The notes under the pieces: generated by a model | Seen by the model: only the letters and a program-made list of their open reading frames with translations | Database searches by the model: none | What the model was told of the DNA's origin: nothing | Made by a program: the position numbers and the translations under genes | NCBI RefSeq assembly: GCF_014647115.1 | Contig: NZ_BMOO01000005.1 | Span: 1 to 64,000 of the forward strand | Length of the DNA: 64,000 nucleotides | DNA from: Halarchaeum rubridurum | GTDB lineage: Archaea; Halobacteriota; Halobacteria; Halobacteriales; Halobacteriaceae | Reading direction: 5' to 3' | Shown here: positions 1 through 64,000 of the stretch, one piece after another | How the letters are laid out: every line of letters begins with the position of its first letter | Position numbering within the stretch: the stretch's first letter is position 1

Positions 1-36
1 GTCGTCTATAACATCAAGCGGGCTGTGAAACAGTGA
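1..36 (+). CDS. C-terminal tail of a probable transposase (partial)
   Basis: Frame 1 gives VVYNIKRAVKQ and a TGA stop at 34-36. A hydrophobic-Tyr-Asn-basic tail of this kind is typical of DDE transposases of haloarchaeal ISH elements. It fits the element end immediately downstream. Only 11 residues are visible, so the family call rests mainly on context. Confidence 0.45.
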   Translation, partial: VVYNIKRAVKQ

Positions 37-68
37 ATTCCACCGCCGTATGGCGATTCAACACAGCC
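1..68 (+). mobile_element. Right end of an insertion sequence, truncated by the window edge
   Basis: The first 36 bases read as the end of a protein (next entry). About 30 bases later comes ATTCAACACAGCCCC at 55-69. Its reverse complement begins GGGGCTGTGTTGAAT, which resembles from memory the terminal inverted repeats of some haloarchaeal IS5-group (ISH) elements. A second GGGCTGTG at 20-27 pairs with CACAGCCC at 61-68. The element would end 12-14 bases from the glycerate kinase stop codon. Family assignment is inference: the left end, most of the transposase and any target duplication lie outside the window. Confidence 0.55.
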
Positions 69-80
69 CCTGAAACCGGC

Positions 81-1412
81 CTACCCGACGACGAGCACGC
101 GGAGGTCGTTCACGTTCGTCCCCGTCGCGCCCGTCGTGACGAGCGCGTCCGCGTCGTCGAGCGCGGGGAGCGCGTCGTTCGCGCGGAGGGCGCGTCTCGC
201 CGCCCGCCGATCCGTGATCGTCTCGCCGTCCACGACCGCGCCGGCGGCGTCCGTCGCGCCGTCGATCCCGTCCGTGTCGAGCGCGCAGAGCGCCGCCTCC
301 CCGTCGAGTTCGAGCGCCGCCGAGAGCGCGAACTCCAGGTTCGGCCCGCCCTCGCCGCTGCCGCGCACCGTCACCGTGCACTCGCCGCCGGAGACGACGA
401 CGCAGGGCGGCTCCGCGGGATCGCCCGTCGACAGCGCCTCCTCCGCGACCGCGACGTGGGTCTTCGCGGCCTCGCGGGCCTCCCCCCGGACGCGCGTGGA
501 GAGCACGAGCGGCTCGTAGCCGGCCTCGCGGGCCCGCTCGGCCGCCGCATCGACCGCCGTCCGGTTCGTCGCCAGGACGTGCGTCGAGACGCCCGCGAAG
601 GCGGGGTCGCCCGCGCCCGGCGTCTCCTCGCGTTCGCCGGCCGCGCCGCCTTCGAGGTGCGTGCGGACCGCCTCCGGCACCGACACGTCGTAGTCGTCGA
701 GGACGGCGAGCGCGTCCGCGTACGTCGAGGGGTCGGGCACCGTCGGACCGCTCCCGATGACGGAGAGGTCGTCGCCGACGACGTCGCTGAAGACGAGCGT
801 GGCGACGCGCGCCGACGCGAGGCGCGCCGCGAGGCGGCCGCCCTTCAGCGCCGAGCAATGCTTGCGAACGGCGTTCACCTCGTGTATCGTCGCCCCGCTG
901 TCGAGCAGGGCGTCCGTCGTCTCGCGGAGGTCGCTGAGCGTGATGCCCGCCGCGGGCGCGGGGAGGAGCGCGCTCGCCCCGCCCGTCACCACCGCGAGCA
1001 CGAGCGTGTCCGGGCCGACCGCGTCCGCGGCGTCGAGCAGGTCGCGCGTCGACGCGACGCCGCGTTCGCTCGGCACCGGGTGGTCGCCCGGCAACACGTC
1101 GACGCGCGCCGTCTCCGCCGGGTCGTCCGTGACGACGACGCCGCCCGACAGCGTCTCGCCGAGGACGTCCTCCAGCGCCGCCGCGACCTGCGAGGCCGCG
1201 TTGCCGCCGCCGAGCACCACGACCTCCTCGTAGTCGCCGAGGGCAATCGTCTCGTCGCCGACCCGGAGGTGCTCGCGCCCCGCGTCCAGCGCGACCCGCT
1301 CGCGAACCACCGTCGCCGGGTGCGCGGCGTCGACCCCCGCCAACGCGCACTCGCGCGCGAGTTCGCGACGCGCCTCGCTGTCGACGTCGGTATCGGCGTC
1401 GCTCCCGGCCAT
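81..1412 (-). CDS. gckA: Glycerate 2-kinase (DUF4147/MOFRL family)
   Basis: The 443-residue cytosolic protein would phosphorylate D-glycerate with ATP to 2-phosphoglycerate, feeding lower glycolysis. Family landmarks are visible: LGGGNAASQ near residues 67-75, GDHPVPSERG at 109-118, TGGASALLP at 143-151, HEVNAVRKHCSALKGG at 179-194, and the C-terminal MOFRL part with GGECTVTV and TNVNDL. The ATG at 1412 overlaps the last base of the upstream SDR stop (TGATG), so the two are probably cotranscribed and translationally coupled. The frame stays open upstream to 2153, but that stretch is Arg-rich read-through antisense to SDR logic and lacks family similarity. The 3' end lies about 13 bases from an IS end, and the C-terminus appears intact. 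Confidence 0.88.
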   Translation of the reverse strand: MAGSDADTDVDSEARRELARECALAGVDAAHPATVVRERVALDAGREHLRVGDETIALGDYEEVVVLGGGNAASQVAAALEDVLGETLSGGVVVTDDPAETARVDVLPGDHPVPSERGVASTRDLLDAADAVGPDTLVLAVVTGGASALLPAPAAGITLSDLRETTDALLDSGATIHEVNAVRKHCSALKGGRLAARLASARVATLVFSDVVGDDLSVIGSGPTVPDPSTYADALAVLDDYDVSVPEAVRTHLEGGAAGEREETPGAGDPAFAGVSTHVLATNRTAVDAAAERAREAGYEPLVLSTRVRGEAREAAKTHVAVAEEALSTGDPAEPPCVVVSGGECTVTVRGSGEGGPNLEFALSAALELDGEAALCALDTDGIDGATDAAGAVVDGETITDRRAARRALRANDALPALDDADALVTTGATGTNVNDLRVLVVG

Positions 1413-2233
1413 CAGGCGAGGTCGTAGAGGGTGTTCACGACGCGGTCGCGCAGCCCGTCCGGGAGGTAGCGCGCGAGGCTCATCGCCTTCGCCGCCGGCC
1501 CGACCGGGTAGCGCGCCGCCGGCTGCGTCGTGCTCGCCGCCTCGACGATAACCGCCGCGACGTCCGCCGGCGCGCTCGCCGCGAGTCCGCCCGAGACGGT
1601 GTCGAAGCCCGCCAGGAAGCGATAGACGCGGTCGTACGCGCCCGACGCGCCGACGGGTTCGAGCTCCTCGCTCGCGCGCTCGCCGAACGCGGTGTCGACC
1701 GGTCCCGGCTCGACCAGCGCGACGTCGACCCCGTGGGGTTCGACCTCGCCGCGCAGCGCGTCGCTCAAGCCCTCCAGCGCGAACTTCGAGGCGGCGTAGA
1801 CGCCCTGACCCGGCGTCGAGACGCGCCCGACGACGCTGGAGACGTTGACAATCGTCCCCTCCTCGCGCTCGCGCATGTGCGGGAGGACCGCGCGAACGAG
1901 CCGATGCGGGCCGTAGACGTTCACGTCGAACTGCTTGTGCATCCGGCGCGTCGGGACGTCCTCGACCGCGCCCAGCTGGCCGTAGCCCGCGTTGTTCACG
2001 AGGCAGTCGAGTCGGCCCTCCGCCGCGACGACCTCCTCGACGACCTCCTGGCACTGCGCCGGTTTCGTCACGTCCAGCTCGGCGGTGCACGCGCCCGCCT
2101 CGCGCAGGGCCGCGAGGTCGCTCTCGTCGCGCGCCGTCGCCCACACCGTCCACTCCTCCGCGAGGAACGCCTCGGCCGTCGCCCGCCCGATACCGGACGA
2201 ACAGCCCGTGATGAGTACGGTCTCGTCGGTCAT
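1412..2233 (-). CDS. Short-chain dehydrogenase/reductase (SDR)
   Basis: This 273-residue classical SDR should be an NAD(P)-dependent oxidoreductase on a Rossmann fold. The cofactor motif TGCSSGIG spans residues 9-16, NNAG is at 80-83, the catalytic serine is within VSSV at 131-134, and YAASK at 146-150 supplies catalytic Tyr146 and Lys150. After the canonical core the protein has a C-terminal stretch of about 110 residues ending in a hydrophobic and basic segment, as in SDRs acting on lipophilic alcohols or ketones. Substrate cannot be read from sequence. It precedes the glycerate kinase with a 1-base overlap, so a shared transcript is likely, although no metabolic link is obvious. Confidence 0.85.
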   Translation of the reverse strand: MTDETVLITGCSSGIGRATAEAFLAEEWTVWATARDESDLAALREAGACTAELDVTKPAQCQEVVEEVVAAEGRLDCLVNNAGYGQLGAVEDVPTRRMHKQFDVNVYGPHRLVRAVLPHMREREEGTIVNVSSVVGRVSTPGQGVYAASKFALEGLSDALRGEVEPHGVDVALVEPGPVDTAFGERASEELEPVGASGAYDRVYRFLAGFDTVSGGLAASAPADVAAVIVEAASTTQPAARYPVGPAAKAMSLARYLPDGLRDRVVNTLYDLA

Positions 2234-2320
2234 ACCCGACCGGTCGCGCGCCGGGCAGTTAAGCGTGGGCGAAGCGACTTCGCGCGGTACTCGGCTCCCC
2301 GCAGAGTCTCGTTTCGCTCA

Positions 2321-2462
2321 CGGGTCGCGTCGCTCCCCGTTCGCGTGTTCGTGGGCCCTCACTACCGTTCCCCCACGCACCGCTCGGCCCCACGCTACTC
2401 ACGCCTCACTCGGCTCGGCGTTCGCGTATTCGTGGGCCCCACCCACCGTTCGGCCCCACGCT
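2321..2462. repeat. Intergenic repeat block with two GTGGGCC...GGCCCCAC elements
   Basis: The space 2234-2460 between two minus-strand genes is mostly repeat. Two copies begin CGTGGGCCC and end GGCCCCACGCT: 2350-2396 (longer, with an inserted middle) and 2431-2462 (32 bases). The second runs into the endonuclease V stop codon. CGCTACTC, the complement of the connector GAGTAGCG seen at 28.97 and 29.08 kb, lies at 2393-2400. Bases 2321-2346 match 61518-61543 inside scpA with one difference. The matching ends can form an imperfect hairpin. Function is unknown; a transcript 3' structure or a non-autonomous mobile repeat are possibilities. Confidence 0.7.
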
Positions 2463-3255
2463 ATCTCGTCACGTCTCCGACCGCCCCGTCCGCGAGGCGC
2501 GTCGGCTCGGGGAGCTTGTACCCCGCGCAGGTCGCCGCGACGAGGGCCGTCGCCGTCCCCGTCGCCACGCGATGGCCCGGGCTGACGACGAGCGGATTGA
2601 CGTGACGGCGCGTCGGGTTCTCGTACTGACGCGACTGGTAGAAGTGGCCGATCGTCGTCCCGTTCGCGCACGTCTCGACCTCGTCGTCCGCCTCGACGGC
2701 GACGCGCTCGCCGGCGTCGAGGTAGCGCTCCTCGACGTCCGAGACTGGCGTCCCGCAGAGGAGGTTCTTCGCCACGCCGACCGTCGGGACGTCGAAGAGC
2801 ACGCCGACGTGCGTGGCGATGCCCGCCTCGCGGTAGTGGATGCGCCCGCTCCCGTCCAGCACGAGCAGGTCCGGCGCGACCGAGAGCGAGCGGAGCGCGT
2901 CCACGATTGCGCCGCCCTCGCGGAACGCGAGCAACCCCGGGATGTACGGGATTTCGAGGGGCGCACGCCCGACGGCGCGCTCGACCACGCGCTCGCCACG
3001 GAGCGCCACCGCGACCGAGACCGCCTCGTCCTCCCGGAAGGCCTGGTCGACGCCGACGACGACCGGCCCGTCGCCGCCGAGGGCCGTTTGCGCGGGGTCG
3101 GTGTCCGCGATGGGGTCGTCCAGCCGCAGGGATTCGGGGGCGAGGCCGTGGTCGTCCGCGAAGACCGCGTCAGCCGCGATGTCGCGCTGCATCGCCGCCA
3201 TCGCGTCGGCGTCGAGCGCGGGGTCCGGGAGGTAGTCGGTCCGCGCGAGCTCCAT
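2461..3255 (-). CDS. nfi: Endonuclease V
   Basis: This 264-residue enzyme would cut DNA one phosphodiester 3' of deoxyinosine, starting repair of deaminated adenine. It aligns with bacterial Nfi motifs: Asp70 in VGVD (metal ligand), PYIPG at 103-107 (the wedge that separates strands at the lesion), LDGSGRIHYR at 133-142 with a second metal aspartate, GVAKN at 160-164 and SPGHRV near 225-230. An N-terminal extension of about 60 residues precedes the catalytic core and is acidic. The ATG follows the rhomboid gene's TAG with no gap, so the two genes form a tight pair read from the rhomboid promoter. The stop codon overlaps a dispersed repeat. Confidence 0.93.
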   Translation of the reverse strand: MELARTDYLPDPALDADAMAAMQRDIAADAVFADDHGLAPESLRLDDPIADTDPAQTALGGDGPVVVGVDQAFREDEAVSVAVALRGERVVERAVGRAPLEIPYIPGLLAFREGGAIVDALRSLSVAPDLLVLDGSGRIHYREAGIATHVGVLFDVPTVGVAKNLLCGTPVSDVEERYLDAGERVAVEADDEVETCANGTTIGHFYQSRQYENPTRRHVNPLVVSPGHRVATGTATALVAATCAGYKLPEPTRLADGAVGDVTR

Positions 3256-4143
3256 CTAGATGCGCCCCCGGCCGGGCCCGCCCGGACCGCCACCGCCGCC
3301 GAGCGTGAGTTCTTCCGGTGCGCGCTCGCCCTGCGACTTGAGGTACGCGCCGTAGAGGAGGCCGACGGCGAGGCCCGCGAGGTGCGCGACCTGCGCGACG
3401 CCGCCGCTCCCGATGCCGCCCACCGACGTCACGAACAGCGAGTAGGCGGCGAAACCGAGTGTGAACAGCCAGAGCGGCACGGGGAGGATGAAGTAGATGT
3501 ACACCCGCAGGCTCGGATTGAGCACGGTGAGCACGCCCATCACGGCCATGATGGCGCCGCTCGCGCCGAGGACGGCCGTGTACTGCCCGAGGAACGCCGC
3601 CGTGACGACCTGCGCGATGCCCGCGAGCGCGCCCGCGCCGAGGAACAGCGCGGCGAAGCGCCCCGACCCCACGCGGCGCTCCACCGTCGGCCCGAAGAAG
3701 TAGAGCACGAGGCCGTTGAAGAAGAGGTGGGCGAACCCGCCGTGCGCGAAGATGGACGTGAACCACGGGTAGACCCAGAGGAGGTTCGTCGTGTTCAGCG
3801 TGAAGAGGTTCTGCGCGGAGACCGGGAGCCCGAGCGTCGAGACGACCCCCTGGAGCCCGACCGTGACCACCATCAGCCCGAGGAAGAGGAACGCGACGTT
3901 CCCGCGGAGGTAGCCGAGCGGCCCGCCCGTCGCCCCCACGGACTCGACGGCGCGCCCGACGCGCGACTTCTCCTCGCGGCCCGTCTCCTCCGGCCCGAAG
4001 ACGCCCGCCGGATCGTTCCACTCGTCGAGGCCCGGACACTCGTGGTTCTCCGGGAGCCGGTGGTCCTCGCAGTACGTGCCACCGCAGAACCGACAGCGAT
4101 AGGGCATCCCCACCTGCTTCCCGCAGCGGTCACACGTCGCCAT
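3256..4143 (-). CDS. Rhomboid intramembrane serine protease with N-terminal AN1-type zinc finger
   Basis: The 295-residue protein starts with a zinc finger with ligands Cys4, Cys7, Cys17, Cys20, Cys25, His28, His34 and Cys36, the AN1 pattern. A charged linker follows, then about six membrane segments from residue 83 onward. The rhomboid dyad is present: Ser195 in GASG and His254 in AHLAG. His134, His139 and Asn143 in the HGGFAHLFFN segment match the oxyanion-stabilising region. It should cleave transmembrane substrates within the cytoplasmic membrane, with the finger on the cytosolic side for substrate or ubiquitin-like binding (inference). It is the first gene of a pair with endonuclease V. 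The upstream divergent space holds repeat sequence. Confidence 0.9.
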   Translation of the reverse strand: MATCDRCGKQVGMPYRCRFCGGTYCEDHRLPENHECPGLDEWNDPAGVFGPEETGREEKSRVGRAVESVGATGGPLGYLRGNVAFLFLGLMVVTVGLQGVVSTLGLPVSAQNLFTLNTTNLLWVYPWFTSIFAHGGFAHLFFNGLVLYFFGPTVERRVGSGRFAALFLGAGALAGIAQVVTAAFLGQYTAVLGASGAIMAVMGVLTVLNPSLRVYIYFILPVPLWLFTLGFAAYSLFVTSVGGIGSGGVAQVAHLAGLAVGLLYGAYLKSQGERAPEELTLGGGGGPGGPGRGRI

Positions 4144-4194
4144 TATGGGTGAGTCGGGACGGCTCCCGGTTAGTGACTTCGGTCGCGCGCCGTC

Positions 4195-4402
4195 GCTCGC
4201 GGGTCGTCCCCGTTCCCCGCTCGCTACTCCGTGACACCTTCGGTGTCACGCTCCGCTCGCGCCTCACTGCGTTCAGCGCTCACGTTTCCGTGGGCCCTCG
4301 CTGTCGCTCGGCCCCACGCTCTGCTCGCGTGTCGCTCCCACAGGTCGCTCCCGCTCCCCGTTCGCGTGTTCGTGGGCCCTCGCTGTCGCTCGGCCCCACG
4401 CT
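4195..4402. repeat. Intergenic repeat block: two identical 32-base elements and a mini-hairpin
   Basis: This block fills most of the 299-base divergent space 4144-4442. Two identical 32-base copies lie at 4289-4320 and 4371-4402, each running CGTGGGCCC to CCCCACGCT. A perfect hairpin lies at 4231-4249 (GTGACACC, loop TTC, GGTGTCAC). CGCTACTC at 4222-4229 is the same connector as in the 2.4 and 29 kb blocks. Promoters for both flanking genes must lie around or inside it; I see no strong TATA box. Confidence 0.75.
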
Positions 4403-4442
4403 TCCCCCAGCCTACAAGGCCACACCCGCCGTCCACGGACGC

Positions 4443-4928
4443 ATGAAGGAGTACGAGCGCAAGGGGCTCTTGGAGCGCATCGGGCGCGAGTCCGCGACCG
4501 TCGGCGCGACGATCCCCGACGAGATCGCCCTCGACGGCGAGCCGTTCCCCCTCCGCGAGTTCGTCTTCGAGACGAGCGGGCTCGACCGGATTCCCCCCGA
4601 GCGCCGGGAGGAGGTCGAGGACGCCAAACGCACTCTCCGGCGCGCCCGCCGCGAGCGCGTCGAGCGCCTTGAGGCGGCCGAACTCGACTACGCCGAGGGC
4701 GAGACGCTCGCCGACGAGATAATCGGCATCGACCGCGCGCTCAACGCCCTCGAATCGCTCGGCTCCGGGACGGACATCGAGCGCGAGATGGAGACGAAGG
4801 AGGCCGCCGACACGAAGCGCTGGCACACCTTCCTGAAGAAGGCCCTCGGGCACGACGACGGGAGTTCGCGGGGGCGCGGCCGCGGGAGCGACGTCGGCGG
4901 TGCCGGACACGGCGGGGGGCGGCGATGA
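4443..4928 (+). CDS. DUF5788 family protein
   Basis: This 161-residue acidic soluble protein belongs to a haloarchaeal family of unknown function. The conserved opening MKEYERKGLLERI, the DLREFVFE-like segment (here PFPLREFVFE) and the central helical part with IGIDRALNALESLG are recognisable. The C-terminus is low-complexity Gly/Arg. The longer frame from 4149 runs back through repeat DNA and is rejected; ATG 4443 starts the conserved block. Its TGA overlaps the polX ATG (ATGA), so it is the leader gene of a polX operon. A role with the polymerase is inferred only from that coupling. Confidence 0.82.
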   Translation: MKEYERKGLLERIGRESATVGATIPDEIALDGEPFPLREFVFETSGLDRIPPERREEVEDAKRTLRRARRERVERLEAAELDYAEGETLADEIIGIDRALNALESLGSGTDIEREMETKEAADTKRWHTFLKKALGHDDGSSRGRGRGSDVGGAGHGGGRR

Positions 4929-6733
4929 GCCGGAACGCCGAGGTCGCCGCCGTCCTGGAGGAGTACGCGGACCTCCTGGAGGCGATGGACGACGACTACC
5001 GCCCGAACGTCTATCGGCGCGCGGCGGACAACGTCCGGGACTACCCCGAGGCCGTCGAGGACCTCGTCGCGGAGGGACCTGATGCGGTCGCGGACATCGA
5101 CGGCGTCGGCGAGGGAATCGCCGACCACGTCGTCGACTACGTCGAGACCGGCTCCTTCGAGGAGTTGGAGGAAGCGCGCGACGACCTCCCCGTCGAGATG
5201 GACGCGCTGACGCGCGTGGAGGGCGTCGGCCCGAAGACCGTCAAGAAGCTCTACGACGCGCTCGGCGTCCGGACGCTCGACGACCTCGAAGCCGCGGCGG
5301 AGAACGGCGACATCCGCGAGGTCCCGGGTTTCGGCGCGAAGACCGAGGAGAACATCCGCGAGGGCGTCGCGTTCGCCCGGGAGGCCGGCGAGCGCGCCCT
5401 CCTCGGGGAGACCCGCCCCCTCGCGGACGACGTCGTCGCCCACCTCGAAGCCCACGACGCCGTCGAGCGCGCGGCGGTCGCGGGCTCGATCCGCCGGTGG
5501 CGCGAGACGAACGGCGACGTGGACGTCCTCGCGGCGAGCGACGCCGGCGAGCGCGTCGGCGCCCACCTCGCCGACTGGGAGCGCGTCGGCGACGTCGTCG
5601 AGACGGGCGAGACGAAGACCTCGGTGCGCGTCGATGGTCTCCGGGTCGACCTCCGCGTCGTCGTCGACGCCGAGTTCGGCGCGGCGCTCCAGTACTTCAC
5701 CGGGTCGAAGGCCCACAACGTCACGCTGCGCAACCACGCCATCGCGCAGGGCAAGAAGGTCAACGAGTACGGCGTCTTCGACATCCGCAGGGACGCGCCT
5801 GCGGGCCAGTCGGACGCGGACGCGTCCGACGATGTCGCCGACGTCGACGACCCCGACGACGGGCAGCGCGTCGGCGACCTGCTCGCCGCCGAGACCGAGG
5901 ACGCCGTCTACGACGCGCTCGGCCTGCCGTGGATTCCGCCCGAACTCCGCGAGGACCGCGGCGAAATCGACGCCGCGCGCGAGGGGGCGCTCCCCGACCT
6001 CCTCGCCGAGGACGACCTCCGGGGCGACCTCCACGTCCACACGGACTGGTCGGACGGCGGGCACTCCATCCGCGAGATGGTCGAGGCCGCGGCCGACTTC
6101 GGCCACGACTACGTCTGCATCACCGACCACGCCGAGGGCCCCGGCGTCTTCGGCGACTCCGGGTTGAGCGACGCCGACCTCCGCGAGCAGGCCGACGCAA
6201 TCGCCGACCTCAGCGACGACGTCGACGCCGACGTCGAGGTCCTCCACGGCGTCGAGGCGAACGTCGATGCCGACGGCGACGTGGGCGCGGTGAGCGACGA
6301 CGTCCTCGCCGACCTCGACCTCGTGATCGCCTCGCCGCACTCGGCGCTCGGGGACGACGGCGGTGATCAAACTGACCGCCTCGTCGCGGCCGTCGAGCAC
6401 CCGCACGTCGACGTGCTGGGCCACCCCTCGGGTCGCCTCATCAACGAGCGCCCCGCGATGGCGTTCGACGCCGCCGAGCTCGTCGCCGCGGCCGCGGACG
6501 CCGGGACGGCCCTGGAGGTGAACGCGAACTACCACCGTCTCGACCTCCCGGGGAGCGCGGTCCGCGCCGCCGTCGACGCCGGCGCGCCCATCGCCATCGA
6601 CACCGACGCGCACTCGCCCGCGGAGTACGCCCAGCGCACCTACGGCGTCCACACCGCCCGCCGCGGGTGGGCCGAGGCCGGCGACGTCCTGAACGCCCGC
6701 GACGCCGACGGGCTTCGGGCGTTCCTCGACTGA
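4925..6733 (+). CDS. polX: DNA polymerase X with PHP phosphoesterase domain
   Basis: This 602-residue family X DNA polymerase would fill short gaps in repair and remove 3' lesions through its PHP domain. N-terminal helix-hairpin-helix motifs are seen at GVGEGIADH (60-68), GVGPKTVKK (100-108) and VPGFGAKTEENI (133-144). The palm metal aspartates are Asp198 and Asp200 in NGDVDVL and Asp242 in RVDLRV, with YFTGSKAHN at 257-265. The PHP domain begins near residue 366 with metal ligands in HVHTDWSDGGHS. Between the domains an insert of about 25 residues (291-315) is encoded by inverted-repeat DNA. It overlaps both neighbours by 1-4 bases (DUF5788 before, Mut7-C after). Confidence 0.94.
   Translation: MSRNAEVAAVLEEYADLLEAMDDDYRPNVYRRAADNVRDYPEAVEDLVAEGPDAVADIDGVGEGIADHVVDYVETGSFEELEEARDDLPVEMDALTRVEGVGPKTVKKLYDALGVRTLDDLEAAAENGDIREVPGFGAKTEENIREGVAFAREAGERALLGETRPLADDVVAHLEAHDAVERAAVAGSIRRWRETNGDVDVLAASDAGERVGAHLADWERVGDVVETGETKTSVRVDGLRVDLRVVVDAEFGAALQYFTGSKAHNVTLRNHAIAQGKKVNEYGVFDIRRDAPAGQSDADASDDVADVDDPDDGQRVGDLLAAETEDAVYDALGLPWIPPELREDRGEIDAAREGALPDLLAEDDLRGDLHVHTDWSDGGHSIREMVEAAADFGHDYVCITDHAEGPGVFGDSGLSDADLREQADAIADLSDDVDADVEVLHGVEANVDADGDVGAVSDDVLADLDLVIASPHSALGDDGGDQTDRLVAAVEHPHVDVLGHPSGRLINERPAMAFDAAELVAAAADAGTALEVNANYHRLDLPGSAVRAAVDAGAPIAIDTDAHSPAEYAQRTYGVHTARRGWAEAGDVLNARDADGLRAFLD
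5785..5830. repeat. Pair of inverted repeats inside the polX linker
   Basis: Two adjacent inverted repeats lie in frame. The first is CCGCAGG/CCTGCGG at 5785-5804 with a 6-base loop. The second spans 5809-5830, with 10-base arms GTCGGACGCG and CGCGTCCGAC. They encode the acidic stretch between the polymerase and PHP domains. Similarity to the mini-hairpins elsewhere in the window is architectural only. Confidence 0.5.
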
Positions 6734-7185
6734 TGGCTGGACCCGACGATACGCCGCTGTTGCTCGACGTCATGCTCGGGAAGCTCGCGCGCGTCCTGCG
6801 GATGTGCGGCTACGACGCCGCCTACGCCCTCGACCGGGGCGTCGAGGACGACGACCGGCTCCGCGAGATCGCGGCCCGCGAGGACCGCACGCTCCTCACG
6901 CGCGACGCGGAGCTCGCGCGGCGCACGCCCGGGAGCGTCCGCCTGCGGACGCGGCGCGTCGACGACCAGCTCGCCGAGCTCGCCGAGTCGGGCTTCGACC
7001 TCTCGCTCCCCGACGAGCCGGATCGGTGCGCCACGTGCAACGGCCGGCTCGTGGACGCGGAGCCGCCACACCCCGAGCACGTCCCGGACGACGCCGCGCG
7101 CGTCTGGCGCTGTGCGGACTGCGGCCAGCGCTACTGGAAGGGGAGTCACTGGGACGACGTCGAGACGCGGCTGGCGGGGCTCTGA
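6733..7185 (+). CDS. Mut7-C RNase domain protein with zinc ribbon
   Basis: The 150-residue protein matches the Mut7-C (formerly DUF82) family, a PIN-like predicted nuclease. The conserved opening LLLDVMLGKLARVLRMCGYD at residues 9-28 carries Asp12, LLTRDAEL at 54-61 carries Asp58, and a C-terminal zinc ribbon uses Cys99, Cys102, Cys127 and Cys130, followed by the typical RYWKGSHW at 133-140. The PIN-like acidic residues suggest metal-dependent RNase activity; the substrate is not known. ATG overlaps the polX stop by one base (TGATG), so it is the third gene of the DUF5788-polX operon. Confidence 0.88.
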   Translation: MAGPDDTPLLLDVMLGKLARVLRMCGYDAAYALDRGVEDDDRLREIAAREDRTLLTRDAELARRTPGSVRLRTRRVDDQLAELAESGFDLSLPDEPDRCATCNGRLVDAEPPHPEHVPDDAARVWRCADCGQRYWKGSHWDDVETRLAGL

Positions 7186-7186
7186 G

Positions 7187-8089
7187 CTACTCGCGCGTCC
7201 ACGCCTCGCAGGCGTCCATGTCGTCCATGAGTTCGTCGTGGTGGCCGCAGTAGGGTTTGATGTCGTCGTCGTCGGTGCGGACGTAGTCGAAGTGCGTACA
7301 GCTGCCGCAGTAACGGTCGGGTCCGACGTCGGCGTCCGCGCTCGCCCCCGCTCCGCCCGACTCCCGGCTCGGTTCGCCCGCGTTCCCGCGCTCGCCAGTG
7401 ACCTCGCGGACGTCGGGCGTCGTCGCGCCCCCATCGGAGGTCGGCTGGGGGCCGTGGTCCTGACTCCCGCGTTCGACGCCGCCGAAGACGCCGACGCCGC
7501 CGAAGGAGCCGGTGTCGTCGCCCGCGACGGCGGCGCGCGCGTCGTCGAGGTCCTCGCGGGGCACCTCGACGGTCTTCGTCTGGCCGTCCTCGGTGACGGT
7601 GAGGGTGACGGTGCCGCCGGGGGCGTTCCGGGTCTTGAACGTGGCGACGGCGGTGAACAGACACCAGAAGATGACGATGAGACCGAAGACGTAGACGAGC
7701 GCGCCCGCGAGCGCCGTCGTCGAGGGGACGGAGCCCCCGCCCGCGTACCACCGCATCGGGTAGGCGTAGCGGAGGACGAGCGTGCCGGCGACGGCGACGA
7801 GCGCGCCGCCCGCGGCCGCGACGCGGTAGAACCGGCTCGCCGGCAGGACGGTGAAGACGCCGACGAAGATGGCGGGAACGCCGAGACAGCCGAGCGTCAG
7901 GCCGAGTTCGCGCGCGGCGAACTTCGCGGCCGTCGAGGGCGTCGGCCCCATCACGAGGTGGGTCGCGCCGGCGAGGATGCCGGCGACGACGAGCAGCGCG
8001 CCCGCCCCGAAGAGCGCGGTCCCGGCGTAGACGCGACGCTGGCTCGCGCCGTTGGCGTCGCGCTGGTACGCGTCCGCGAGGCTGGTCAT
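7187..8089 (-). CDS. Haloarchaeal membrane protein, DUF7139-like
   Basis: This 300-residue protein of unknown function has about six hydrophobic segments in residues 22-165. A soluble domain with TVTLTVTEDGQTKTVEV follows, then a Gly/Ser/Asp-rich linker. The tail carries a Cys/His cluster (YCGSC, then PYCGHH, then DACEAW) that could bind a metal. I recognise the layout from haloarchaeal genomes as DUF7139, with moderate certainty. It is convergent with the Mut7-C gene, the stops being one base apart. No partner suggests a role. Confidence 0.7.
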   Translation of the reverse strand: MTSLADAYQRDANGASQRRVYAGTALFGAGALLVVAGILAGATHLVMGPTPSTAAKFAARELGLTLGCLGVPAIFVGVFTVLPASRFYRVAAAGGALVAVAGTLVLRYAYPMRWYAGGGSVPSTTALAGALVYVFGLIVIFWCLFTAVATFKTRNAPGGTVTLTVTEDGQTKTVEVPREDLDDARAAVAGDDTGSFGGVGVFGGVERGSQDHGPQPTSDGGATTPDVREVTGERGNAGEPSRESGGAGASADADVGPDRYCGSCTHFDYVRTDDDDIKPYCGHHDELMDDMDACEAWTRE

Positions 8090-8190
8090 ACCCTCACATA
8101 CGGCCCCGGGCGTAAAAACGGTACGTCAGACGCCGACCCGCGGGCGCGCGCACCGAAAGCCCTAATCGGCGGCCCACCGACACCTCGCGT

Positions 8191-8553
8191 ATGGCAGACG
8201 ACGACGAGGAGGCGGCGGAGCCCGCGGTCGAACTCGGTCCGGGCGCTCCCGTCGAGGGCGCGCCGCTCGCGCGCGTCGCCTCGCGCTTCACGTGGGGGAT
8301 TCAGCGCAGCGAGATCGTCCGCCGCGACGGCGAGACGACCATCCGGACGCCGAAGGGCCCTCGCCGCCTCGCGGACATCCTCGCACACGCCGACGTCCCG
8401 TACTTCGAGTCGCGCCGCGAGTTCGTCGAGACGGTCCGCGAACAGGTCGGCGACGGCCCCGTCCCCGCGGGCGAGGTGGCCGCGGCCGAGGACGAGGGCG
8501 ACGCTGACGGGAACGAAGCGACGGGCGACGAGGCGGACGAGACGGACGCGTAG
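8191..8553 (+). CDS. DUF5789 family protein
   Basis: A 120-residue acidic protein of a haloarchaeal family without known function. The core at residues 26-90 contains RFTWGIQRSEIVRRDG, TIRTPKGPRRL and YFESRREFVETV; both ends are Asp/Glu/Ala-rich. The segment following the core is disordered by composition. A TATA-like CCTAATC at 8160-8166 sits about 28 bases before the ATG, suggesting a leaderless transcript. It is divergent from the DUF7139-like gene. A shorter paralogue occurs at 29175. Confidence 0.82.
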   Translation: MADDDEEAAEPAVELGPGAPVEGAPLARVASRFTWGIQRSEIVRRDGETTIRTPKGPRRLADILAHADVPYFESRREFVETVREQVGDGPVPAGEVAAAEDEGDADGNEATGDEADETDA

Positions 8554-8623
8554 ACGGACGCCGCGGTCGAGCGAGACGCGAGCGGTGTACGAACGGTGTG
8601 CGAGTGAGTTCGAGGTCCCTTTC

Positions 8624-9400
8624 TCAGCCGAGCAGACCCGTCGCCTGCTGGAGTTCGTCGCCGTACGCGATGGAGACGTAGAGCAGGCCGAACTGCGTCG
8701 CGTTGTACGCGCCGTGGACGAGCGCGGGGACGGTGAGGTTCCCCGTGTACTCGTAGAGAGCGCCGAGGACGAGCGAGATGACGAAGAGCGCGCCGATGGT
8801 GACGACGCGGCCGGCGAGCGCGCCCGAGAGCGACGTGAAGTGGACGCTGGCGAAGATGAGGCTGGCGAGCACGACCGCGGGGACGCGCCCGAATCGCTCC
8901 CGGAGCGTTCCCTGGACGACGCCCCGGAAGAGCAGTTCCTCGCCGGGGCCGACGAGGAGGAAGGAGAGCGGGACGAGCACCAACAGGACCTCTGGGTGTT
9001 CGAGGCCGTAGTTCGCCACCTCGTTGCTCGCCGTCGGCGCGTTCGTCGACTGGAGGACGGCGCTGATGACGACGAGCGCGCCGAGCGCGCCGAGCCACCC
9101 CGCGACGGCGAGGCCGACCTCGCGGATCGACGGGACGCGGAAGGTGATGAAGCGACTCGGGTCGTCGCGGTACCTCGCGTAGGCGTACGCGACCGTGCCG
9201 AACGCGACGCCCTGCAGGAGGACGACGCTGAGGACGATGGAGAGCGAGGGCGTGAGCGCGAACCCCGCGGTCTGGACCGCGACGGCCGCGACGAGCGTGA
9301 GCGCGAACCCGAAGGCGAGCCCCCCGAGGCCGACGCCGGCCGCCAGCGCGACCGTCTTCGCCTGTGCCCCGCGGTCGGGGGCCGTGGACGGACGTGACAT
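8624..9400 (-). CDS. CPBP family intramembrane glutamic protease
   Basis: The 258-residue integral membrane protein has about eight hydrophobic segments and the CPBP (CaaX protease/bacteriocin-processing, Abi) signature. Glu154-Glu155 and Arg159 are in GEELLFRG at 153-160, His187 in the FASVHFTS segment, and His229 with Asn233 in the VHGAYN segment. These residues build the Rce1-type active site within the membrane. Possible roles are prenyl-protein processing or membrane-protein proteolysis; nothing nearby indicates a substrate. It is monocistronic by spacing. Confidence 0.88.
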   Translation of the reverse strand: MSRPSTAPDRGAQAKTVALAAGVGLGGLAFGFALTLVAAVAVQTAGFALTPSLSIVLSVVLLQGVAFGTVAYAYARYRDDPSRFITFRVPSIREVGLAVAGWLGALGALVVISAVLQSTNAPTASNEVANYGLEHPEVLLVLVPLSFLLVGPGEELLFRGVVQGTLRERFGRVPAVVLASLIFASVHFTSLSGALAGRVVTIGALFVISLVLGALYEYTGNLTVPALVHGAYNATQFGLLYVSIAYGDELQQATGLLG

Positions 9401-9467
9401 TACCGTGGGGTTGGCGCGCGGCCCACAAAGGTACTCCTCTCTGTGCCCGGCGCGGGCCGGCGTGGCG

Positions 9468-9860
9468 TCAACGCTCGTCGTCCCGCGACGCCGCGTCGTC
9501 GGCGCCGGTATCGTCGCCGGAGCTCTCCCCTCCCGGGTCGCCGTCTACGGCTTCGTCGGCGTCGCCCTCGCCGACGCGCTCGCGCTCGCCGGCTCCGTCT
9601 CCACCGGCGTCGTTCCCGGTTTCGCCGTCCTCACCGGCGCGCCCGCGGAGGGTGTCGACCTCGCGTTCGAGCTCCGCGAGCCGCTCGTCGCGCCGCGCGG
9701 AGCGCGCGAGAAGGTAGCCACCGCCGCCGAGCAGGAGGAGCGTCGGGATGCCGAAGACCGCGGCGGCGATGAGGAGGATCACGAGCAGTTCCAGCCCGCC
9801 CGGCAGCCCGCCGAGGAAGGCGGGCGCGGGCGACGGGGCGAGCGCGTGGAGGGCGGTCAT
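9468..9860 (-). CDS. Small membrane-anchored acidic protein, unknown family
   Basis: The 130-residue protein has a short N-terminus, one or two hydrophobic segments at about residues 24-52 (GLELLVILLIAAAVFGIPTL and GGGGYLLARS), a short charged helix RRDERLAELEREVDTLRGR that could form a coiled coil, and a low-complexity Asp/Glu/Gly tail of about 55 residues. I do not recognise a family beyond similar haloarchaeal membrane proteins. Codon use is typical of the window and the frame is uninterrupted, which supports a real gene. Confidence 0.68.
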   Translation of the reverse strand: MTALHALAPSPAPAFLGGLPGGLELLVILLIAAAVFGIPTLLLLGGGGYLLARSARRDERLAELEREVDTLRGRAGEDGETGNDAGGDGAGERERVGEGDADEAVDGDPGGESSGDDTGADDAASRDDER

Positions 9861-9941
9861 ACCCGTGTCTCTCGTGGCGTCCGTTGTAAGTCTTCTACGC
9901 CCGCCCCCCGCTCGGTCGCTCGCCCCCGTGGCCTGACGGCG

Positions 9942-11213
9942 TTACGCCCAGTCGCTCAGCCCGGTCTGGAGGCCGGCGACCATCGTCGACTTCCGGCGGA
10001 GGTCGCCGAGCGAGACGGGGAGGTGCTCGGCGAGGTCGCGCACCGCGCCGTGGAGCGTCTCGGCGTCCGCGGCCTCGCGCTCGAAGGCGTGCCGGACGCT
10101 CTCTCTCACCTGCCAGACGCCGACGGGGGCCCAGTAGTCGTCGCTCACCTCCCGGAGGACGAGCGCCTTCGCCTGTCGGCCCCGCTCGGCGAGGTGTTCG
10201 AGGACGCCGAGGCGCGCGGCGTAGTACGCGCCCGCGGTCTCCTCGACGTAGCCCGAGCGCCCCTCGTACCCCTCGCTCGCCGCGGCCATCCAGACGTCCC
10301 CGCCGGGGTCCGGGTTCCAGACGCTCCCCGGGGACTTCATCTCGACCAGTTCGAACTCCCAGTGTCCGGGCGCGAGGACGACCCAGTAGCGATTGCCCAT
10401 GTACTCGTTCAGTCGCACCTCCACGCCGTCGACGCTCGGCGCGTCGCGAATTTGCCCGCGGAGGTATTGGCCCACCGTGTCGTCGACGGCCGTGATCGAC
10501 CAGCGCGTCGGGACGAGCCGTCGGTTCTCGCCCTGCCCGAGCGCGCCGACGGAGAGCACGCGGTTGACGTCGTAGACGTCGAGGCCGTGCTCGTAGAGGT
10601 AGACCATCGCACCCTGCGCGCGCCAGTCGTCGTCCTCCAGGGTCTTCTCGACCGCGCGGGGAACGTGGGGATTCTCGGTCAGGTCGGCGGAGTCGACCGA
10701 CGCGTTCGGGCCGCTCGGCGCGTTCGCGGTCGGCTGGGCGTACTGGTCGGGGTCGAAGTCGGGCGTCGAGGCGAGGCCGATCTCGACGTCCACGGGCCGG
10801 TCCGCGATGGCGACCTCGCGTTGGGTGCCGACGAAGCCGTCCCAGACGTCCTCGACGTTCACGTCCGCCGACCGACGGGAGTTGAGCAGGCCCGTTCGGT
10901 ACTGGAGGACGTTGTCGATGCCGAGGCCGCGCTCGTACCACGCGCCGCTCGTCGCGTAGTCGTCGGGGTCGGCCTCCGACTCCTCGGCGACGGGCGAGAG
11001 GATGCCCGCGGAGACGTTCGGGTAGGACGACCGGCCGACGAAGACCGAGGGGGCGGTCGCCCCGTAGAGCGAGTCGCCCTGTTTGACGGCCTCGAAGGAG
11101 GCGCGTGCGTCGTCGAGGTAGTCCGTGATGGCGTAGGACTTCTCCGCCGCGAGTTTCCGCCGCTCGTACTCCTCGTCGGGCTTCAGCCCCTCGACGTAGT
11201 CATCAAGCCGCAT
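9942..11213 (-). CDS. nreA: DNA repair protein NreA
   Basis: The 423-residue protein belongs to the archaeal Nre family, whose haloarchaeal member protects against mitomycin C and interacts with PCNA. The start MRLDDYVEGLKPDEEYERR is the family opening. The C-terminus ends QTGLSDWA, a PCNA-interacting (PIP) box with Gln416, Leu419 and Trp422, where the last aromatic is Trp and single. The frame continues upstream to 11435, but that part is not acidic and crosses the promoter, so ATG 11213 is preferred. A TATA-like CTTAAG centred about 28 bases upstream is the centre of a large inverted repeat (separate entry). It faces away from the zinc microprotein and topA region. Confidence 0.9.
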   Translation of the reverse strand: MRLDDYVEGLKPDEEYERRKLAAEKSYAITDYLDDARASFEAVKQGDSLYGATAPSVFVGRSSYPNVSAGILSPVAEESEADPDDYATSGAWYERGLGIDNVLQYRTGLLNSRRSADVNVEDVWDGFVGTQREVAIADRPVDVEIGLASTPDFDPDQYAQPTANAPSGPNASVDSADLTENPHVPRAVEKTLEDDDWRAQGAMVYLYEHGLDVYDVNRVLSVGALGQGENRRLVPTRWSITAVDDTVGQYLRGQIRDAPSVDGVEVRLNEYMGNRYWVVLAPGHWEFELVEMKSPGSVWNPDPGGDVWMAAASEGYEGRSGYVEETAGAYYAARLGVLEHLAERGRQAKALVLREVSDDYWAPVGVWQVRESVRHAFEREAADAETLHGAVRDLAEHLPVSLGDLRRKSTMVAGLQTGLSDWA

Positions 11214-11221
11214 CGGGACGA

Positions 11222-11258
11222 GGTTGGGCCGCGGCGGGCTTAAGCCCACGGCCCAACC
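11222..11258. promoter_or_regulatory. Large dyad centred on the presumed nreA TATA box
   Basis: GGTTGGGCCG at 11222-11231 pairs with CGGCCCAACC at 11249-11258, and the middle contains the perfect 12-base palindrome GGGCTTAAGCCC at 11236-11247. Its centre lies about 28 bases before the nreA ATG, where a leaderless promoter's TATA box should be. The arrangement looks like a repressor site occluding TBP, but a cruciform or chance GC-rich dyad is not excluded. No protein binding is known from the sequence. Confidence 0.5.
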
Positions 11259-11421
11259 GCGAATAGATGAGCACCGAAACGTCCGGAGATACGCGAGAGA
11301 AAAAACGAATCGTACACTCTCTGAGCGAATATGCTGTGGTACATCGTACATAGACGAATATAGATGGACGCACAGCCGATAGTTATTAGTGGGTGTGGCA
11401 CACAGTACGGCGTGAAGGACG

Positions 11422-11565
11422 ATGGCTACGATCACACACCTCGCGACGCAACTCCTGTCCGACCCAACGGATCACGACTTCGAATGTCGGCTCTGCGGGC
11501 AGGCGTACGAGGCGCCGCGAGAGAACTGTCCGGCGTGCGGGAGCCTCGACATCGAGGCACGCTGA
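11422..11565 (+). CDS. 47-residue zinc-ribbon microprotein
   Basis: This short reading frame starts ATGGCTACGATC and encodes 47 residues. Cys22, Cys25, Cys36 and Cys39 form two CxxC knuckles (FECRLCG and ENCPACG) ten residues apart, the spacing of a rubredoxin/zinc-ribbon fold. The N-terminus MATITHLATQLLSDP is a short helix-like lead. It resembles the many CPxCG-type small zinc proteins and rubrerythrin-like DUFs of haloarchaea. TTATTA at 11384-11389 could be the TATA box, with a short leader. It stands alone between nreA and topA, in a less GC-rich island. Codon use and the ordered cysteines argue that it is real. Confidence 0.72.
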   Translation: MATITHLATQLLSDPTDHDFECRLCGQAYEAPRENCPACGSLDIEAR

Positions 11566-11573
11566 CGCCACCC

Positions 11574-11708
11574 ATGGAGTCGAACGAGACACACACCGAC
11601 CGCACCACACCCCGACCGATGTCGTATCGACCGCCGAACCCCGCGTATCGACGGCTCGCCCGCGAGGCACCCGAACGTCATCCCGCGACGGAGGTGAGCC
11701 GTCACTGA
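11574..11708 (+). CDS. Possible 44-residue ORF downstream of the zinc microprotein
   Basis: An ATG eight bases after the zinc microprotein stop opens a 44-codon frame. The product is rich in Arg, Pro, Thr and His, with no acidic bias and no motif, unlike typical proteins here. Position suggests coupling to the upstream gene; composition suggests chance. I list it because the surrounding 281 bases to topA otherwise hold only a hairpin. Confidence 0.25.
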   Translation: MESNETHTDRTTPRPMSYRPPNPAYRRLAREAPERHPATEVSRH

Positions 11709-11814
11709 GCGACGTCGACGGTTCGACGACCACCGACGCGACACCCGTCGTGCAGTCGGTGACCTGTGCCGGGCGCGCCGGCGCGCCTTACCCTGCTTCC
11801 TCCGGTTCCGTGCT

Positions 11815-11836
11815 GCGACCCCCGCACGGGGGTCGC
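11815..11836. terminator. Hairpin just past the topA stop
   Basis: GCGACCCCC and GGGGGTCGC pair perfectly around the 4-base loop GCAC, 11 bases beyond the topA stop codon. No T-run follows on the minus strand, so this may be an RNA 3' end stabiliser or processing structure rather than an intrinsic terminator. It resembles the mini-hairpins described elsewhere in the window. Confidence 0.4.
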
Positions 11837-11846
11837 GTGCTCAGTC

Positions 11847-14375
11847 TCAGTCCGCTTTCGCCTGCCAGTCCTCGACTCGCTCGGCGCTGACGCCCTCGAC
11901 GTCCTCGGCGACGCCTTCCGCGTCCGCGTCCACGAGGTCGTCGAGGTTCTCGATGCCCGCCGCGGCGAGTTTCTCCTTCGTCTTCGGGCCGATTCCCTCG
12001 ATTCCGTCGAGGCCCTGGCGCGCCCGGTACTCCTCGTAGTTGCAGATCGGACAGCCGAGCTCCCACGGCTCGTCGCTCCCCTCGTCGTGGACGACGAGCT
12101 CGGGGAGGTCGTGCTCCTCGCAGTAGGTGTCCGTAACCTCGATGTCGCCCCGACGCGGGAGCGGCAGGGAGTACTCGCAGTCCGGATAGCGCGTACAGCC
12201 GACGAGGCGCGACCCCGACTGGAGCTTGCGGATGGCGAGTTCGCCGCCGTGCGCTCCGGCGGCGTCACCGCCTTCGCCTCGCTCTCCCTCCGGCGCGGCG
12301 TTCTCCCCGCACTCCGGACACGGCCCGATAATCCGGTCCTCGGTCTCCGCCGCTTCCTCGGCCGCACAGAGGGGACAGCCGTGGACGAACGTGTTCCGCC
12401 CCGCGAGCATCTTCACCTCGTTGAGCCCGTGCTCCTCGCACTCGGCGTCGAGCACGACCGGCTCGCCCGTCGAGGGGAGCGGGAGGGTGAAGCGACAGTC
12501 GGGGTAGCCGTCGCAGCCGACGAAGTACGACCCCTGCCGGCTCCGGCGCACGAGCAGGTCCGACCCGCACTTCGGGCACGGGCCGAGGCGCTTGTCGGCC
12601 TTCAGGGATTCGCGGAGGTGTTCGCCGATCTCCTCGCGCGACTCGTCGAGCGCCTCGAAGACGCGACCCAGAATCTCGCGGGACTCCTCGGTCACCGAAT
12701 CGAGGTTCTTCTCGCCCTCCGCGATGGCCGTCATGTCGGCCTCGAGCTCGGCCGTCATCTCCTCGGAGACGACGAGGTCCGCGTACTCCTCCGCGGCCTC
12801 CACGACCGCCATCGCCAGCCGCGTGGGTCGGGGCGGGTCGTTCTCGATGTACCCCCGGTCGTAGAGCTTCTCGATGACGTTGTGGCGGGTGCTCTTGGTG
12901 CCGATGCCCATCGACTCCATCGTCTCGATGAGCCGCGACTGGCCGTAGCGCCGAGGCGGCTGGGTCTGTTTGGCCTCCATGCGGGCGTCCGCGATGGCGA
13001 GCTCCTCGCCCTCCGCGACGTCCGGCACGTGGTTCTCGTCGGTCCCGAAGTAGGGGTAGACCGCGTGGTACCCCTCCTCGACGAGCCGGCGGCCGTTCGC
13101 CTTCAGCTGCTCTCCCTCTGCGTCCGCGACGACGCGCAGGTGTTCCCACTCGGCGGGCTCCGCGAGCGTCGCGAAGAAGCGCCGCACGACGAGCTCGTAC
13201 ACCTCCCACTCGTCCTCCGAGAGGTCGCCCTTCGAGGGTAAATCGGCCGTCGGGTGGATTGGCGGGTGGTCCGTCGTCTCCTCGTCGCCGCGCGTCGCCT
13301 CCAGTTCGTCGAGTTCCTCCAGTCGCTCGACCGACGCGGCGAAGTCGCGCTGGGCGGAGAGGGCGTCCAAAAGGTCGGCTGGATCGAGGTCGTCGGGGTA
13401 GACCGTGTTGTCCGTCCGCGGGTAGGTGATGTACCCCGCGGTGTAGAGGTCCTCCGCGATGCTCATCGCGCGGCCCGCGGCGTAGCCGAGCGAGCTCGCG
13501 GCGCGAATGAACTGCGTGGTGTTGAACGGCGCGGGCGGGTCGTCCGTGCGGGTGCGCCGCCGGACGGACTCGACGACCGCCGTCGCGGCCTCGCGCAGGA
13601 CATCGAAGGCCGCCGTCGCGTCGTCCTCGTTCCAGACGCGCTCGGCCTCGTTGTCGTCCTCGTCGCGGTAGAAGTACTGGGCCTCGAAGGTCGATCCCTC
13701 CTTCTCCAGGTCGGCGAAGAGCTCCCAGTAGTCCTCGGGGTCGAACGCCTCGATCTCGCGCTCCTTGTCGACGATGAGCTTCAGCGTCGGGGACTGGACC
13801 CTCCCGACGGAGATGAAGTCGTCGCCGACCTGTCGGGCGGAGAGCGAGAGGAAGCGCGTGAGCGCCGCCCCCCAGATCAGGTCGATAATCTGGCGGGCCT
13901 CGCCCGCCGCCGCGAGGTCGAAGTCGAGGTCGTCCGGGTCCGCGAACGCCGACTTCACCTCGTTCTCCGTGATGGAGGAGAAACGCACGCGGGAGACGGG
14001 GACGTCCGCGTTCGCCTCGCGCACGAGTTCGTAGGCCTCCTTGCCGATGAGCTCGCCCTCGCGGTCGTAGTCGGTGGCGATGATGACCGAGTCGGCCTCG
14101 CCCGCGAGGCGCTTGAGGACGTTCACGATGGACTCCTGCGTCGGCGTCTTCGTCACCGGGGCGTCCGTGAGCTCCGCCGGCTCGACGTCGCGCCAGTCGC
14201 TGTACTCCGGGGGGAAGTCGACGCCGACGACGTGTCCGGAGAGGCCGATGCATCGGCGGCCTCCCCACTGATAGACGTCGACGCCCCCGCTGCGCTCTGT
14301 GGACGTGCCGCCCTCGCTCAGGATGTCGGCGATGCGACGGGCGGCGTTGTCCTTCTCTGTGATGATGAGTTCCAC
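11847..14375 (-). CDS. topA: DNA topoisomerase I (type IA)
   Basis: The 842-residue enzyme relaxes negatively supercoiled DNA through a 5'-phosphotyrosine link. The Toprim domain opens with LIITEKDNAARRI, and the metal motif DYDREGE is at 102-108. The active-site tyrosine is Tyr318 in GYITYPRTDN. The C-terminal third holds zinc ribbons: CPKCG with GYPDC, a CPLC half-ribbon, then CPECG with RYPDC. A helix-hairpin-helix tail (GIEGIGPKTKEKL) near the end is a haloarchaeal feature. The Ala/Gly/Glu-rich insert between the CPECG and RYPDC halves looks disordered. ATG 14375 starts the canonical domain. A short hairpin lies in the leader. Confidence 0.96.
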   Translation of the reverse strand: MELIITEKDNAARRIADILSEGGTSTERSGGVDVYQWGGRRCIGLSGHVVGVDFPPEYSDWRDVEPAELTDAPVTKTPTQESIVNVLKRLAGEADSVIIATDYDREGELIGKEAYELVREANADVPVSRVRFSSITENEVKSAFADPDDLDFDLAAAGEARQIIDLIWGAALTRFLSLSARQVGDDFISVGRVQSPTLKLIVDKEREIEAFDPEDYWELFADLEKEGSTFEAQYFYRDEDDNEAERVWNEDDATAAFDVLREAATAVVESVRRRTRTDDPPAPFNTTQFIRAASSLGYAAGRAMSIAEDLYTAGYITYPRTDNTVYPDDLDPADLLDALSAQRDFAASVERLEELDELEATRGDEETTDHPPIHPTADLPSKGDLSEDEWEVYELVVRRFFATLAEPAEWEHLRVVADAEGEQLKANGRRLVEEGYHAVYPYFGTDENHVPDVAEGEELAIADARMEAKQTQPPRRYGQSRLIETMESMGIGTKSTRHNVIEKLYDRGYIENDPPRPTRLAMAVVEAAEEYADLVVSEEMTAELEADMTAIAEGEKNLDSVTEESREILGRVFEALDESREEIGEHLRESLKADKRLGPCPKCGSDLLVRRSRQGSYFVGCDGYPDCRFTLPLPSTGEPVVLDAECEEHGLNEVKMLAGRNTFVHGCPLCAAEEAAETEDRIIGPCPECGENAAPEGERGEGGDAAGAHGGELAIRKLQSGSRLVGCTRYPDCEYSLPLPRRGDIEVTDTYCEEHDLPELVVHDEGSDEPWELGCPICNYEEYRARQGLDGIEGIGPKTKEKLAAAGIENLDDLVDADAEGVAEDVEGVSAERVEDWQAKAD

Positions 14376-14384
14376 GGTGGGTGT

Positions 14385-14401
14385 CCCGCCGTCGCGGCGG
14401 G
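14385..14401. repeat. Mini-hairpin in the topA leader
   Basis: CCCGCCG, loop TCG, CGGCGGG lies 10 bases before the topA ATG, inside the probable 5' untranslated region. The TATA-like GGTTTAGA lies further up at about 14433-14440. A leader of about 30 bases with a strong hairpin could limit translation initiation, which might matter for a supercoiling-controlled gene; this is inference. Confidence 0.4.
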
Positions 14402-14593
14402 TCGATACTGCCCGATATGCCGGACGGGCTTCTAAACCTTTCGGGGCCCGAAACGCTCGTTTTCGCGCGCCTGAGGGCGTGTACGCGCTACCGCGTGCGA
14501 GTCCACGCGCGACGGCGCGCGGCCGGTCGCGTCCGGCCGTGAGCGCGCCCGCGAGGAGGTGGATACTTGGGTGCGGCCGACGCAGGGACGCCC

Positions 14594-14959
14594 ATGGCTC
14601 TCACGTTCCGCCGCTTTGGCTACCTCGGCGCGTTCCTGCTCGCCCTCGCCGCCGTCTTCTTCGCCGTCTTCGGCGCGCCCGCGCTCGACGGCGCCACCGG
14701 CGTCCAACTCGCCGTCTTCGTCGTCGCGGGCGTCTTCGAACTCCTCGGCGGCGTCCAGAACCCGATCCGCGAGCGCGTCGGCGCGCTCCGCCTCGTCGGT
14801 GTCGGCCACGTCTTCCTCGGCGCGTCGATGTGTCTCGGCGCGCTCACCGGCGAGGGACTCCTCTTTCGCGGCCTGTTCGCGCTCTCGGGGCTCGTCCTCG
14901 TCGCCTTCGGCGTCGACTACCTCCGTGGCGGGACCTACTTCGAGACGCCCGAGGCGTAG
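14594..14959 (+). CDS. Small four-helix membrane protein, unknown
   Basis: The 121-residue hydrophobic protein shows four membrane segments: about 8-27, 36-54, 68-88 and 92-108, with short polar turns, and an acidic tail FETPEA. ATG 14594 (MALTFRRFGY) is chosen over the in-frame ATG 27 bases earlier because the basic residues then directly precede the first helix. I do not recognise a family. It is divergent from topA and convergent with phoU. Confidence 0.68.
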   Translation: MALTFRRFGYLGAFLLALAAVFFAVFGAPALDGATGVQLAVFVVAGVFELLGGVQNPIRERVGALRLVGVGHVFLGASMCLGALTGEGLLFRGLFALSGLVLVAFGVDYLRGGTYFETPEA

Positions 14960-15039
14960 CGCGCACGCGGCGGGCGAACGCCGTCGGCACGACGGGTGTC
15001 GGGCGGGCCGCGTCGGCGGCCCGGGAGAAGAGAACCGCG

Positions 15040-15720
15040 TCAGTAGATGAGCTCTTCGTCGTTCTCGACCATGTAGAGGGTGCGTGCGGCGATGTTGACG
15101 GCGTGGTCGCCGACGCGTTCGAGGTCCCGAACGGTGAGGAGCATCCGGGAGACGTCCTGCATGAGCGCCTCGACCTCCTCCTCGCTGTCGTCGGCGTCGA
15201 GTTCGGTCTCGATGAGGTCGCGGACGACGGTCTGGGAGGCGCGCTCGCAGAGCCGGTCGAGCTCGTCGTCGCGGGCCGCGATGTCGTAGCACGCCTCGTC
15301 GTCGCGGGCCTCGTAGGCGGCCATCGCGTCCTCCAGCATCTCGACGGTGAGGTCGCCGATGGCGTGGATGTCGACCTCGGGGAACATGTCGTGGCGGGAG
15401 TCGAGGGTGTGCTCGCCGAGGTTGACCGCGAGGTCGCCGACGCGCTCGAGGTCGGTGATTATCTTGAACGAGGAGGCGATGAGCCGGAGGTCGCCGGCGA
15501 CGGGCTGTTGGAGCGCGAGCAGGTCGATGCAGTCCTGCTCCAGTTCGAGGTAGAGGTCGTTGACCTCGTCGTCGCCGTCGATGACCTCCGTCGCCGCGTC
15601 TTCGTCCTTCTGCGCCATCGCTTCGAGTGCGAGGCGGAGGCGGTCGATGACGACCTCGCTCATGTAGAGGACGTCCTCCTGCATGGCCGCCAGTTGCGCT
15701 TGGTAGCTTTCGCGTGGCAT
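15040..15720 (-). CDS. phoU: Phosphate signalling protein PhoU
   Basis: The 226-residue all-helical protein contains two tandem PhoU repeats. Each has the metal-binding signature: DLERVGDLAVN near residues 89-99 and DLERVGDHAVN near 201-211. PhoU normally restrains the Pst transporter and links phosphate level to gene control. It is the last gene of the pstSCAB-phoU run, starting 47 bases after the pstB stop. Bacterial PhoU works with PhoR/PhoB; no such two-component pair is present here, and the divergent AbrB-PhoU protein is the more likely regulatory partner. Confidence 0.93.
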   Translation of the reverse strand: MPRESYQAQLAAMQEDVLYMSEVVIDRLRLALEAMAQKDEDAATEVIDGDDEVNDLYLELEQDCIDLLALQQPVAGDLRLIASSFKIITDLERVGDLAVNLGEHTLDSRHDMFPEVDIHAIGDLTVEMLEDAMAAYEARDDEACYDIAARDDELDRLCERASQTVVRDLIETELDADDSEEEVEALMQDVSRMLLTVRDLERVGDHAVNIAARTLYMVENDEELIY

Positions 15721-15767
15721 GGGTGTGGGGTGTGTGTGGGGTGTTGTAAAGCGTTCGGACGTCTCGA

Positions 15768-16643
15768 CTACCCGAACTTGCCGGTGATGTAGTCCTCGAC
15801 GCGCTGACTCTGCGGGTTCTCGAAGATTTGGTCGGTGTCGCCGTACTCGACGAGCTCGCCGCCGGTGAGGAAGACGGCTGTCTGGTCGCTGATACGCGCG
15901 GCCTGCTGCATGTTGTGGGTGACGATGACCACGGTGTACTCCTCCGCGAGCTCCTCGACGAGGTCCTCGATCTTCGAGGTGGCGATGGGGTCGAGGGCGG
16001 ACGCCGGCTCGTCCATGAGGAGGACGTCCGGGCTGACCGCGAGCGCGCGGGCGATGCAGAGGCGCTGTTGTTGGCCCCCGGAGAGCCCGAGGGCATTGTC
16101 GTCGAGGCGGTCGTGGACCTCGTCCCAGAGCGCGGCACCGCGGAGACAGCGCTCGACGAGCTCCTCCTCCTCGTCGCGGTCGTCGCGCCCGAGGAGTCGG
16201 GCGACGAGCCCCGTGTCGATGTCGCCGTGTTTGCGCGGGCCGTAGGAGATGTTCTCGCGGATGGACTTCGGGAAGGGGTTCGGGCTCTGGAAGACCATCC
16301 CGATGCGTTTTCGCAACTCGACGAGGTTGACGTCGTCGTCGTAGATGTTCTCGCCGTCGAACTCGACGGTGCCCTCGACGCGCGCGGCGTCGATTCGGTC
16401 GTTCATCCGGTTGAGACACCGGAGGAACGTCGATTTCCCACAGCCGGAGGGACCGATGAGCGCGGTGACGGACTTCTCGGGGACGTCCATGCTGATGGAC
16501 TGGAGCGCCTGGTCGTTCCCGTAGAAGACGTCGAGGTCCTCCACGGAGAGGGCGCTCTCGCCCTCGAAGTCGTATTCGAGCCACTCGTCGCGTATCTGTT
16601 CTTCCGTCTCTCCGGTCGTGGTCTGTGTTTCCATCTGGCTCAT
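15768..16643 (-). CDS. pstB: Phosphate ABC transporter ATP-binding protein
   Basis: This 291-residue ATPase powers phosphate import through PstCA. Walker A GPSGCGKS is at residues 64-71, the signature LSGGQQQR follows the Q-loop segment [16 protein letters not shown], and Walker B is [12 protein letters not shown]. An acidic N-terminal extension of about 30 residues ([18 protein letters not shown]) and a charged insert after YGPRKHG are typical of halophilic versions. The ATG overlaps the pstA stop by 4 bases (ATGA). Confidence 0.96.
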
Positions 16644-18196
16644 TGGCGGAGCTTCCTCCTGAAGTAGATGCGCGTGGTGATGCCGATCGCGTAGAAGAAC
16701 ATGACGACGCAGAGCAGGACGAGCGCGGTCCCCCAGCCGAATTCCTGGCTCGCGCCGACGCCGGCGGTGATGACGGCGAAGAGCTGATAGGGGAGCGCGG
16801 TCGCGGGGCTGAGCAGCGCCTCGTTCGTCACGAACGGCGCGCTCGCGGTGAAGTGGAAGGAGCCGATAACGCTCGGCGCGGACGCGGAGAACGGTTCGCG
16901 AACGAGCACGAGCAGGATCGGGGCGGTCTCGCCGGCGATTCGGCCGACGCCGAGGATGACCCCGGTGAGGACACCGGGGATGGCGGCGGGGAGGACGACG
17001 CTCCGAATCGTCTGCCACTGCGTGACGCCGAGCGCGGCGCTGGCGTCGCGGTACTCGTCCGGGACGTTCTGGAGGGCCTCGCGGCTCGTGATGAGGACGA
17101 GCGGGAGGAGCATGAAGCCGAGGACGAGCTGGCCGGTGAGGAGCGTGACGTTGTTCTGGATGCGCGGCAAGAGGAACGCGAACGCGAAGAGACCGTAGAC
17201 GATGCTCGGCGTGCTCCAGAGGCCGTTCGTCGCGGTCTCGACGATTCGGGTGAAGCGGCCCTGGTCGGCATACTCGGTGAGGTAGACGGCCGCGCCGACC
17301 GCGAGCGGGACGGCGAAGACGACCGCGCCGACGACGAGCCAGACGGTGCCGACGATGGCCGGGAATATCCCGTTGACGTCGTACTGGAGCCCGTAGCCGT
17401 TCAGGACGAACGGGAGCTTGAACGGCCAGAGCTGGGCTCCCTTCAGGACTTGGTCGATGCCGTTCTGCACGACGAAGACGATGAGGAGCACGAGGATGGC
17501 GAGGAGCGCGGCCGCGTACGTGGAGATGAGGGAGTACGCACCGAGCTCGCGGCCACGCGAGCCGAACCCCTGCGAGGCGTTCGTCCCGGCCCAGACGCAG
17601 AGGAGGCTGCCGACCATGGCGAACGCCGCGATGGCGATGGGGCCGACGAAGGACGCGGAGAACCCGTGCGGGCTCCACGTCCACGACGGGCCGATGACGT
17701 CGGTGAGGACGGCGAGCCCGACGACGAGCTCGAACGCCGCGACGGGGAGGGTGACGCCGAGGTCCTCGGGGACGCTCAGAACCGCGACCGTGACGAGGAC
17801 GAGGGCGACGACGCTGGCGGGGAGCCACACGCCCGCGCCCGTGTCGAACGTCTGCGAGGCCGTGAGCCCGACGCCGACGAACGCGATTGCGCCGAAGGCG
17901 AGCGCGGTGAACAGCCCCGTGGAGTCGTCGGGGTCGGTGTCGACGACGCCGGTCGTGGAGAGGACACCGACGGCGCAGAGGACGACGGCGGCGAGGACGT
18001 GACCCGCGGAGAGCAGCGTCGCGTACGTGACGCCCGCGAGGACGTCGGTGACGTGGACCCAGCGGAAGACGATGGCCCAGCCGACGACGAACGCGACGGC
18101 ACCGAAGACGGCCGGGACGCCGGCGAGCCGGTCGACGCCGGAGGTCTCGGTGACGATGTTCGCGCGGTCGTGGTTGGCACCGCCGGACTCGCTCAT
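16640..18196 (-). CDS. pstA: Phosphate ABC transporter permease with long N-terminal membrane extension
   Basis: The 518-residue protein has the binding-protein-dependent permease domain in its C-terminal 300 residues. It carries the EAA loop [20 protein letters not shown] that docks PstB, and the preceding [13 protein letters not shown] segment typical of PstA. Before it lie some 200 residues with about six extra hydrophobic segments, absent from bacterial PstA (usually near 290 residues). Their role is unknown. The gene overlaps both pstC and pstB by 4 bases. Confidence 0.93.
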
Positions 18197-19257
18197 TGGT
18201 CACCCCCGAGCGTCTGTTGCATCCGGCGCTCGATGGTCTGCGAGACGACGCTGAGCGCGAGCACGACGACGAAGAGGACGACGCCGGCGGCGAACAGCGC
18301 GGAGAGTTGCGTGGGTCGCCCGGCCGCGACGCCGTACTGGCTGGCGATGGCGGACGTGAGCGTGATGGTGTTCCCGAAGACGTCGTAGAGCGGCTCGGGC
18401 AGCTGCGTGACATTGGCGAGGATGACCGTGGCGGCCATCGTCTCGCCGAGCGCGCGCCCGACGCCGAGGATGACGGCGGCGGAGATGCCCGAGATAGCGG
18501 CGGGCACGGAGACGCTCTTCGTCGTCTGCCAGTCGGTCGAGCCGAGGGCGACGGAGCCGTCCTTCATCGCGTTCGGGACGGCGTTGAGGGCGTCCTCGGA
18601 GACGGAGACGACGGTCGGGAGCGCCATCACGCCGATGACGAGCCCGACGATGAACAGACTCCCGTTCGTCGGGAGACGGAAGAGGTCCATCATGTAGGAG
18701 TTGATGACGACGAACCCGATGTAGCCGTAGACGATGGACGGGATTCCGGCGAGGAGTTCGATGGCCGGTTTGACTGCTTCTCGGACTGATTTCGGTGCGA
18801 TCTCACTGATGAAGACGGCGCCGGCCACGCCGAGCGGCGCGGAGACGAGCGTGGCGATGATGGTGGTGACGAGCGTCCCCCACATCATCGTCACGAGCCC
18901 GTATCGACCGCCGTGGACGTCCCAGACCGCGCTCGTGAGGAGCGACGCGCCCATCTGTCGGAGGATGGGGACGGCCTTGACGAAGAGGTAGACGGTGATG
19001 ACGCCGAGGATGACGAGCGTCGAGGCGGTCGCCAGGAACGTCAGCGAACGCGCCGTTTCGGCCTGGTGGGCGAACCAGCCGTAGAGCGCGACGGCGACGA
19101 AGACGAGCGCGGGGAAAACGACGGCCCCCGGCTCGACGATGAACGCGGCGAACGCCGCGATCAGTGAGAGCGCACCCACCAGCCCGGCGATGCGCGCCGG
19201 CCAGTCCAGTTCGCCGAACGACCGGCTAATCGCCTGCGTAGTGGATGCTCCGGACAT
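18193..19257 (-). CDS. pstC: Phosphate ABC transporter permease
   Basis: The 354-residue membrane subunit forms the phosphate channel with PstA. It has eight or so hydrophobic segments, the [12 protein letters not shown] segment and the EAA loop [18 protein letters not shown], then [11 protein letters not shown]. Order PstS-C-A-B matches the known operon. Its stop overlaps the pstA start by 4 bases; its own start lies 15 bases after the pstS stop. Confidence 0.95.
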
Positions 19258-19272
19258 GCTGTACCGTGAGCG

Positions 19273-20379
19273 TTACTGTGGGTCGGGGAGCTTTGAAAGT
19301 TCCTCTTCCTGCCGGCTGTCGGAGAGCGTCGCGTAGCCGGCCGGTTCGACGTACTGCCCCTGACCGAAGTCGTGGATCAGCATCCGGAGGAACGCCGCCT
19401 CCTTGTTGGAGGTGCCCTCGTAGGTGTAGCAGTGGAGGTCACGCGAGAGCGGGTAGCCCTTATCGGAGAGGTTCTCGCCGGGCGTGTACGTCGTCCCCTC
19501 GAAGGTGAGCGAGATGGCCGGGACCTGATCGGAGACGAACGCGAGCGCCATGTACGCGATGGCGTTGTCGGAGTTCTTGACCGTCGCGGCGACCTGCTGG
19601 TTCTCGCCGCGACGAACGTCGACGCCGGGCATCTCCGCGTCGGCGCTGCCGAGCATGTTGACGCGGAAGGAGGTGTCGGTGCCGGAGCCGACGGAGCGAC
19701 CGACCGCCTGAATCTCCATGTCGTCGCCCGTGTAGCCGTCGACCTCCGACCAGTTCGTGATCTCGCCCTGGTAGATGGCGCGGACGGTCTCGGCGTTGAG
19801 GCCCTGAACGCCGTTCTCGTAGAGGTGCTGCGAGACGACGATGGGCTGTGCGTCGACGCCGACGACGTGGTCGACGAATTTGTCGTAGTCGACGTCTTCG
19901 AGCTCGGCCTCGACGGGCGCGGAGGCGTCGCCGATGTCGACCTGTTCCTGCATGACCTTCGTGAGGCCGACGCCGGAGTGGCTGAGGCCGACGGAGACCT
20001 TGAACGGCGGGCTCCCGCTACCGCTGGCCTCGAAGCCGTACAGGCCCGCCCAGTAGTCGGCCATCGCCTCGTCCGTGTCGATGCCGTACTCGCTGGCCGG
20101 CCAGTACTCCGTGTCGGAGGCCGGCGGGTTGTAGTTCCAGACGGACGACGCGTCGGACGTGATCGGGTAGACCGTCGAGGAGCCACCCGCGGTCAGCGGC
20201 CCGGAGTCGGACCCGGCGCCGGACGTGCTCGTCGACTCCGTCGTGCTCGTCTCCTCGGAGGACCCGCCGCCGTTGCCCCCACAGCCGGCGAGGGCAGCGG
20301 CCCCCGTGACGCCGATACCGCCGAGTACTTTGCGCCGCGAGACGCTCTCCCCGAAGCGTTTGAGCTGCTTCGTCATCAT
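19273..20379 (-). CDS. pstS: Phosphate-binding lipoprotein of the Pst transporter
   Basis: The 368-residue exported protein captures phosphate outside the cell. The N-terminus has a Tat-type Arg pair (SRRKVLGG at 14-21), a hydrophobic stretch and the lipobox LAGC with Cys33, followed by a Gly/Ser/Thr linker. PstS features follow: GSSTVYPIT near the start of the mature domain, SVGLSHSGVG, GEITNWSEVDG and GRSVGSGTDTSF for phosphate contact. The frame opens at a TTG at 20400, but the TATTTAT box centred 25 bases upstream makes ATG 20379 (MMTKQ) the best leaderless start. ATG 20394 and ATG 20376 are alternatives. Confidence 0.93.
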   Translation of the reverse strand: MMTKQLKRFGESVSRRKVLGGIGVTGAAALAGCGGNGGGSSEETSTTESTSTSGAGSDSGPLTAGGSSTVYPITSDASSVWNYNPPASDTEYWPASEYGIDTDEAMADYWAGLYGFEASGSGSPPFKVSVGLSHSGVGLTKVMQEQVDIGDASAPVEAELEDVDYDKFVDHVVGVDAQPIVVSQHLYENGVQGLNAETVRAIYQGEITNWSEVDGYTGDDMEIQAVGRSVGSGTDTSFRVNMLGSADAEMPGVDVRRGENQQVAATVKNSDNAIAYMALAFVSDQVPAISLTFEGTTYTPGENLSDKGYPLSRDLHCYTYEGTSNKEAAFLRMLIHDFGQGQYVEPAGYATLSDSRQEEELSKLPDPQ

Positions 20380-20400
20380 CGGACGAAACTCCATCCCCAA

Positions 20401-20407
20401 ATAAATA
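20401..20407 (-). promoter_or_regulatory. TATA box of the pst operon
   Basis: TATTTAT on the minus strand, inside GAGTATTTATTTGGGG, is centred about 25 bases before ATG 20379. That spacing would put the transcription start on the start codon. The region is clearly AT-rich for this genome. Confidence 0.65.
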
Positions 20408-20469
20408 CTCTACTATTGTTTCTATATAGTTCTTGGTAGTGAACGATAGGAGTACGTGAGGGTCGATAC

Positions 20470-20499
20470 CCGAGAGACGGACTGAAGTGCCGAGAGACG
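20470..20499. promoter_or_regulatory. Direct repeat CCGAGAGACG in the pst divergent region
   Basis: CCGAGAGACG occurs at 20470-20479 and again at 20490-20499, 20 bases apart, about two helical turns. It sits between the pstS and AbrB-PhoU promoters, roughly 65-95 bases upstream of the pst TATA box. Such spacing suits two subunits binding one DNA face. Binding by the adjacent AbrB-PhoU protein is a guess. Confidence 0.4.
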
Positions 20500-20570
20500 C
20501 TCACGTGTGGTGGTTTGGTACCGTTGTGTCCCTCGATTGGCGCGGCGGATAATGAGTATATAGATACGCG

Positions 20571-20580
20571 TAGATTTATG
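20571..20580 (+). promoter_or_regulatory. TATA box of the AbrB-PhoU gene
   Basis: TAGATTTATG is centred about 27 bases before ATG 20604, consistent with a leaderless transcript. A second AT-rich box, TATATAG at 20557-20563, is too far upstream for the same start unless there is a 20-base leader. Confidence 0.55.
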
Positions 20581-20603
20581 GTTGCGTGCCCTGACCCACG
20601 AGT

Positions 20604-21608
20604 ATGGAACGCCGCAAGGTGCAGGTCACGGGCGGCTCGACGTTCACCGTCTCGATCCCGAAGGACTGGGCGCGCGACCACGACGTCAGCGCCGGCGACG
20701 AGATCGCCTTCCACCCGGACAGCGGCTCCCTGCTGCTCTCCCCGGTGAGCGACGACGAGACTCAGCGCGGCACGTTCGACATCACGGGGATGGAGGGCGA
20801 CGCGCTCACGCGCACGGTGATGACGATGTACGTGAGCGGCTTCGACGTCCTCGTCCTGGAGGCGAGTCGCATCACGTCCGACCAGCGCCGCGTCGTCCGC
20901 AACGCCACGCAGGGCCTCGTCGGCCTCGAAGTCTTAGAGGAGACGAGCGACCGCATCGTCGTGCAGGACCTCCTCGATTCGAGCGAGCTCTCCGTGCACA
21001 ACGCCGTGCGACGGATGCGTCTCATCGCGCTCTCGATGCTCGACGACGCCGTCACCGCACTCCGCGAGAACGACCACGACATGGCCGAGGACGTCATCGA
21101 GCGCGACGACGACGTGGACCGCCTCTGGTTCGTCGTCTCGCGCATCTTCCGGGGGTCGCTGCGCTCGCCGCGCACCGCCCAGGAGATCGGCGTGACGCGC
21201 GAGACGTGTTTCGACTACCACTCCAGCGCCCGCCAGCTGGAGCGCATCGGCGACCACGCGGCGAAGATAGCGAACGTCGCCCTCGAACTCGACGAGCCCG
21301 TCCCGGCGGACGCCGCCGAGGCTCTCGGCGAGTTGCACGACGACGCGGCGGACATCGTCGACACCGCGATGGAGGCGCTGTTCGCCGAGGAGCGCGACGA
21401 GGCGACCGAACTCGCCAACCGCACGCGCGAGTCCGTCCTCGGGATCGACGAGCACGCCCGCGCCCTCGACGACCTCCTGCGCGACCTCGAACCCCGCGAG
21501 GCCCAACACCTCGGGCTCGTCGTGGACTCGCTCTCGCGCTGCGCGGACTACGGCGGGAACGTCGCGGAGACCGCCCTCCAGAAGGCCGCGCCCGCGCCTG
21601 ACCTCTGA
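20604..21608 (+). CDS. Phosphate regulator: AbrB/SpoVT DNA-binding domain fused to PhoU repeats
   Basis: This 334-residue fusion has an N-terminal swapped-hairpin AbrB domain (residues 1-48, KVQVTGGSTFTVSIPKDWAR) that should bind DNA. A linker follows, then two PhoU helical repeats, one with ARQLERIGDHAAKIA near 210-224 and a last one ending SRCADYGGNVAETAL. It would sense phosphate status, or the transporter, and act on promoters directly, replacing the bacterial PhoR-PhoB relay. Divergent placement opposite pstS supports this. Family knowledge: such AbrB-PhoU proteins are widespread in haloarchaea near pst or pit genes. Confidence 0.92.
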   Translation: MERRKVQVTGGSTFTVSIPKDWARDHDVSAGDEIAFHPDSGSLLLSPVSDDETQRGTFDITGMEGDALTRTVMTMYVSGFDVLVLEASRITSDQRRVVRNATQGLVGLEVLEETSDRIVVQDLLDSSELSVHNAVRRMRLIALSMLDDAVTALRENDHDMAEDVIERDDDVDRLWFVVSRIFRGSLRSPRTAQEIGVTRETCFDYHSSARQLERIGDHAAKIANVALELDEPVPADAAEALGELHDDAADIVDTAMEALFAEERDEATELANRTRESVLGIDEHARALDDLLRDLEPREAQHLGLVVDSLSRCADYGGNVAETALQKAAPAPDL

Positions 21609-21620
21609 GTCGAAGACGCC

Positions 21621-21959
21621 CTAGTCGTCCGCGGTGGTGACGGGACCGTCCGCATCGATATCGGCGGCGTCGGTCTCGACGCTCGGCGGGTATTTGCCGC
21701 GCTCGATCTTCAGGTCGGAGAGGGGACGCGCCATGCAGGTGAGACAGTAGTCCTCGGCCTCCGCCTCGCTGAGGCCGCGCGCGGCCGGCTGGGCGACCTC
21801 GCCCTCGATTACCTCGGCCGAGCAGGCCAGACACATCCCGACGCGACAGGAGTACTCCTGAGCTATCCCCTCGCGGAGGCAGGCCTTCAGGATCGTCTCG
21901 GTCTCCGAGACCTCGATGGTCTCGTCGCGCCCGACGAACTCGACGGTGTGTTCGGTCAT
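21621..21959 (-). CDS. fdx: 2Fe-2S plant-type ferredoxin
   Basis: The 112-residue electron carrier binds a [2Fe-2S] cluster through Cys38, Cys43, Cys46 and Cys72 (CX4CX2CX25C); Cys75 follows. It is shorter and less acidic than the main halobacterial ferredoxin, lacks its large N-terminal insertion, and ends in a disordered DADIDADGPVTTADD tail. It is divergent from the geranylgeranyl reductase-type flavoprotein, which needs a reductant, so an electron-donor role there is plausible but unproven. It is convergent with the AbrB-PhoU gene, 12 bases apart. Confidence 0.92.
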   Translation of the reverse strand: MTEHTVEFVGRDETIEVSETETILKACLREGIAQEYSCRVGMCLACSAEVIEGEVAQPAARGLSEAEAEDYCLTCMARPLSDLKIERGKYPPSVETDAADIDADGPVTTADD

Positions 21960-22081
21960 AGAACGGCGTTCGGTGAGCGCCGGTAAAACTCTTTATCGCG
22001 CGCCGTGTCGCCCGAGTGGCGACGGATTCGCGTCCAGAACGTCCGTAAAGAGTTTTCACGGCCCGTCACAATCACCGCGGT

Positions 22082-23452
22082 ATGACCACCCACGAGTTCG
22101 ACTTCGTCGTCGTCGGTGCCGGCACGTCCGGGTGCTACGCCGCCGCGACCGCCGCGAAGGCGGGCTACGACGTCGTCGTCGTCGAACGCAAGGACGCCGA
22201 CGAGGCGGGCCACATCGCCTGCGGTGACGCCCTGAAGGGCGCGGCGAACTTCCCGGACGCCATCCCGAAGACCGAACTCGAACCGGCGTTCACGAACACC
22301 GGCGTCGACCACGGCCGCTTCGAGATTCCCCAGGAGGACACCGTCCTCGAAATCCCGATTCCCGGCGAACTCGCCGTCATCGACCGCTGGAAGTACGGCA
22401 AGCGGATAATCGAGAGCGCGAGCGAGGCCGGCGTCGCGTTCCACTACGACACGGTCGTCCAGGACGTCGAGCAGGACCGCGCGGGCCGCGTCACCGGCGT
22501 CCGGGCGACCCGGAAGGGCGACGCCGTCACGTACGACGCCGAGTTCGTCGTCGACGCCGCGGGGTCGCTCTCGCTCCTCCAGGACACGGTCGATTTCTCC
22601 GAGTCGACCTTCGACACGAACGTCGACTACTCGCAGTTCTGCTCGGCCTACCGGGAGATCGTCGAGGTCCCCGAGCCCGTCGAGTGGGACGACGCCCTCG
22701 TCTTCAAGCCGACGGAGCGCGCCGCGGGCTACCTCTGGTACTTCCCGCGCACGGACACGCAGATAAACGCCGGCCTCGGCTTCCAGATGAACGAGGAGCC
22801 GATGCACCTCGTCGAGGACCTCAAGAGCGACCTCCGCAACCGCGCGGAGTTCGCGGGCGCGGAAGTGAAGGACAAACTCGGCGCGGCGCTCCCGACCCGA
22901 CGGCCCTACGACTCCGCGACCCACCCCGGCTACCTCGCGGTCGGCGACGCCGCCGGCCACGTCAACCCCACGACGGGCGGCGGCATCGCGGGTGCCGCCT
23001 ACGCCGGGAAGTACGCCGCCGAGGCCGCCATCGACGCCCTCGAAGACGGCGTCCACGGCGAGGCCGCCCTCTGGTCGTACAACGAGCGCGTCATGGACCA
23101 CTTCGGCGCGCGCTACGCCGCCCTCGACGTCTACAACGTGCTCTCGACGGCCGTCGACGTCGACGACCTGATGAGCCTGCTCGCCAGCCTCCCCGGCAAA
23201 CAGCTCAGCGAGGCCCTCTACGCGGGGACGTCGAGCTTCGGCGTCGGCCTCGCCGCGAAGGTTGCCGCGAAGAGCTTCGGCCACTGGGGGCAGATATACC
23301 AGATGTACCAGACGAAGCGCGTCGCCGACCGCCTCCTCGAGCACTACGAGGCCTACCCGTCGAGCCCCGACGGCCTCGAACGCTGGCAGGCCCGCCGCGA
23401 CGACATCATGGACGACGTCTACGAGGTCACGGGCGCGGACGCGAAATACTGA
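22082..23452 (+). CDS. Geranylgeranyl reductase family flavoprotein
   Basis: The 456-residue FAD protein starts with the dinucleotide fold DFVVVGAGTSGCYAAA and the acidic end VVVE. It has the family's conserved Cys in AGHIACGDALKG, and GDAAGHVNPTTGGGIAGA near residue 290 that contacts FAD. Relatives saturate the isoprenoid chains of archaeal ether lipids or menaquinone. Which one cannot be settled here because haloarchaea carry several paralogues. TATA-like and start sites lie in the 122-base divergent space with the ferredoxin. Confidence 0.87.
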   Translation: MTTHEFDFVVVGAGTSGCYAAATAAKAGYDVVVVERKDADEAGHIACGDALKGAANFPDAIPKTELEPAFTNTGVDHGRFEIPQEDTVLEIPIPGELAVIDRWKYGKRIIESASEAGVAFHYDTVVQDVEQDRAGRVTGVRATRKGDAVTYDAEFVVDAAGSLSLLQDTVDFSESTFDTNVDYSQFCSAYREIVEVPEPVEWDDALVFKPTERAAGYLWYFPRTDTQINAGLGFQMNEEPMHLVEDLKSDLRNRAEFAGAEVKDKLGAALPTRRPYDSATHPGYLAVGDAAGHVNPTTGGGIAGAAYAGKYAAEAAIDALEDGVHGEAALWSYNERVMDHFGARYAALDVYNVLSTAVDVDDLMSLLASLPGKQLSEALYAGTSSFGVGLAAKVAAKSFGHWGQIYQMYQTKRVADRLLEHYEAYPSSPDGLERWQARRDDIMDDVYEVTGADAKY

Positions 23453-23640
23453 GGGTGAACCGAGAGGGGTACTGAACCGGGCGCTCGAACCGTCCGACGG
23501 CGAACGGGACGCGACGCCCGTCGCGCTCGCCGCGACCGTCGCCGGCCGTCCACGCCGACTTCGACCCCGACCCGGCCGCCACGGTGTCGAGACGTGCGCG
23601 ACGGACGCGAACGCTGACCGGGTTCGTGTCGTTCCGAGGC

Positions 23641-23648
23641 TATTTATT
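23641..23648 (+). promoter_or_regulatory. TATA box of the nhaC-type gene
   Basis: TATTTATT is centred about 28 bases before GTG 23672, which supports a leaderless GTG start. The preceding intergenic space 23453-23640 shows no other feature. Confidence 0.6.
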
Positions 23649-23671
23649 CACCGAACGCACAGACGTGAGTC

Positions 23672-25228
23672 GTGAGTCACACGAACGACGACGAGACCCC
23701 CGGGGACGTCGAGGCGGAACTCGACATGGCGGGTTCGTCCGGGCCCGACCTGGAGTTCCACGGCGGGGCCGCGGCGAGCGCGATTCCCCTCGGGGTCTTC
23801 GTCCTGTGGGCGGTTGTACAGAGCGGCCTGTTCGGGATCGGCGACACGACCGGGCTCGTCATCGGGATGCTGGTCGCGCTCGTCGTCGGGTTGTTCTTCG
23901 CCAAGGGGGACTGGTCGGCGTACGCGAACGCGATCTTCGAGGGGATGACCCAGCGCGTGGCCGCGACGGCCATCGTCGCGTGGCTCTGGGCGGGGATGTT
24001 CGCCCAGCTCCTCCAGGACGGCGGGTTCGTCACCGGCCTCGTCTGGGTCGCCCAGTCGCTCCCGGTGTCGCAGGCGACGCTCCTCGCCATCCTCCCCGCC
24101 GTGACGTTCATCCTCGCGGCGCTGCTCGCCACGGGTATCGGGACGGGCTACGGGACCGCCGTGACGTTCGTCACGACGTTCTTCCCCGCGACGGTGCTCC
24201 TCGGCGCGAACCCCGTCCTGATGTTCGGCGCGATCCTCTCCGGGGCGGCGTTCGGTGACAACCTCGCGCCGGTCAGCGACACGACCATCGTGAGCGCGGT
24301 GACGCAGGACGCCGACATCGGCGGCGTCGTCGCCTCGCGCTTCAAGTACGCGGTGACGGCGGCCGCGCTCGCGTTCGTCGCCTACCTCATCGCGGGCGCG
24401 ACGATGACGACGGGCGCCGGGAACGGCGCGCTCCCCGACGGCAACCCCGTCGGCCTCGTCCACCTCGTCTCGATGGGCGTCGTCATCTACACGGCCGTTC
24501 GGGGCCGCCACATCGTCGAGGCGATCACGTGGGGTATCCTCACCGCCATCGTCGCCAACCTCGTCCTCGGCCTCGAATCGCTCAACGGGATGCTCTCCTT
24601 CGTCGCGCCGGCGAACGCGCCGTTCGCCGAGGCGTTCACGTGGCTCCCGGTCCTCTCGATGGCGGGCCCCGACACCGCGGCGGGCGTCGGCGGCAGCCTC
24701 TACGTCGGGGCGTCCGGGTTCTTCCCGCTCATCGTCCTCACGCTCCTCATCGTCGCTGGCGCGCGCATCATGATCCGCGGCGGGGCGTTCGACGCGATTC
24801 AGGACTTCCTGCTCTCGACGGCCGCGACCTCGGTCCGGCGCGCGGAGACGACGCTCGTCCTCGGGACGGCGCTCGTCAACGCCGCCATCACCATCAACAC
24901 CGCGGCCGAGATCGCCATCTCGCCGTACGTCGCACGCGTCGGCGAGTCGTTCAACATCAACGGCTACCGGCGGGCGAACATCCTCGACGCGAACACGTCC
25001 GCGCTCGGCTACATCTTCCCGTGGGCGGGCGGCGTCCTCGCCGGCTACTCGCAGATGCCGGCGCTCGTCGAGCAGTACGGCCCCGAGATGATCGTCAGCC
25101 CCGTGAACGTCGTGCCGTTCGTCTTCCACGGCTGGTTCCTCTTCGCGGTCTTCCTCGTCGCCGCGCTCACCGGCTTCGGCCTGGAGTACGTGCCGGACCG
25201 CGAGTCCGAGGAGGTGAGTCGCGTATGA
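23672..25228 (+). CDS. NhaC-type Na+/H+ antiporter
   Basis: The 518-residue transporter has about twelve membrane segments after a 35-residue acidic cytosolic N-terminus. The ion-site signature FGDNLAPVSDTTIVS near residues 193-207 is the NhaC-family hallmark, and a second half-repeat contains NAAITINTAAEIAIS. It would export Na+ or exchange an organic cation using the proton gradient; relatives include malate/lactate and lysine exchangers, so the substrate is not certain. GTG start is chosen from the TATA spacing. The TGA overlaps the next ATG (ATGA). Confidence 0.9.
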   Translation: MSHTNDDETPGDVEAELDMAGSSGPDLEFHGGAAASAIPLGVFVLWAVVQSGLFGIGDTTGLVIGMLVALVVGLFFAKGDWSAYANAIFEGMTQRVAATAIVAWLWAGMFAQLLQDGGFVTGLVWVAQSLPVSQATLLAILPAVTFILAALLATGIGTGYGTAVTFVTTFFPATVLLGANPVLMFGAILSGAAFGDNLAPVSDTTIVSAVTQDADIGGVVASRFKYAVTAAALAFVAYLIAGATMTTGAGNGALPDGNPVGLVHLVSMGVVIYTAVRGRHIVEAITWGILTAIVANLVLGLESLNGMLSFVAPANAPFAEAFTWLPVLSMAGPDTAAGVGGSLYVGASGFFPLIVLTLLIVAGARIMIRGGAFDAIQDFLLSTAATSVRRAETTLVLGTALVNAAITINTAAEIAISPYVARVGESFNINGYRRANILDANTSALGYIFPWAGGVLAGYSQMPALVEQYGPEMIVSPVNVVPFVFHGWFLFAVFLVAALTGFGLEYVPDRESEEVSRV

Positions 25229-25488
25229 ACTGGACGAAGCTCACCGCCGGCTGGTCGTTCCGCACCAGCACGCCGAGCTTCGCGGAGGGCGAGGAGTTCG
25301 CGGTGTTCGTCACCGACGCCGAGGGCGGCGTGCGCGCCCGCGTCGGCGACACCGTGTTGACGGTGCACGGCGCGCCCGACGGCGTCCGCGAGGGGACGAA
25401 GATCGCGGTGCGCGTCAGCGACTTCGACGAGTCGAGTCACACGGGCGACGTCGACTACCTGCGGACGGTCGGCGAGTCGACGTACTGA
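25225..25488 (+). CDS. Small TRAM-like beta-barrel protein (DUF7513-like)
   Basis: The 87-residue protein has a KLTAGWSF opening, then a run of short beta strands (FAVFVTDAEGG, RVGDTVLTVHG, TKIAVRVSDFD, GDVDYLRTV) that fits a TRAM/OB-like RNA-binding barrel. Haloarchaeal TRAM proteins usually have this size and layout. The start overlaps the antiporter stop by 4 bases, so they share a transcript, though no functional link is evident. Confidence 0.75.
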   Translation: MNWTKLTAGWSFRTSTPSFAEGEEFAVFVTDAEGGVRARVGDTVLTVHGAPDGVREGTKIAVRVSDFDESSHTGDVDYLRTVGESTY

Positions 25489-25562
25489 GCTACACACGGC
25501 GGCCGCCGTGGCCACCGTGGCCGCCGCTGGTCGGTTTTCTGCGGCAGTAGGAGAGGGGGGAG

Positions 25563-25895
25563 TTACGCCGGGGAGCCGACGTGCTGGACGCGTTCGATGT
25601 CGGCGGTGACGTGGACGCTGTTCGGGAAGTCCCAGGACATGATGTCGCGCGCGAGTTCGTCCGCGCCGCGAATCTCGACGCGGCGTCGATACACCGTGTA
25701 GCTCCACGCGTCGAAGGTGTCGCGCTCGCCGTCGAGGCGCTTGTACTGCGGGACGAAGTGTTGGGTCGGCGATTCGGAGTGCGGGCCTTTGAGCTCCGCG
25801 CCCTTGCGGCGGACCGTGTCGCGGATGTCCTCGACGACGCCGTCGAGGGCCGCTCGGTCCCCGCTCTCCAGAGTGAGGCTTGTGACGAAAGTCAT
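25563..25895 (-). CDS. uS10-like protein (uS10/mL48 family)
   Basis: The 110-residue protein matches the ribosomal uS10 fold used by a second, non-ribosomal-operon paralogue in haloarchaea: MTFVTSLTLESGDR, then RKGAELKGPHSE, YKRLDGERDTFDAWSYTVYRRRVEIRG split over two strands, and SVHVTADIERV. The genuine S10 sits with elongation factor genes in archaea, so this one is a paralogue whose role, on ribosome or off, is not known. It is divergent from the Nudix gene. Confidence 0.8.
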   Translation of the reverse strand: MTFVTSLTLESGDRAALDGVVEDIRDTVRRKGAELKGPHSESPTQHFVPQYKRLDGERDTFDAWSYTVYRRRVEIRGADELARDIMSWDFPNSVHVTADIERVQHVGSPA

Positions 25896-26019
25896 GGCTG
25901 GGATGCGCGTAACCGTACACGACGACGTCCACCCTCAAAAACGGCGTGGTTGTGCGCCGCGACCGTCTCGCCGGCAGTCTCCGACATTCTCTTAATCCGC
26001 CGCCGATTTAATGGACGTA

Positions 26020-26445
26020 ATGACGGTCGAAGCAACGAGCGCCGGTGCCATCCTCTTCCGGGACACCCGGGGCCGGCGCGAGTACCTCCTTCTGAAGAGC
26101 CGCCCCGGGGACTGGGAATTCCCCAAAGGCGGCGTGGAAGGGGACGAAGAACTCCAACAGACCGCCATCCGGGAGGTGCAGGAGGAGGCCGGAATCGCCG
26201 ATTTCCGCCTCATCGACGGCTTTCGTGACGACTACGATTACGTCTTCGAAGCGAACGGGGACCGCATCCACAAGACGGTCCATCTCTTCATCGCGAAATC
26301 CTTCGAGGCCTCCGCCGAACTCTCCAACGAGCACTCGGACCTCCAATGGCGCGACTACGAACAGGCACTGAACACCATCACGCAGGACGGCCCCCGGAAC
26401 ATCCTGGAGGACGCCCACGAGTTCCTCGACGAGACGGACCTCTGA
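26020..26445 (+). CDS. Nudix hydrolase, Ap4A hydrolase type
   Basis: The 141-residue enzyme carries a complete Nudix box at residues 37-59: GGVEGDEELQQTAIREV and EEAGI, with the metal-binding glutamates. The segment LLKSRPGDWEFPKGG resembles asymmetric diadenosine tetraphosphate hydrolases, so hydrolysis of Ap4A or other capped nucleotides is likely. The frame opens at ATG 26011, but a CTTAATC box near 25990-25996 puts ATG 26020 (MTVEATSAG) at the leaderless distance. One base separates its stop from the DUF5787 start, an operon-like arrangement. Confidence 0.87.
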   Translation: MTVEATSAGAILFRDTRGRREYLLLKSRPGDWEFPKGGVEGDEELQQTAIREVQEEAGIADFRLIDGFRDDYDYVFEANGDRIHKTVHLFIAKSFEASAELSNEHSDLQWRDYEQALNTITQDGPRNILEDAHEFLDETDL

Positions 26446-26446
26446 G

Positions 26447-27529
26447 ATGGCCGGCGCGGAGTTCGGTTTCGAACTCCGGGTCTGCGCGTGGGCCGAGCGA
26501 CACTGGGAGCCCGCCGACCCCGACAGCCGCGTGCTCGTCGCGCGCCAACTCGGGACTCGGCGGCGGCGCTGGGACACCGTCATCGTCGAGGCCGACCCCG
26601 CGGGACTCAGCGCACGCGCCGCCTTCGGGGCCGACGAACTCGACGCCGACCTCCTCGACGTCGTCCGGCACGCCCCGGCCGACTGGACGTACTACCGCGA
26701 CGCGCTCCCCGACCCCGGCTACCCGTGGCGCTACGTCCGCGAGGCCATCCACCGCGCGAGCGCCCGCGGCGTCCTCGACGAGCGCAAGCGCGCGAACCGC
26801 ATCGAGATACGCCGGGTCGCTCCCTACCCCGACTGGGTGCGCCGGGTCGTCGCCGTCGAGAACAAACCCGACCTCGACGCCTCGGCCGCGCGCGCCCTCG
26901 CCGCACAACTCGAACGCGACGTCGCGCTCGGGCTCGCCGACGAGGTGTGGGTCGCCACGCGCGCCGACGCGACCCGCGCGCTCGTCACGGAGATGCCGAA
27001 CGCCGCGGGCGTGCTGACGGTCGGGGCGGGCGACGACGCGGCGGACGACGCGACGGACGAAGGACGGGACCCCGAGGCGGGCGAGCGCGACGCGCTGGCC
27101 GTCGACGTCGCGTGGCACCCCCGGACGCTCGACCCGGACGCGACCGGCGTCCGCGTCACCGACCGCGGCGACCCGACGGCCTTCGAGTACGTCGACCCGG
27201 CGGAGAAACGCGAGACGCGCGCCCGTCTCGCCGAGCGCGCCTACGGCCGCGGGTGGCGCGCGTACGCCGACACGATGCGCCCGGACTGCCGCGCGTTCGA
27301 CCTGCGCGCGGCCGAGGAGGGAGACGTCCCGTACTGTCACGCGAAGGGCCGCGAGCAGACCGCCGCGGAGTGCTCGGGGTCGTGTCCCGACTTCTCGCCC
27401 GAACCCCCGGGGTGGCGACAGCGCGGGTGGCCAATCGAGGGCGGGCCGGGGAAGACGGTGAAACGCCTCCTCGACCGCCGGCGACGGCGTCGACGGCCGG
27501 GACTGGACGAACGCGACGGCGACGCGTGA
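26447..27529 (+). CDS. DUF5787 protein, candidate PD-(D/E)xK nuclease with Cys cluster
   Basis: The 360-residue haloarchaeal protein has no assigned function. I see Asp43 in RRWDTVIVEAD, then Glu138 and Lys140 in VVAVENKPDLD, then AAQLERDVALGLADEVWVAT (153-171). This order, with an acidic residue, E-x-K on a strand, a helix with Gln and a final strand, is that of PD-(D/E)xK nucleases. The C-terminal third holds Cys281, Cys297, Cys309 and Cys313, a set that could hold zinc or an Fe-S cluster as in Cas4/AddB-type nucleases. The middle (190-220) is acidic and disordered, and the end is Arg-rich. Only the DUF assignment is family knowledge; nuclease activity is inference. Confidence 0.8.
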   Translation: MAGAEFGFELRVCAWAERHWEPADPDSRVLVARQLGTRRRRWDTVIVEADPAGLSARAAFGADELDADLLDVVRHAPADWTYYRDALPDPGYPWRYVREAIHRASARGVLDERKRANRIEIRRVAPYPDWVRRVVAVENKPDLDASAARALAAQLERDVALGLADEVWVATRADATRALVTEMPNAAGVLTVGAGDDAADDATDEGRDPEAGERDALAVDVAWHPRTLDPDATGVRVTDRGDPTAFEYVDPAEKRETRARLAERAYGRGWRAYADTMRPDCRAFDLRAAEEGDVPYCHAKGREQTAAECSGSCPDFSPEPPGWRQRGWPIEGGPGKTVKRLLDRRRRRRRPGLDERDGDA

Positions 27530-27550
27530 GCGCCGACTCGGGCGACGGCG

Positions 27551-28048
27551 TCAGTCCTCGTCGAGGAGGACGGCGTCGCGTTCGACGGCGAGGCGGAACG
27601 TCGGGACGGTCCGGTAGATGAGTTCGACGACGCCCTTGCGCTTGAGCGCCTGGAGGGCGCGCCGGACGTCCTTCGCGCCGGGTTCATCGCCGTCGTCGGT
27701 CTCCAGGTCGTCGCCGTGCGCCTCGCGGAGGCGGTGGAGGACGTTGACGACGCTCGCCGACTCCTCCTCGGGGCCGGGCGCGACGGCGAACACGAGGCGC
27801 TCGAAGTCGGTCATGTGGACCTCGAACTCCTCCGGTTCCTCGCCGGTGACGATGGCGCGCGCCTCCGCCGTCGCGCGGATGAGGCTGTCCTCGTCGCGGT
27901 AGTAGTACTCCTTCAGCTCCGATTCGAGGTACTGGTGGACGTCGCTCCCCGACTCCATCCCCCAGCGGTCCTGGAGAGCCTTGTTCTTCGTCGGCTGGAG
28001 TTCCACGATGTCCGCGAGGCGCTCGGCCGCCTCCTCCGAGAGGGTCAT
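27551..28048 (-). CDS. DUF5797 family protein, winged-helix-like
   Basis: The 165-residue protein opens with MTLSEEAAERLADIVELQPT, then NKALQDRWGMESGSDVHQYL, a pattern like a helix-turn-helix or winged-helix N-terminal domain. After YYYRDEDSLIRAT comes a second region, DVRRALQALKRKGVVELIYR, like a C-terminal wing. It may be a transcription regulator; this is inferred from the fold pattern. Asp/Glu-rich linkers are typical of haloarchaea. It is convergent with DUF5787 and divergent from the enoyl-CoA hydratase gene. Confidence 0.78.
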   Translation of the reverse strand: MTLSEEAAERLADIVELQPTKNKALQDRWGMESGSDVHQYLESELKEYYYRDEDSLIRATAEARAIVTGEEPEEFEVHMTDFERLVFAVAPGPEEESASVVNVLHRLREAHGDDLETDDGDEPGAKDVRRALQALKRKGVVELIYRTVPTFRLAVERDAVLLDED

Positions 28049-28148
28049 GGTCCCGCGTATTCGGCGGCCCTATTTCGCCGTTTCCCCTCCGGCGTCGGTT
28101 CGCCGCGTCGCCCCCATCGTTATGGGTCGCCTCCGCGTCCACGCCACC

Positions 28149-28922
28149 ATGACCGATTCCGTTCGGCTCGACGTCGACGACGCGGGCGTCGCGACGCTCA
28201 CCATCGACCGCCCGGACCGGCTGAACGCGCTCGACGGCGCGACGCTCGACGCGCTCTTGGCGGCGCTCGCGGACGCCGAGGCCGCGGACGCCCGCGCAGT
28301 CGTGCTCCGCGGGGCGGGCGACGACGCGTTCGCCGCGGGCGCGGACATCGCGGAGATGGCGGAGTACGGCCCCGCGGAGGCGCACGCCTACGCCGACCTC
28401 GGCCACGACGTCACGCGCGCCATCGAGACGTTCCCCGCGCCCGTCGTCGCCGCCATCGGCGGCTACGCCCTCGGCGGCGGCCTCGAACTCGCGCTCGCCT
28501 GCGACCTCCGCGTCGCCGCGGAGAGCGCCATCCTCGGGCAGACCGAGACGGACCTCGGCATCGTCCCGGGATGGGGCGGCACGCAGCGTCTCCCGCGGCT
28601 CGTCGGCGACGAGACGGCCCGCCGGCTCATCTACTTCGGCGACCGAATCGACGGGCAGGACGCCTACGACCTCGGCCTCGTCGGCGACCTCGTCGCGCAC
28701 GACGAGCTCGACGAGTACGTCGCGGACCTCGCCGCGGACCTCGCCGCGCGCCCGCGGTTCGCGCTCGCCGCCGCGAAGGAGGCGATCACGAAGAGCCACG
28801 AGACCGACCTCGGTGCGGGACTCGACTTCGAGCGGCGTACGTGGGCGTCGCTGTTCGGGACGCACGACCAGCGCGAGGGGATGGCGGCCTTCCTGGAGGA
28901 GCGAGAGCCGGCGTTCGAGTAG
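28149..28922 (+). CDS. Enoyl-CoA hydratase/isomerase family protein
   Basis: The 257-residue crotonase-fold protein hydrates or isomerises enoyl-CoA in fatty-acid or amino-acid breakdown. The oxyanion-hole AAGADI is at 62-67. GGYALGGGLELALACDL (104-120) supplies Glu113 and the QTETDLGIVPGWGG segment supplies Glu133; these are the two catalytic glutamates of true hydratases. Length fits the family. ATG 28149 (MTDSVRLDVDD) is chosen; an upstream in-frame ATG (MGRLRVHATM) at 28122 would add nine poorly conserved residues. Downstream lies repeat DNA. Confidence 0.87.
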   Translation: MTDSVRLDVDDAGVATLTIDRPDRLNALDGATLDALLAALADAEAADARAVVLRGAGDDAFAAGADIAEMAEYGPAEAHAYADLGHDVTRAIETFPAPVVAAIGGYALGGGLELALACDLRVAAESAILGQTETDLGIVPGWGGTQRLPRLVGDETARRLIYFGDRIDGQDAYDLGLVGDLVAHDELDEYVADLAADLAARPRFALAAAKEAITKSHETDLGAGLDFERRTWASLFGTHDQREGMAAFLEEREPAFE

Positions 28923-28923
28923 C

Positions 28924-29091
28924 GCGCGGCGGCTCCGCCGCCGCGGAGGAGTGAACGGTGAAACCGTGAGTAGCGTGGGGCCGAACGAATGTGAGGGCCC
29001 ACAGAAAGCGAGCGGGGAGGAACGACCCGCGAGTAGTGCGCGGCGGCAGAGCCGCCGCGGAGAAGCGAACGGTGAAACCGTGAGTAGCGTG
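28924..29091. repeat. Composite repeat: two 54-base hairpin modules around a GTGGGGCC element
   Basis: Two near-identical 54-base modules occupy 28924-28977 and 29038-29091. Each has a GC hairpin (28926-28941, and 29039-29059 with 9-base arms and loop AGA), then ACGGT-GAA-ACCGT (28955-28967 and 29069-29081), then GAGTAGCG. Differences fall mainly in the loop and connector. Between them, 28972-29004 is the reverse of the element found twice each at 2.4 and 4.3 kb. The block fills most of the 252-base space between the hydratase and DUF5789 genes. Confidence 0.78.
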
Positions 29092-29174
29092 ACCCACGAG
29101 CGGCGCGCGACGGCGTCGTCCGGCGTCGGCGAGTGCGACAAACAGTTAAGGAGCGGCCGACGGTATCCGAAGCC

Positions 29175-29432
29175 ATGACCGAACGGGTGAAACTCAAGGA
29201 CCTCGAAGACGCCCTCGAAGGGCTCCCGTACCCGCTCAGCAAGCAGAACGCGGTGGCGGAGGTCGAAGGGATCGTGCTCGTCTACGCCGACGGCGAGGAG
29301 ACCGCGGCGGACGTCGTCGAGCGCATCGAGGAGGAGGTGTTCGACGACCCCGCGTCGCTCGCCGCCTCGATTCGCAACAACCTCCCGACGGAGGCCGTCG
29401 GCGAACCCGGCCAGTCGGAGGGCGAGGGGTGA
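29175..29432 (+). CDS. DUF5789 family protein (short form)
   Basis: This 85-residue protein of the haloarchaeal DUF5789 family opens LKDLEDALEGLPYPLSKQNAV (split by family strands), has the central VYADGEETAADVVERI, and ends with the very conserved LPTEAVGEPGQSEGEG. It is a paralogue of the 120-residue protein at 8191. AGTTAAGG near 29147-29154 gives a plausible TATA box about 25 bases upstream. Function is unknown. Confidence 0.83.
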   Translation: MTERVKLKDLEDALEGLPYPLSKQNAVAEVEGIVLVYADGEETAADVVERIEEEVFDDPASLAASIRNNLPTEAVGEPGQSEGEG

Positions 29433-29482
29433 CGGCGCCGAACACCGGAGGCTTATAGGGACGGCTCGGTTACGGAGGGAGC

Positions 29483-29797
29483 ATGGAATTCTGCGACGAA
29501 TGCGGCTCGATGATGCGGGCGGAGGACGACTTCTGGGTGTGTACGTCCTGCGGCCACGAGCAACCGAAGGGCGACGCCGCGCAGTACACCGTCACGGAGG
29601 GCCAAGAGGAGACGGAGATAGTCGACGTCTCGGACGCCGAGGACCGCGGGCTCCCCTCCACGAAGACCTTCTGCCCGGAGTGTGGCAACGACCGAGCCTA
29701 CTACTACATGCAGCAGATTCGGAGCGCCGACGAGTCCGAGACGCGCTTTTTCATCTGCACGGAGTGCGAACACCGCTGGCGCGAAGACGACAACTAA
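29483..29797 (+). CDS. tfs: Transcription factor S (TFIIS/RPB9-like cleavage factor)
   Basis: The 104-residue factor rescues backtracked RNA polymerase by inducing transcript cleavage. The N-terminal ribbon uses Cys4, Cys7, Cys20 and Cys23. The C-terminal ribbon uses Cys64, Cys67, Cys92 and Cys95, with the catalytic acidic pair Asp83-Glu84 in RSADESET on the hairpin tip. Both ribbons are intact, so it should be active. CTTATAG at 29451-29457 is a TATA box about 30 bases upstream, and GGAGGG lies just before the ATG, so a Shine-Dalgarno contact is also possible. Confidence 0.95.
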   Translation: MEFCDECGSMMRAEDDFWVCTSCGHEQPKGDAAQYTVTEGQEETEIVDVSDAEDRGLPSTKTFCPECGNDRAYYYMQQIRSADESETRFFICTECEHRWREDDN

Positions 29798-29813
29798 CTC
29801 CTTTCTCGACTCG

Positions 29814-29830
29814 GGGTCGCTTCGCGACCC
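29814..29830. repeat. Mini-hairpin downstream of tfs
   Basis: GGGTCGC, loop TTC, GCGACCC starts 17 bases after the tfs stop codon. It may act as a 3' end structure. The perfect arms and 3-base loop match the mini-hairpins of the dispersed repeat blocks. The rest of the tfs-trmI space (to 29918) shows nothing else. Confidence 0.5.
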
Positions 29831-29918
29831 GCTGGGGCACGAACTGCCACGAAACACTGCGAGCGGCGGGGCGGCTCGTCGCGGTCGGGGACGCGACGAC
29901 CGCACCGCGGCTCTCGGC

Positions 29919-30644
29919 CTACGGCTTGCGCGCGAACGTGAGATAGCCGGTGTGACCGACGCCGCGCGTGCTCGGCCGGGAGCCCCGGTCGTCGAAGTCC
30001 ATCGCGCGCTGGATGGTCTCGACCGTGTCGACGTCGGCGAGGCCGGCCTCGACGGCGGCCTCGTGGCTCGCGCGGGCGTTCTCGACGAACGGCGAGTAGA
30101 CGGCGACGAACCCCCCGGAGACGAGGTGGTCGTCGAGGCGAGCGACGACCTCGGGAGCGTCCGCGGTGTCGAGCGTCACGAGGTCGAACGTCCCGAGGTC
30201 GTCGAGTTCCTCGGTGACGTCGCCGGCGCGGACCTCGACGGTGTCCGCGACGCCGGCGAGCGCCATGTTCTCCCGGGCGACCTCGGCGAACTCCGCGCGG
30301 GCCTCGTAGGTGAGGACGTCCGCGCCGAGGCGACCGAGGTAGGCGGCGAGGACGCCCGTCCCCGTCCCGGCGTCGAGGACGCGGTCGTCCGCGGCCGCGC
30401 CCGTCTCGCCGACGACGACGCCGATGTCCTTCGGCATCATCGGTGCGCCGGTGCGTTCGAGGTGGTCGAAGAGGTCCGGGCCGCGCAGCGAGCGGACGGT
30501 GAAGGGCTCGCCGAGATGCGTCTCGACGACGTCGCCGGGGTCGGGGTCCTCGGGGACGTCGACGACGCCGAGGTCCGTGTGGAGCTCCTCGCCGGGGTGG
30601 CAGAGGAACTCGCGGTCGTCCCGGACGAGGAGGAACGCCCTCAC
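29919..30644 (-). CDS. trmI: tRNA (adenine-N1)-methyltransferase
   Basis: The 241-residue enzyme methylates N1 of adenine in the T-loop (archaeal TrmI acts at 57 and 58). The N-terminal part [20 protein letters not shown] with HTDLGVVD is the family lead domain. The SAM motif [16 protein letters not shown] follows, then [18 protein letters not shown], and [10 protein letters not shown] for catalysis. GTG 30644 is the start: it overlaps the NAC stop as GTGA, and the conserved domain begins there. The long frame upstream is read-through. Confidence 0.9.
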
Positions 30645-31030
30645 TCCAGCGTGGCGATGGCGGTCGCGAGGTCGCCGTCGGCGCCCTTCAGCGCCGCGCG
30701 GGCCTCCTCCTCGCTCGCGCCCGTCCGCTGGACGACGATTTCGACGTCCGAGTCGGGAATCTCGGGCTCGTCGCTGTCGGCCTCGGCGTCGGCGTCGCCG
30801 GACTCGACGGCCGCGGTGGCCTCGCGCTCCTCGGGCTGACCGAGAATCTGGTAGGTCTCCTGCCCGCGGGCGTCCATCTGCGTGACGTCGGCGTCCGAGA
30901 AGACGAGTTCGCGCCCGTCGGTCGTCGTGATGACGACCTCCTCGGCGTCTATCTCGGTGACGTCGATACCCATCTGCTCCATCATCTGCTGCATCTTCCG
31001 GGGGTTCATCCCGCCGCCTCCTCCGAACAT
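30641..31030 (-). CDS. nac: Nascent polypeptide-associated complex protein (alpha-NAC)
   Basis: The 129-residue protein binds nascent chains at the ribosome exit. [17 protein letters not shown] and the [14 protein letters not shown] strand define the NAC domain. An acidic linker leads to a UBA domain at the end ([20 protein letters not shown]). ATG 31030 ([13 protein letters not shown]) is preferred; GGAGG lies 7 bases upstream, a good ribosome-binding site, rarer here than [16 protein letters not shown]. It is coupled to trmI by a 4-base overlap. Confidence 0.93.
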
Positions 31031-31141
31031 GCCAATTCCTCCGGTCGCCCGGGGCAAAAGCACTACGGGTCGCGGGCGGGTCGCGACCGTGGCTCGACGC
31101 CCCTCGGACCACTCCGGCCGTGCGGACCCGTCGGGCGGCGC

Positions 31142-31615
31142 TTATCGCGTGCCCGCGCCCTCCCGTATCTTGACGGCCATCCCGGTGTCGAAGTCGCGGA
31201 CGGCGTCCGCGTCGAGTTCGAGGCGGCCGACGGCGATCGGGCGGCCGTCCTCGTGGACGACGACGACCTCGTCGCCGGCGCGGCCCTCGGGGTCGACGTC
31301 CGCGACGAACTTGGCGAAGACGTTCTTCCCCTCGCGGACGAACGGCTCGCTCTCGTCGCCGACGACGACGCGGCACGCGGGCGTGCCGAGGGCGTCGTGT
31401 AGGCGCTCGCCGCCCGCGAGGCCGAGCGTGAAGCGCCCGTCGGTGCCGAGGGAGACGAGGCGCTCGCCGTCGCGCGTCGAGACCTGTCGGGGGCGGCCGG
31501 ACTTCGAGCGGTCGACGTCGTACGTCTCGTCGTCGGGGAAGAGCGCCGCGCCGGCGCCCGCGCGGAACTGGTAGTCCGCGATGGTCCCCAGGGTCCGTCG
31601 TTCCGAATCCTCCAT
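31142..31615 (-). CDS. PUA domain protein
   Basis: The 157-residue protein has a C-terminal PUA domain (about 80-150: RVVVGDESEPFVREGKNVFA, VDPEGRAGDEVVVV and the PIAVGRLELDADA strand), an RNA-binding fold seen in tRNA and rRNA modification. The N-terminal part, TIADYQFRAGAGAALFP, is the conserved pre-PUA segment. An in-frame GTG lies three codons upstream; ATG 31615 is preferred because GGAGG lies 8 bases before it. It sits 111 bases upstream of nac on the same strand, so a shared translation/RNA-modification cluster is likely. Confidence 0.85.
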   Translation of the reverse strand: MEDSERRTLGTIADYQFRAGAGAALFPDDETYDVDRSKSGRPRQVSTRDGERLVSLGTDGRFTLGLAGGERLHDALGTPACRVVVGDESEPFVREGKNVFAKFVADVDPEGRAGDEVVVVHEDGRPIAVGRLELDADAVRDFDTGMAVKIREGAGTR

Positions 31616-31701
31616 GCGGGACACCTCCGCGCGACGGCGGGATGTACCCTTCGGACGGGAGAGGTGGGCTTATGTGCCGGGCGACCCAAGACGCGAGCAA
31701 G

Positions 31702-31884
31702 ATGGAAACGAAGACGCTCGCGGGACTGCCGCTCCTCGTGGTCGCGGCGGCGCTGTTGCTGTGGACGACGCTGACGATGACGACCGTGGGTCCGATGACG
31801 CTCGGCGTCGGCGCGGTCGCCGCCGTCGGCCTCGCGGCGGGCTCGCTCCTCGTCGGTACCGCCGGCGACGGCCGCTCCGTCTAG
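31702..31884 (+). CDS. 60-residue membrane protein, unknown
   Basis: Two membrane segments, LAGLPLLVVAAALLLWTTLT (6-25) and TLGVGAVAAVGLAAGSLLVG (33-52), are joined by a short turn. The C-terminus is TAGDGRSV. ATG 31702 is chosen over the frame's earlier ATG because a TATA-like GGCTTATG at 31668-31675 lies about 30 bases before it. The stop overlaps the end of the convergent NYN gene by 4 bases. Family not recognised. Confidence 0.65.
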   Translation: METKTLAGLPLLVVAAALLLWTTLTMTTVGPMTLGVGAVAAVGLAAGSLLVGTAGDGRSV

Positions 31885-32378
31885 AGCAGCACCGTCTCGC
31901 GTCGCTCCGCCAGGTCGGTGAAGTCGTCGGCGGCCTCGACGAGTTCGTCGGCGGTGGACGAACGGAACCCGAACACTTCGACGCGGACCCCCTCGTGTCG
32001 GAGGTGGTGACAGAGCCGCGAGAAGTCGCCGTCGCCCGTGCAGAGCGCGACGGTATCGACCTTCTCGGCGAGCGTGACGGCGTCGAGGCTGATGCCGACG
32101 TCCCAGTCGGCCTTCTTCGACCCGTCGCCGAACGTCTTGATGTCCTTTATCTTCGCCTCGAAGCCGATGTCGCGCAGCGCCTCGAAGAACGACTCCTCCT
32201 GGGGCGAGTCCGCGCGGATGACGTAGGCGATGGCGCGGACGAGCTCGCGGCCGTCGACGGCGGTGTCGAGGAGGCCCGCGTAGTCGACGTTCTGCGAGTA
32301 GAGGCTGTGAGAGGAGTGATAGAGGTTCTGCGCGTCCGCGAGGACGGCGACGCGCTGTGCGGGGTGTATCTCGGCCAT
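31881..32378 (-). CDS. NYN domain protein (LabA-like, PIN-like nuclease)
   Basis: The 165-residue protein has the NYN fold: VAVLADAQNLYHSS with Asp15 and Asn18, KADWDVGISLDAV, and ALCTGDGDFSRLCHHLRHEG carrying the final acidic pair. These align with metal-dependent RNases of the NYN/PIN group. The target is unknown. CTTTACG on the minus strand near 32405-32411 lies about 30 bases before the ATG and is a good TATA candidate, so transcription is likely leaderless and independent. Confidence 0.87.
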   Translation of the reverse strand: MAEIHPAQRVAVLADAQNLYHSSHSLYSQNVDYAGLLDTAVDGRELVRAIAYVIRADSPQEESFFEALRDIGFEAKIKDIKTFGDGSKKADWDVGISLDAVTLAEKVDTVALCTGDGDFSRLCHHLRHEGVRVEVFGFRSSTADELVEAADDFTDLAERRETVLL

Positions 32379-32466
32379 CTGTTGGCGTCCGCTTCGCCGT
32401 TCGGGCGTAAAGAGGCTACGCACGCTGCGTACGCGCTGACGGGGACGCACGAGCGGTCGCTCGCCT

Positions 32467-33108
32467 TCAGGCGTCGGGCGTCTCGTGACGCGTCAGCGCG
32501 AGCGTCCCCGGGTCGAGCGTGTAGTAGGACTCCCAGACGGGCGCGACGGTGACGACGCGGGTGTCGCCGACCGTCGACTCGGTGTGTTCGTGGTGGTGGC
32601 CGACGAGGCAGAGGTCGGGCGAGAGCGCCGCGAGGAGGTCGTCGACGTGCCGACAGCCGACGTCGTACTCCTCCATCACGGGCGTTCCGTGGGGGGCCTG
32701 GTGGGTGAGGAGGACGTCGACGTCGTCGAGGGCCTTCGCGCGTTCGACGTCCGCGCGGACGAAGTGCCGGCGGCGCTCGCCGACGAGCGCGGAGCGCGGT
32801 TTGTCGTACTGCGTCGGCGCGTAGTTGCCGGAGAGACCGGCGACGCGGACGCCCTCGACGTCGACGGCGTCGCCCGCGAGCAGGTGGGCGTTCTCGACGT
32901 CGCGCGAGCGGACGCGGCCGTGGCGGAGCGCGTCGACGACGTCGAAGTCCTCGTTGTTGCCCGCGACGAAGTGCGTCGGCACGGGGAGGTCGTAGTATTC
33001 GAGGTCGCCGCACTGGACGGCGACGGACTCGTCGGCGGCGCGGTAGGCGGCGAAGAGCGCCCGGCGGCGGGCGGGGTCAATCGCGTGGGCGTCGCCGAGG
33101 ACGAGCAT
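32467..33108 (-). CDS. Metallophosphoesterase (calcineurin-like)
   Basis: The 213-residue protein has all the dimetal site motifs: GDAH (Asp6, His8), GDLEY (Asp35), GNNED (Asn51), LLTHQAPHG and GHHHEH. It should hydrolyse phosphodiesters or phosphomonoesters; small archaeal members of this kind often act on cyclic or bis-p-nitrophenyl phosphate in vitro, but the natural substrate is unknown. ATG 33108 (MLVLGDAH) begins the core; the frame's upstream extension is Arg-rich read-through. Confidence 0.87.
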   Translation of the reverse strand: MLVLGDAHAIDPARRRALFAAYRAADESVAVQCGDLEYYDLPVPTHFVAGNNEDFDVVDALRHGRVRSRDVENAHLLAGDAVDVEGVRVAGLSGNYAPTQYDKPRSALVGERRRHFVRADVERAKALDDVDVLLTHQAPHGTPVMEEYDVGCRHVDDLLAALSPDLCLVGHHHEHTESTVGDTRVVTVAPVWESYYTLDPGTLALTRHETPDA

Positions 33109-33134
33109 CGTCCCGGTGGTGTCGGCCGCGCCGG

Positions 33135-33141
33135 CATAAAT
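33135..33141 (-). promoter_or_regulatory. TATA box of the metallophosphoesterase gene
   Basis: ATTTATG on the minus strand, centred about 30 bases before ATG 33108, fits a leaderless or nearly leaderless start. Confidence 0.55.
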
Positions 33142-33196
33142 CCTCGCCAGACGCGCGGCGACAGACCTATGCCGGCCGGGCCCACTACGTGCGTGT

Positions 33197-33337
33197 ATGA
33201 CCGAGGCGCGCGCGTTCACGGGCTCTGCGGCCGCCGTGAGCGTCGGCGTCGGCGCCGACCCGTGCGCCCGGACGCGCGGGCGTCTCGCCGACCGCAAACG
33301 CGCTAAACGCGGGCTCGTCGGCTCGCTGCGGGCGTAG
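33197..33337 (+). CDS. Possible 46-residue ORF, unknown
   Basis: ATG 33197 opens 46 codons: MTEARAFTGSAAAVSVGVGA, then a Cys and an Arg/Lys-rich tail ending LVGSLRA. CCTATG near 33167-33172 is about 27 bases upstream and could be its TATA box. Against it: the product is basic and shows no recognised motif. It otherwise fills the space between the metallophosphoesterase promoter and the dap operon promoter. The dapA TATA candidate (TTTTAC, 33378-33383) lies after its stop. Confidence 0.35.
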   Translation: MTEARAFTGSAAAVSVGVGADPCARTRGRLADRKRAKRGLVGSLRA

Positions 33338-33413
33338 CGTCCCGTCTCGGGCCACCGCGGCCGCGAACCGCGTACCGTTTTACTCCCACCCGCAGTCACC
33401 ACACACCACACAC

Positions 33414-34307
33414 ATGTCCCACACGCCACCGACGACCGGCACGTTCGTCGCGATGACGACGCCGTTCGAGGACGACCCGGACCGCATCGACCACGACCAA
33501 CTCGCCGCCGACGCAACGCGCCTGGAGGCCGCGGGCGTCGACGGCCTCGTCCCCGCGGGTTCGACGGGCGAGTCCGCGACGCTGACTCACGACGAGCACG
33601 TCGAGGTCGTCGACACCGTCGTCGACGCCGTCGACGTCCCGGTCATCGCGGGCGCGGGGTCGAACTCGACCCACGAGGCCGTCTCGCTCTCCCGCCGCGT
33701 CGCGGACGCCGGCGCGGACGGCCTGCTCCTCATCTCGCCGTACTACAACAAGCCCGAGCCGGCGGGGATGGAGCGCCACTATCGACGGATCGCGGACGCG
33801 GTCGACCTCCCGCAGATCGTCTACAACGTCCCCTCGCGGACGGGGCGCTCCGTCGACGTCGACACGACGGTCGCGCTCGCCGAACACGAGAACATCGTGG
33901 GCTACAAGGCCGCGAGCGGCGACGTCGGCCTCATCTCCGAGGTCATCGAGCGCACCCGCGACGAGGAGTTCGCGGTGCTCTCGGGCGACGACGGGATGAC
34001 GCTCCCGCTGCTCTCCATCGGCGCGACGGGCGTCATCAGCGTCGCCGCGAACGTCGTCCCGGAGCGCACGGCGGCGCTCGTCGGCGACGCCCTCGACGGC
34101 GAGTACGCGCTCGCGCGCGAACGCCACCACGAGCTCGGGCCGCTCTTCCGCGCGCTCTTCGCGGAGACGAACCCGATTCCGGTGAAGGAGGCGATGGACG
34201 TCTGGGGGTACGGGCCCGCGGAACTGCGCGACCCGCTCTCGCGCGCGACGCCGGCGACCCGCGAGACGCTGGAGACGCTCCGCGACGAACTGGAGGGCGG
34301 ACAGTGA
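33414..34307 (+). CDS. dapA: 4-hydroxy-tetrahydrodipicolinate synthase
   Basis: The 297-residue TIM-barrel lyase joins pyruvate and aspartate semialdehyde, the first committed step to lysine via diaminopimelate. Lys165 (VGYKAASGD) forms the Schiff base, Tyr137 is in VYNVPSRTG, and Thr51 is in GSTGE. It leads a six-gene operon dapA-B-D-lysA-dapF-E. A TATA candidate TTTTAC at 33378-33383 gives a short leader of a few bases. Its TGA overlaps dapB's GTG by 4 bases. Confidence 0.95.
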   Translation: MSHTPPTTGTFVAMTTPFEDDPDRIDHDQLAADATRLEAAGVDGLVPAGSTGESATLTHDEHVEVVDTVVDAVDVPVIAGAGSNSTHEAVSLSRRVADAGADGLLLISPYYNKPEPAGMERHYRRIADAVDLPQIVYNVPSRTGRSVDVDTTVALAEHENIVGYKAASGDVGLISEVIERTRDEEFAVLSGDDGMTLPLLSIGATGVISVAANVVPERTAALVGDALDGEYALARERHHELGPLFRALFAETNPIPVKEAMDVWGYGPAELRDPLSRATPATRETLETLRDELEGGQ

Positions 34308-35068
34308 GAGTCGCCGTCACGGGCGCGACCGGCCGGATGGGGAAGACCGTCCTCTCGGTCGCGCGCGAGCGCGGGCTCGACGTCGCGTTCGCGGTGAACC
34401 GCGACGCGGAGGGCGAGCACGTCGAGGGCGTCCCCGTCCGCCCGAGCGTGGAGTTCGAGGCGCTGCTCGACGAGGAACGCCCGGACGCCGTCGTGGACTT
34501 CACGGGTCCCGAGGCGACCGTGGCGTACGCCGGGGCGTGTGCGACCGACGGCGTTCCGCTCGTCACGGGGACCACCGGGTTCTCCGAGGCCGACGTCGCG
34601 GCGCTGGAGGAGGCGGGCACCGAGACGCCGGTCCTCGTCGGCGCGAACTTCTCGCGGGGCGTGCAGGCGCTCCTCGACGCCGTCGAGAGCGCGGTGGGCG
34701 ACCTCCCCGAGTACGACGTCGAGCTGACGGAGACGCACCACAACGGGAAGCGCGACGCGCCCTCCGGCACCGCGAAGGTCCTCCTCGACCGGGTCGAGGG
34801 GACGCGCGAGGACGCGAGCGAGCGCGTCCACGGCCGCGAGGGCGAGGCCCCCCGCGAGGCGGGCGAGGTCGGCGTCCACGCGCGCCGCGCGGGCGACATC
34901 ACGGGCGAGCACGAGGTGCTCCTCGCGGGGAACCACGAGGCGCTCGAACTGACGCATCGCGCGGGCTCGCGGAGCGTCTTCGCCGAGGGCGCGCTGGACG
35001 CGGCGGCGTGGCTCGCCGAGCAACCGGCGGACTATTACCGCTTCGAGACAATCGCCAGCCAACTGTGA
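34304..35068 (+). CDS. dapB: 4-hydroxy-tetrahydrodipicolinate reductase
   Basis: The 254-residue NAD(P)H reductase makes tetrahydrodipicolinate. The Rossmann motif GATGRMGK is at 7-14. GTTGFSEAD follows the cofactor domain, and the active-site run ETHHNGKRDAPSGTA carries the catalytic His pair, Lys and the substrate-binding SGT. It starts with GTG in GTGA, overlapping the dapA stop. All later genes of the operon except dapF also use GTG. Confidence 0.95.
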   Translation: MRVAVTGATGRMGKTVLSVARERGLDVAFAVNRDAEGEHVEGVPVRPSVEFEALLDEERPDAVVDFTGPEATVAYAGACATDGVPLVTGTTGFSEADVAALEEAGTETPVLVGANFSRGVQALLDAVESAVGDLPEYDVELTETHHNGKRDAPSGTAKVLLDRVEGTREDASERVHGREGEAPREAGEVGVHARRAGDITGEHEVLLAGNHEALELTHRAGSRSVFAEGALDAAAWLAEQPADYYRFETIASQL

Positions 35069-35913
35069 GCCGAAGCTACGACGCGCTCGAAGCCGACGTG
35101 GAAGACCTCTGGGAACGCGTGCAGGCCGAGGACCTCGGGCCTGCGGACCTCGACGCGGCCGACGCGGACACCATCGACGCCTTCCTCGACGCCCTCGAAG
35201 CGGGCGAGGTGCGCGCCGCGGAGAAGGACGCGGGCGAGTGGGAGGCCGTCGAGTGGGTGAAGCGCGGCGTCCTGCTGAACTTCTCGTTGCGCGAGACCCA
35301 GCCACGCGAGTACGGCGGCGTCACCTACCACGACGTCCTCCCGCTGCGCGACACCGCGGACCTCGGCGAGCGCGGCACGCGCAACACGCCGGACGGGACG
35401 ACGATCCGCCGCGGGGCCTACATCGGGAGCGACGCCATCCTGATGTCCCCGGCGTTCGTGAACATCGGCGCGCACGTCGGCGACCGCACGCTCGTCGACT
35501 CCGCCGACACCGTCGGCTCCTGCGCGCAGATCGGCGACGACGTGAAACTCGGCGCGAACACGCTCATCGGCGGCGTCCTCGAACCCGTCGAGGACGCGCC
35601 CGTCGTCGTCGAGGACGGCGTCTCCCTCGGCGCGGGCTGTCGCGTCACCTCCGGTTTCGTCGTCGGCGAGGATTCCGTCGTCGGCGAGAACACCCTGCTG
35701 ACGCCGCGCATCCCGGTCTACGACCTCGTCGAGGAGGAGGTCCTCTACGGGTATCTCCCGCCGGAGCGCCGCGCGTTCACGCGCTTCGTCGAGTCCTCCA
35801 TCGGCGACCACGACCTCTTCGAGGGCGGCGCGTACAAGCCCGCGGTCGTCGCCACCGACCTCGAGGCGAGCACGCTCGAAGGCAGCCAGCGCGAGGAGGC
35901 GCTCCGGGAGTGA
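35065..35913 (+). CDS. dapD: Tetrahydrodipicolinate N-succinyltransferase
   Basis: The 282-residue protein has a helical N-terminus and then a left-handed beta-helix with hexapeptide repeats (IGSDAILMSPAFVNIGAHVG region), ending in a TPRIPVYDL segment near residue 215 and a C-terminal ERRAFTRFVESS. It acylates tetrahydrodipicolinate from succinyl-CoA (or acetyl-CoA; the choice is not certain from sequence). GTG 35065 overlaps the dapB TGA. Its product needs an aminotransferase, which is not in this operon. Confidence 0.93.
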   Translation: MSRSYDALEADVEDLWERVQAEDLGPADLDAADADTIDAFLDALEAGEVRAAEKDAGEWEAVEWVKRGVLLNFSLRETQPREYGGVTYHDVLPLRDTADLGERGTRNTPDGTTIRRGAYIGSDAILMSPAFVNIGAHVGDRTLVDSADTVGSCAQIGDDVKLGANTLIGGVLEPVEDAPVVVEDGVSLGAGCRVTSGFVVGEDSVVGENTLLTPRIPVYDLVEEEVLYGYLPPERRAFTRFVESSIGDHDLFEGGAYKPAVVATDLEASTLEGSQREEALRE

Positions 35914-37292
35914 GCGGCGACGCCGACGACGGCGCGAGCGGGGCGAGCGATGCCGACGCGGCGGTCGACGGCGGAGCGGACGCCGACGACGGCGCGAGCG
36001 GGGCGAGCGATGCCGACGCGGCGGTCGACGGCGGAGCGGACGCCGACGGCGGCCCCGCGGTCCGTCGGCTCTCCGCGTGGGACGCCGACGACCTCCGCCC
36101 CCTCGCCGACGCGTACGGCACGCCGCTCTACGTCGACGACCGCAGTCGGGTCCGCGAGAACTACGCGCGCCTCGCCGAGGCGTTCCCGGACGCCGAGGTG
36201 CTGTTCGCGATGAAGGCCAACGCGGGCGGTCACGTCCTGCGGACGCTCCGCGACGCCGGGGCGGGCGCGGAGTGCGCGAGCGCGGGCGAGCTCGCGCGCG
36301 CTCTCGACGCCGGCTTCGACCCCGCGGACGTCCACTACACGGCGGTCAACCCACCTGACGCGGACCTCGACTACGCCCGTCGGGTCGCCGACGAACATCC
36401 CGCCCTCACGGTGACGGCGGGCGCGCGCGACACCGTCGAGCGCCTCGCCGAGCGCGGCTTCGCGGGGCGCTTCTGTCTCCGCGTCCACCCGGGCGTCGGC
36501 GCGGGCCACAGCGAGTCCGTCTCGACCGGGAAGGACGCGAAGTTCGGCGTCCCCGCCGACGAGGCCGTCGACGTCCTCGACCGCGCGGCCGAACACGGCT
36601 TCGACGTCGTCGGGCTCCACGCGCACGCGGGCAGCGGCATCACGAACGACCAGCTCGACGACCACGAGCGCGTGGTGTCGACGCTCGCGGACGTCGCGCG
36701 CGAGAGCGGCCGCGACTTCGAGTTCGTGGACGTTGGGGGCGGCTTCGGCGTCCCCTACCGGGAGCGCGAGGACGCGCTCGACCTCGACCGTGTCGCCGAG
36801 CGGACGCGCGACGCCCTCACGGGCGTGGACGCGACGCTGATGGTCGAGCCGGGGCGCTACCTCGTCGCGGACGCGGGCGTGCTCCTCACCGAGGTGAACA
36901 CCGTAAAGCGCGTCGGCGGGGCCGTCATCGCGGGCGCGGACGCCGGGATGACGACGCTCGTCCGGCCGGCGATGTACGGCTCGTACCACCCGATTCGCTC
37001 GCTCGTTGAGGAGTCGCGGGCGACCGAGGAGGTTTCGGTCGTCGGGCCCGTCTGTGAGAGTACGGACGTCCTCGGCGAGGCGCGCGACCTCCCCGCACCC
37101 GAGCGCGGCGACCTGCTCGCGGTCGGCAACGCGGGCGCGTACGGCGTCGAGATGGCCTCGAACTACAACTCGCGTCCGCGGCCGGCGGTCGTCGCGCTCG
37201 ACGACGAGGGCGAGGAACTCGTCCGCCGGCGCGAGACGCTCGCCGACGTGACGCACGCCGAGGACACCGCAGGCACCTACCCAGACCCATGA
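35910..37292 (+). CDS. lysA: Diaminopimelate decarboxylase with repeated acidic N-terminal tail
   Basis: The 460-residue PLP enzyme makes lysine from meso-diaminopimelate. Lys102 in LFAMKANAGGH binds PLP. HAHAGSGI and VGGGFGVPYRERED segments bind the phosphate, and PVCESTDVLG and NAGAYGVEMASNYN complete the alanine-racemase-like site. Residues 4-43 are two exact copies of a 20-residue acidic unit (DADDGASGASD plus AADVDGGA-like remainder), encoded by a perfect 60-base tandem repeat. The fold starts only near residue 52, so the tail is probably dispensable. GTG start overlaps the dapD stop. Confidence 0.94.
   Translation: MSGDADDGASGASDADAAVDGGADADDGASGASDADAAVDGGADADGGPAVRRLSAWDADDLRPLADAYGTPLYVDDRSRVRENYARLAEAFPDAEVLFAMKANAGGHVLRTLRDAGAGAECASAGELARALDAGFDPADVHYTAVNPPDADLDYARRVADEHPALTVTAGARDTVERLAERGFAGRFCLRVHPGVGAGHSESVSTGKDAKFGVPADEAVDVLDRAAEHGFDVVGLHAHAGSGITNDQLDDHERVVSTLADVARESGRDFEFVDVGGGFGVPYREREDALDLDRVAERTRDALTGVDATLMVEPGRYLVADAGVLLTEVNTVKRVGGAVIAGADAGMTTLVRPAMYGSYHPIRSLVEESRATEEVSVVGPVCESTDVLGEARDLPAPERGDLLAVGNAGAYGVEMASNYNSRPRPAVVALDDEGEELVRRRETLADVTHAEDTAGTYPDP
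35919..36049. repeat. Perfect 60-base tandem repeat at the start of lysA
   Basis: Bases 35919-35978 and 35979-36038 are identical, and a third copy begins at 36039 (GACGCCGACG) before diverging. The unit is a multiple of three, so copy-number change would keep the frame and lengthen or shorten an acidic tail by 20 residues. Exact identity at every third base argues for recent duplication or continuing slippage. Confidence 0.95.
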
Positions 37293-38083
37293 CGAGCTAC
37301 GACGTCTACCACGGCACGGGCAACGACTTCGCGGTCGTCGACGCCGACGAGCAGGTCGAGAAGACGGCCTTCGGCACCGACCTCTGTCGGTCGCTGGACG
37401 TGGACGGCACGCTGTTCCTCGGAATCGAGGACGGCGGCGAGCGCGCGACGATGACGCTCGTCCAGCCGGACGGCTCGCGCGCCGCGATGTGCGGCAACGG
37501 GGCGCGCTGCGCGGCGAAGTGGGTGAGCGAGCGCACCGGGCGCGACGTCGTCACCCTCGAAACGGGCGCGGGCCCGCGGCGCTGCACGGTCGAGGGCGAC
37601 GTCGTCACGGTCGAGATGGGAACGCCCGCCTTCGACCCCGACGACGTCCCGCTCGCCCGCGAGGCCGCGCTCGTCGACGAGGCACTCGAAGGGTACGACG
37701 TGACGGCCGTGAACACGGGCGTCCCGCACGCCGTGACGTTCGTCGACGACGTGGACGCCGTCGACCTCGCCGAGATGGCCCCGCCGATTCGCCACCACGA
37801 GGTCTTCCCGGAGGGCGCGAACGTGAACCTCGCGGCACCCACGGAACACGGGTTCGACCAGCGCACCTACGAGCGCGGCGTCGAGGGCGAGACGCAGGCC
37901 TGCGGGACGGGCGCGGTCGCCATCGCCGTCGTCGCCTCCCGCCTCGGGTTGGCCCCCGAGACGGGCGAGGTGACGGTCTCGCCCCCCGGCGGCGACCTCG
38001 CCATCGGCCTGCGCGAGGACGGGACGACGACGTTGCGCGGTCCGACCGAGCGTATGCTGACGGGCGAGGTGTCGGACGCGTGA
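37289..38083 (+). CDS. dapF: Diaminopimelate epimerase
   Basis: The 264-residue cofactor-independent enzyme converts LL- to meso-diaminopimelate. One catalytic cysteine is Cys68 in MCGNGARCAA, the second is in ETQACGTGAVA in the C-terminal half. The opening YHGTGNDFAVVDAD is canonical. It overlaps the lysA stop (ATGA). Placing the epimerase after the decarboxylase is a quirk of order, not of pathway. Confidence 0.95.
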   Translation: MTSYDVYHGTGNDFAVVDADEQVEKTAFGTDLCRSLDVDGTLFLGIEDGGERATMTLVQPDGSRAAMCGNGARCAAKWVSERTGRDVVTLETGAGPRRCTVEGDVVTVEMGTPAFDPDDVPLAREAALVDEALEGYDVTAVNTGVPHAVTFVDDVDAVDLAEMAPPIRHHEVFPEGANVNLAAPTEHGFDQRTYERGVEGETQACGTGAVAIAVVASRLGLAPETGEVTVSPPGGDLAIGLREDGTTTLRGPTERMLTGEVSDA

Positions 38084-39153
38084 GCGTCGACCCCGCCGAC
38101 TTCCTCGAACGCGCCGTCGAAATCCCCTCACACGAGGACGTCGACGCGATGCGCGAGTTGCTCGTCGCGGAACTGGCGGACGCGGGCGTCGAGGCGCGCG
38201 TGGACGACGCGGGCAACACGCTCGCCCGGACGGCCGGCGCGCGCGAGGGCCCCCACGTCGTGTTGAATACCCATATCGACACGGTGCCGCCGCACGTCCC
38301 GCCGAAACGCGACGGCGACGTCCTGCGCGGGCGGGGGTCGTGCGACGCGAAGGGGCCCCTCGCCGTCCTCCTGTCGGCGTTCCTCGACACCGAGCCCGCG
38401 CGCGGGACGCTGACGCTCGCGGTGACGCCGGACGAGGAGACGGAGTCGACGGGCGCGGACGCGCTCGACCTCGACGCGGACTGCTACGTCGTCGGCGAGC
38501 CGACCGAACTCGACGCCTGCACGGCGGCGCGCGGGCGCTTCCAGGGGACGGTCACCCTCTCGGGGACGGCGGCGCACGCCGCGGAACCCGAATCGGGCGT
38601 CTCCGCGATTCAGGGCGCGGCGGCGGCGCTTCGCGCCGTCGAGATGTACGACGACGAGCGCGGTCCCGACACGCACCCGTCGCTCGGCGCGCCGACGCTG
38701 ACGGCGACGACCATCGAGGGCGGCGGGGCGACGAACCAGATACCCGCCGACTGCTCGTTCGTCATCGACCGCCGCTCCGTCCCGCCGGAGACCGCGAACG
38801 GCTTCTTCGCCGGCCTCCGCGAGCACCTGCGCGCGGCCGTCCCGGACGCCGTCGGTGTCGAAGTCGAGCCACAGGAGCGGACGACGCCGTTCTTGGAGGC
38901 GTTCGCCACGCCCCACGACAGCGACGTGGTGTGCGCGCTCTGCGGGGCGGGCGCGGGCGACCCGCGGCCGTTCGGCGCGGCGACCGAAGCGTCGTACTTC
39001 GCGGACGACGCCCCGACGGTCGTCTTCGGGCCGGGATACCTCGCGGACGACGAGGGCGCGGTCGCCCACGCCGAGCGCGAGTACGTCGACCTGCCCGAGG
39101 TCGAGGCGGGCGCGCGGATCGTCACGGACGCCCTCGACGACCTGCTCGCTTAA
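38080..39153 (+). CDS. dapE: M20 family deacylase, probable succinyl-diaminopimelate desuccinylase
   Basis: The 357-residue metallohydrolase has His65 and Asp67 (NTHIDTVPPH), Asp89 (GSCDAKGP), catalytic Glu119 and metal Glu120 (TPDEETESTG). It removes the succinyl group after transamination. It is shorter than classical DapE and resembles the M20 LysK/ArgE group as well; operon context decides for DapE. GTG start overlaps the dapF stop as GTGA. Its last 4 bases overlap the convergent zinc-ribbon gene. Confidence 0.88.
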   Translation: MSVDPADFLERAVEIPSHEDVDAMRELLVAELADAGVEARVDDAGNTLARTAGAREGPHVVLNTHIDTVPPHVPPKRDGDVLRGRGSCDAKGPLAVLLSAFLDTEPARGTLTLAVTPDEETESTGADALDLDADCYVVGEPTELDACTAARGRFQGTVTLSGTAAHAAEPESGVSAIQGAAAALRAVEMYDDERGPDTHPSLGAPTLTATTIEGGGATNQIPADCSFVIDRRSVPPETANGFFAGLREHLRAAVPDAVGVEVEPQERTTPFLEAFATPHDSDVVCALCGAGAGDPRPFGAATEASYFADDAPTVVFGPGYLADDEGAVAHAEREYVDLPEVEAGARIVTDALDDLLA

Positions 39154-39401
39154 CCGAAGAAGACGTCCACGACGTCGCTTCCTCTGTTTCCGACGTCGCG
39201 GTACAGCTCCGTGTAGCCGCAGTTCTCGCAGGTGACGGTCTCGAAGCGATTCGTCTGGACGTCGAACAGCTTGGAGAGCCCGGAGCCGGTCGTGGAGATG
39301 GAGCCGGTCGCGGCCTCGTCGTGGCCGCACTTCGGACAGCCGTAGTCGTCGGTGTCGGTGTCGGTGCCGGTACCGCTCGGGGAGGTATCAGGGTCGGGCA
39401 T
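39150..39401 (-). CDS. Zinc-ribbon protein with beta-hairpin tail
   Basis: The 83-residue protein has two CxxC knuckles, YGCPKCGHDEAATG and VTCENCGYTELYRD, separated by the segment GSISTTGSGLSKLFDVQTNR. This is the haloarchaeal nucleic-acid-binding zinc-ribbon type often annotated zf-ribbon. The tail DVGNRGSDVVDVFFG is the conserved end of the family. The first 20 residues are Ser/Thr/Asp-rich and disordered. ATG 39401 is preferred over an upstream in-frame ATG. Confidence 0.82.
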   Translation of the reverse strand: MPDPDTSPSGTGTDTDTDDYGCPKCGHDEAATGSISTTGSGLSKLFDVQTNRFETVTCENCGYTELYRDVGNRGSDVVDVFFG

Positions 39402-39449
39402 CGCGGACGGGAGTGCGTCCGCCGGCGCCAAAAGTCTTGTACGCGCGTC

Positions 39450-40820
39450 TCAGACGTCGCGGGCGAGGTCGGCGGCGACGCCCGTGTAGCCCGCGGGCGT
39501 GAGCGCGCGGAGTTCCTCGCGGACGTCCTCGGAGACGTCGAGGTCGTCGAAGAGGTCGCGGAAGTCGGCCAGCGTGACGCGCTCGCCGCGCGTGAGCTCC
39601 TTCACGCGCTCGTAGGCCTCGGTGTCGCCCTCGCGGCGGAGGATGGTCTGGACGGCCTCGCCGATGACCTCGGGGGTGGCCTCCAGGTCCTCGCGCATCA
39701 CCTGCTCGTTGGGGACGACCTTCCCGAGGCCGTCCTGAAGTTTGACGTACCCCAGGAGACAGTAGGCGAACGCCGCGCCGACGTTGCGCTTCACGGTGGA
39801 GTCCGAGAGGTCGCGCTGGAGGCGGGAAGTCGGGAGGTAGTCCGCGAGGAAGTCGAGGTCGCTGTTGGCCTTCGAGAGGTTCCCCTCGGAGTTCTCGAAG
39901 TCGATGGGGTTGACCTTGTGGGGCATCGTGGAGCTCCCGGTCTCGGACTTCGCCGCCTCCTGGCCGAGGTAGCGCTGGGAGACGTAGGTCCAGACGTCCT
40001 TATCGAGGTCGAGGAGGACGGTGTTGGTCTCGCGGAGCGCGCCGAAGAGCGCGGCGACGTCGTCGGAGGGGTTGACCTGGGTGGTGGGCTCGACGTGGTC
40101 GAGGCCGAGCGAGGCGACGAAGTCGCGGGAGAAGGCGCGCCAGTCGACCTCGGGATAGGCGACGTGGTGGGCGGCGTAGTCGCCGGAGGCACCGGCGAGC
40201 TTCCCGGCGAGGCCGTCGGCGGCGGCCTCGACGTCCGCGAGTGTCCGGCCGAGGCGCGCGGCGTAGACGGCCATCTCCTTGCCGAAGGTGGTGGGCGTCG
40301 CGGGCTGGCCGTGGGTGCGCGCGAGCATCGGCGTCTCGGCGTAGTCGTGGGCGAAGCCGACGAGTTCGTCGCGGACCGCACGAAGTTCGGGCACGAGGAC
40401 GTCCGTGACGGCGGGCTTGACGAGGAGCCGGTAGGCGAGGTTGTTGACGTCCTCGCTGGTGAGCGCGAAGTGAATCCACTGGTGGACGCGCTCGGGGGCG
40501 TGCTCGCGGACGAAGTATTCGACCGCCTTCACGTCGTGGTTCGTCGCGGCGTACGTCTCGGTGCCCTCGGTCTCGATGCGCTTGACGAGGCGCGCCGACT
40601 CGCCGTCGAAGGACTCGTAGGCGTCGCGCAGCGCGGCGCGTTCGGACTCGGTGAGGTCGAGCGGCGTCGCGTCCAGGTCGGCGAGCGCGCAGAGGTACTC
40701 GACTTCGACGCGGACGCGGGCGCGGATGAGCGCGGCCTCGCTCGCGTAGTCGGCGAGCGGGGCGGTCCGCGAGGCGTAGCGTCCGTCGAGCGGCGAGACG
40801 GCGTCGAGGGGGTCGGGCAT
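39450..40820 (-). CDS. purB: Adenylosuccinate lyase
   Basis: The 456-residue fumarase-fold enzyme splits SAICAR and adenylosuccinate in purine synthesis. The signature GSSTMPHKVNPIDFENSEGN is complete. Other landmarks are SPLDGRYAS at the start, TSEDVNNLAYRLL and ARTHGQPATPTTFGKE. ATG 40820 (MPDPLDAVSPLDG) begins the canonical fold; upstream in-frame codons are not conserved. It is divergent from the PurN fusion gene, forming a purine pair. Confidence 0.95.
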   Translation of the reverse strand: MPDPLDAVSPLDGRYASRTAPLADYASEAALIRARVRVEVEYLCALADLDATPLDLTESERAALRDAYESFDGESARLVKRIETEGTETYAATNHDVKAVEYFVREHAPERVHQWIHFALTSEDVNNLAYRLLVKPAVTDVLVPELRAVRDELVGFAHDYAETPMLARTHGQPATPTTFGKEMAVYAARLGRTLADVEAAADGLAGKLAGASGDYAAHHVAYPEVDWRAFSRDFVASLGLDHVEPTTQVNPSDDVAALFGALRETNTVLLDLDKDVWTYVSQRYLGQEAAKSETGSSTMPHKVNPIDFENSEGNLSKANSDLDFLADYLPTSRLQRDLSDSTVKRNVGAAFAYCLLGYVKLQDGLGKVVPNEQVMREDLEATPEVIGEAVQTILRREGDTEAYERVKELTRGERVTLADFRDLFDDLDVSEDVREELRALTPAGYTGVAADLARDV

Positions 40821-40989
40821 GGCCGTCACTCCCGTCCCGCGACCCAAAAGCGTGCCGGTCCGAATCGCCACGTGTGTGTATAGATGGAGCCGTAGCGGGC
40901 GCGTAAGAGCCTCAATCTATGCCCGTTCGTGTATATATTGGGCGTCGGAACCGAAACCACTTTCATCGTGGCGGTAGCGACTGCCACGT

Positions 40990-42576
40990 ATGAAGCTCGC
41001 CGGCATGGCTAGCAACCGTGGACGGAACCTGCTGCACATCGCCGACCGCGCGCCTGGCGGCGCGGAGTTCTCGGTGATCGTCACGAACGACGCCGACGCG
41101 CCCGTGCTCGAGGCCGCGGCGGAGCGCGACATCCCGACCGAGGTCGTCGAGCGCGACGCCGACGAGGACCGTGCGGCCCACGAGGAGCGCATCCTCGACG
41201 CCCTCGACGGCTACGACGTCGACCTCGTCACCCTCGACGGCTACATGCGCGTCCTCACCGAGACGTTCCGCGACGCGACGCCGACGACGCTGAACGTTCA
41301 CCCGAGCCTCCTGCCGTCGTTCCCCGGCGCGGACGCCCACGAGCAGGTGCTCGAGGCGGACGTGAGCGTGACCGGCGCGACGGTCCACGTCGTCACCGAG
41401 TCCGTCGACGAGGGTCCCATCGTCACGCAGGAGCCCGTCGCCGTCTACGACGACGACGACGCCGCGTCCCTCAAGGAGCGCGTCCTCCACGACGCCGAGT
41501 TCAAGGCCTACCCACGCGCCGTGAAGTGGTTCGCCGACGGCGAGGCCACGGTCGTCGACGGCGAGGTCGTCGTCGAGGCCGACGCCGCCGAGGAACTGCC
41601 GCTGCGACGCATCGAGGGCGCGGACCGCACCGCCGACCTCCGCTACGGGGAGAACCCCCACCAGGACGCCGCCGTCTACGGCGACGCGTCCTGCGATGAA
41701 CCCAGCGTCGTCGCCGCCGACCAGCTCAACGAGGGCGCGAAGGCCCTCTCGTACAACAACTACAACGACGCGGACGGCGCGCTCAGCCTCATCAAGGAGT
41801 TCGAGCGCCCCGCCGCCGCGGCGATCAAGCACACGAACCCCGCGGGGTGCGCGACCGCGGACACCCTCGCGGAGGCCTACGCGGACGCCCTCGCCACGGA
41901 CCCGATGAGCGCCTTCGGCGGCATCGTCTCCCTCAACCGCACGTGTGATCGGGAGACCGCGGAGCTGATCGTCGACTCCTTCAAGGAGGTCGTCGTCGCG
42001 CCCGGCTACACCGACGGCGCCCTCGACGTCCTCACGGCCCAGGAGAACCTCCGCGTGCTCGACGTCGGCGGCGACGAACTCGGCCCCGACGTCGTGAGCG
42101 AGACCTACACGGACCAGTCGCTCGTCGGCGGCCGCCTCGTCCAGGAGCGCGACACGTGGGCCCCCGACCCGGACGACCTCGAAGTCGTCACGGAGGCCGA
42201 GCCGACCGAGGCGCAGATCGAGACGATGTGCTTCTCGTGGCGCGTCCTCAAGCACGTCATGTCGAACGGCATCGTCCTCGCCAAGGACACCGAGACGGTC
42301 GGCGTCGGCATGGGGCAGGTCTCGCGCGTCGACGCCGTCCGCCTCGCCGCGATGAAGGCCGAGGAGCACGCCGAGGACAAGGGCCCCGAGGGCTCCGTCA
42401 TGGCCTCGGACGCCTTCTTCCCGTTCCCGGACGCCGTCGAGGAGGCCGCGAAGGCCGGCGTCGACGCCATCGTCCAGCCCGGCGGCTCGAACAACGACGA
42501 GGCCGTCATCGAGACGGCGAACGAACACGGCATCGCCATGGCGTTCACGGGCAACCGGACGTTCCGCCACAGCTAA
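40990..42576 (+). CDS. purH: Fusion of GAR formyltransferase-like (PurN) and AICAR formyltransferase domains
   Basis: The 528-residue protein joins two formyl transfer steps of purine synthesis. Residues 1-190 are PurN-like with Asn102, His104 (LNVHPSLLPSFPG) and Asp140, the E. coli catalytic triad equivalents. Residues about 205-528 are the AICAR transformylase half of PurH, with RYGENPHQ, LSYNNYNDADGA, Lys280-His281 (IKHTNPAG) and PGGSNND. The IMP cyclohydrolase (MGS-like) domain of bacterial PurH is missing, so ring closure must be done elsewhere, for example by PurO. In haloarchaea it is often named bifunctional PurH, which overstates this. Confidence 0.9.
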   Translation: MKLAGMASNRGRNLLHIADRAPGGAEFSVIVTNDADAPVLEAAAERDIPTEVVERDADEDRAAHEERILDALDGYDVDLVTLDGYMRVLTETFRDATPTTLNVHPSLLPSFPGADAHEQVLEADVSVTGATVHVVTESVDEGPIVTQEPVAVYDDDDAASLKERVLHDAEFKAYPRAVKWFADGEATVVDGEVVVEADAAEELPLRRIEGADRTADLRYGENPHQDAAVYGDASCDEPSVVAADQLNEGAKALSYNNYNDADGALSLIKEFERPAAAAIKHTNPAGCATADTLAEAYADALATDPMSAFGGIVSLNRTCDRETAELIVDSFKEVVVAPGYTDGALDVLTAQENLRVLDVGGDELGPDVVSETYTDQSLVGGRLVQERDTWAPDPDDLEVVTEAEPTEAQIETMCFSWRVLKHVMSNGIVLAKDTETVGVGMGQVSRVDAVRLAAMKAEEHAEDKGPEGSVMASDAFFPFPDAVEEAAKAGVDAIVQPGGSNNDEAVIETANEHGIAMAFTGNRTFRHS

Positions 42577-42595
42577 CGCGACGCGACACGCGCTC

Positions 42596-42618
42596 TCGTT
42601 TTCCCTCTCCAGCCTCTT
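42596..42618 (+). terminator. Pyrimidine-rich possible terminator
   Basis: Twenty bases past the purN/H stop a run of T and C (CTCGTTTTCCCTCTCC and then CCTCTTTG) interrupts GC-rich DNA. Archaeal polymerases terminate at T-rich tracts without a hairpin, so this is a plausible 3' end before the folate gene. Evidence is composition only. Confidence 0.35.
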
Positions 42619-42724
42619 TGCCGCCCGTCGCACAGCGCCGCGTCCTGCCTCGCCGCGTGCGGCGTCACGTCGCGGGCGTGCGCCCATCCGACACGCATTT
42701 GACGACCGGCGCGGACGTATCGGT

Positions 42725-45181
42725 ATGCGCTACGACGAGGCCGCGAACTTCCTCCTCGACCTCCGGCGGTTCAGCCCGCGGGCGGGGACGGAGGGTATCG
42801 CGGACCTGCTCTCGACCCTCGACGACCCACACCGGGGCCCGACGTACGTCCAGGTCGCGGGGTCGAACGGGAAGGGAAGCACCGCACGGATGGTCGAGGC
42901 CGCGCTCCGCGAGACGGACCTCGACGTCGGTCTCTACACGTCGCCGCACTTCGACGACCTGCGCGAGCGAATCCGCGTGAACGGCCGGAAGATTCCCGAG
43001 TCGGCGGTCGCCGACTACACGGCGGCGATAGAGGAGTACGTCACGGAGCACGCCGCCGTCGGCGATTCGCCGACGTTCTTCGAGACGGTGACGGGGATGG
43101 CGCTCTGGCACTTCGGCGAGATGGACGTCGACGTGGCGATCCTCGAAGTCGGCATCGGCGGCCGCTTCGACGCGACGAGCGTCGTCGACCCGAGCGCGGC
43201 CTGCGTGACGAGCGTCTCGCTCGAACACACGGACGTCCTCGGCGACACCGTCGCGGAGATCGCCCGGGAGAAGGCCGCGGTCGCGCCCGCGGACGCGCCG
43301 CTCGTGACGGCGACGACGGGCGAGGCCCGCGAGACGGTGCGCGAGGTCGCCGGCGACGTCGTGACCGTCGGCGAGTCCGACGACGACGACGTCCGCGTGG
43401 CCTACGGTGGGCCGGCCTCGACCAGCGAGGCGAGCGTGACGCTCACGGACGAATCGGGCACGCTCGACGCGCGCATCCCGCTGTTCGGCCGACACCAGGC
43501 GACGAACGCGGGAATCGCGGCGACCCTCGTCCGCCAGCTCGTCGACGTCGACGACGCGACGCTCGCGCGCGGCCTGCGCAAGGCCCACTGGCCGGGGCGC
43601 TTCGAGGTGATGGGCGACGACCCCCTGACCGTCCTCGACGGCGCGCACAACCCCGGGGCGTGCGCGGCGGTCGCCGACACGCTCGCGGACTTCGACTACG
43701 ACGACCTCCACCTCGTCGTCGGCGCGATGAACGACAAGGACCACGTCGGGATGGCCGCGGCGCTCCCGACCGCCGACCACGTCTGGGCGTGTCGCCCCGA
43801 CACGGGCCGCGCCGAGGACGAGGCGGCGCTCGCGGCCGCGTTCCGTGAGGCCGGCGCGGGCGAGGTGTCGACGCGCCGCGCCGTCGAGAGCGCGCTCGAC
43901 CGGGCGCTCGACGCCGCCGGCCCGGACGACTGCGTGCTCGTCGCGGGGTCGCTCTACACCGTTGCCGAGGCCCGGCGACGCTGGACGCGCGTCTCCGTCC
44001 CGAAGCGCGCCGACGACCTCGCGGAGTCGCGCGCGCACCTCGAACGCGCGCACGTCACCCCCGCGGGCGCGTGGCGGATGCGCGGGAAGGGCGTCCACCG
44101 CGTCGTCCGCGCGCACGTCCAGAAGCGCCAGGCCCAGTACCTCAAGGAGGAGCTGTTGAGTCTGGGCGGCGAGTGTGCGGTCTCGGGGCTGAACGAGCAG
44201 GCCCGCGGGACCGTCGACGTCGTCATGATGGGGACGCTCGCGCAGTTCAAGCGCCTCTGCGGGAAACTCGACGGTCAGCCGTACGGGCTGTCGCTCTACG
44301 CGGACGAACTCCGCGAGACGCTCGACATCGAGACCGCGGGCGACGACGCCGACTACCCGTGGACGGGCGAGGGGACGGCCGTGATGGGCATCCTGAACGT
44401 CACGCCCGACTCCTTCCACGACGGGGGCGAGTACGAGGCCATCGAGGACGCCGTCGCGCGCGCCGAGCGGATGGTCGCGGACGGCGCGGACATCGTGGAC
44501 GTCGGCGGCGAGTCGACGCGTCCGGGCGCGGACCCCGTCCCCGCGGCGACGGAGATCGAGCGCATCGTCCCCGTCATCGAGCGCATCGCGGACCTCGACT
44601 GTCTCATCAGCGTCGACACGATGAAGGCCGAGGTCGGCCGCGCGGCCCTCGAGGCGGGCGCGGACGTCCTCAACGACGTCACGGGCCTCGAGGACCCCGA
44701 GATGCGCTTCGTCGCCGCCGAGTACGACGCGCCGCTGATCGTGATGCACTCGCTGAACGCGCCCGTCGAACCCGGCGAGGAACCCGAGTACGACGACGTC
44801 GTCGAGGACGTCATCGACGAGCTCAGAGAGCGCGTCCTGCTCGCCGAGAAGGCGGGGCTCCCCCGCGAGAAGATCGTCGTCGACCCCGGCCTCGGCTTCG
44901 CCAAGACCGCCGGCGAGGAGTTCGAAATCCTCCACCGGACCGACGAGTTCCACGCGCTCGGCTGTCCCGTCCTCATCGGCCACTCGCACAAGTCGATGTT
45001 CGGCGCGCTCGGGGACGGCGCGTCCAGCGAGCACGCGACGGTCGCGGGCACGGCCATCGCCGCGGAGCGCGGCGCCGACGTCGTCCGCGTCCACGACGTC
45101 CCCGAGAACGTCGCCGCGGTCCGGACCGTCGAGGCGACGCGCCGCGGGGCGGGCGACGACGGAGGGGAAGACGATGCCTGA
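42725..45181 (+). CDS. folP: Folylpolyglutamate/dihydrofolate synthase fused to dihydropteroate synthase
   Basis: This 818-residue fusion provides two folate steps. FolC (1-420) has the P-loop GSNGKGST (46-53), ILEVGIGGRFDAT and VLDGAHNPG. Residues about 435-540 carry YLKEELLSLGGECAVS and DVVMMGTLAQFKRL, the N-terminal part typical of NUP-type dihydropteroate synthase. From about 553 the TIM barrel follows, with MGILNVTPDSFHDGGEY and VDVGGESTRPGADPV, which bind pterin diphosphate and p-aminobenzoate. Such FolC-FolP fusions are known from haloarchaea. The stop overlaps the following methyltransferase gene by 8 bases. Confidence 0.93.
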   Translation: MRYDEAANFLLDLRRFSPRAGTEGIADLLSTLDDPHRGPTYVQVAGSNGKGSTARMVEAALRETDLDVGLYTSPHFDDLRERIRVNGRKIPESAVADYTAAIEEYVTEHAAVGDSPTFFETVTGMALWHFGEMDVDVAILEVGIGGRFDATSVVDPSAACVTSVSLEHTDVLGDTVAEIAREKAAVAPADAPLVTATTGEARETVREVAGDVVTVGESDDDDVRVAYGGPASTSEASVTLTDESGTLDARIPLFGRHQATNAGIAATLVRQLVDVDDATLARGLRKAHWPGRFEVMGDDPLTVLDGAHNPGACAAVADTLADFDYDDLHLVVGAMNDKDHVGMAAALPTADHVWACRPDTGRAEDEAALAAAFREAGAGEVSTRRAVESALDRALDAAGPDDCVLVAGSLYTVAEARRRWTRVSVPKRADDLAESRAHLERAHVTPAGAWRMRGKGVHRVVRAHVQKRQAQYLKEELLSLGGECAVSGLNEQARGTVDVVMMGTLAQFKRLCGKLDGQPYGLSLYADELRETLDIETAGDDADYPWTGEGTAVMGILNVTPDSFHDGGEYEAIEDAVARAERMVADGADIVDVGGESTRPGADPVPAATEIERIVPVIERIADLDCLISVDTMKAEVGRAALEAGADVLNDVTGLEDPEMRFVAAEYDAPLIVMHSLNAPVEPGEEPEYDDVVEDVIDELRERVLLAEKAGLPREKIVVDPGLGFAKTAGEEFEILHRTDEFHALGCPVLIGHSHKSMFGALGDGASSEHATVAGTAIAAERGADVVRVHDVPENVAAVRTVEATRRGAGDDGGEDDA

Positions 45182-45845
45182 AGACGCCGACGCAGACGCC
45201 GACGGGGTCGACGCTGGCGGCGACGGTCGCGCGTCCTACCTCCGCGCGGTCCACGAGGCGTACGACGAGCTCGCGCGGGTCCACCGCGAGGCCCGCACCG
45301 CCGTCGGCGAACCCGGCATCGACCAGGTGGACGCGGTGGCGCGCGACCTCCCGGACGGTGCGCGCGTCCTCGACGCGGGGTGTGGCTCCGGCGTCCCCGT
45401 CCTCTCGCGCTTCGACCTCGCCTTCGACGTCGTCGGCCTCGACCTCTCGCGCGAGCAACTGGAGCGCGCCCACGAGCGCTCGCCGACCGCCGGCCTCGTG
45501 CAGGGCGACATGACCTCGCTCCCGTTCGCGGACGACGCCTTCGACGGCCTCGTCGCACTCCACTCCATCATCCACGTCCCCCGCGAGGCCCACCCGCGCG
45601 TCTACCGGGAGTTCCACCGCGTGCTCGCCGACGGCGCGCCCGCGCTCGTCACCACGGGGACGGACGCCTACGAGGGCGGCACGCCGAACTGGCTCGGCAG
45701 CGGCGTCGAGATGCACTGGAGTTTCCCCGCCGCCGAGGAGACCCTGACGAGCCTCCGCGCGGCCGGCTTCGCGGTCGAGGAGGAGACGCGCGTCCCCGAC
45801 GAACACGGCGGTGGCGAGTTCCTCTTCGTCCGCGTGCGCGCCTAG
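45174..45845 (+). CDS. SAM-dependent methyltransferase (class I)
   Basis: The 223-residue protein has the Rossmann motif I VLDAGCGSGVPVL near residues 62-74, motif II VVGLDLSREQL, and DMTSLPFADDAFDGL around motif III-IV, all of the Methyltransf_11 type. A small-molecule substrate is likely, though unknown. The first 20 residues are an acidic low-complexity tail. It starts 8 bases before the folate gene's end, so it is in that operon; coupling does not by itself indicate a folate role. Its end overlaps the convergent glycosyltransferase by 4 bases. Confidence 0.82.
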   Translation: MPEDADADADGVDAGGDGRASYLRAVHEAYDELARVHREARTAVGEPGIDQVDAVARDLPDGARVLDAGCGSGVPVLSRFDLAFDVVGLDLSREQLERAHERSPTAGLVQGDMTSLPFADDAFDGLVALHSIIHVPREAHPRVYREFHRVLADGAPALVTTGTDAYEGGTPNWLGSGVEMHWSFPAAEETLTSLRAAGFAVEEETRVPDEHGGGEFLFVRVRA

Positions 45846-46894
45846 AGCGACCGGTAGTACTCGATGTGGCGCGCCCGGAAGCGCCCGACGTCGTACTCCG
45901 CGTACGCCTCGTCGACGCTCGCGCGCTCCATCGCCGTCGCCTCGCGGAGTCGCTCGACGAGCGCCGCGTCGCTCGTCGCCAGCAGCCCCCGGTCCGCGTG
46001 CTCGACGAGTTCGTGTGCGGCCGAGTTCGCGTGATACTCGACGACGCCGACGCAGCCGCAGGCGAGCGCGCGCAGCAGGTCGGTCGGGAAGCTCGTCCGC
46101 GTCGCCGTCTGCGCGTAGACGTGCGCGCCCGCGAAAAGCGCGAGCCGGTCGTCGAGCCCGCGCGCGCCGACGAAGTCGATACGGTCGGCTATCCGTAGGT
46201 CGCGGGCCTGGCGCTCGTAGCTCTCGCGCTCCGGCCCGTCGCCGATAACGGTCGCCGACCACTCGTACTCCCGGAACTCCGCGAGCGCGAGCAGTAGCGA
46301 TTCGAGGTTCGCCGCATCGTCGAGTCGACGGGAGTAGACGACGTCGCCCGCCTCGGGGTCGGGCTCGACGGCCCGGACGCGCGCCATCTCGACGGGGTTC
46401 GGGATGCGGGCGAGCGCGTCGTCGGAGGCGCTGCACTCGCGGGCCGCCGTGGCGACGTGCTCGGAGGGGACGACCACCCCGTCCGCCGCCCGGAGCGCCA
46501 AGCGGTCGGCGCGCGAGCCGTCCGGCGGGTCGTAGTAGTCGAGGACGACCGGGGCGCCGAAGGCGGTGGCGACCCGCGCACCCAGCGTGCGCTCGGGGGT
46601 CGCGCCCGCGACGTGGACGACGTCCGGGTCGAAGGCGCGGAGCGCGCGGACGAGCCGGAGCGTCCCCCGGCGCTCGCCCGGCGTCGCCGCGATGGCGCGG
46701 TACGTCACGCCGTCGTAGTCGAACGACGGGAACCCGCCGTCCCACCAGCGCGCGCAGAAGACCTCGACGTCGTGGCCGTCCGCGTCGAGCGTCGAGACGA
46801 GCGTGTCGAGGCGCGCGAGGGCGTCGTCCGCGGTGCGTCGCTCCTCGCCGTCGTCGTGGTGGACGGTCCGATCCGAGACGAGCGCGACGCGCAT
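45842..46894 (-). CDS. Glycosyltransferase family 4
   Basis: The 350-residue GT-B enzyme has an N-terminal acceptor half (RVALVSDRTVHHDDGEERR, DPDVVHVAGATPERTLG) and a C-terminal sugar-nucleotide half: IPNPVEMARV, VIGDGPERESYERQA, FVGARG and the YAQTATRTSFPTDLLRALACG stretch with the second E-x7-E-type region replaced by S-F-P-T-D. The donor and acceptor are unknown; such enzymes build surface glycans or glycolipids. Lack of the usual first glutamate in EX7E is notable. It lies alone beside the DUF262 gene. Confidence 0.83.
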   Translation of the reverse strand: MRVALVSDRTVHHDDGEERRTADDALARLDTLVSTLDADGHDVEVFCARWWDGGFPSFDYDGVTYRAIAATPGERRGTLRLVRALRAFDPDVVHVAGATPERTLGARVATAFGAPVVLDYYDPPDGSRADRLALRAADGVVVPSEHVATAARECSASDDALARIPNPVEMARVRAVEPDPEAGDVVYSRRLDDAANLESLLLALAEFREYEWSATVIGDGPERESYERQARDLRIADRIDFVGARGLDDRLALFAGAHVYAQTATRTSFPTDLLRALACGCVGVVEYHANSAAHELVEHADRGLLATSDAALVERLREATAMERASVDEAYAEYDVGRFRARHIEYYRSL

Positions 46895-46942
46895 ATCGAG
46901 GGGTGTGCGCGACGTGAGAAAAAGGCTTGCGCTGCGCTCGCT

Positions 46943-48655
46943 CTACCGCAGGGACCAGAGGTCGACCGCGTAATCTGCCAGTTTCTCCGTCCGACGCTCT
47001 ACCTCGGGAATCGTCCACTGGTCGTACTCACAGAGCGCCTGCGTCATGAGGAAGTCCGATTCCCGATAATGCGCCTTCTTCTGGTCGAACGGGTTGTCCG
47101 AGGCGGAGAGGTTGAGGCTGTCTTCGAGGAGGGTCAGGTTCCCGATCCGGTCTCGCCACTCGATGAACGTCTCCTCGTCGACGCCGAGATACGAGCGCCA
47201 CGGTGCGTACTTCTTCGCCGAGAAGCTCGCACGCGGCGCGATGTGTTCGATATCGACGACCGACCGGTCCGCGATTTCTTTCCCGCCCGCGGAGCTCATG
47301 TATATCTCGCGTTCGAGCGTGTCGAGCACGTACTTCGTCCGGTCGTTCATCGGCATCCGGTTGTTTACGAATGCAGCTCGGAACTCGGCGTCGGAGGGTG
47401 CGGCGTTCCGAAACGCCCGAGAGATATCTGTGAGCGGGTCCGGCGTCTCGAACGCCGTCGAGCAGACGTGACTGAACAGCCGGTCCATCTCCGATCCGGT
47501 CGCGTAGCCCGCCATCCCTCGGCGGAGCAACAGGACCTCCAAGTCCCACATCGCGTCGAGCACGACGTTCGGGTCGTCGACCTCGCGTAGTAGCCTGAGG
47601 AGGAACGTCCGGGCTTGCGTCGGCCGAATAGCGTTTAGCGCCGCGAGGCGGTCGTTTACGCGTTTGCTCGACTTCCCGGAGAAGACAGTGAGAGAGCCCT
47701 CCAAGAGCTCGACGTACCGGTCGGACTGCTCGCGCATGTCGACGAGGAAGGATTCGAGCGACTGACCGCTCTCGGGGAGCTGGTCCTCGACGATCTCGGT
47801 GAACGTATCGTACAGCGTGTGATTCGATATTGCCCCGTCGTAGTCCGGGTCCGGCATGGACATGAGGTAGTGACGGAAGAACCGTGCGGGCTTGTTCATC
47901 CGCCCCCGGACGTTGTCGAGGATGGCCTCCCACTCCGATTTCACGGTCTCCGGGTCCGTGTCGTCGTGTTCGGACGCGTATCTGAGGAGGTAGTTCTTCA
48001 TCAGGTCTACGGCTGAGAGGTCGAGACCACGGTCGTTGAGGCTCTCGAACAGGCGATACGCGGAGGTTTCGCTATCGGTCTCGATAACGACGAGCGAGAG
48101 GGAGCCCAAGAGGTGGATGCGGAGCTCGTTCACCTGCTCGGGCGTCATACCCTCCAAGCGCTCCACGAAGAAGTCGTACGCTTCCGTTACACGGGAGTCG
48201 TGGGCGGTGGCGCGTCCGTCGCGCAAAAGCGCCTGGAACGCGCCGTCGTCGTTCTTCCCGAGGGAGAGCGTGGGAAAATCGTTCCCGTCGAGGTCGCTCT
48301 TCCAGAGGTAATCGGGGCTGATGTCGGCCGCGACGTCGGCGAACTCCTCCGTCGTCGAGAGGACGTCCTGAAGCGCCCGGAGCAGCACGGCAATAGTTGT
48401 CATCCGTTGTTGCCCGTCGACGAGTTCGAGAACCGAGAGCTCGTTTACCAACGTCTGACGTTCAATAACGACGATGGAACCAAGAAAGTGGGTCTCTCCG
48501 TGGTCCAGTGAGCGGATGTCGTACCAGAAGTCGCTCCAGTGTTCCTCGCGCCACGAGTATTCCCGCTGGTAGTCGGGGACCTCGAACCGATAGTCGAACG
48601 AGAAGACGCTTTTCACACTCTCTTCGGTCGCACTAATGTCGATTCCGCCGCTCAT
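46943..48655 (-). CDS. DUF262/DUF1524 protein, GmrSD/BrxU-like candidate restriction enzyme
   Basis: The 570-residue protein has an N-terminal DUF262 domain: VPDYQREYSW (26-35), FLGSIVVIER, and VDGQQRMTT (79-87), the motif that binds and hydrolyses NTP in GmrS-type subunits. The C-terminal DUF1524 domain has an HNH-type VDIEHIAP with His471, the predicted nuclease. Fused S and D halves are known in type IV, modification-dependent restriction enzymes. By eye the DNA is less GC-rich and the protein less acidic than its neighbours, suggesting transfer. ACTTATAGATA about 35 bases upstream is a good TATA box. No partner gene adjoins it. Confidence 0.88.
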   Translation of the reverse strand: MSGGIDISATEESVKSVFSFDYRFEVPDYQREYSWREEHWSDFWYDIRSLDHGETHFLGSIVVIERQTLVNELSVLELVDGQQRMTTIAVLLRALQDVLSTTEEFADVAADISPDYLWKSDLDGNDFPTLSLGKNDDGAFQALLRDGRATAHDSRVTEAYDFFVERLEGMTPEQVNELRIHLLGSLSLVVIETDSETSAYRLFESLNDRGLDLSAVDLMKNYLLRYASEHDDTDPETVKSEWEAILDNVRGRMNKPARFFRHYLMSMPDPDYDGAISNHTLYDTFTEIVEDQLPESGQSLESFLVDMREQSDRYVELLEGSLTVFSGKSSKRVNDRLAALNAIRPTQARTFLLRLLREVDDPNVVLDAMWDLEVLLLRRGMAGYATGSEMDRLFSHVCSTAFETPDPLTDISRAFRNAAPSDAEFRAAFVNNRMPMNDRTKYVLDTLEREIYMSSAGGKEIADRSVVDIEHIAPRASFSAKKYAPWRSYLGVDEETFIEWRDRIGNLTLLEDSLNLSASDNPFDQKKAHYRESDFLMTQALCEYDQWTIPEVERRTEKLADYAVDLWSLR

Positions 48656-48735
48656 TAACTGTCCCAGGGTTCCCGTCGACTATCTATAAGTATTGCCACC
48701 CGAAGAGCTATCGGCGCGCCCGCGGACCACCCCGC

Positions 48736-50583
48736 ATGGCCTACGACATCGAGCGGTACCTGAACGTGCGAAGCGCCGCCGGGCCGACGGTCGGCCCCGA
48801 CGGCCAACTGGCGTTCACGATGGACACGACGGGCGTCGCGCAGGTCTGGCGGCTCGACGGCGCGCGCGAGTGGCCGACTCAGCTCTCCTTCGGCGAGGAG
48901 GCGGTGAGCTTCGCGTCCTACTCGCCGACGCGCGACGAACTCGTCTACGGCGTCGACGAGGGCGGCAACGAGCGGACCCAGCTCTACCGGCTCGCGGGCG
49001 ACGGGAGCGAGGCGCTCGACCTCACCGACGACCCCGAGTCGATCCACGGCTGGGGCGGATGGAGTCACGACGGCGAGCGGGTCGCGTTCGCGGCGAACCG
49101 CCGCGACGAGGGGAGCTTCGATGCCTACGTCCAGCGCCGCGACGAGACGGGCGACGCCGCCGAACTCGTCGTCGACGGCACGGACCTCGACCTCTGCTCC
49201 GTTGTGGGGTGGAGCCCGTCGGACGACCGGCTCCTCGTCCACGAGACGCACTCGAATCGCTCGCACGACCTCCACGTCGCGCACCTCGACACCGGGGAGG
49301 TGACGGCGCTCACGGCCGACCGCGCGGGCGAGGTCCGGTACTCGTCGGTCGCGTGGGGGCCGGACGGCGAGACGCTGTACGTGGCGACGGACCACGAGCG
49401 GGACACGCTCGCGCTGCGCGAACTCGACCCCGAGACGGGCGACCTCGGCCCCACGCTCGTCGACGGCGACTGGGACGTCTCGGGGGTCAGCGTCGACCAC
49501 GAGTCGCGGACGATGGCCGTCGTGCGGAACGTCGAGGGGTACAGCGAGCTCTCGCTCTCGCGTCTCGACGCCGACCGCGAGCGCGTCCCCCTCCCCGACC
49601 CCGACCTCCCCGAGGGCGTCCTGCTCGGCCTCTCCGTCGGTCCCGACGGCGAGCGCCTCGCGGCCGCCGTCTCGACGCCGACGGCGAACGCGAACGTCCA
49701 CGTCGTCGCCCTCGACACGGGCGCGAGCGAGCGCTGGACGGCCGCCTCGACCGCCGGCATCCCGACGTCGACCTTCCGCGAGCCCGAGCTCGTCCACTAT
49801 GAGAGCGTCGGCGTTGACGGGCGTAGCCCGTCCGCCCGGGAGACGGAGTCTCCCGTTGGCTTGACGATCCCGGCGTTCTTCACGCGCCCCGACGGCGACG
49901 GTCCCCACCCGGTCATCGTCGACGTCCACGGCGGCCCGGAGTCCCAGCGTCGCCCCGCTTTCCGCGCCCTGCGGCAGTACTTCGTCGACAACGGCTACGC
50001 GGTCTTCGAGCCGAACGTCCGGGGCTCCTCGGGGTACGGCACGCGCTACATGAACCTCGACGACGTCGAGAAGCGCATGGACGCCGTCGCGGACCTCGAC
50101 CGGGGCGTCGAGTGGCTCACCGCGCGCGACGACGTGGACGACGAGCGAATCGTCGCCTACGGGGGCTCCTACGGCGGCTTTATGGTCCTCGCGGCGCTCA
50201 CCGAGTACCCCGAGCGCTGGGCGGCGGGCGTCGACGTCGTCGGCATCGCGGACTTCGTCACCTTCCTCGAAAACACGGGCGAGTGGCGACGCGAACACCG
50301 CGAAGCCGAGTACGGGCGTCTCGACGCGGACCGGGCGTTCCTCGAGTCTATCAGCCCGATCAACAACGTCGAACGCATCGAGGCCCCGCTGCTCGTCATG
50401 CACGGCGCGAACGACCCGCGGGTCCCGGTCGGGGAGGCGGAACAGATCGCCGCGGAGGCGAGCGACCACGTCCCCGTCGAGAAGCTGATCTTCGAGGACG
50501 AGGGCCACGGCTTCTCGAAACTGGAGAACCGCATCACGGCCTACCGGGCGGTGGTGGACTTCCTCGACGAACACGTCCGATAG
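48736..50583 (+). CDS. S9 family peptidase (acylaminoacyl/prolyl oligopeptidase type)
   Basis: The 615-residue enzyme has an N-terminal beta-propeller (about 1-350, repeated W-S and D-G strand pairs such as GWSPSDDRLLVHE) and a C-terminal alpha/beta hydrolase. The triad is Ser478 in YGGSYGGFM, Asp560 in HGANDPRVP and His591 in EGHGF. It trims peptides or acyl-peptides in the cytosol. Near the domain junction, about residues 361-373, a hairpin repeat encodes an extra Arg/Ser/Glu stretch. It is divergent from the DUF262 gene. Confidence 0.9.
   Translation: MAYDIERYLNVRSAAGPTVGPDGQLAFTMDTTGVAQVWRLDGAREWPTQLSFGEEAVSFASYSPTRDELVYGVDEGGNERTQLYRLAGDGSEALDLTDDPESIHGWGGWSHDGERVAFAANRRDEGSFDAYVQRRDETGDAAELVVDGTDLDLCSVVGWSPSDDRLLVHETHSNRSHDLHVAHLDTGEVTALTADRAGEVRYSSVAWGPDGETLYVATDHERDTLALRELDPETGDLGPTLVDGDWDVSGVSVDHESRTMAVVRNVEGYSELSLSRLDADRERVPLPDPDLPEGVLLGLSVGPDGERLAAAVSTPTANANVHVVALDTGASERWTAASTAGIPTSTFREPELVHYESVGVDGRSPSARETESPVGLTIPAFFTRPDGDGPHPVIVDVHGGPESQRRPAFRALRQYFVDNGYAVFEPNVRGSSGYGTRYMNLDDVEKRMDAVADLDRGVEWLTARDDVDDERIVAYGGSYGGFMVLAALTEYPERWAAGVDVVGIADFVTFLENTGEWRREHREAEYGRLDADRAFLESISPINNVERIEAPLLVMHGANDPRVPVGEAEQIAAEASDHVPVEKLIFEDEGHGFSKLENRITAYRAVVDFLDEHVR
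49816..49855. repeat. Two mini-hairpins inside the S9 peptidase frame
   Basis: GACGGGC-GTA-GCCCGTC lies at 49816-49832 and CGGGAGAC-GGA-GTCTCCCG at 49837-49855, four bases apart. Both have perfect arms and 3-base loops. They encode part of the propeller-hydrolase junction and stay in frame, so they look like an inserted repeat tolerated in a loop. Confidence 0.6.
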
Positions 50584-50704
50584 CGGCCCACGGGCGGAGA
50601 CGACGGGGTCGGACGGCGCGGGTCGCGCTGTCGTCGGGTCGCCATCGCGCCATCGCGCGGGCGCCATCACGCCCCCGTGTGCGCGCCGTCGCGCCGTCGC
50701 GTCG

Positions 50705-52801
50705 TTACTTGATCTTCGTGCCGGGTTCGCTGTCGCCGTGCGTCGTGAGGAGGTCGGCGTCCTCGCCCGCGGCGAGCACCATCCCGTTCGACTCGACGCC
50801 GAACAGCTCGGCCCTTTCGAGGTTGGCGACGACGACGACCGTCGTGCCTTCGAGGTCCTCGACGTCGTGGAGGCCCTTGAGGCCGGCGACGATCTGTCTG
50901 GTCTCGATGCCGATGTCGACGGTGAGACGCAGGAGGTCGTCGGCCCCCTCGATTCCCTCGGCCATCTCGATGCGCCCGACGCGGAGGTCGAGGTCCTGGA
51001 ACGTCCCGAAGTCGATGCGGTCGTCGGCGAGCGCTTCGAACGCGTCCGTGTCGGTGTCGTCGGTCATCGTGGTGTCCTCGGTAGTGTCGTCGCTCTCGGT
51101 CTCGTCTCCGTCAGCGGTCGCCTCGGCGACGCGCTCGTCGAGTTTCTCGTTGAGTTCGGCGACGCGCTCGTCGTCGATCTTCTCGAAGAGCGGGCCGTCG
51201 GGTTCGGGGAAGGATTCGGGGGGCGCCTGGAGGCAGTCGCCGACGGTGGCGTCGGCGGCGCGCCCCTCGGCACCGAGTTGGTCCCACGCCTCCTCGGCCT
51301 TCTCGGGCGTGATCGGCTGGAGGAGGACCGTGACGGCTTTCACGAGCTGCACGCAGTCGCGGATGACGGGCGCGGCCTCGGCGTCGTCGAGCTTCCACGG
51401 CTCTGCGTTCTGGATGTACTCGTTGCCGTAGCGCGCGAGGGCGACGGCGGTCTCGCCGGCCGCACGGACGTCGTAGTCGTTGAGGGCGTCCTCGTAGTCG
51501 TCCATCGCCTCGGCGATACGGGTCTCCGTCTCGTCGGTCAGCTCGGCGTCCGGCGTGCCCTCGAAGTTGCGCGCGGCGAAGAGGAGCGCGCGGTTGACGA
51601 AGTTCCCGACGACGTCCGCGAGCTCGGTGTTGACGCGCTCCTGGAAGCGCTCCCAGGAGAAGTTGACGTCGCGCTCGAAGCCGGCAGCGGTGGCGAGGTA
51701 GTAGCGCAGGAGGTCGGGGTGGAAGCCCTCCTGGAGGTACTCGTCGGCCCAGATGGCGCGGTTCCGGCTCGTGGAGAAGGCCTTGCCGTTGAGGTTGACG
51801 AAGCCGGTCGCGCAGACGGCGCGGGGCTCGTTGTAGTCGGCGGCCTTGAGCATCGACGGCCAGAAGACCGTGTGGTGCTGGATGATGTCGCGTCCGATGA
51901 CGTGGACGATCTCCGAGTCGTCCCCTGTCCAGACCTCCTCCCAGTCGTAGGTGTCCGCGCCGACGCGTTCGCTGTACTGCTTGCTGGAGGCGACGTACTC
52001 GATGGGGGCGTCGACCCAGACGTAGAGCACGAGGTCCTCGGCGCCGCCGTCGAGGTCGTCCGGGTAGTCGATGCCCCAGTCCATGTCGCGGGTGATACAG
52101 AGGTCCTGGAGGTCGCCCTCTATCCACTCGCGGGGCTGGTTCTGGGCGTTGCTCGTCCCCTCCATGCGGTTGATGAACCCCGTGAGGTACTCCTGGAACT
52201 CGGAGAGGCGGAGGAACTTGTGTTCGCGCTCGCGGTACTCGGCGGGGTTGCCGGTGAGCGTGCTGACGGGGTCGACGATGTCGCCGGGTTCGAGGTGACG
52301 CTGACACCCCTCGTCGCACTCGTCGCCGCGGGCGTGCTCGCCGCAGTAGGGACATTCGCCCTCGACGTAGCGGTCGGGGAGCCACTGGTCGGCCTCGGGG
52401 TCGTAGGCGACCTGAATCTCCCGCTCGTAGACGTGGTCGTTTTCCTCCCACGCGCGGACGAACGCCTGGGTGAGCTCGACGTTCGTCTCGTCGTGCGTGT
52501 GCCCGTAGTTGTCGAAGTCGACGTTGAAGCGCGGGAACGTCTCCTCGTACTGCTCGTGGTGGCGCAGCGCGAACGCCTCGGGGCTGACGCCCTCCTTCGC
52601 GGCGTTGACGGCGATGGGCGTGCCGTGCATGTCCGAACCGGAGACGAACGCGACGTCCTGCCCGAGCGTGCGCAGCGCGCGGCTGAACGCGTCGCCGCTG
52701 ACGTACGTCCGCAGGTGGCCGACGTGCAGGTCCCCGTTCGCGTAGGGGAGCCCGCAGGTCACCAGTGCGGGGTGTTCCGTGGGGAACTCCTCGTGGGTCA
52801 T
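50705..52801 (-). CDS. metG: Methionyl-tRNA synthetase with C-terminal tRNA-binding domain
   Basis: The 698-residue class I synthetase charges tRNA-Met. The HIGH motif is HVGH (26-29) and the KMSKS loop is KAFSTSR (340-346). A zinc knuckle CPYCGEHARGDECDEGC lies in the connective peptide. The last 110 residues are a Trbp111/EMAP-like OB domain (DFGTFQDLDLRVGRIEMAEG ... NLERAELFGVESNGMVLAA), preceded by a Thr/Asp-rich linker at about 565-585. In many archaea that domain is separate; here it is fused. Confidence 0.95.
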   Translation of the reverse strand: MTHEEFPTEHPALVTCGLPYANGDLHVGHLRTYVSGDAFSRALRTLGQDVAFVSGSDMHGTPIAVNAAKEGVSPEAFALRHHEQYEETFPRFNVDFDNYGHTHDETNVELTQAFVRAWEENDHVYEREIQVAYDPEADQWLPDRYVEGECPYCGEHARGDECDEGCQRHLEPGDIVDPVSTLTGNPAEYREREHKFLRLSEFQEYLTGFINRMEGTSNAQNQPREWIEGDLQDLCITRDMDWGIDYPDDLDGGAEDLVLYVWVDAPIEYVASSKQYSERVGADTYDWEEVWTGDDSEIVHVIGRDIIQHHTVFWPSMLKAADYNEPRAVCATGFVNLNGKAFSTSRNRAIWADEYLQEGFHPDLLRYYLATAAGFERDVNFSWERFQERVNTELADVVGNFVNRALLFAARNFEGTPDAELTDETETRIAEAMDDYEDALNDYDVRAAGETAVALARYGNEYIQNAEPWKLDDAEAAPVIRDCVQLVKAVTVLLQPITPEKAEEAWDQLGAEGRAADATVGDCLQAPPESFPEPDGPLFEKIDDERVAELNEKLDERVAEATADGDETESDDTTEDTTMTDDTDTDAFEALADDRIDFGTFQDLDLRVGRIEMAEGIEGADDLLRLTVDIGIETRQIVAGLKGLHDVEDLEGTTVVVVANLERAELFGVESNGMVLAAGEDADLLTTHGDSEPGTKIK

Positions 52802-53010
52802 GTCCGTACCACCGAACCGTGTCGGCCTAAATCCCGCGGATTCCCGGTGCGGCGCGCGCCCCGACCGTGGGCCTCGACACCGCGGCCCGCGCTCGAACGC
52901 GGGACTTAGGAGGGGCGGGCGCGTCCCGTCGAGGGCGGCGGTGTCGGTGTTCGCCGCGTTCGGCCGTCGGAACGATGCGCCTTTACCTGTTGCATACCGA
53001 TACGTTACAC

Positions 53011-53205
53011 ATGGGATTCGGTAGCTACGACGAGTCCGAGCAGGAGAACCAGAACGCGGACGCCGACTACGACGAGGAGGACGCCGTGAACGTCCACCAG
53101 AACGACCACGACGGCAGCGTCAGCTTCGACACGGGGGCCTCCAGCGGCGAACTCGTCGACCGGCTCCAGGAGATGAAGGACGACGACGACGACGACGAGG
53201 AGTAA
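53011..53205 (+). CDS. DUF5786 family protein
   Basis: The 64-residue, extremely acidic protein opens MGFGSYDESEQENQ and contains VNVHQNDHDGSVSFDTGAS then ELVDRLQEMKDD, the family's conserved blocks; the end is a run of Asp and Glu. Function unknown, but the family is near universal in haloarchaea. CTTTACCTG at 52981-52989 is a TATA box centred 27 bases before the ATG. The convergent VTT gene ends one base after its stop. Confidence 0.85.
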   Translation: MGFGSYDESEQENQNADADYDEEDAVNVHQNDHDGSVSFDTGASSGELVDRLQEMKDDDDDDEE

Positions 53206-53206
53206 C

Positions 53207-53791
53207 TCAGAGGACCGCGAGCGTCCCCTCGAAGAGGAGGACGGTGACGACGAGGCGGCCGACGCTCCCGGCGAACGTCGCGGCCGCGAACCGCACGTAG
53301 TCGCTTTCGAGGACGCTGAAGGCGTAGATGGAGAGCGTGTCGGGGAAGAAGGGGACGCAGAGCCCGAGCGCGAGCCCGACGTACCCGTAGGACTGGACGA
53401 GGGCGACGACGCGGTGTTTCGACCACGCGACCGGCTCGTAGCCGGCGCGCTGGAGCAGGTCGATCACCGGTCCGGAGTGCGTCGCGCCGTGGCCGACGTA
53501 GAGCGCGACGACGCTCCCCGCGGCCTTCCCGAGCCCGCTCGTCAGCATCACGAGGGCGAGCTGGACGGGATAGCTGAACCCCATGTCGAGGCTCGCCGCG
53601 GGGATGAGGACGACCTCGCTCGGGAGCGGGAGGACGACCGCGATCAGAAATGAGTAGACGGCGATGACGAGGAGCGCGAGGGGGCCCGTCGCCGTCTCGA
53701 CGAGGTGTTGGAGCCCGAAGATGTCCGCGGGGAGCGCGAGTGGCGCGGCGAACAGCGCTCCCGCGGCCGCGCGTGCGACGGGGAGCGTCAT
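53207..53791 (-). CDS. VTT domain (DedA-like) membrane protein
   Basis: The 194-residue protein has the VTT pattern: [16 protein letters not shown] with the conserved Pro and Glu of the re-entrant loop, then [15 protein letters not shown], and [15 protein letters not shown] as the second half. Relatives flip lipids (undecaprenyl phosphate or phospholipids). About five hydrophobic segments are seen. The ATG overlaps the mfnA stop by 4 bases, so it is cotranscribed with the decarboxylase. Confidence 0.82.
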
Positions 53792-54858
53792 CGACCGCTC
53801 GCCCCGACCCGCACGGCGTCGAGCGTTTCGAGGAACGACTCGAGCATCGCGCGGGTGACGTGTGGCATGCAGACGATACGCGCCTCGCCACTCCCGGTGC
53901 GCGAGAGCCGCCACCCCTCCTCGCGGACGGCCTCGAAGGCGGGCTCCGGGAGGTCGAAGGCGACGAGCGGGAGGTCGGGCGTGACGACGTCGTACCCCCG
54001 GTCGCGGAGGCTCTCGGTGAGGGACGTGGCGTTCGCCGCCGCGCGCTCGTGGTTCTCGCGGTACTCGTCCGGCCACTGGGCGTCGAGCGCCGCGGCCGCG
54101 CCCGCGACCCCCGCGCCGCTGCGCGTGCCCGCGAGCGTCGCCTGCGCCGTCGTCTCCAGGTACGGCGTCTCGACGGCGAGCGCGTCCAGCGTCGCGCCGT
54201 CGCGCGCGAGGAACCCGCCTGCCGGAATCGGGGCGCGCCCGACCTTGTGCGGGTCGATGGTGAGCGTGTCGACGGCCGCGTGGTCGAAGTGCCAGTCGTG
54301 GTCCGTGAAGGGGAGGTGGAAGCCGCCCCACGCGGCGTCGACGTGGAAGCGCGCGTCCGCCTCGTCGGCGATTCTCGCGAGCGCGGGTATGGGGTCGACG
54401 CGGCCGAACTCCGTCGTACCGGCGACGCCGACGACGAGCGCGGTGTCGTCGTCGACCGCCGCGGCCACGGCGTCCGGGTCCGCGCGGTGGTCGTCGTCCG
54501 TCGGGACGAGCCGGAGGGTGACGCCGAGGACGTCCGCGGCCTTCTGGAAGGAGAAGTGGACGCTCGTCGGCGCGACGACGACCGGGTCGTCGCTCGCCGC
54601 GAGGTCGCGGGCCGCGCGGACGGCCTGCAGGTTCGCCTCCGTCCCCCCACCGGCGACGTAGCCCGCGGGGTCATCGAGGCCGGTGATGGTGCCGAGGGCG
54701 TCGACGGCGCGCTCCTCCAGCGCGGCGACGTCCGGATACGTCGCCGGGTCGCCGGGGTTGTCCGCGAGGAACCGCCGTGCCGCCCGGGCGGCCGCGGGGT
54801 GCGGGCGCGTGCACATCGAGGAGAGCACGCGGTCGAACTCCTGCGGCGTCGCGTCCAT
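53788..54858 (-). CDS. mfnA: MfnA-type PLP decarboxylase (aspartate or tyrosine)
   Basis: The 356-residue group II decarboxylase has Lys205 in [13 protein letters not shown] for PLP, Asp174 in HVDAAWGGF, and [11 protein letters not shown] (70-80) for phosphate. In methanogens MfnA makes tyramine for methanofuran, which haloarchaea lack. In other archaea the same family decarboxylates aspartate to beta-alanine for coenzyme A; that is the likelier role here. ATG 54858 is chosen from the TATA box 27 bases upstream rather than the GTG two codons earlier. Confidence 0.88.
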
Positions 54859-54881
54859 ACGCACGGGAGGGCGCGCCGGCC

Positions 54882-54889
54882 GTTTAAGC
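54882..54889 (-). promoter_or_regulatory. TATA box of mfnA
   Basis: GCTTAAAC on the minus strand is centred about 27 bases before ATG 54858. The 98-base divergent space also holds GACTTTTG at 54925-54932 for the plus-strand gene starting at GTG 54957, about 28 bases further. Confidence 0.55.
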
Positions 54890-54956
54890 CGTCGGTTCCG
54901 GGCCCGGCGGCCGCAGGGCGGTGAGACTTTTGGCCGTGGACGCGCTACACGGCCGT

Positions 54957-55349
54957 GTGCCTCTATCGGTCGACTCCACGGCGTGGGAGCGCGGCACCGA
55001 GCCGGAGACGCTCAAGGCCCAGGTCCTCACGTTCCTCGTCGAGCACGCCGGCGAGGCGTACACGGTGGACGAGCTCGCGGACGAGCTCCTCGACACGACG
55101 TTCTCGGAGCAGCGCGCGCGCCGCGAGCGACAGGCGAGCGAACCCGAGTCGCTCCCGAACGGCCGGGGCGCGGCCACGGAACTCGGCGAGGTCATCGCCT
55201 CGCGCCTCCGACGCGACTACCTCAAACGCGAGGTCGTCGAGCTCTCGCGCGACGGCCACATCGAGGCGCGCGACGTCGACGCGGGTGCCGTCGACGCCGA
55301 GTACGCCGACGAGGGGACCGTCGGCGTCTACGCCTACTTACCGGACTGA
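54957..55349 (+). CDS. Small winged-helix-like haloarchaeal protein
   Basis: The 130-residue protein has [20 protein letters not shown] followed by [14 protein letters not shown], and [20 protein letters not shown], a layout resembling a winged-helix DNA-binding domain. The tail ends in a predicted strand, [14 protein letters not shown] 54957 ([10 protein letters not shown]) fits the TATA spacing. The frame's earlier ATG (54921) overlaps that box and is rejected. It overlaps the 3' end of ppsA by 12 bases, convergent. Family not recognised. Confidence 0.7.
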
Positions 55350-57581
55350 GTCGAGAATCAGGCGCTGCTCGACGCGCTTCGCTTCGTGCTGGACGTCGCG
55401 GACGGCGTCCACGTTCGCGCTGATCGATGAGACGCCGCGCTCGACGAGGAAGTCCACCATCTCGGGCTTCGAACCCGCCTGCCCGCAGATGGAGGTGGCG
55501 ACGTCGCGCTCGCGGCACGTCTCGATGACGTTCTCGATGAGCGCGAGGACGCCCGGGTGGAGCTCGTCGTAGCGGTCGGCGACGTGCTCGTTGTTCCGGT
55601 CGACCGCGAGGGTGTACTGCGTGAGGTCGTTCGTGCCGAAGGAGACGAAGTCCGCGCCCGCGTCACAGAAGTCCTCGACGCAGAGCGCCGCGGCGGGCGT
55701 CTCCACCATCACGCCCCAGCGGCGCTTCTCGGTGTCGACGCCGGCGCGCGCGAGGGCGTCGCGGGCCGCGCGGGCGTCCTTCCCGTCGTTCACGAGCGGG
55801 AACATCACCTCGACGTTGTCGTACCCCATCTCGTAGAGGCGTGCGAACGCGGACAGTTCGAGTTCGAACAGCTCGGGTTCGTCGAGGGAGCGTCGCAGCC
55901 CCCGATAGCCGAGCATCGGGTTGTGCTCGTGGGGCTCGTCCTCGCCGCCCTCCAGCTGGCGGAACTCGTCGGTCGGGGCGTCGAGGGTGCGCACGCGGAC
56001 CGGGCGGGGGTAGAACTCGTCGGCGACGGTGCGGATGCTCTCGACGAGCTCGTCCGTGTACGCGCGCTCGCCGTGCTTCTCGACGTAGCGCTCGGGCGTG
56101 ACGTTCGTCGAGAGGATCATGTGCTCCGTGCGGAGGAGCCCGACGCCGTCCGCGCCCGTCGCGGCGGCGCGCTCTGCGGCCTCCGGGATGGAGACGTTCA
56201 CCTTCACCTCCGTCGCCGTCATCGGCTTGACGGGCGTCGTCGGTCGGGCGTCCTCGACGGGTTCGCGCTCCTCGTCGGGCTCGGCGGTGCCGGACTCGAC
56301 CGTCCCGCGGTCGCCGTCGATGGTGATGGGCTGGTCGTCGCTGAGCACCTGCGTCCCCGTCTCGGTGCCGAGCACCGCGGGGACGCCGAGCTCGCGCGAG
56401 ACGATGGCGGCGTGGGAGGTCATCCCGCCCTCGTCGGTGACGATGCCGGAGGCGCGCTTCATCGCGGGCACCATGTCCGGCGTCGTCATCGACGTCACGA
56501 TGATGTCGCCCTGCCCGACCTTATCGAGCTGGTCGAGGCCGCCGACGATCCGCGCCGCACCGGAGGCGATTCCGGGGCTCGCGCCGAGCCCGGAGACGAG
56601 CGTCTCGCCGTTGGACTCGGCGGCCTCGCTCGACGACGACTCGTCGATGGTCGTTATCGGGCGCGACTGGAGCATGTACACCTCGCCGCCGGCGATGGCC
56701 CACTCGACGTCCTGGGGCGTGCCGTAGTGTTCCTCGACGCGCTCGCCGAGCGCGAGCAGTTCCTGCAGCTCGGCCTCGTCGAGCACGCGCTCGTCGCGGC
56801 GTTCGGCCTCGACCTCGCGCTCCGTCGTCTCGCCCGTCTCGGGGTCGCGCTCGACGAGCGTCTTCTTCGTCGCCACCGTCACCTCCTCGACGTCGCCGTC
56901 CTCGCGGTCGATGACGTAGTTGTCGGGGGAGACGCTACCGGAGACGACGCCCTCACCGAGCCCCCACGCGGCCTCGATTATCGTCGTCGGCGCGCCCGTC
57001 GAGGGGTGGCTCGTGAACATCACGCCGGACTTCTCGGCGTCCACCATCCGCTGGACGACGACGGCGATGTCGACGCGCTCGTGCTCGAAGCCCTGCTCCT
57101 CACGGTAGTAGATCGCGCGCTGGGTGAAGAGGCTCGCCCAGCAGCGCTTCACGCGTTCGAGGAGGTCCTCGCGCGTGATGTTGAGGTAGGTCTCCTGCTG
57201 GCCGGCGAAGCTCGCGTCCGGCAGGTCCTCGGCGGTCGCCGAGGAGCGGACGGCGACGAACGGGTCGTCCCCGAGGTCGTCGTACGCGGCGAGCACCGTC
57301 TCGCGTACGCCCTCGGGCATCTCGGCGTCGAGGATGAGTTCCTTCGCCGTCGCGGCGGCGTCGGCGAGCGCCGCGGAGTCCTCGGGGTCGACGTCGAGGG
57401 CCGCGAACAGCTCGTCGGCGACGCCCGACTCTTCGAGGAACGTCCGATACGTGTCGGCGGTCACGACGAACGCGGACGGGACCGGGAGCCCGGCCTGGGT
57501 GAGTTCACCCAGCGACGCGCCCTTCCCGCCGACGCTCGGCACGTCCTCGGCACTGATGTCTGCGAGCCAACGTACTGGCAT
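55338..57581 (-). CDS. ppsA: Phosphoenolpyruvate synthase
   Basis: The 747-residue enzyme makes PEP from pyruvate and ATP for gluconeogenesis. The ATP-grasp N-domain starts VGGKGASLGELTQAGLPVP, the central swivelling domain has the phosphohistidine in GGMTSHAAIVSRELG, and the C-terminal PEP barrel has GFRRSLDEPELF-like residues and FGTNDLTQYTLAVDRN and the final CGQAGSKPEMVDFLVE. ATG 57581 begins MPVRWLADIS. A CCTATTTTCGG box centred about 30 bases upstream supports it. Confidence 0.96.
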   Translation of the reverse strand: MPVRWLADISAEDVPSVGGKGASLGELTQAGLPVPSAFVVTADTYRTFLEESGVADELFAALDVDPEDSAALADAAATAKELILDAEMPEGVRETVLAAYDDLGDDPFVAVRSSATAEDLPDASFAGQQETYLNITREDLLERVKRCWASLFTQRAIYYREEQGFEHERVDIAVVVQRMVDAEKSGVMFTSHPSTGAPTTIIEAAWGLGEGVVSGSVSPDNYVIDREDGDVEEVTVATKKTLVERDPETGETTEREVEAERRDERVLDEAELQELLALGERVEEHYGTPQDVEWAIAGGEVYMLQSRPITTIDESSSSEAAESNGETLVSGLGASPGIASGAARIVGGLDQLDKVGQGDIIVTSMTTPDMVPAMKRASGIVTDEGGMTSHAAIVSRELGVPAVLGTETGTQVLSDDQPITIDGDRGTVESGTAEPDEEREPVEDARPTTPVKPMTATEVKVNVSIPEAAERAAATGADGVGLLRTEHMILSTNVTPERYVEKHGERAYTDELVESIRTVADEFYPRPVRVRTLDAPTDEFRQLEGGEDEPHEHNPMLGYRGLRRSLDEPELFELELSAFARLYEMGYDNVEVMFPLVNDGKDARAARDALARAGVDTEKRRWGVMVETPAAALCVEDFCDAGADFVSFGTNDLTQYTLAVDRNNEHVADRYDELHPGVLALIENVIETCRERDVATSICGQAGSKPEMVDFLVERGVSSISANVDAVRDVQHEAKRVEQRLILDSVR

Positions 57582-57691
57582 TAGGCACGCGGATAGACAG
57601 CACACCCGAAAATAGGTGTTTCGAGTCCCGTAACACTCATACGGGATTCGGAGGCGAGTAAAAAGTTCGACGCGACGCGGGACGGCGAGCG

Positions 57692-58594
57692 CTACGCCTC
57701 GATGATGTCGTCCCCGTCCTCGTCGTCCGGAACGGACAGCTCGCCGTCGAGCGCCGTCACGGCCCCGCCGCCGACCCACACGCCGTCGTCGTCGACCCGC
57801 ACGCGGACCGTGCCCGGCCGGTCGACGTAGTGTCCCTGCTCGACGCGGAGCTCCTCGGGCGCGTCGCCGCCGAACGCCGCGATCTCGTCGAGATACGCGC
57901 CCGCCGCCCCCGCGCCCGTGCCCGTGACGGGGTCCTCGTGGATTCCGACGGGCGCGCAGAACGCCCGCGCGTGCAGCGTCGACTCGCGTTCGAGCGTGTC
58001 GAGCGTGACCGCGTAGACCCCCTGCGCGCCGACGTCCGCGCAGAGGTCGCGGACCGCCGCGTCGTCCGGGTCGGCGTCGCCGAGCGTCGAGAGGTAGTCG
58101 AGGCCGACGACGAGGAACGGGAACCCCGTGTCCGCGACGGCGAACGGGAGGTCGTCGACGAACGACATCGCCTCGACGCCGAGGGCGTCCGCGACCCGCT
58201 CCGTGTCGAGGTCGGGCCGGCGGCGAATCGACGGGTCGCGCTGGTTCATCCAGACCGTGCCCGACGGTTCGACCTCGACGTCGAGGACGCCGACGTTCGT
58301 CTCGACGGTGTGCTCGCCGGCGTCGATCTCGCCCGCGTCGTGGAGGTGCGCGTGGGCCGCGACCGTCGCGTGCCCGCAGAGGTCGACCTCGGTCGTCGGC
58401 GTGTGGTAGCGCAGGCGGCACTCGGCGTCGTCGCTCGCCGTCACGAACGCCGTCTCGCTCGCGCCCAACTCCCGCGCGACGGCCCGCCGCTGCGCGTCGC
58501 TCAGTCCGTCCGCGTCCGGGACGACGCCGGCGGCGTTGCCGTCGAGCGGCCGATCAGTGAACGCATCACAGAGGAGGGCGCGTGTGGTCTGCAC
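57692..58594 (-). CDS. PhzF family isomerase/epimerase-like protein
   Basis: The 300-residue protein has the diaminopimelate-epimerase-like fold: FTDRPLDGNAAGVVPDA at the start, ELGASETAFVT with the catalytic Glu, VDLCGHATVAAHAHL, and HEDPVTGTGAGAAGAYL. Members isomerise or epimerise small metabolites; the substrate is unknown. GTG 58594 (MQTTRALLCDAFTD) is preferred since the frame upstream is not conserved. It is monocistronic by spacing. Confidence 0.87.
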   Translation of the reverse strand: MQTTRALLCDAFTDRPLDGNAAGVVPDADGLSDAQRRAVARELGASETAFVTASDDAECRLRYHTPTTEVDLCGHATVAAHAHLHDAGEIDAGEHTVETNVGVLDVEVEPSGTVWMNQRDPSIRRRPDLDTERVADALGVEAMSFVDDLPFAVADTGFPFLVVGLDYLSTLGDADPDDAAVRDLCADVGAQGVYAVTLDTLERESTLHARAFCAPVGIHEDPVTGTGAGAAGAYLDEIAAFGGDAPEELRVEQGHYVDRPGTVRVRVDDDGVWVGGGAVTALDGELSVPDDEDGDDIIEA

Positions 58595-58664
58595 GCACCA
58601 CACCTCACGCGCCGCGCAGTTGAACGCTACGCTCCGCGGGCCCACCACACCCGCGACGCGCCCG

Positions 58665-58895
58665 CTATCGCGCCCGCGCCTCGACGTAGTCCCGGAAGCG
58701 CTCGCGTGCCGCCTCCTCGCACTCCACCTCGTAGACGGTTCCCACGCCGTCGTCGAGCAGGTAGTCGAGTGCCTCGTCCGGATTCGACTCCGTCGTCACC
58801 ACCTTCGCGCGGAGGTGTCCGCGCCGTTTGATGAGGTAGACTCCCGGTGCCTTCTCGTCGAGCGTCCACCGCCCAGTCCGTTGTGTGATACTCAT
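58665..58895 (-). CDS. Small haloarchaeal protein, unknown
   Basis: The 76-residue protein begins MSITQRTGRWTLDEKAPGVY, continues LIKRRGHLRAKVVTTE, and NPDEALDYLLDDGVGTVYEV near the middle; the end is charged and helical. I cannot name the family with certainty. ATG 58895 is chosen, but a TATA box (TTATATATG, about 58935-58943) would also fit GTG starts at 58913 or 58922. It is divergent from the phosphoribosyltransferase gene. Confidence 0.7.
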   Translation of the reverse strand: MSITQRTGRWTLDEKAPGVYLIKRRGHLRAKVVTTESNPDEALDYLLDDGVGTVYEVECEEAARERFRDYVEARAR

Positions 58896-59029
58896 TAGCA
58901 CATCCTCGCCCACGGTAGCCACGCAGCCCGAGCATATATAATTATCGTTCGTTTTGGTTGCTCGGTCGGCGGGGGGCGTTTCAGGTCACTTAACGTCCTC
59001 CGCGCCGTCCCATCCGGCGGGATACTCAC

Positions 59030-59731
59030 ATGGGCGACCTCCCGGACGACTTCACGTGCACGATCACGAACTGGGAATACATCTACGGACTCTGCCGGGA
59101 CGTCTCTGAGCAGGTGAAACGGGCCGACTTCGAGCCCGACGTCATCGTCGCGCTCGCCCGCGGCGGCTGGTTCGCCGGCCGCTGTCTCTGCGACTTCCTC
59201 GGCCTGAACGACCTCACGAGCCTGAAGATGGAGCACTACGTCGGCGCCGCACAGAAGAGCGACGAACCAGAGGTCCGCTACCCGATGCCCGAGGGCACCG
59301 TCGAGGGCAAGGACGTCCTCGTCATCGACGACATCGCCGACACCGGCGGCTCCATCGAGCGCGCCCACGAGTACGTCGACGAGCGCGGCGCCAACGAGGT
59401 CCGGACCGCCACCCTCCAACTGCTCGGCACGAGCGAGTTCGACCCGGACTACGTCGGCGAACGCCTCGAACAGTGGGCGTGGGTCGTCTACCCGTGGAAC
59501 TTCATCGAGGACATGGTCGACCTCATCAGCGGCGTCATGGACGCCGACGACGACGGCCCCTACACGAAAGCGGGCATCCGTCACCTCCTCGCCGAGAACC
59601 ACGACGTCGAACGCATCGAGATGGAGATCGCCCAACCGAACCGCCTCGAAGAGGTGCTCGAAGAGATGATCCGCCGCGACGTCCTCGTGAAGACCGCCGA
59701 GGACGAGTGGCTCCTCCGCGACAACGCCTGA
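59030..59731 (+). CDS. Phosphoribosyltransferase, purine type
   Basis: The 233-residue protein has the PRPP loop DVLVIDDIADTGGSIERA near 93-110, preceded by VIVALARGGWFAGRCLCDFL, the pyrophosphate-binding segment. This is the type I fold of hypoxanthine/xanthine/guanine transferases. The C-terminal 60 residues (TKAGIRHLLAENHDVERIE and LEEVLEEMIRRDVLVKTAE) look like a winged helix, so it may double as a regulator; this is inference. ACTTAACG near 58987-58994 may be the promoter. Confidence 0.85.
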   Translation: MGDLPDDFTCTITNWEYIYGLCRDVSEQVKRADFEPDVIVALARGGWFAGRCLCDFLGLNDLTSLKMEHYVGAAQKSDEPEVRYPMPEGTVEGKDVLVIDDIADTGGSIERAHEYVDERGANEVRTATLQLLGTSEFDPDYVGERLEQWAWVVYPWNFIEDMVDLISGVMDADDDGPYTKAGIRHLLAENHDVERIEMEIAQPNRLEEVLEEMIRRDVLVKTAEDEWLLRDNA

Positions 59732-59802
59732 CGCCGCCGCGGGTCGCCCCTCGACACCACGGAAAGCACTAAATAGCGGTCCGGGTGTAGCAGTCACCAC
59801 TA

Positions 59803-60528
59803 ATGGGAGCCCCGGAGACCGAATCGGCGGCTTTCTCGCGCGAACTCGCCGCCCTCAAGCGGCGAGGATGCGCCGTCCTCGTCGTCGACGACCGCGCCCA
59901 CGGGTCGAGCGCGGCCTGCGAGCGACTGCTCGGCGGCGACGACCTCGAGCGTCGCCACGTCTTCCTCACGACCGCCACGCCCGTCGACGACCTGCTCGGC
60001 CGTCGCGCCGCCGGCGCACACGACCGCGACCCCGCCACCCTCGGCGTCGTCGACGCCACGGACGCCGTCCCGACGCGCTCCGCCGCCGCCGCGAGCCCGT
60101 CCACGACGGCACCGACGCCCGCGGCGAGCGAGCCAGCGACGGCCGCCCGCCGGTGGTACGACGCCGTCGAGACCCTCGACGACCTCGCCGGCCTGTACGC
60201 GCTCGTCGAGGACCACGTCCGCCGCGTCGCCGGCGACGACACCGACCCCGGCGAACTCCGCTTCTGCCTCGACGCCCTCGACCCCTTCCTCGACGCCGTC
60301 GACCACGAGGCGCTCTTCCGGTTCGTCCACCTCCTCACGAGCACCGTCCGCGACGTCGACGGGATGGGTCACGTCCACACCGCGAGCGACCCGCGAAACG
60401 ACCCCCTCGCCACCCTCGAACCGCTCTTCGACGCCACCGTCCGCGTCGACGCCGGCCCCGACGGCGTCCGCCAGCGCTGGACGCTCACGGACTCGGGCAT
60501 CGAGACCGACTGGTTCCCGCTCGACTAA
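59803..60528 (+). CDS. Haloarchaeal protein with degenerate RecA-like fold, unknown
   Basis: The 241-residue protein begins with a P-loop-like but degenerate AVLVVDDRAHGSSAACERLL, then strand-like HVFLTTATPV. The middle (75-118) is Ala/Pro/Thr-rich. The C-terminal half, DDLAGLYALVEDHVRR, PGELRFCLDALDPFLD and FLFVHLLTSTVRDVDGMGH-like pieces, resembles haloarchaeal DUF7504-type proteins. CTAAATAG at 59769-59776 is a TATA box about 30 bases upstream. Its stop overlaps the scpA stop by 4 bases. Confidence 0.72.
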   Translation: MGAPETESAAFSRELAALKRRGCAVLVVDDRAHGSSAACERLLGGDDLERRHVFLTTATPVDDLLGRRAAGAHDRDPATLGVVDATDAVPTRSAAAASPSTTAPTPAASEPATAARRWYDAVETLDDLAGLYALVEDHVRRVAGDDTDPGELRFCLDALDPFLDAVDHEALFRFVHLLTSTVRDVDGMGHVHTASDPRNDPLATLEPLFDATVRVDAGPDGVRQRWTLTDSGIETDWFPLD

Positions 60529-61580
60529 GCCGACCCGTCGACGACCCAGAGGTCGCCGAACAGTTCGTCCTGCTCCAGCGTCACGCGCCCCCGGTGGGCG
60601 AGAAAGAGCACCGCGAGGAACGACTCGACCCGCGAGTCCCCCGCGTCCGCGACCTCCGCGAACAGCACTTCCGCACGCCCGCGGCCGTACCGCGACGCGA
60701 GCGCGTCCTCGACGTCCTCGATGGTCGCCTCGATGTCCTCGCCGTGCGCGGTGTCCGTGACGTCCGCCGCCGTCGGCTCCTCCTCCGCGCGGAAGTCGTC
60801 GCCGCTCCGGTAGTCGAGTTCCTGCACGCCGCGCTGGAACCCCTGCGGGCTCTCCGAGGTGTCGTACGTTCGGGACTCCTTCCACCACGACCCCCGCTCG
60901 GCCTCGCGCAGCGAGCGCACGAGCTCGTCCAGCGTCTCCGGCGTCCCCCGCTGGGGTTTGCGTTCGAGGCGCCGGTCCATCTCGTCCTCCAGCGCCGCGA
61001 TGGGGTCGACGCCCGGCGCGTCCTCGGGAAGTTCGTCCATCCCGGGCTCCCAGTCGTCCCACCCCGTCGGCTCCTCTCCCTCCGCCGCGTCCTCCTCGGG
61101 TTCGTCCGGTTCGAGGAGGGCGTCGGACTTCATCCGCAACAGCACCGAGGCGTAGAAGAGCGCGCGCCCCGACGTCCGCAGGTCCGCCTCGTCGAGCTTG
61201 TCGAGGAAGGCGTCGGTCACGTCCACGATGTCGATGTCCCACGGCTCTATCTCGCCCTCTTTCGCCAGCTGGACGAGCAACTCGACCGGCTCGACCTCGT
61301 CGTCCGCCGCGTCGCCGTCCTCGGGTTCGGGGTCGTCCGGCCCCTCGCCGAGCGAGAGGTCGCCCCCGCCCGACGACTCGTGCCCCGAGAGCGTGAACGC
61401 GTCCTCCGGGTTGCCGCCGTCGGCGCGGACGCGCGCGTCGTCCGCGGGGGTGTCGCCCGCGGACTCGCGTCGCGGTTCCTCCTCCCCCCGCGGCTCGCTA
61501 TCCTCGGCGTCCCCTCGCGGGTCGCGTCGCTCCCCGCTCGCGTTCTCCGAGACGCCTCTCCGAGGCGTCTCGCTAGTCAT
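60525..61580 (-). CDS. scpA: Segregation and condensation protein A (kleisin)
   Basis: The 351-residue kleisin bridges SMC heads. The canonical start is near residue 95 (VEPVELLVQLAKEGEIEPWDIDIVDV), with FLDKLDEADLRTSGRALFYA next and a C-terminal winged helix ending SFLAVLFLAHRGRVTLEQDELF. The preceding 94 residues are a low-complexity Glu/Asp/Arg tail, of which about the first 21 are encoded by hairpin-repeat DNA. ATG 61580 overlaps the smc stop by 8 bases (GGATGACTAG), so the two are coupled. No scpB is visible in the window. Confidence 0.9.
   Translation of the reverse strand: MTSETPRRGVSENASGERRDPRGDAEDSEPRGEEEPRRESAGDTPADDARVRADGGNPEDAFTLSGHESSGGGDLSLGEGPDDPEPEDGDAADDEVEPVELLVQLAKEGEIEPWDIDIVDVTDAFLDKLDEADLRTSGRALFYASVLLRMKSDALLEPDEPEEDAAEGEEPTGWDDWEPGMDELPEDAPGVDPIAALEDEMDRRLERKPQRGTPETLDELVRSLREAERGSWWKESRTYDTSESPQGFQRGVQELDYRSGDDFRAEEEPTAADVTDTAHGEDIEATIEDVEDALASRYGRGRAEVLFAEVADAGDSRVESFLAVLFLAHRGRVTLEQDELFGDLWVVDGSA
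61518..61572. repeat. Dispersed repeat and 11-base-arm hairpin at the start of scpA
   Basis: Bases 61518-61543 match the intergenic block at 2321-2346 with one mismatch. Next to it, 61548-61572 is a perfect hairpin with 11-base arms and loop TCC. Both lie within codons 3-21 of scpA. The repeat therefore contributes the first residues of the protein. Confidence 0.75.
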
Positions 61581-64000
61581 CCGCGGGGGCCTCCTCCCCG
61601 CCGGTCAGGTCGATGCCCGTCACGGCGCTGACGTTGTCGCCCTGCATCGTCACGCCGATGGCGCGCTCGGAGCGCTCGAGCATCGCCGAGCGGTGGCTGA
61701 CGACGACGAACTGCGCGTCCGCCGCGAGTTCGTCCACGAGCTCGCCGACGCGTTCGGCGTTCACGGCGTCGAGGAACGCGTCCACCTCGTCGAGCGCGTA
61801 GAACGGCGCGGGGTTGTGCCGCTGGATGGCGAAGATGAACGCCAGCGCGGTGAGCGACTTCTCGCCGCCGCTCATCGCGTCGAGGCGCTGGACGGGCTTG
61901 TCCGCCGGCTGGGCCTTCATCGTCAGGCCGCCCTCGAAGGGGTCGTCCTCGTCCTCCAGGACGAGTTCGCCCGACCCCGCGGAGAGCCGCGAGAAGATGC
62001 GCTGGAAGTGCCCGTCGATGGCCTCGTAGGCGTCCATGAACGTCTCGCGCTTCTGGGACTCGTAGCTCTCGATGCGCTCCCGGATGCCCTCGGCCTCCGC
62101 TTTGAGCGTCTCGCGTTTCTCCTCCAGGTCGTCGAGGTCCGCCTCGACCTCGTCGTACTCCTCGATAGCGAGCATGTTCACGGGCTCTAAGGCCTCCATC
62201 CGGCGTTCGAGGCGCGCCACCGTCTCCTCCACCTCGTCGATGTCCGGAATCTCGTCGGCCTCGTAGTCGCCGACGGCGTCTTCGAGCTCCGAAATCTCCT
62301 CGCGGAGGCGCTCGGCGGCGCTCCGCAGGCTCTCGACGCGGCTCTCGACCGACTCGACCCGCTGGGCCTGCTCGTCGCGGACGCGCTGGGCCTCATCGAG
62401 GTCATCCTTGAGGGCCTCGCGCTCCGCCTTCAGGTCCGCGAGCTCCGCCTCCAACTCCTCGACTTCGGCCTCCTTCTCGGCGAGCGTCTCGCGCTTCGCC
62501 TCGATTTCCGCCTCGAACTCCTCGATCCGCTCCGCCTGCTCGGCCTTCGTGTTCTGGGCCTCCTCGACGTCGTCGTGGAGGTCCTCGATCTCGTTCTCGG
62601 CGTACTGGTGTTGGAGCTGGAGGTCGTTGAGCTCGCCGTCGAGCTCCGCGCGCCGGTCGTCGAGCTCGTCGACCTCGGTCTCCAGCTCCTCGCGCTTCGC
62701 GGTGAGCTCGGGAATCTCCGAATCCGCGAGCTCAGCCTCCAGCTCCTCGATTTCGGCCTCGTGCTCGTCGATCTCGTCCTCCCGTTCGGCGATCTCCTCG
62801 TCGAGTTCGCCCATGCGTTCGTCCACGTCCGCGCGCTCGGATTCGAGCTCGGCGAGGCGCTCGGCGAGCTCCTCGATCCGCGCTTCCGTGTCCTCTTTTT
62901 CGGCCTCCACGCGCTCGATGTCGGTTTCGAGCGAGCGGACGGTGTCGAGGGCGTCCGACTTCCGGTCGCGCGCGCCGTCGAGGCGCTCCTCGATCTCTTG
63001 GACGTCGTCGCGTAGCGACTGGCGTTCGTCCTCGAGGTCGTTTATCTTCGCCGCGACGCGTTCGAGTTGGCCCTGCCCGGACTTCGAGAAGGAGTAGCGC
63101 GACCCCGAGCGGCTGCCGCCTGTCATCGCGCCGCTCTTCTCGACGAGCTCGCCGTCGAGCGTCACGAGCCGATAGTCGCCCATCAGGTCGCGCGCCGTCT
63201 CCATGTCCTCGACGACGAGCGTGTCGCCCAGGACGTACGAGAAGACGCCCGCGTACTGGCGGTCGAAGTCCACGAGGTTGAACGCGAAGTCCACGACCCC
63301 CGGGACGTCGGGCGTGCGTCCGAGCGAGCGCTCGTGCATCTCCGTCAGCGGCAGGAACGTCGCGCGCCCCGCGTTGCGCGACTTCAGGTACTCGATGCAG
63401 GACTGCCCGACGCCGTCGTCGTCCACGACGACGTGCGCCAGCCGCCCGCCCGCGGCCGTCTCCGCGGCCGTCGCGTAGCGCCCCTCGACGCCGCCGAGCT
63501 GCGCGACGGTGCCGTGGACGCCCTCCTTCCCGCTGTTCAGGACCGTCGAGACCGCCCGCCCGTACGAGGAGTCGCCGGACTGCTCGGCGTTCGCCTCCAG
63601 GCGCGCGTACTCCTCGCGGGCCTCCTGCAGGTCGTCCTCGACGTCGTTCAGGTCGGCCTGTCGCTCCTGCTTCTGGGCCTTGAGGTCCGCGACGACCTCC
63701 TCGATCTGTGCCTCGTTCGCCTCCGCCTTCTCGAGTTCGTCGTGCAGGTCGTCGAGGCGCTGGTCGAACTCGGGGAGCTCCTCGCGGGCGGCCTCCAGGT
63801 CGGCCTCCGCCTCGCTCACCTCGTTCGAGCGTCGTCGCGCCTCGTCGAGCAGGCGGTCCTTCTCGCGCTGGAGGTCGTTGCGCGCCGACTTCGCCGCCTC
63901 CATTTCCTCCTTCTTCGACTCCAGGTCGGCCTTCAGCTCGTCGAACTCGGTGTCGACGTCCTCGATTGCCGCCTCGACGTCGTCGATTTCGGTCTCCAGC
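61573..64000 (-). CDS. smc: Chromosome segregation protein SMC (C-terminal 808 residues, 5' end outside)
   Basis: The visible part comprises one coiled-coil arm, the hinge and the other arm with the C-terminal ATPase head. The hinge contains SYGRAVSTVLNSGKEGVHGT, GRLAHVVVDDDGVGQSC and the TGGSRSGSRYSFSK turn. Head motifs are LDAMSGGEKSLTALAFIFA (signature) and PFYALDEVDAFLDAVN (Walker B). The arms are long runs of Glu/Lys/Leu/Ala heptads (about 62.0-63.0 and beyond 63.6 kb). The partner kleisin follows with an 8-base overlap. The N-terminal head with Walker A is beyond the window edge. Confidence 0.96.
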   Translation of the reverse strand, partial: LETEIDDVEAAIEDVDTEFDELKADLESKKEEMEAAKSARNDLQREKDRLLDEARRRSNEVSEAEADLEAAREELPEFDQRLDDLHDELEKAEANEAQIEEVVADLKAQKQERQADLNDVEDDLQEAREEYARLEANAEQSGDSSYGRAVSTVLNSGKEGVHGTVAQLGGVEGRYATAAETAAGGRLAHVVVDDDGVGQSCIEYLKSRNAGRATFLPLTEMHERSLGRTPDVPGVVDFAFNLVDFDRQYAGVFSYVLGDTLVVEDMETARDLMGDYRLVTLDGELVEKSGAMTGGSRSGSRYSFSKSGQGQLERVAAKINDLEDERQSLRDDVQEIEERLDGARDRKSDALDTVRSLETDIERVEAEKEDTEARIEELAERLAELESERADVDERMGELDEEIAEREDEIDEHEAEIEELEAELADSEIPELTAKREELETEVDELDDRRAELDGELNDLQLQHQYAENEIEDLHDDVEEAQNTKAEQAERIEEFEAEIEAKRETLAEKEAEVEELEAELADLKAEREALKDDLDEAQRVRDEQAQRVESVESRVESLRSAAERLREEISELEDAVGDYEADEIPDIDEVEETVARLERRMEALEPVNMLAIEEYDEVEADLDDLEEKRETLKAEAEGIRERIESYESQKRETFMDAYEAIDGHFQRIFSRLSAGSGELVLEDEDDPFEGGLTMKAQPADKPVQRLDAMSGGEKSLTALAFIFAIQRHNPAPFYALDEVDAFLDAVNAERVGELVDELAADAQFVVVSHRSAMLERSERAIGVTMQGDNVSAVTGIDLTGGEEAPADD

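Follow-up and report, generated by a model that had tools for sequence, protein, structure and literature searches.

To our knowledge, nearly all that has been established about REP-like elements comes from bacteria, where RAYT transposases are taken as their movers. Bacterial GTAG REPs are palindromes of 20 to 40 bp with an unpaired GTAG foot at one end, present in more than 100 and even hundreds of copies per genome. They are located downstream of genes, for which their ends frequently supply the TAG stop codon, and they also occur within ORFs (PMC3733652). RAYT-like classes have been reported absent from Archaea (PMC6006769). RPEs (about 150 bp, forming whole-element rickettsial families) are maintained as in-frame inserts in protein genes that are unrelated to one another, and MITEs, small noncoding multicopy elements with terminal inverted repeats common to the copies and with target-site duplications, are recorded for Halobacterium and Haloquadratum (PMC10969869). 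Palindromic repeats of Archaea have been counted in general (RepRanger; PMC12306157). Template switching in replication, a mutational process rather than an element, makes and mends perfect stems in one step (PMC8794818). A literature search, with subscription literature outside its scope, found no published account of a two-hairpin family in haloarchaea, and an earlier description may exist.

Here, we describe a hairpin array within 64,000 nt of Halarchaeum rubridurum DNA (the window) that is apparently an undescribed archaeal counterpart of the bacterial REPs and the Rickettsia palindromic elements. It occupies positions 28920 to 29089 and is composed of three tandem units, each consisting of a hairpin X, a linker, and a hairpin Y. 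The site is a 252-nt spacer between an enoyl-CoA hydratase (ECH) gene, with its stop codon at 28920 to 28922, and a DUF5789 gene starting at 29175. With a probability of roughly two-thirds, we interpret the array as three copies of a small, non-autonomous palindromic haloarchaeal element that spread by insertion and local tandem duplication. Genome searches were performed with R1, a covariance model of Y. The features of the window are as follows.

28122 to 28922, + strand: upstream gene, ECH (gene call; Pfam ECH_1, E = 9e-65)
28925 to 28945, + strand: unit 1, hairpin X1, CGCGGCGGC-TCC-GCCGCCGCG
28953 to 28970, + strand: unit 1, hairpin Y1, short form GAACGGTGAAACCGTGAG, followed by the connector TAGCG (28971 to 28975)
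28975 to 29002, + strand: unit 2, hairpin X2, GTGGGGCC-GAACGAATGTGA-GGGCCCAC, with one G-G mismatch
29010 to 29033, + strand: unit 2, hairpin Y2 (module D), GAGCGGG-GAGGAACGA-CCCGCGAG, followed by the connector TAGTG (29034 to 29038); R1 match at 29007 to 29038, 48.8 bits, E = 1.9e-8
29039 to 29059, + strand: unit 3, hairpin X3, CGCGGCGGC-AGA-GCCGCCGCG
29067 to 29084, + strand: unit 3, hairpin Y3, short form GAACGGTGAAACCGTGAG, followed by the connector TAGCG (29085 to 29089)
29175 to 29432, + strand: downstream gene, DUF5789 family (Pfam PF19102, E = 3e-12)
2312 to 2460, - strand: second array of the same family (R1 match at 2312 to 2345)
4191 to 4402, - strand: third array of the same family, in the spacer between divergent genes (R1 matches at 4191 to 4225 and 4333 to 4366)
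61509 to 61572, - strand: fourth array, X (CGAGACGCCTC-GGA-GAGGCGTCTCG) plus Y (R1 match at 61509 to 61542)

The array starts with the TAG stop codon of the ECH gene, which lies within the first GAGTAGCG. The first-pass annotation had described two nearly identical 54-base modules flanking an inverted element. Both parts were recovered, the modules as a 62-nt direct repeat (28916 to 28977 and 29030 to 29091, 90% identical, 114 nt from start to start) and the inverted GTGGGGCC...GGCCCAC element between them as X2; the flanking plan itself gave way to three tandem X-linker-Y units, which fit better and in which the 54-base modules correspond to units 1 and 3. The joint occurrence of connector and element at three loci also held (2.3 to 2.46, 4.19 to 4.40, and 28.9 to 29.1 kb). 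The connectors, which had been thought fixed, are instead degenerate (approximately GAGYRRYG), and an exact GTGAGTAGCG was found 11 times genome-wide versus 11 times for the reversed control. Perfect stems with 3-base loops are present but not throughout, since a G-G mismatch is conserved in the GTGGGGCC hairpin, whose loop is 11 to 13 nt long. The view that this region exceeds chance GC richness was borne out by the folding of a 185-nt stretch (z = -6.25 on the + strand and -5.74 on the - strand; 0 of 200 shuffles equally good) and by 26 BLAST matches to the array in its own genome (E ≤ 1e-3). No Rfam family matched positions 28700 to 29300 above the gathering score; a chance hit to c-di-GMP-II reached 17.4 bits (gathering score, 40). 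The fourth array immediately follows the TAG stop codon of the gene at 61573 to 63999, and a diverged copy lies at the equivalent place in a sister species.

Across loci, a unit measures about 50 to 55 nt, with a locus-specific X, a linker of 4 to 8 nt, and a near-constant Y. The core pattern of Y is GARCGG...CCGYGAG; the full form reads GARCGGG, a loop of GAGGNACGA or GAGCGNNNGCGA, and CCCGYGAG, besides the short form seen in units 1 and 3. Y2 is the part of the array that is conserved across haloarchaea. Nearly every locus has its own X stem (58 distinct among 67), and the loop is either a tri-loop (e.g., GAA, GGA, or TTC) or of the longer type GARCGnnnGYGA. Beside Y, a perfect X with 6 bp or more was found in 54 of 104 modules, compared to 5 of 104 after shuffling. 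In the GTGGGGCC hairpin, which has many copies besides X2, the central G-G mismatch is kept across genera, and the outer stem pairs vary. A T-D-T model, in which the X arm would always equal target sequence repeated after Y, was not adopted; shared words of at least 7 nt occurred in 37% of cases versus 17% of controls, a modest excess that makes it a hypothesis only.

The element is multicopy and restricted in range. Where the first-pass annotation had set about ten copies as the minimum for a repeat, 43 Y modules of the unit-2 type were counted in the genome (R1, E ≤ 0.01; short Y forms left out of this count). At E ≤ 1e-4, R1 matched 15 of 158 sampled genomes of the phylum, all of the same order as the window, and the highest count of the sample (34) was that of the window's own genome. 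Y modules are present in several haloarchaeal families, and none was found outside haloarchaea among the sampled phylum members. BLAST searches with the array returned matches in 48 of 98 relatives.

Pairs of filled and empty sites were found within genes. The cleanest one lies in a gene that we take to be of the haem-binding PitA/HemQ kind. In the two species G052 and G071, this gene carries an exact, in-frame, 54-nt X-linker-Y insert between GCCCGCGCGGG and CGAGGAG, with the 8-bp direct repeat CGCGCGGG on both flanks. The orthologues of four congeners (G038, G077, G062, and G084) are uninterrupted and read GCCCGCGCGGGCGAGGAG or a synonymous equivalent at this site, and the flanking protein is unaltered on both sides. 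From this sequence comparison we conclude that copies arise by insertion, because an exact insert with an 8-bp repeat is found in a gene whose four congener orthologues are empty. The Y core at insert sites is the same as elsewhere, which indicates that a fixed sequence is carried to new places. The origin of X is not revealed here, since the empty site is itself a perfect palindrome. A FAD oxidoreductase provided a further case, with a 48-nt insert and an 11-bp direct repeat in G078; its linker holds different hairpins in G109 and G106 and none in G105 and G030. In three species (loci L257, L261, and L262), X with differing second hairpins was observed in the same FAD oxidoreductase linker, which marks a hot spot within a protein gene. 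Direct repeats of 8 and 11 to 13 bp were seen at several intragenic sites; they are clear at only about half of the sites, weaker at the others, and in part overlap the GCGAG with which the element itself ends, and they may therefore reflect either target duplication or microhomology.

The arrays also turn over between close relatives and appear to grow in place. The ECH spacer spans 252 nt here versus 81 nt in a sister species. Where the window has three units, the sister species G002 has one X and a remnant, G001 and G003 carry other hairpins, and genus g2 has no array. Over 314 kb compared between C5 and G002, several spacers differ by whole arrays. At some loci, the tandem unit takes in the end of the gene itself, as in the GTCGCGCTGAGTAACGCG unit of L069 and a similar unit of L060, which points to array growth by local duplication. 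The same holds for L055 and L056 (about positions 1440 to 1710), where an array directly behind a tRNA gene, apparently tRNA-Leu, has a unit that repeats the tRNA 3' end (GGTTCGAATCCTGTCCCGCGCA). These units, together with template switching as a documented maker of perfect stems (PMC8794818), would also suit immobile arrays produced by local replication slippage and palindrome-driven template switching in GC-rich spacers, with their likeness due to base composition. We regard such a purely local origin as quite improbable. The Y module GCGAGCGGGGAGGAACGACCCGCGAG, which includes a 9-nt loop, is identical in unrelated genes and families, and Y forms an exact insert at a site that is conserved in other respects; local processes do not relocate a fixed sequence. 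For Y, a local origin is thus largely refuted by the exact 54-nt insert, while for array growth and for X it is likely.

The distribution of the element relative to genes is strongly biased. Of the 31 arrays in its own genome, about 24 are situated downstream of a gene whose strand they share, and X of these arrays mostly begins 0 to 3 nt past the stop codon; the gene calls came from a simple codon-usage script, and single contexts may be wrong. The stop codons TAG, TAA, and TGA precede arrays in 13, 8, and 5 cases, respectively, versus 50, 28, and 115 for other genes (Fisher's exact test, p = 1.1e-4; 2 of the 26 array-gene assignments are ambiguous). A TAG or TAA within 5 nt 5' of X was found in 21 of 67 cases compared to 2 of 67 at a control position, and the TAG foot is missing from two-thirds of the X hairpins. 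Exceptions in this genome lie on the promoter side of divergent genes or within predicted genes. In other haloarchaea, Y was likewise found within genes, where it lies in frame in conserved ones, in promoter-side spacers, and after a tRNA gene; Y modules within genes showed 16 sense versus 1 antisense orientations, usually reading (A)SGEERPAS. Such a strong sense bias is unexpected for a freely inserting palindrome, unless selection acted later. A set of antisense arrays (L032, L035, L038, L041, L043, L046, L048, L306, and L308) places Y at a near-constant 73 to 83 nt from the neighbor's start codon, with X beginning just upstream of the expected promoter site. Long perfect stems in general are enriched about twofold in tandem and convergent spacers genome-wide and show no enrichment in divergent spacers. 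A rule of a hairpin after every haloarchaeal stop codon was rejected, given that stems of at least 7 bp were found for 9 of 193 genes versus 2 expected, few of them from arrays.

The stems covary strongly. Tolerance of G-U but not of A-C pairs is expected for RNA. The outer pair of Y is G-C in 99, A-T in 51, G-T in 26, and A-C in 22 cases (Fisher p ~ 1e-11). For the inner pair of long-loop X, the counts are 64 G-C, 16 A-T, 6 G-T, and 2 A-C (p ~ 7e-11); a smaller alignment agrees. These pair counts show that pairing is kept in both X and Y stems; compensatory changes are abundant, in contrast to the decay without compensation that the first-pass annotation had considered. The ratio of G-T to A-C in the Y outer pair (26:22) lacks the RNA-type asymmetry, while X stems with one non-Watson-Crick pair (about 11 G-T versus 2 A-C) lean toward RNA; the copies are not independent, and neither ratio is decisive. 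Since template switching makes and mends perfect stems (PMC8794818), covariation is possible without RNA function, and template-switch repair could be its source. Of the two natures proposed at first, a non-autonomous repeat was upheld by dozens of copies, an order-wide range, and the exact pair of empty and filled sites, while an RNA element was not established.

We give little probability to the arrays being functional 3' untranslated region structures under selection, that is, hairpin stacks after the stop codon that would block 3'-5' decay or aid termination. The sense arrays directly after stop codons, the folding of the + strand, and the G-T excess among the odd pairs of X are consistent with such a role. 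So is a report from Haloferax volcanii, in which hairpins were located upstream of 503 transcript ends and one of these hairpins gave 59% termination in vivo (PMC7237163). Arguing against it, arrays in orthologous spacers differ or are missing between sister species, Y also occurs within coding genes and promoter-side spacers of other species, G-T and A-C are similarly frequent in the Y outer pair, and both strands fold nearly equally well.

A search of the genome for a mobilizer returned no RAYT (class 2 TnpA-Y1); the two Y1_Tnp matches are both short and IS200-like, and one has an internal stop. Outside the window, a 2-kb insertion that is missing in the sister species (G000:C5:71594-73638) surrounds a transposase gene of the IS200 type that contains an internal TAG. 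There were 0 matches to the reverse transcriptase family PF00078 (RVT_1) in the genome, and a group II intron-like or retron-like retroelement was rejected on this basis. Like GTAG REPs, the element consists of short palindromes in 3' intergenic space that often give the TAG stop, form tandem arrays, and sometimes lie inside ORFs. It differs in combining within each unit two unlike hairpins, of which one changes at nearly every locus, in being archaeal with the TAG foot in only about a third of cases and no RAYT in the genome, and in numbering tens of copies. It shares with RPEs a palindromic structure and in-frame positions in unrelated protein genes; unlike them, it is only about 50 bp long (inserts of 48 to 54 nt), is found in haloarchaea only, and joins its units in arrays mostly at gene ends. 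It resembles MITEs in being small, noncoding, and multicopy and in having direct repeats at some insertion sites, albeit ones that overlap the element end; the diversity of X stems leaves no terminal inverted repeats common to the copies, and no cognate transposase was found in the searches. Template-switch hairpins (PMC8794818) account for perfect, changing stems and multibase compensatory change without selection but leave the fixed Y sequence unexplained. By analogy, the element works like REPs and RPEs, and we file it as neither because it departs from them in RAYT, copy number, or size. True membership in the GTAG-REP/RAYT group, with an undetected archaeal RAYT-like Y1 transposase recognizing the TAG foot of X, appears highly improbable. 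The gene-end position, the TAG stop, and the occurrence in ORFs are shared with bacterial GTAG REPs (PMC3733652), and TAG or TAA is enriched next to X, but most X hairpins have no such foot, no archaeal RAYT class has been reported (PMC6006769), and both Y1 proteins of the genome look like IS200 TnpA.

We therefore favor a non-autonomous element whose copies spread by insertion, as seen at one precise pair of empty and filled sites, and whose arrays probably grow locally by tandem duplication, as read from the repeats. Y, or X together with Y, is probably moved as a single-stranded DNA hairpin by an enzyme acting in trans. Copies may survive where they are least harmful, either between a stop codon and the next promoter or as in-frame protein linkers. 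The X stems, which vary by locus and stay paired, most likely do so via replication template switching that makes or repairs palindromes. In an unlikely variant, only Y would be transmitted, and X would be newly made by fold-back copying of host sequence at the landing site; each copy of this self-palindromizing mobile element would then be one fixed and one locus-templated hairpin.

For annotation, the arrays account for spurious ORFs rich in Ser, Glu, and Arg and for additional protein linkers in haloarchaea. They also supply many sequenced cases in which to ask whether perfect covarying stems reflect RNA function or template-switch repair only, which bears on the reading of covariation as evidence. 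A widespread archaeal family that lacks RAYT and pairs a constant hairpin with a locus-specific one would imply another route by which such elements spread.
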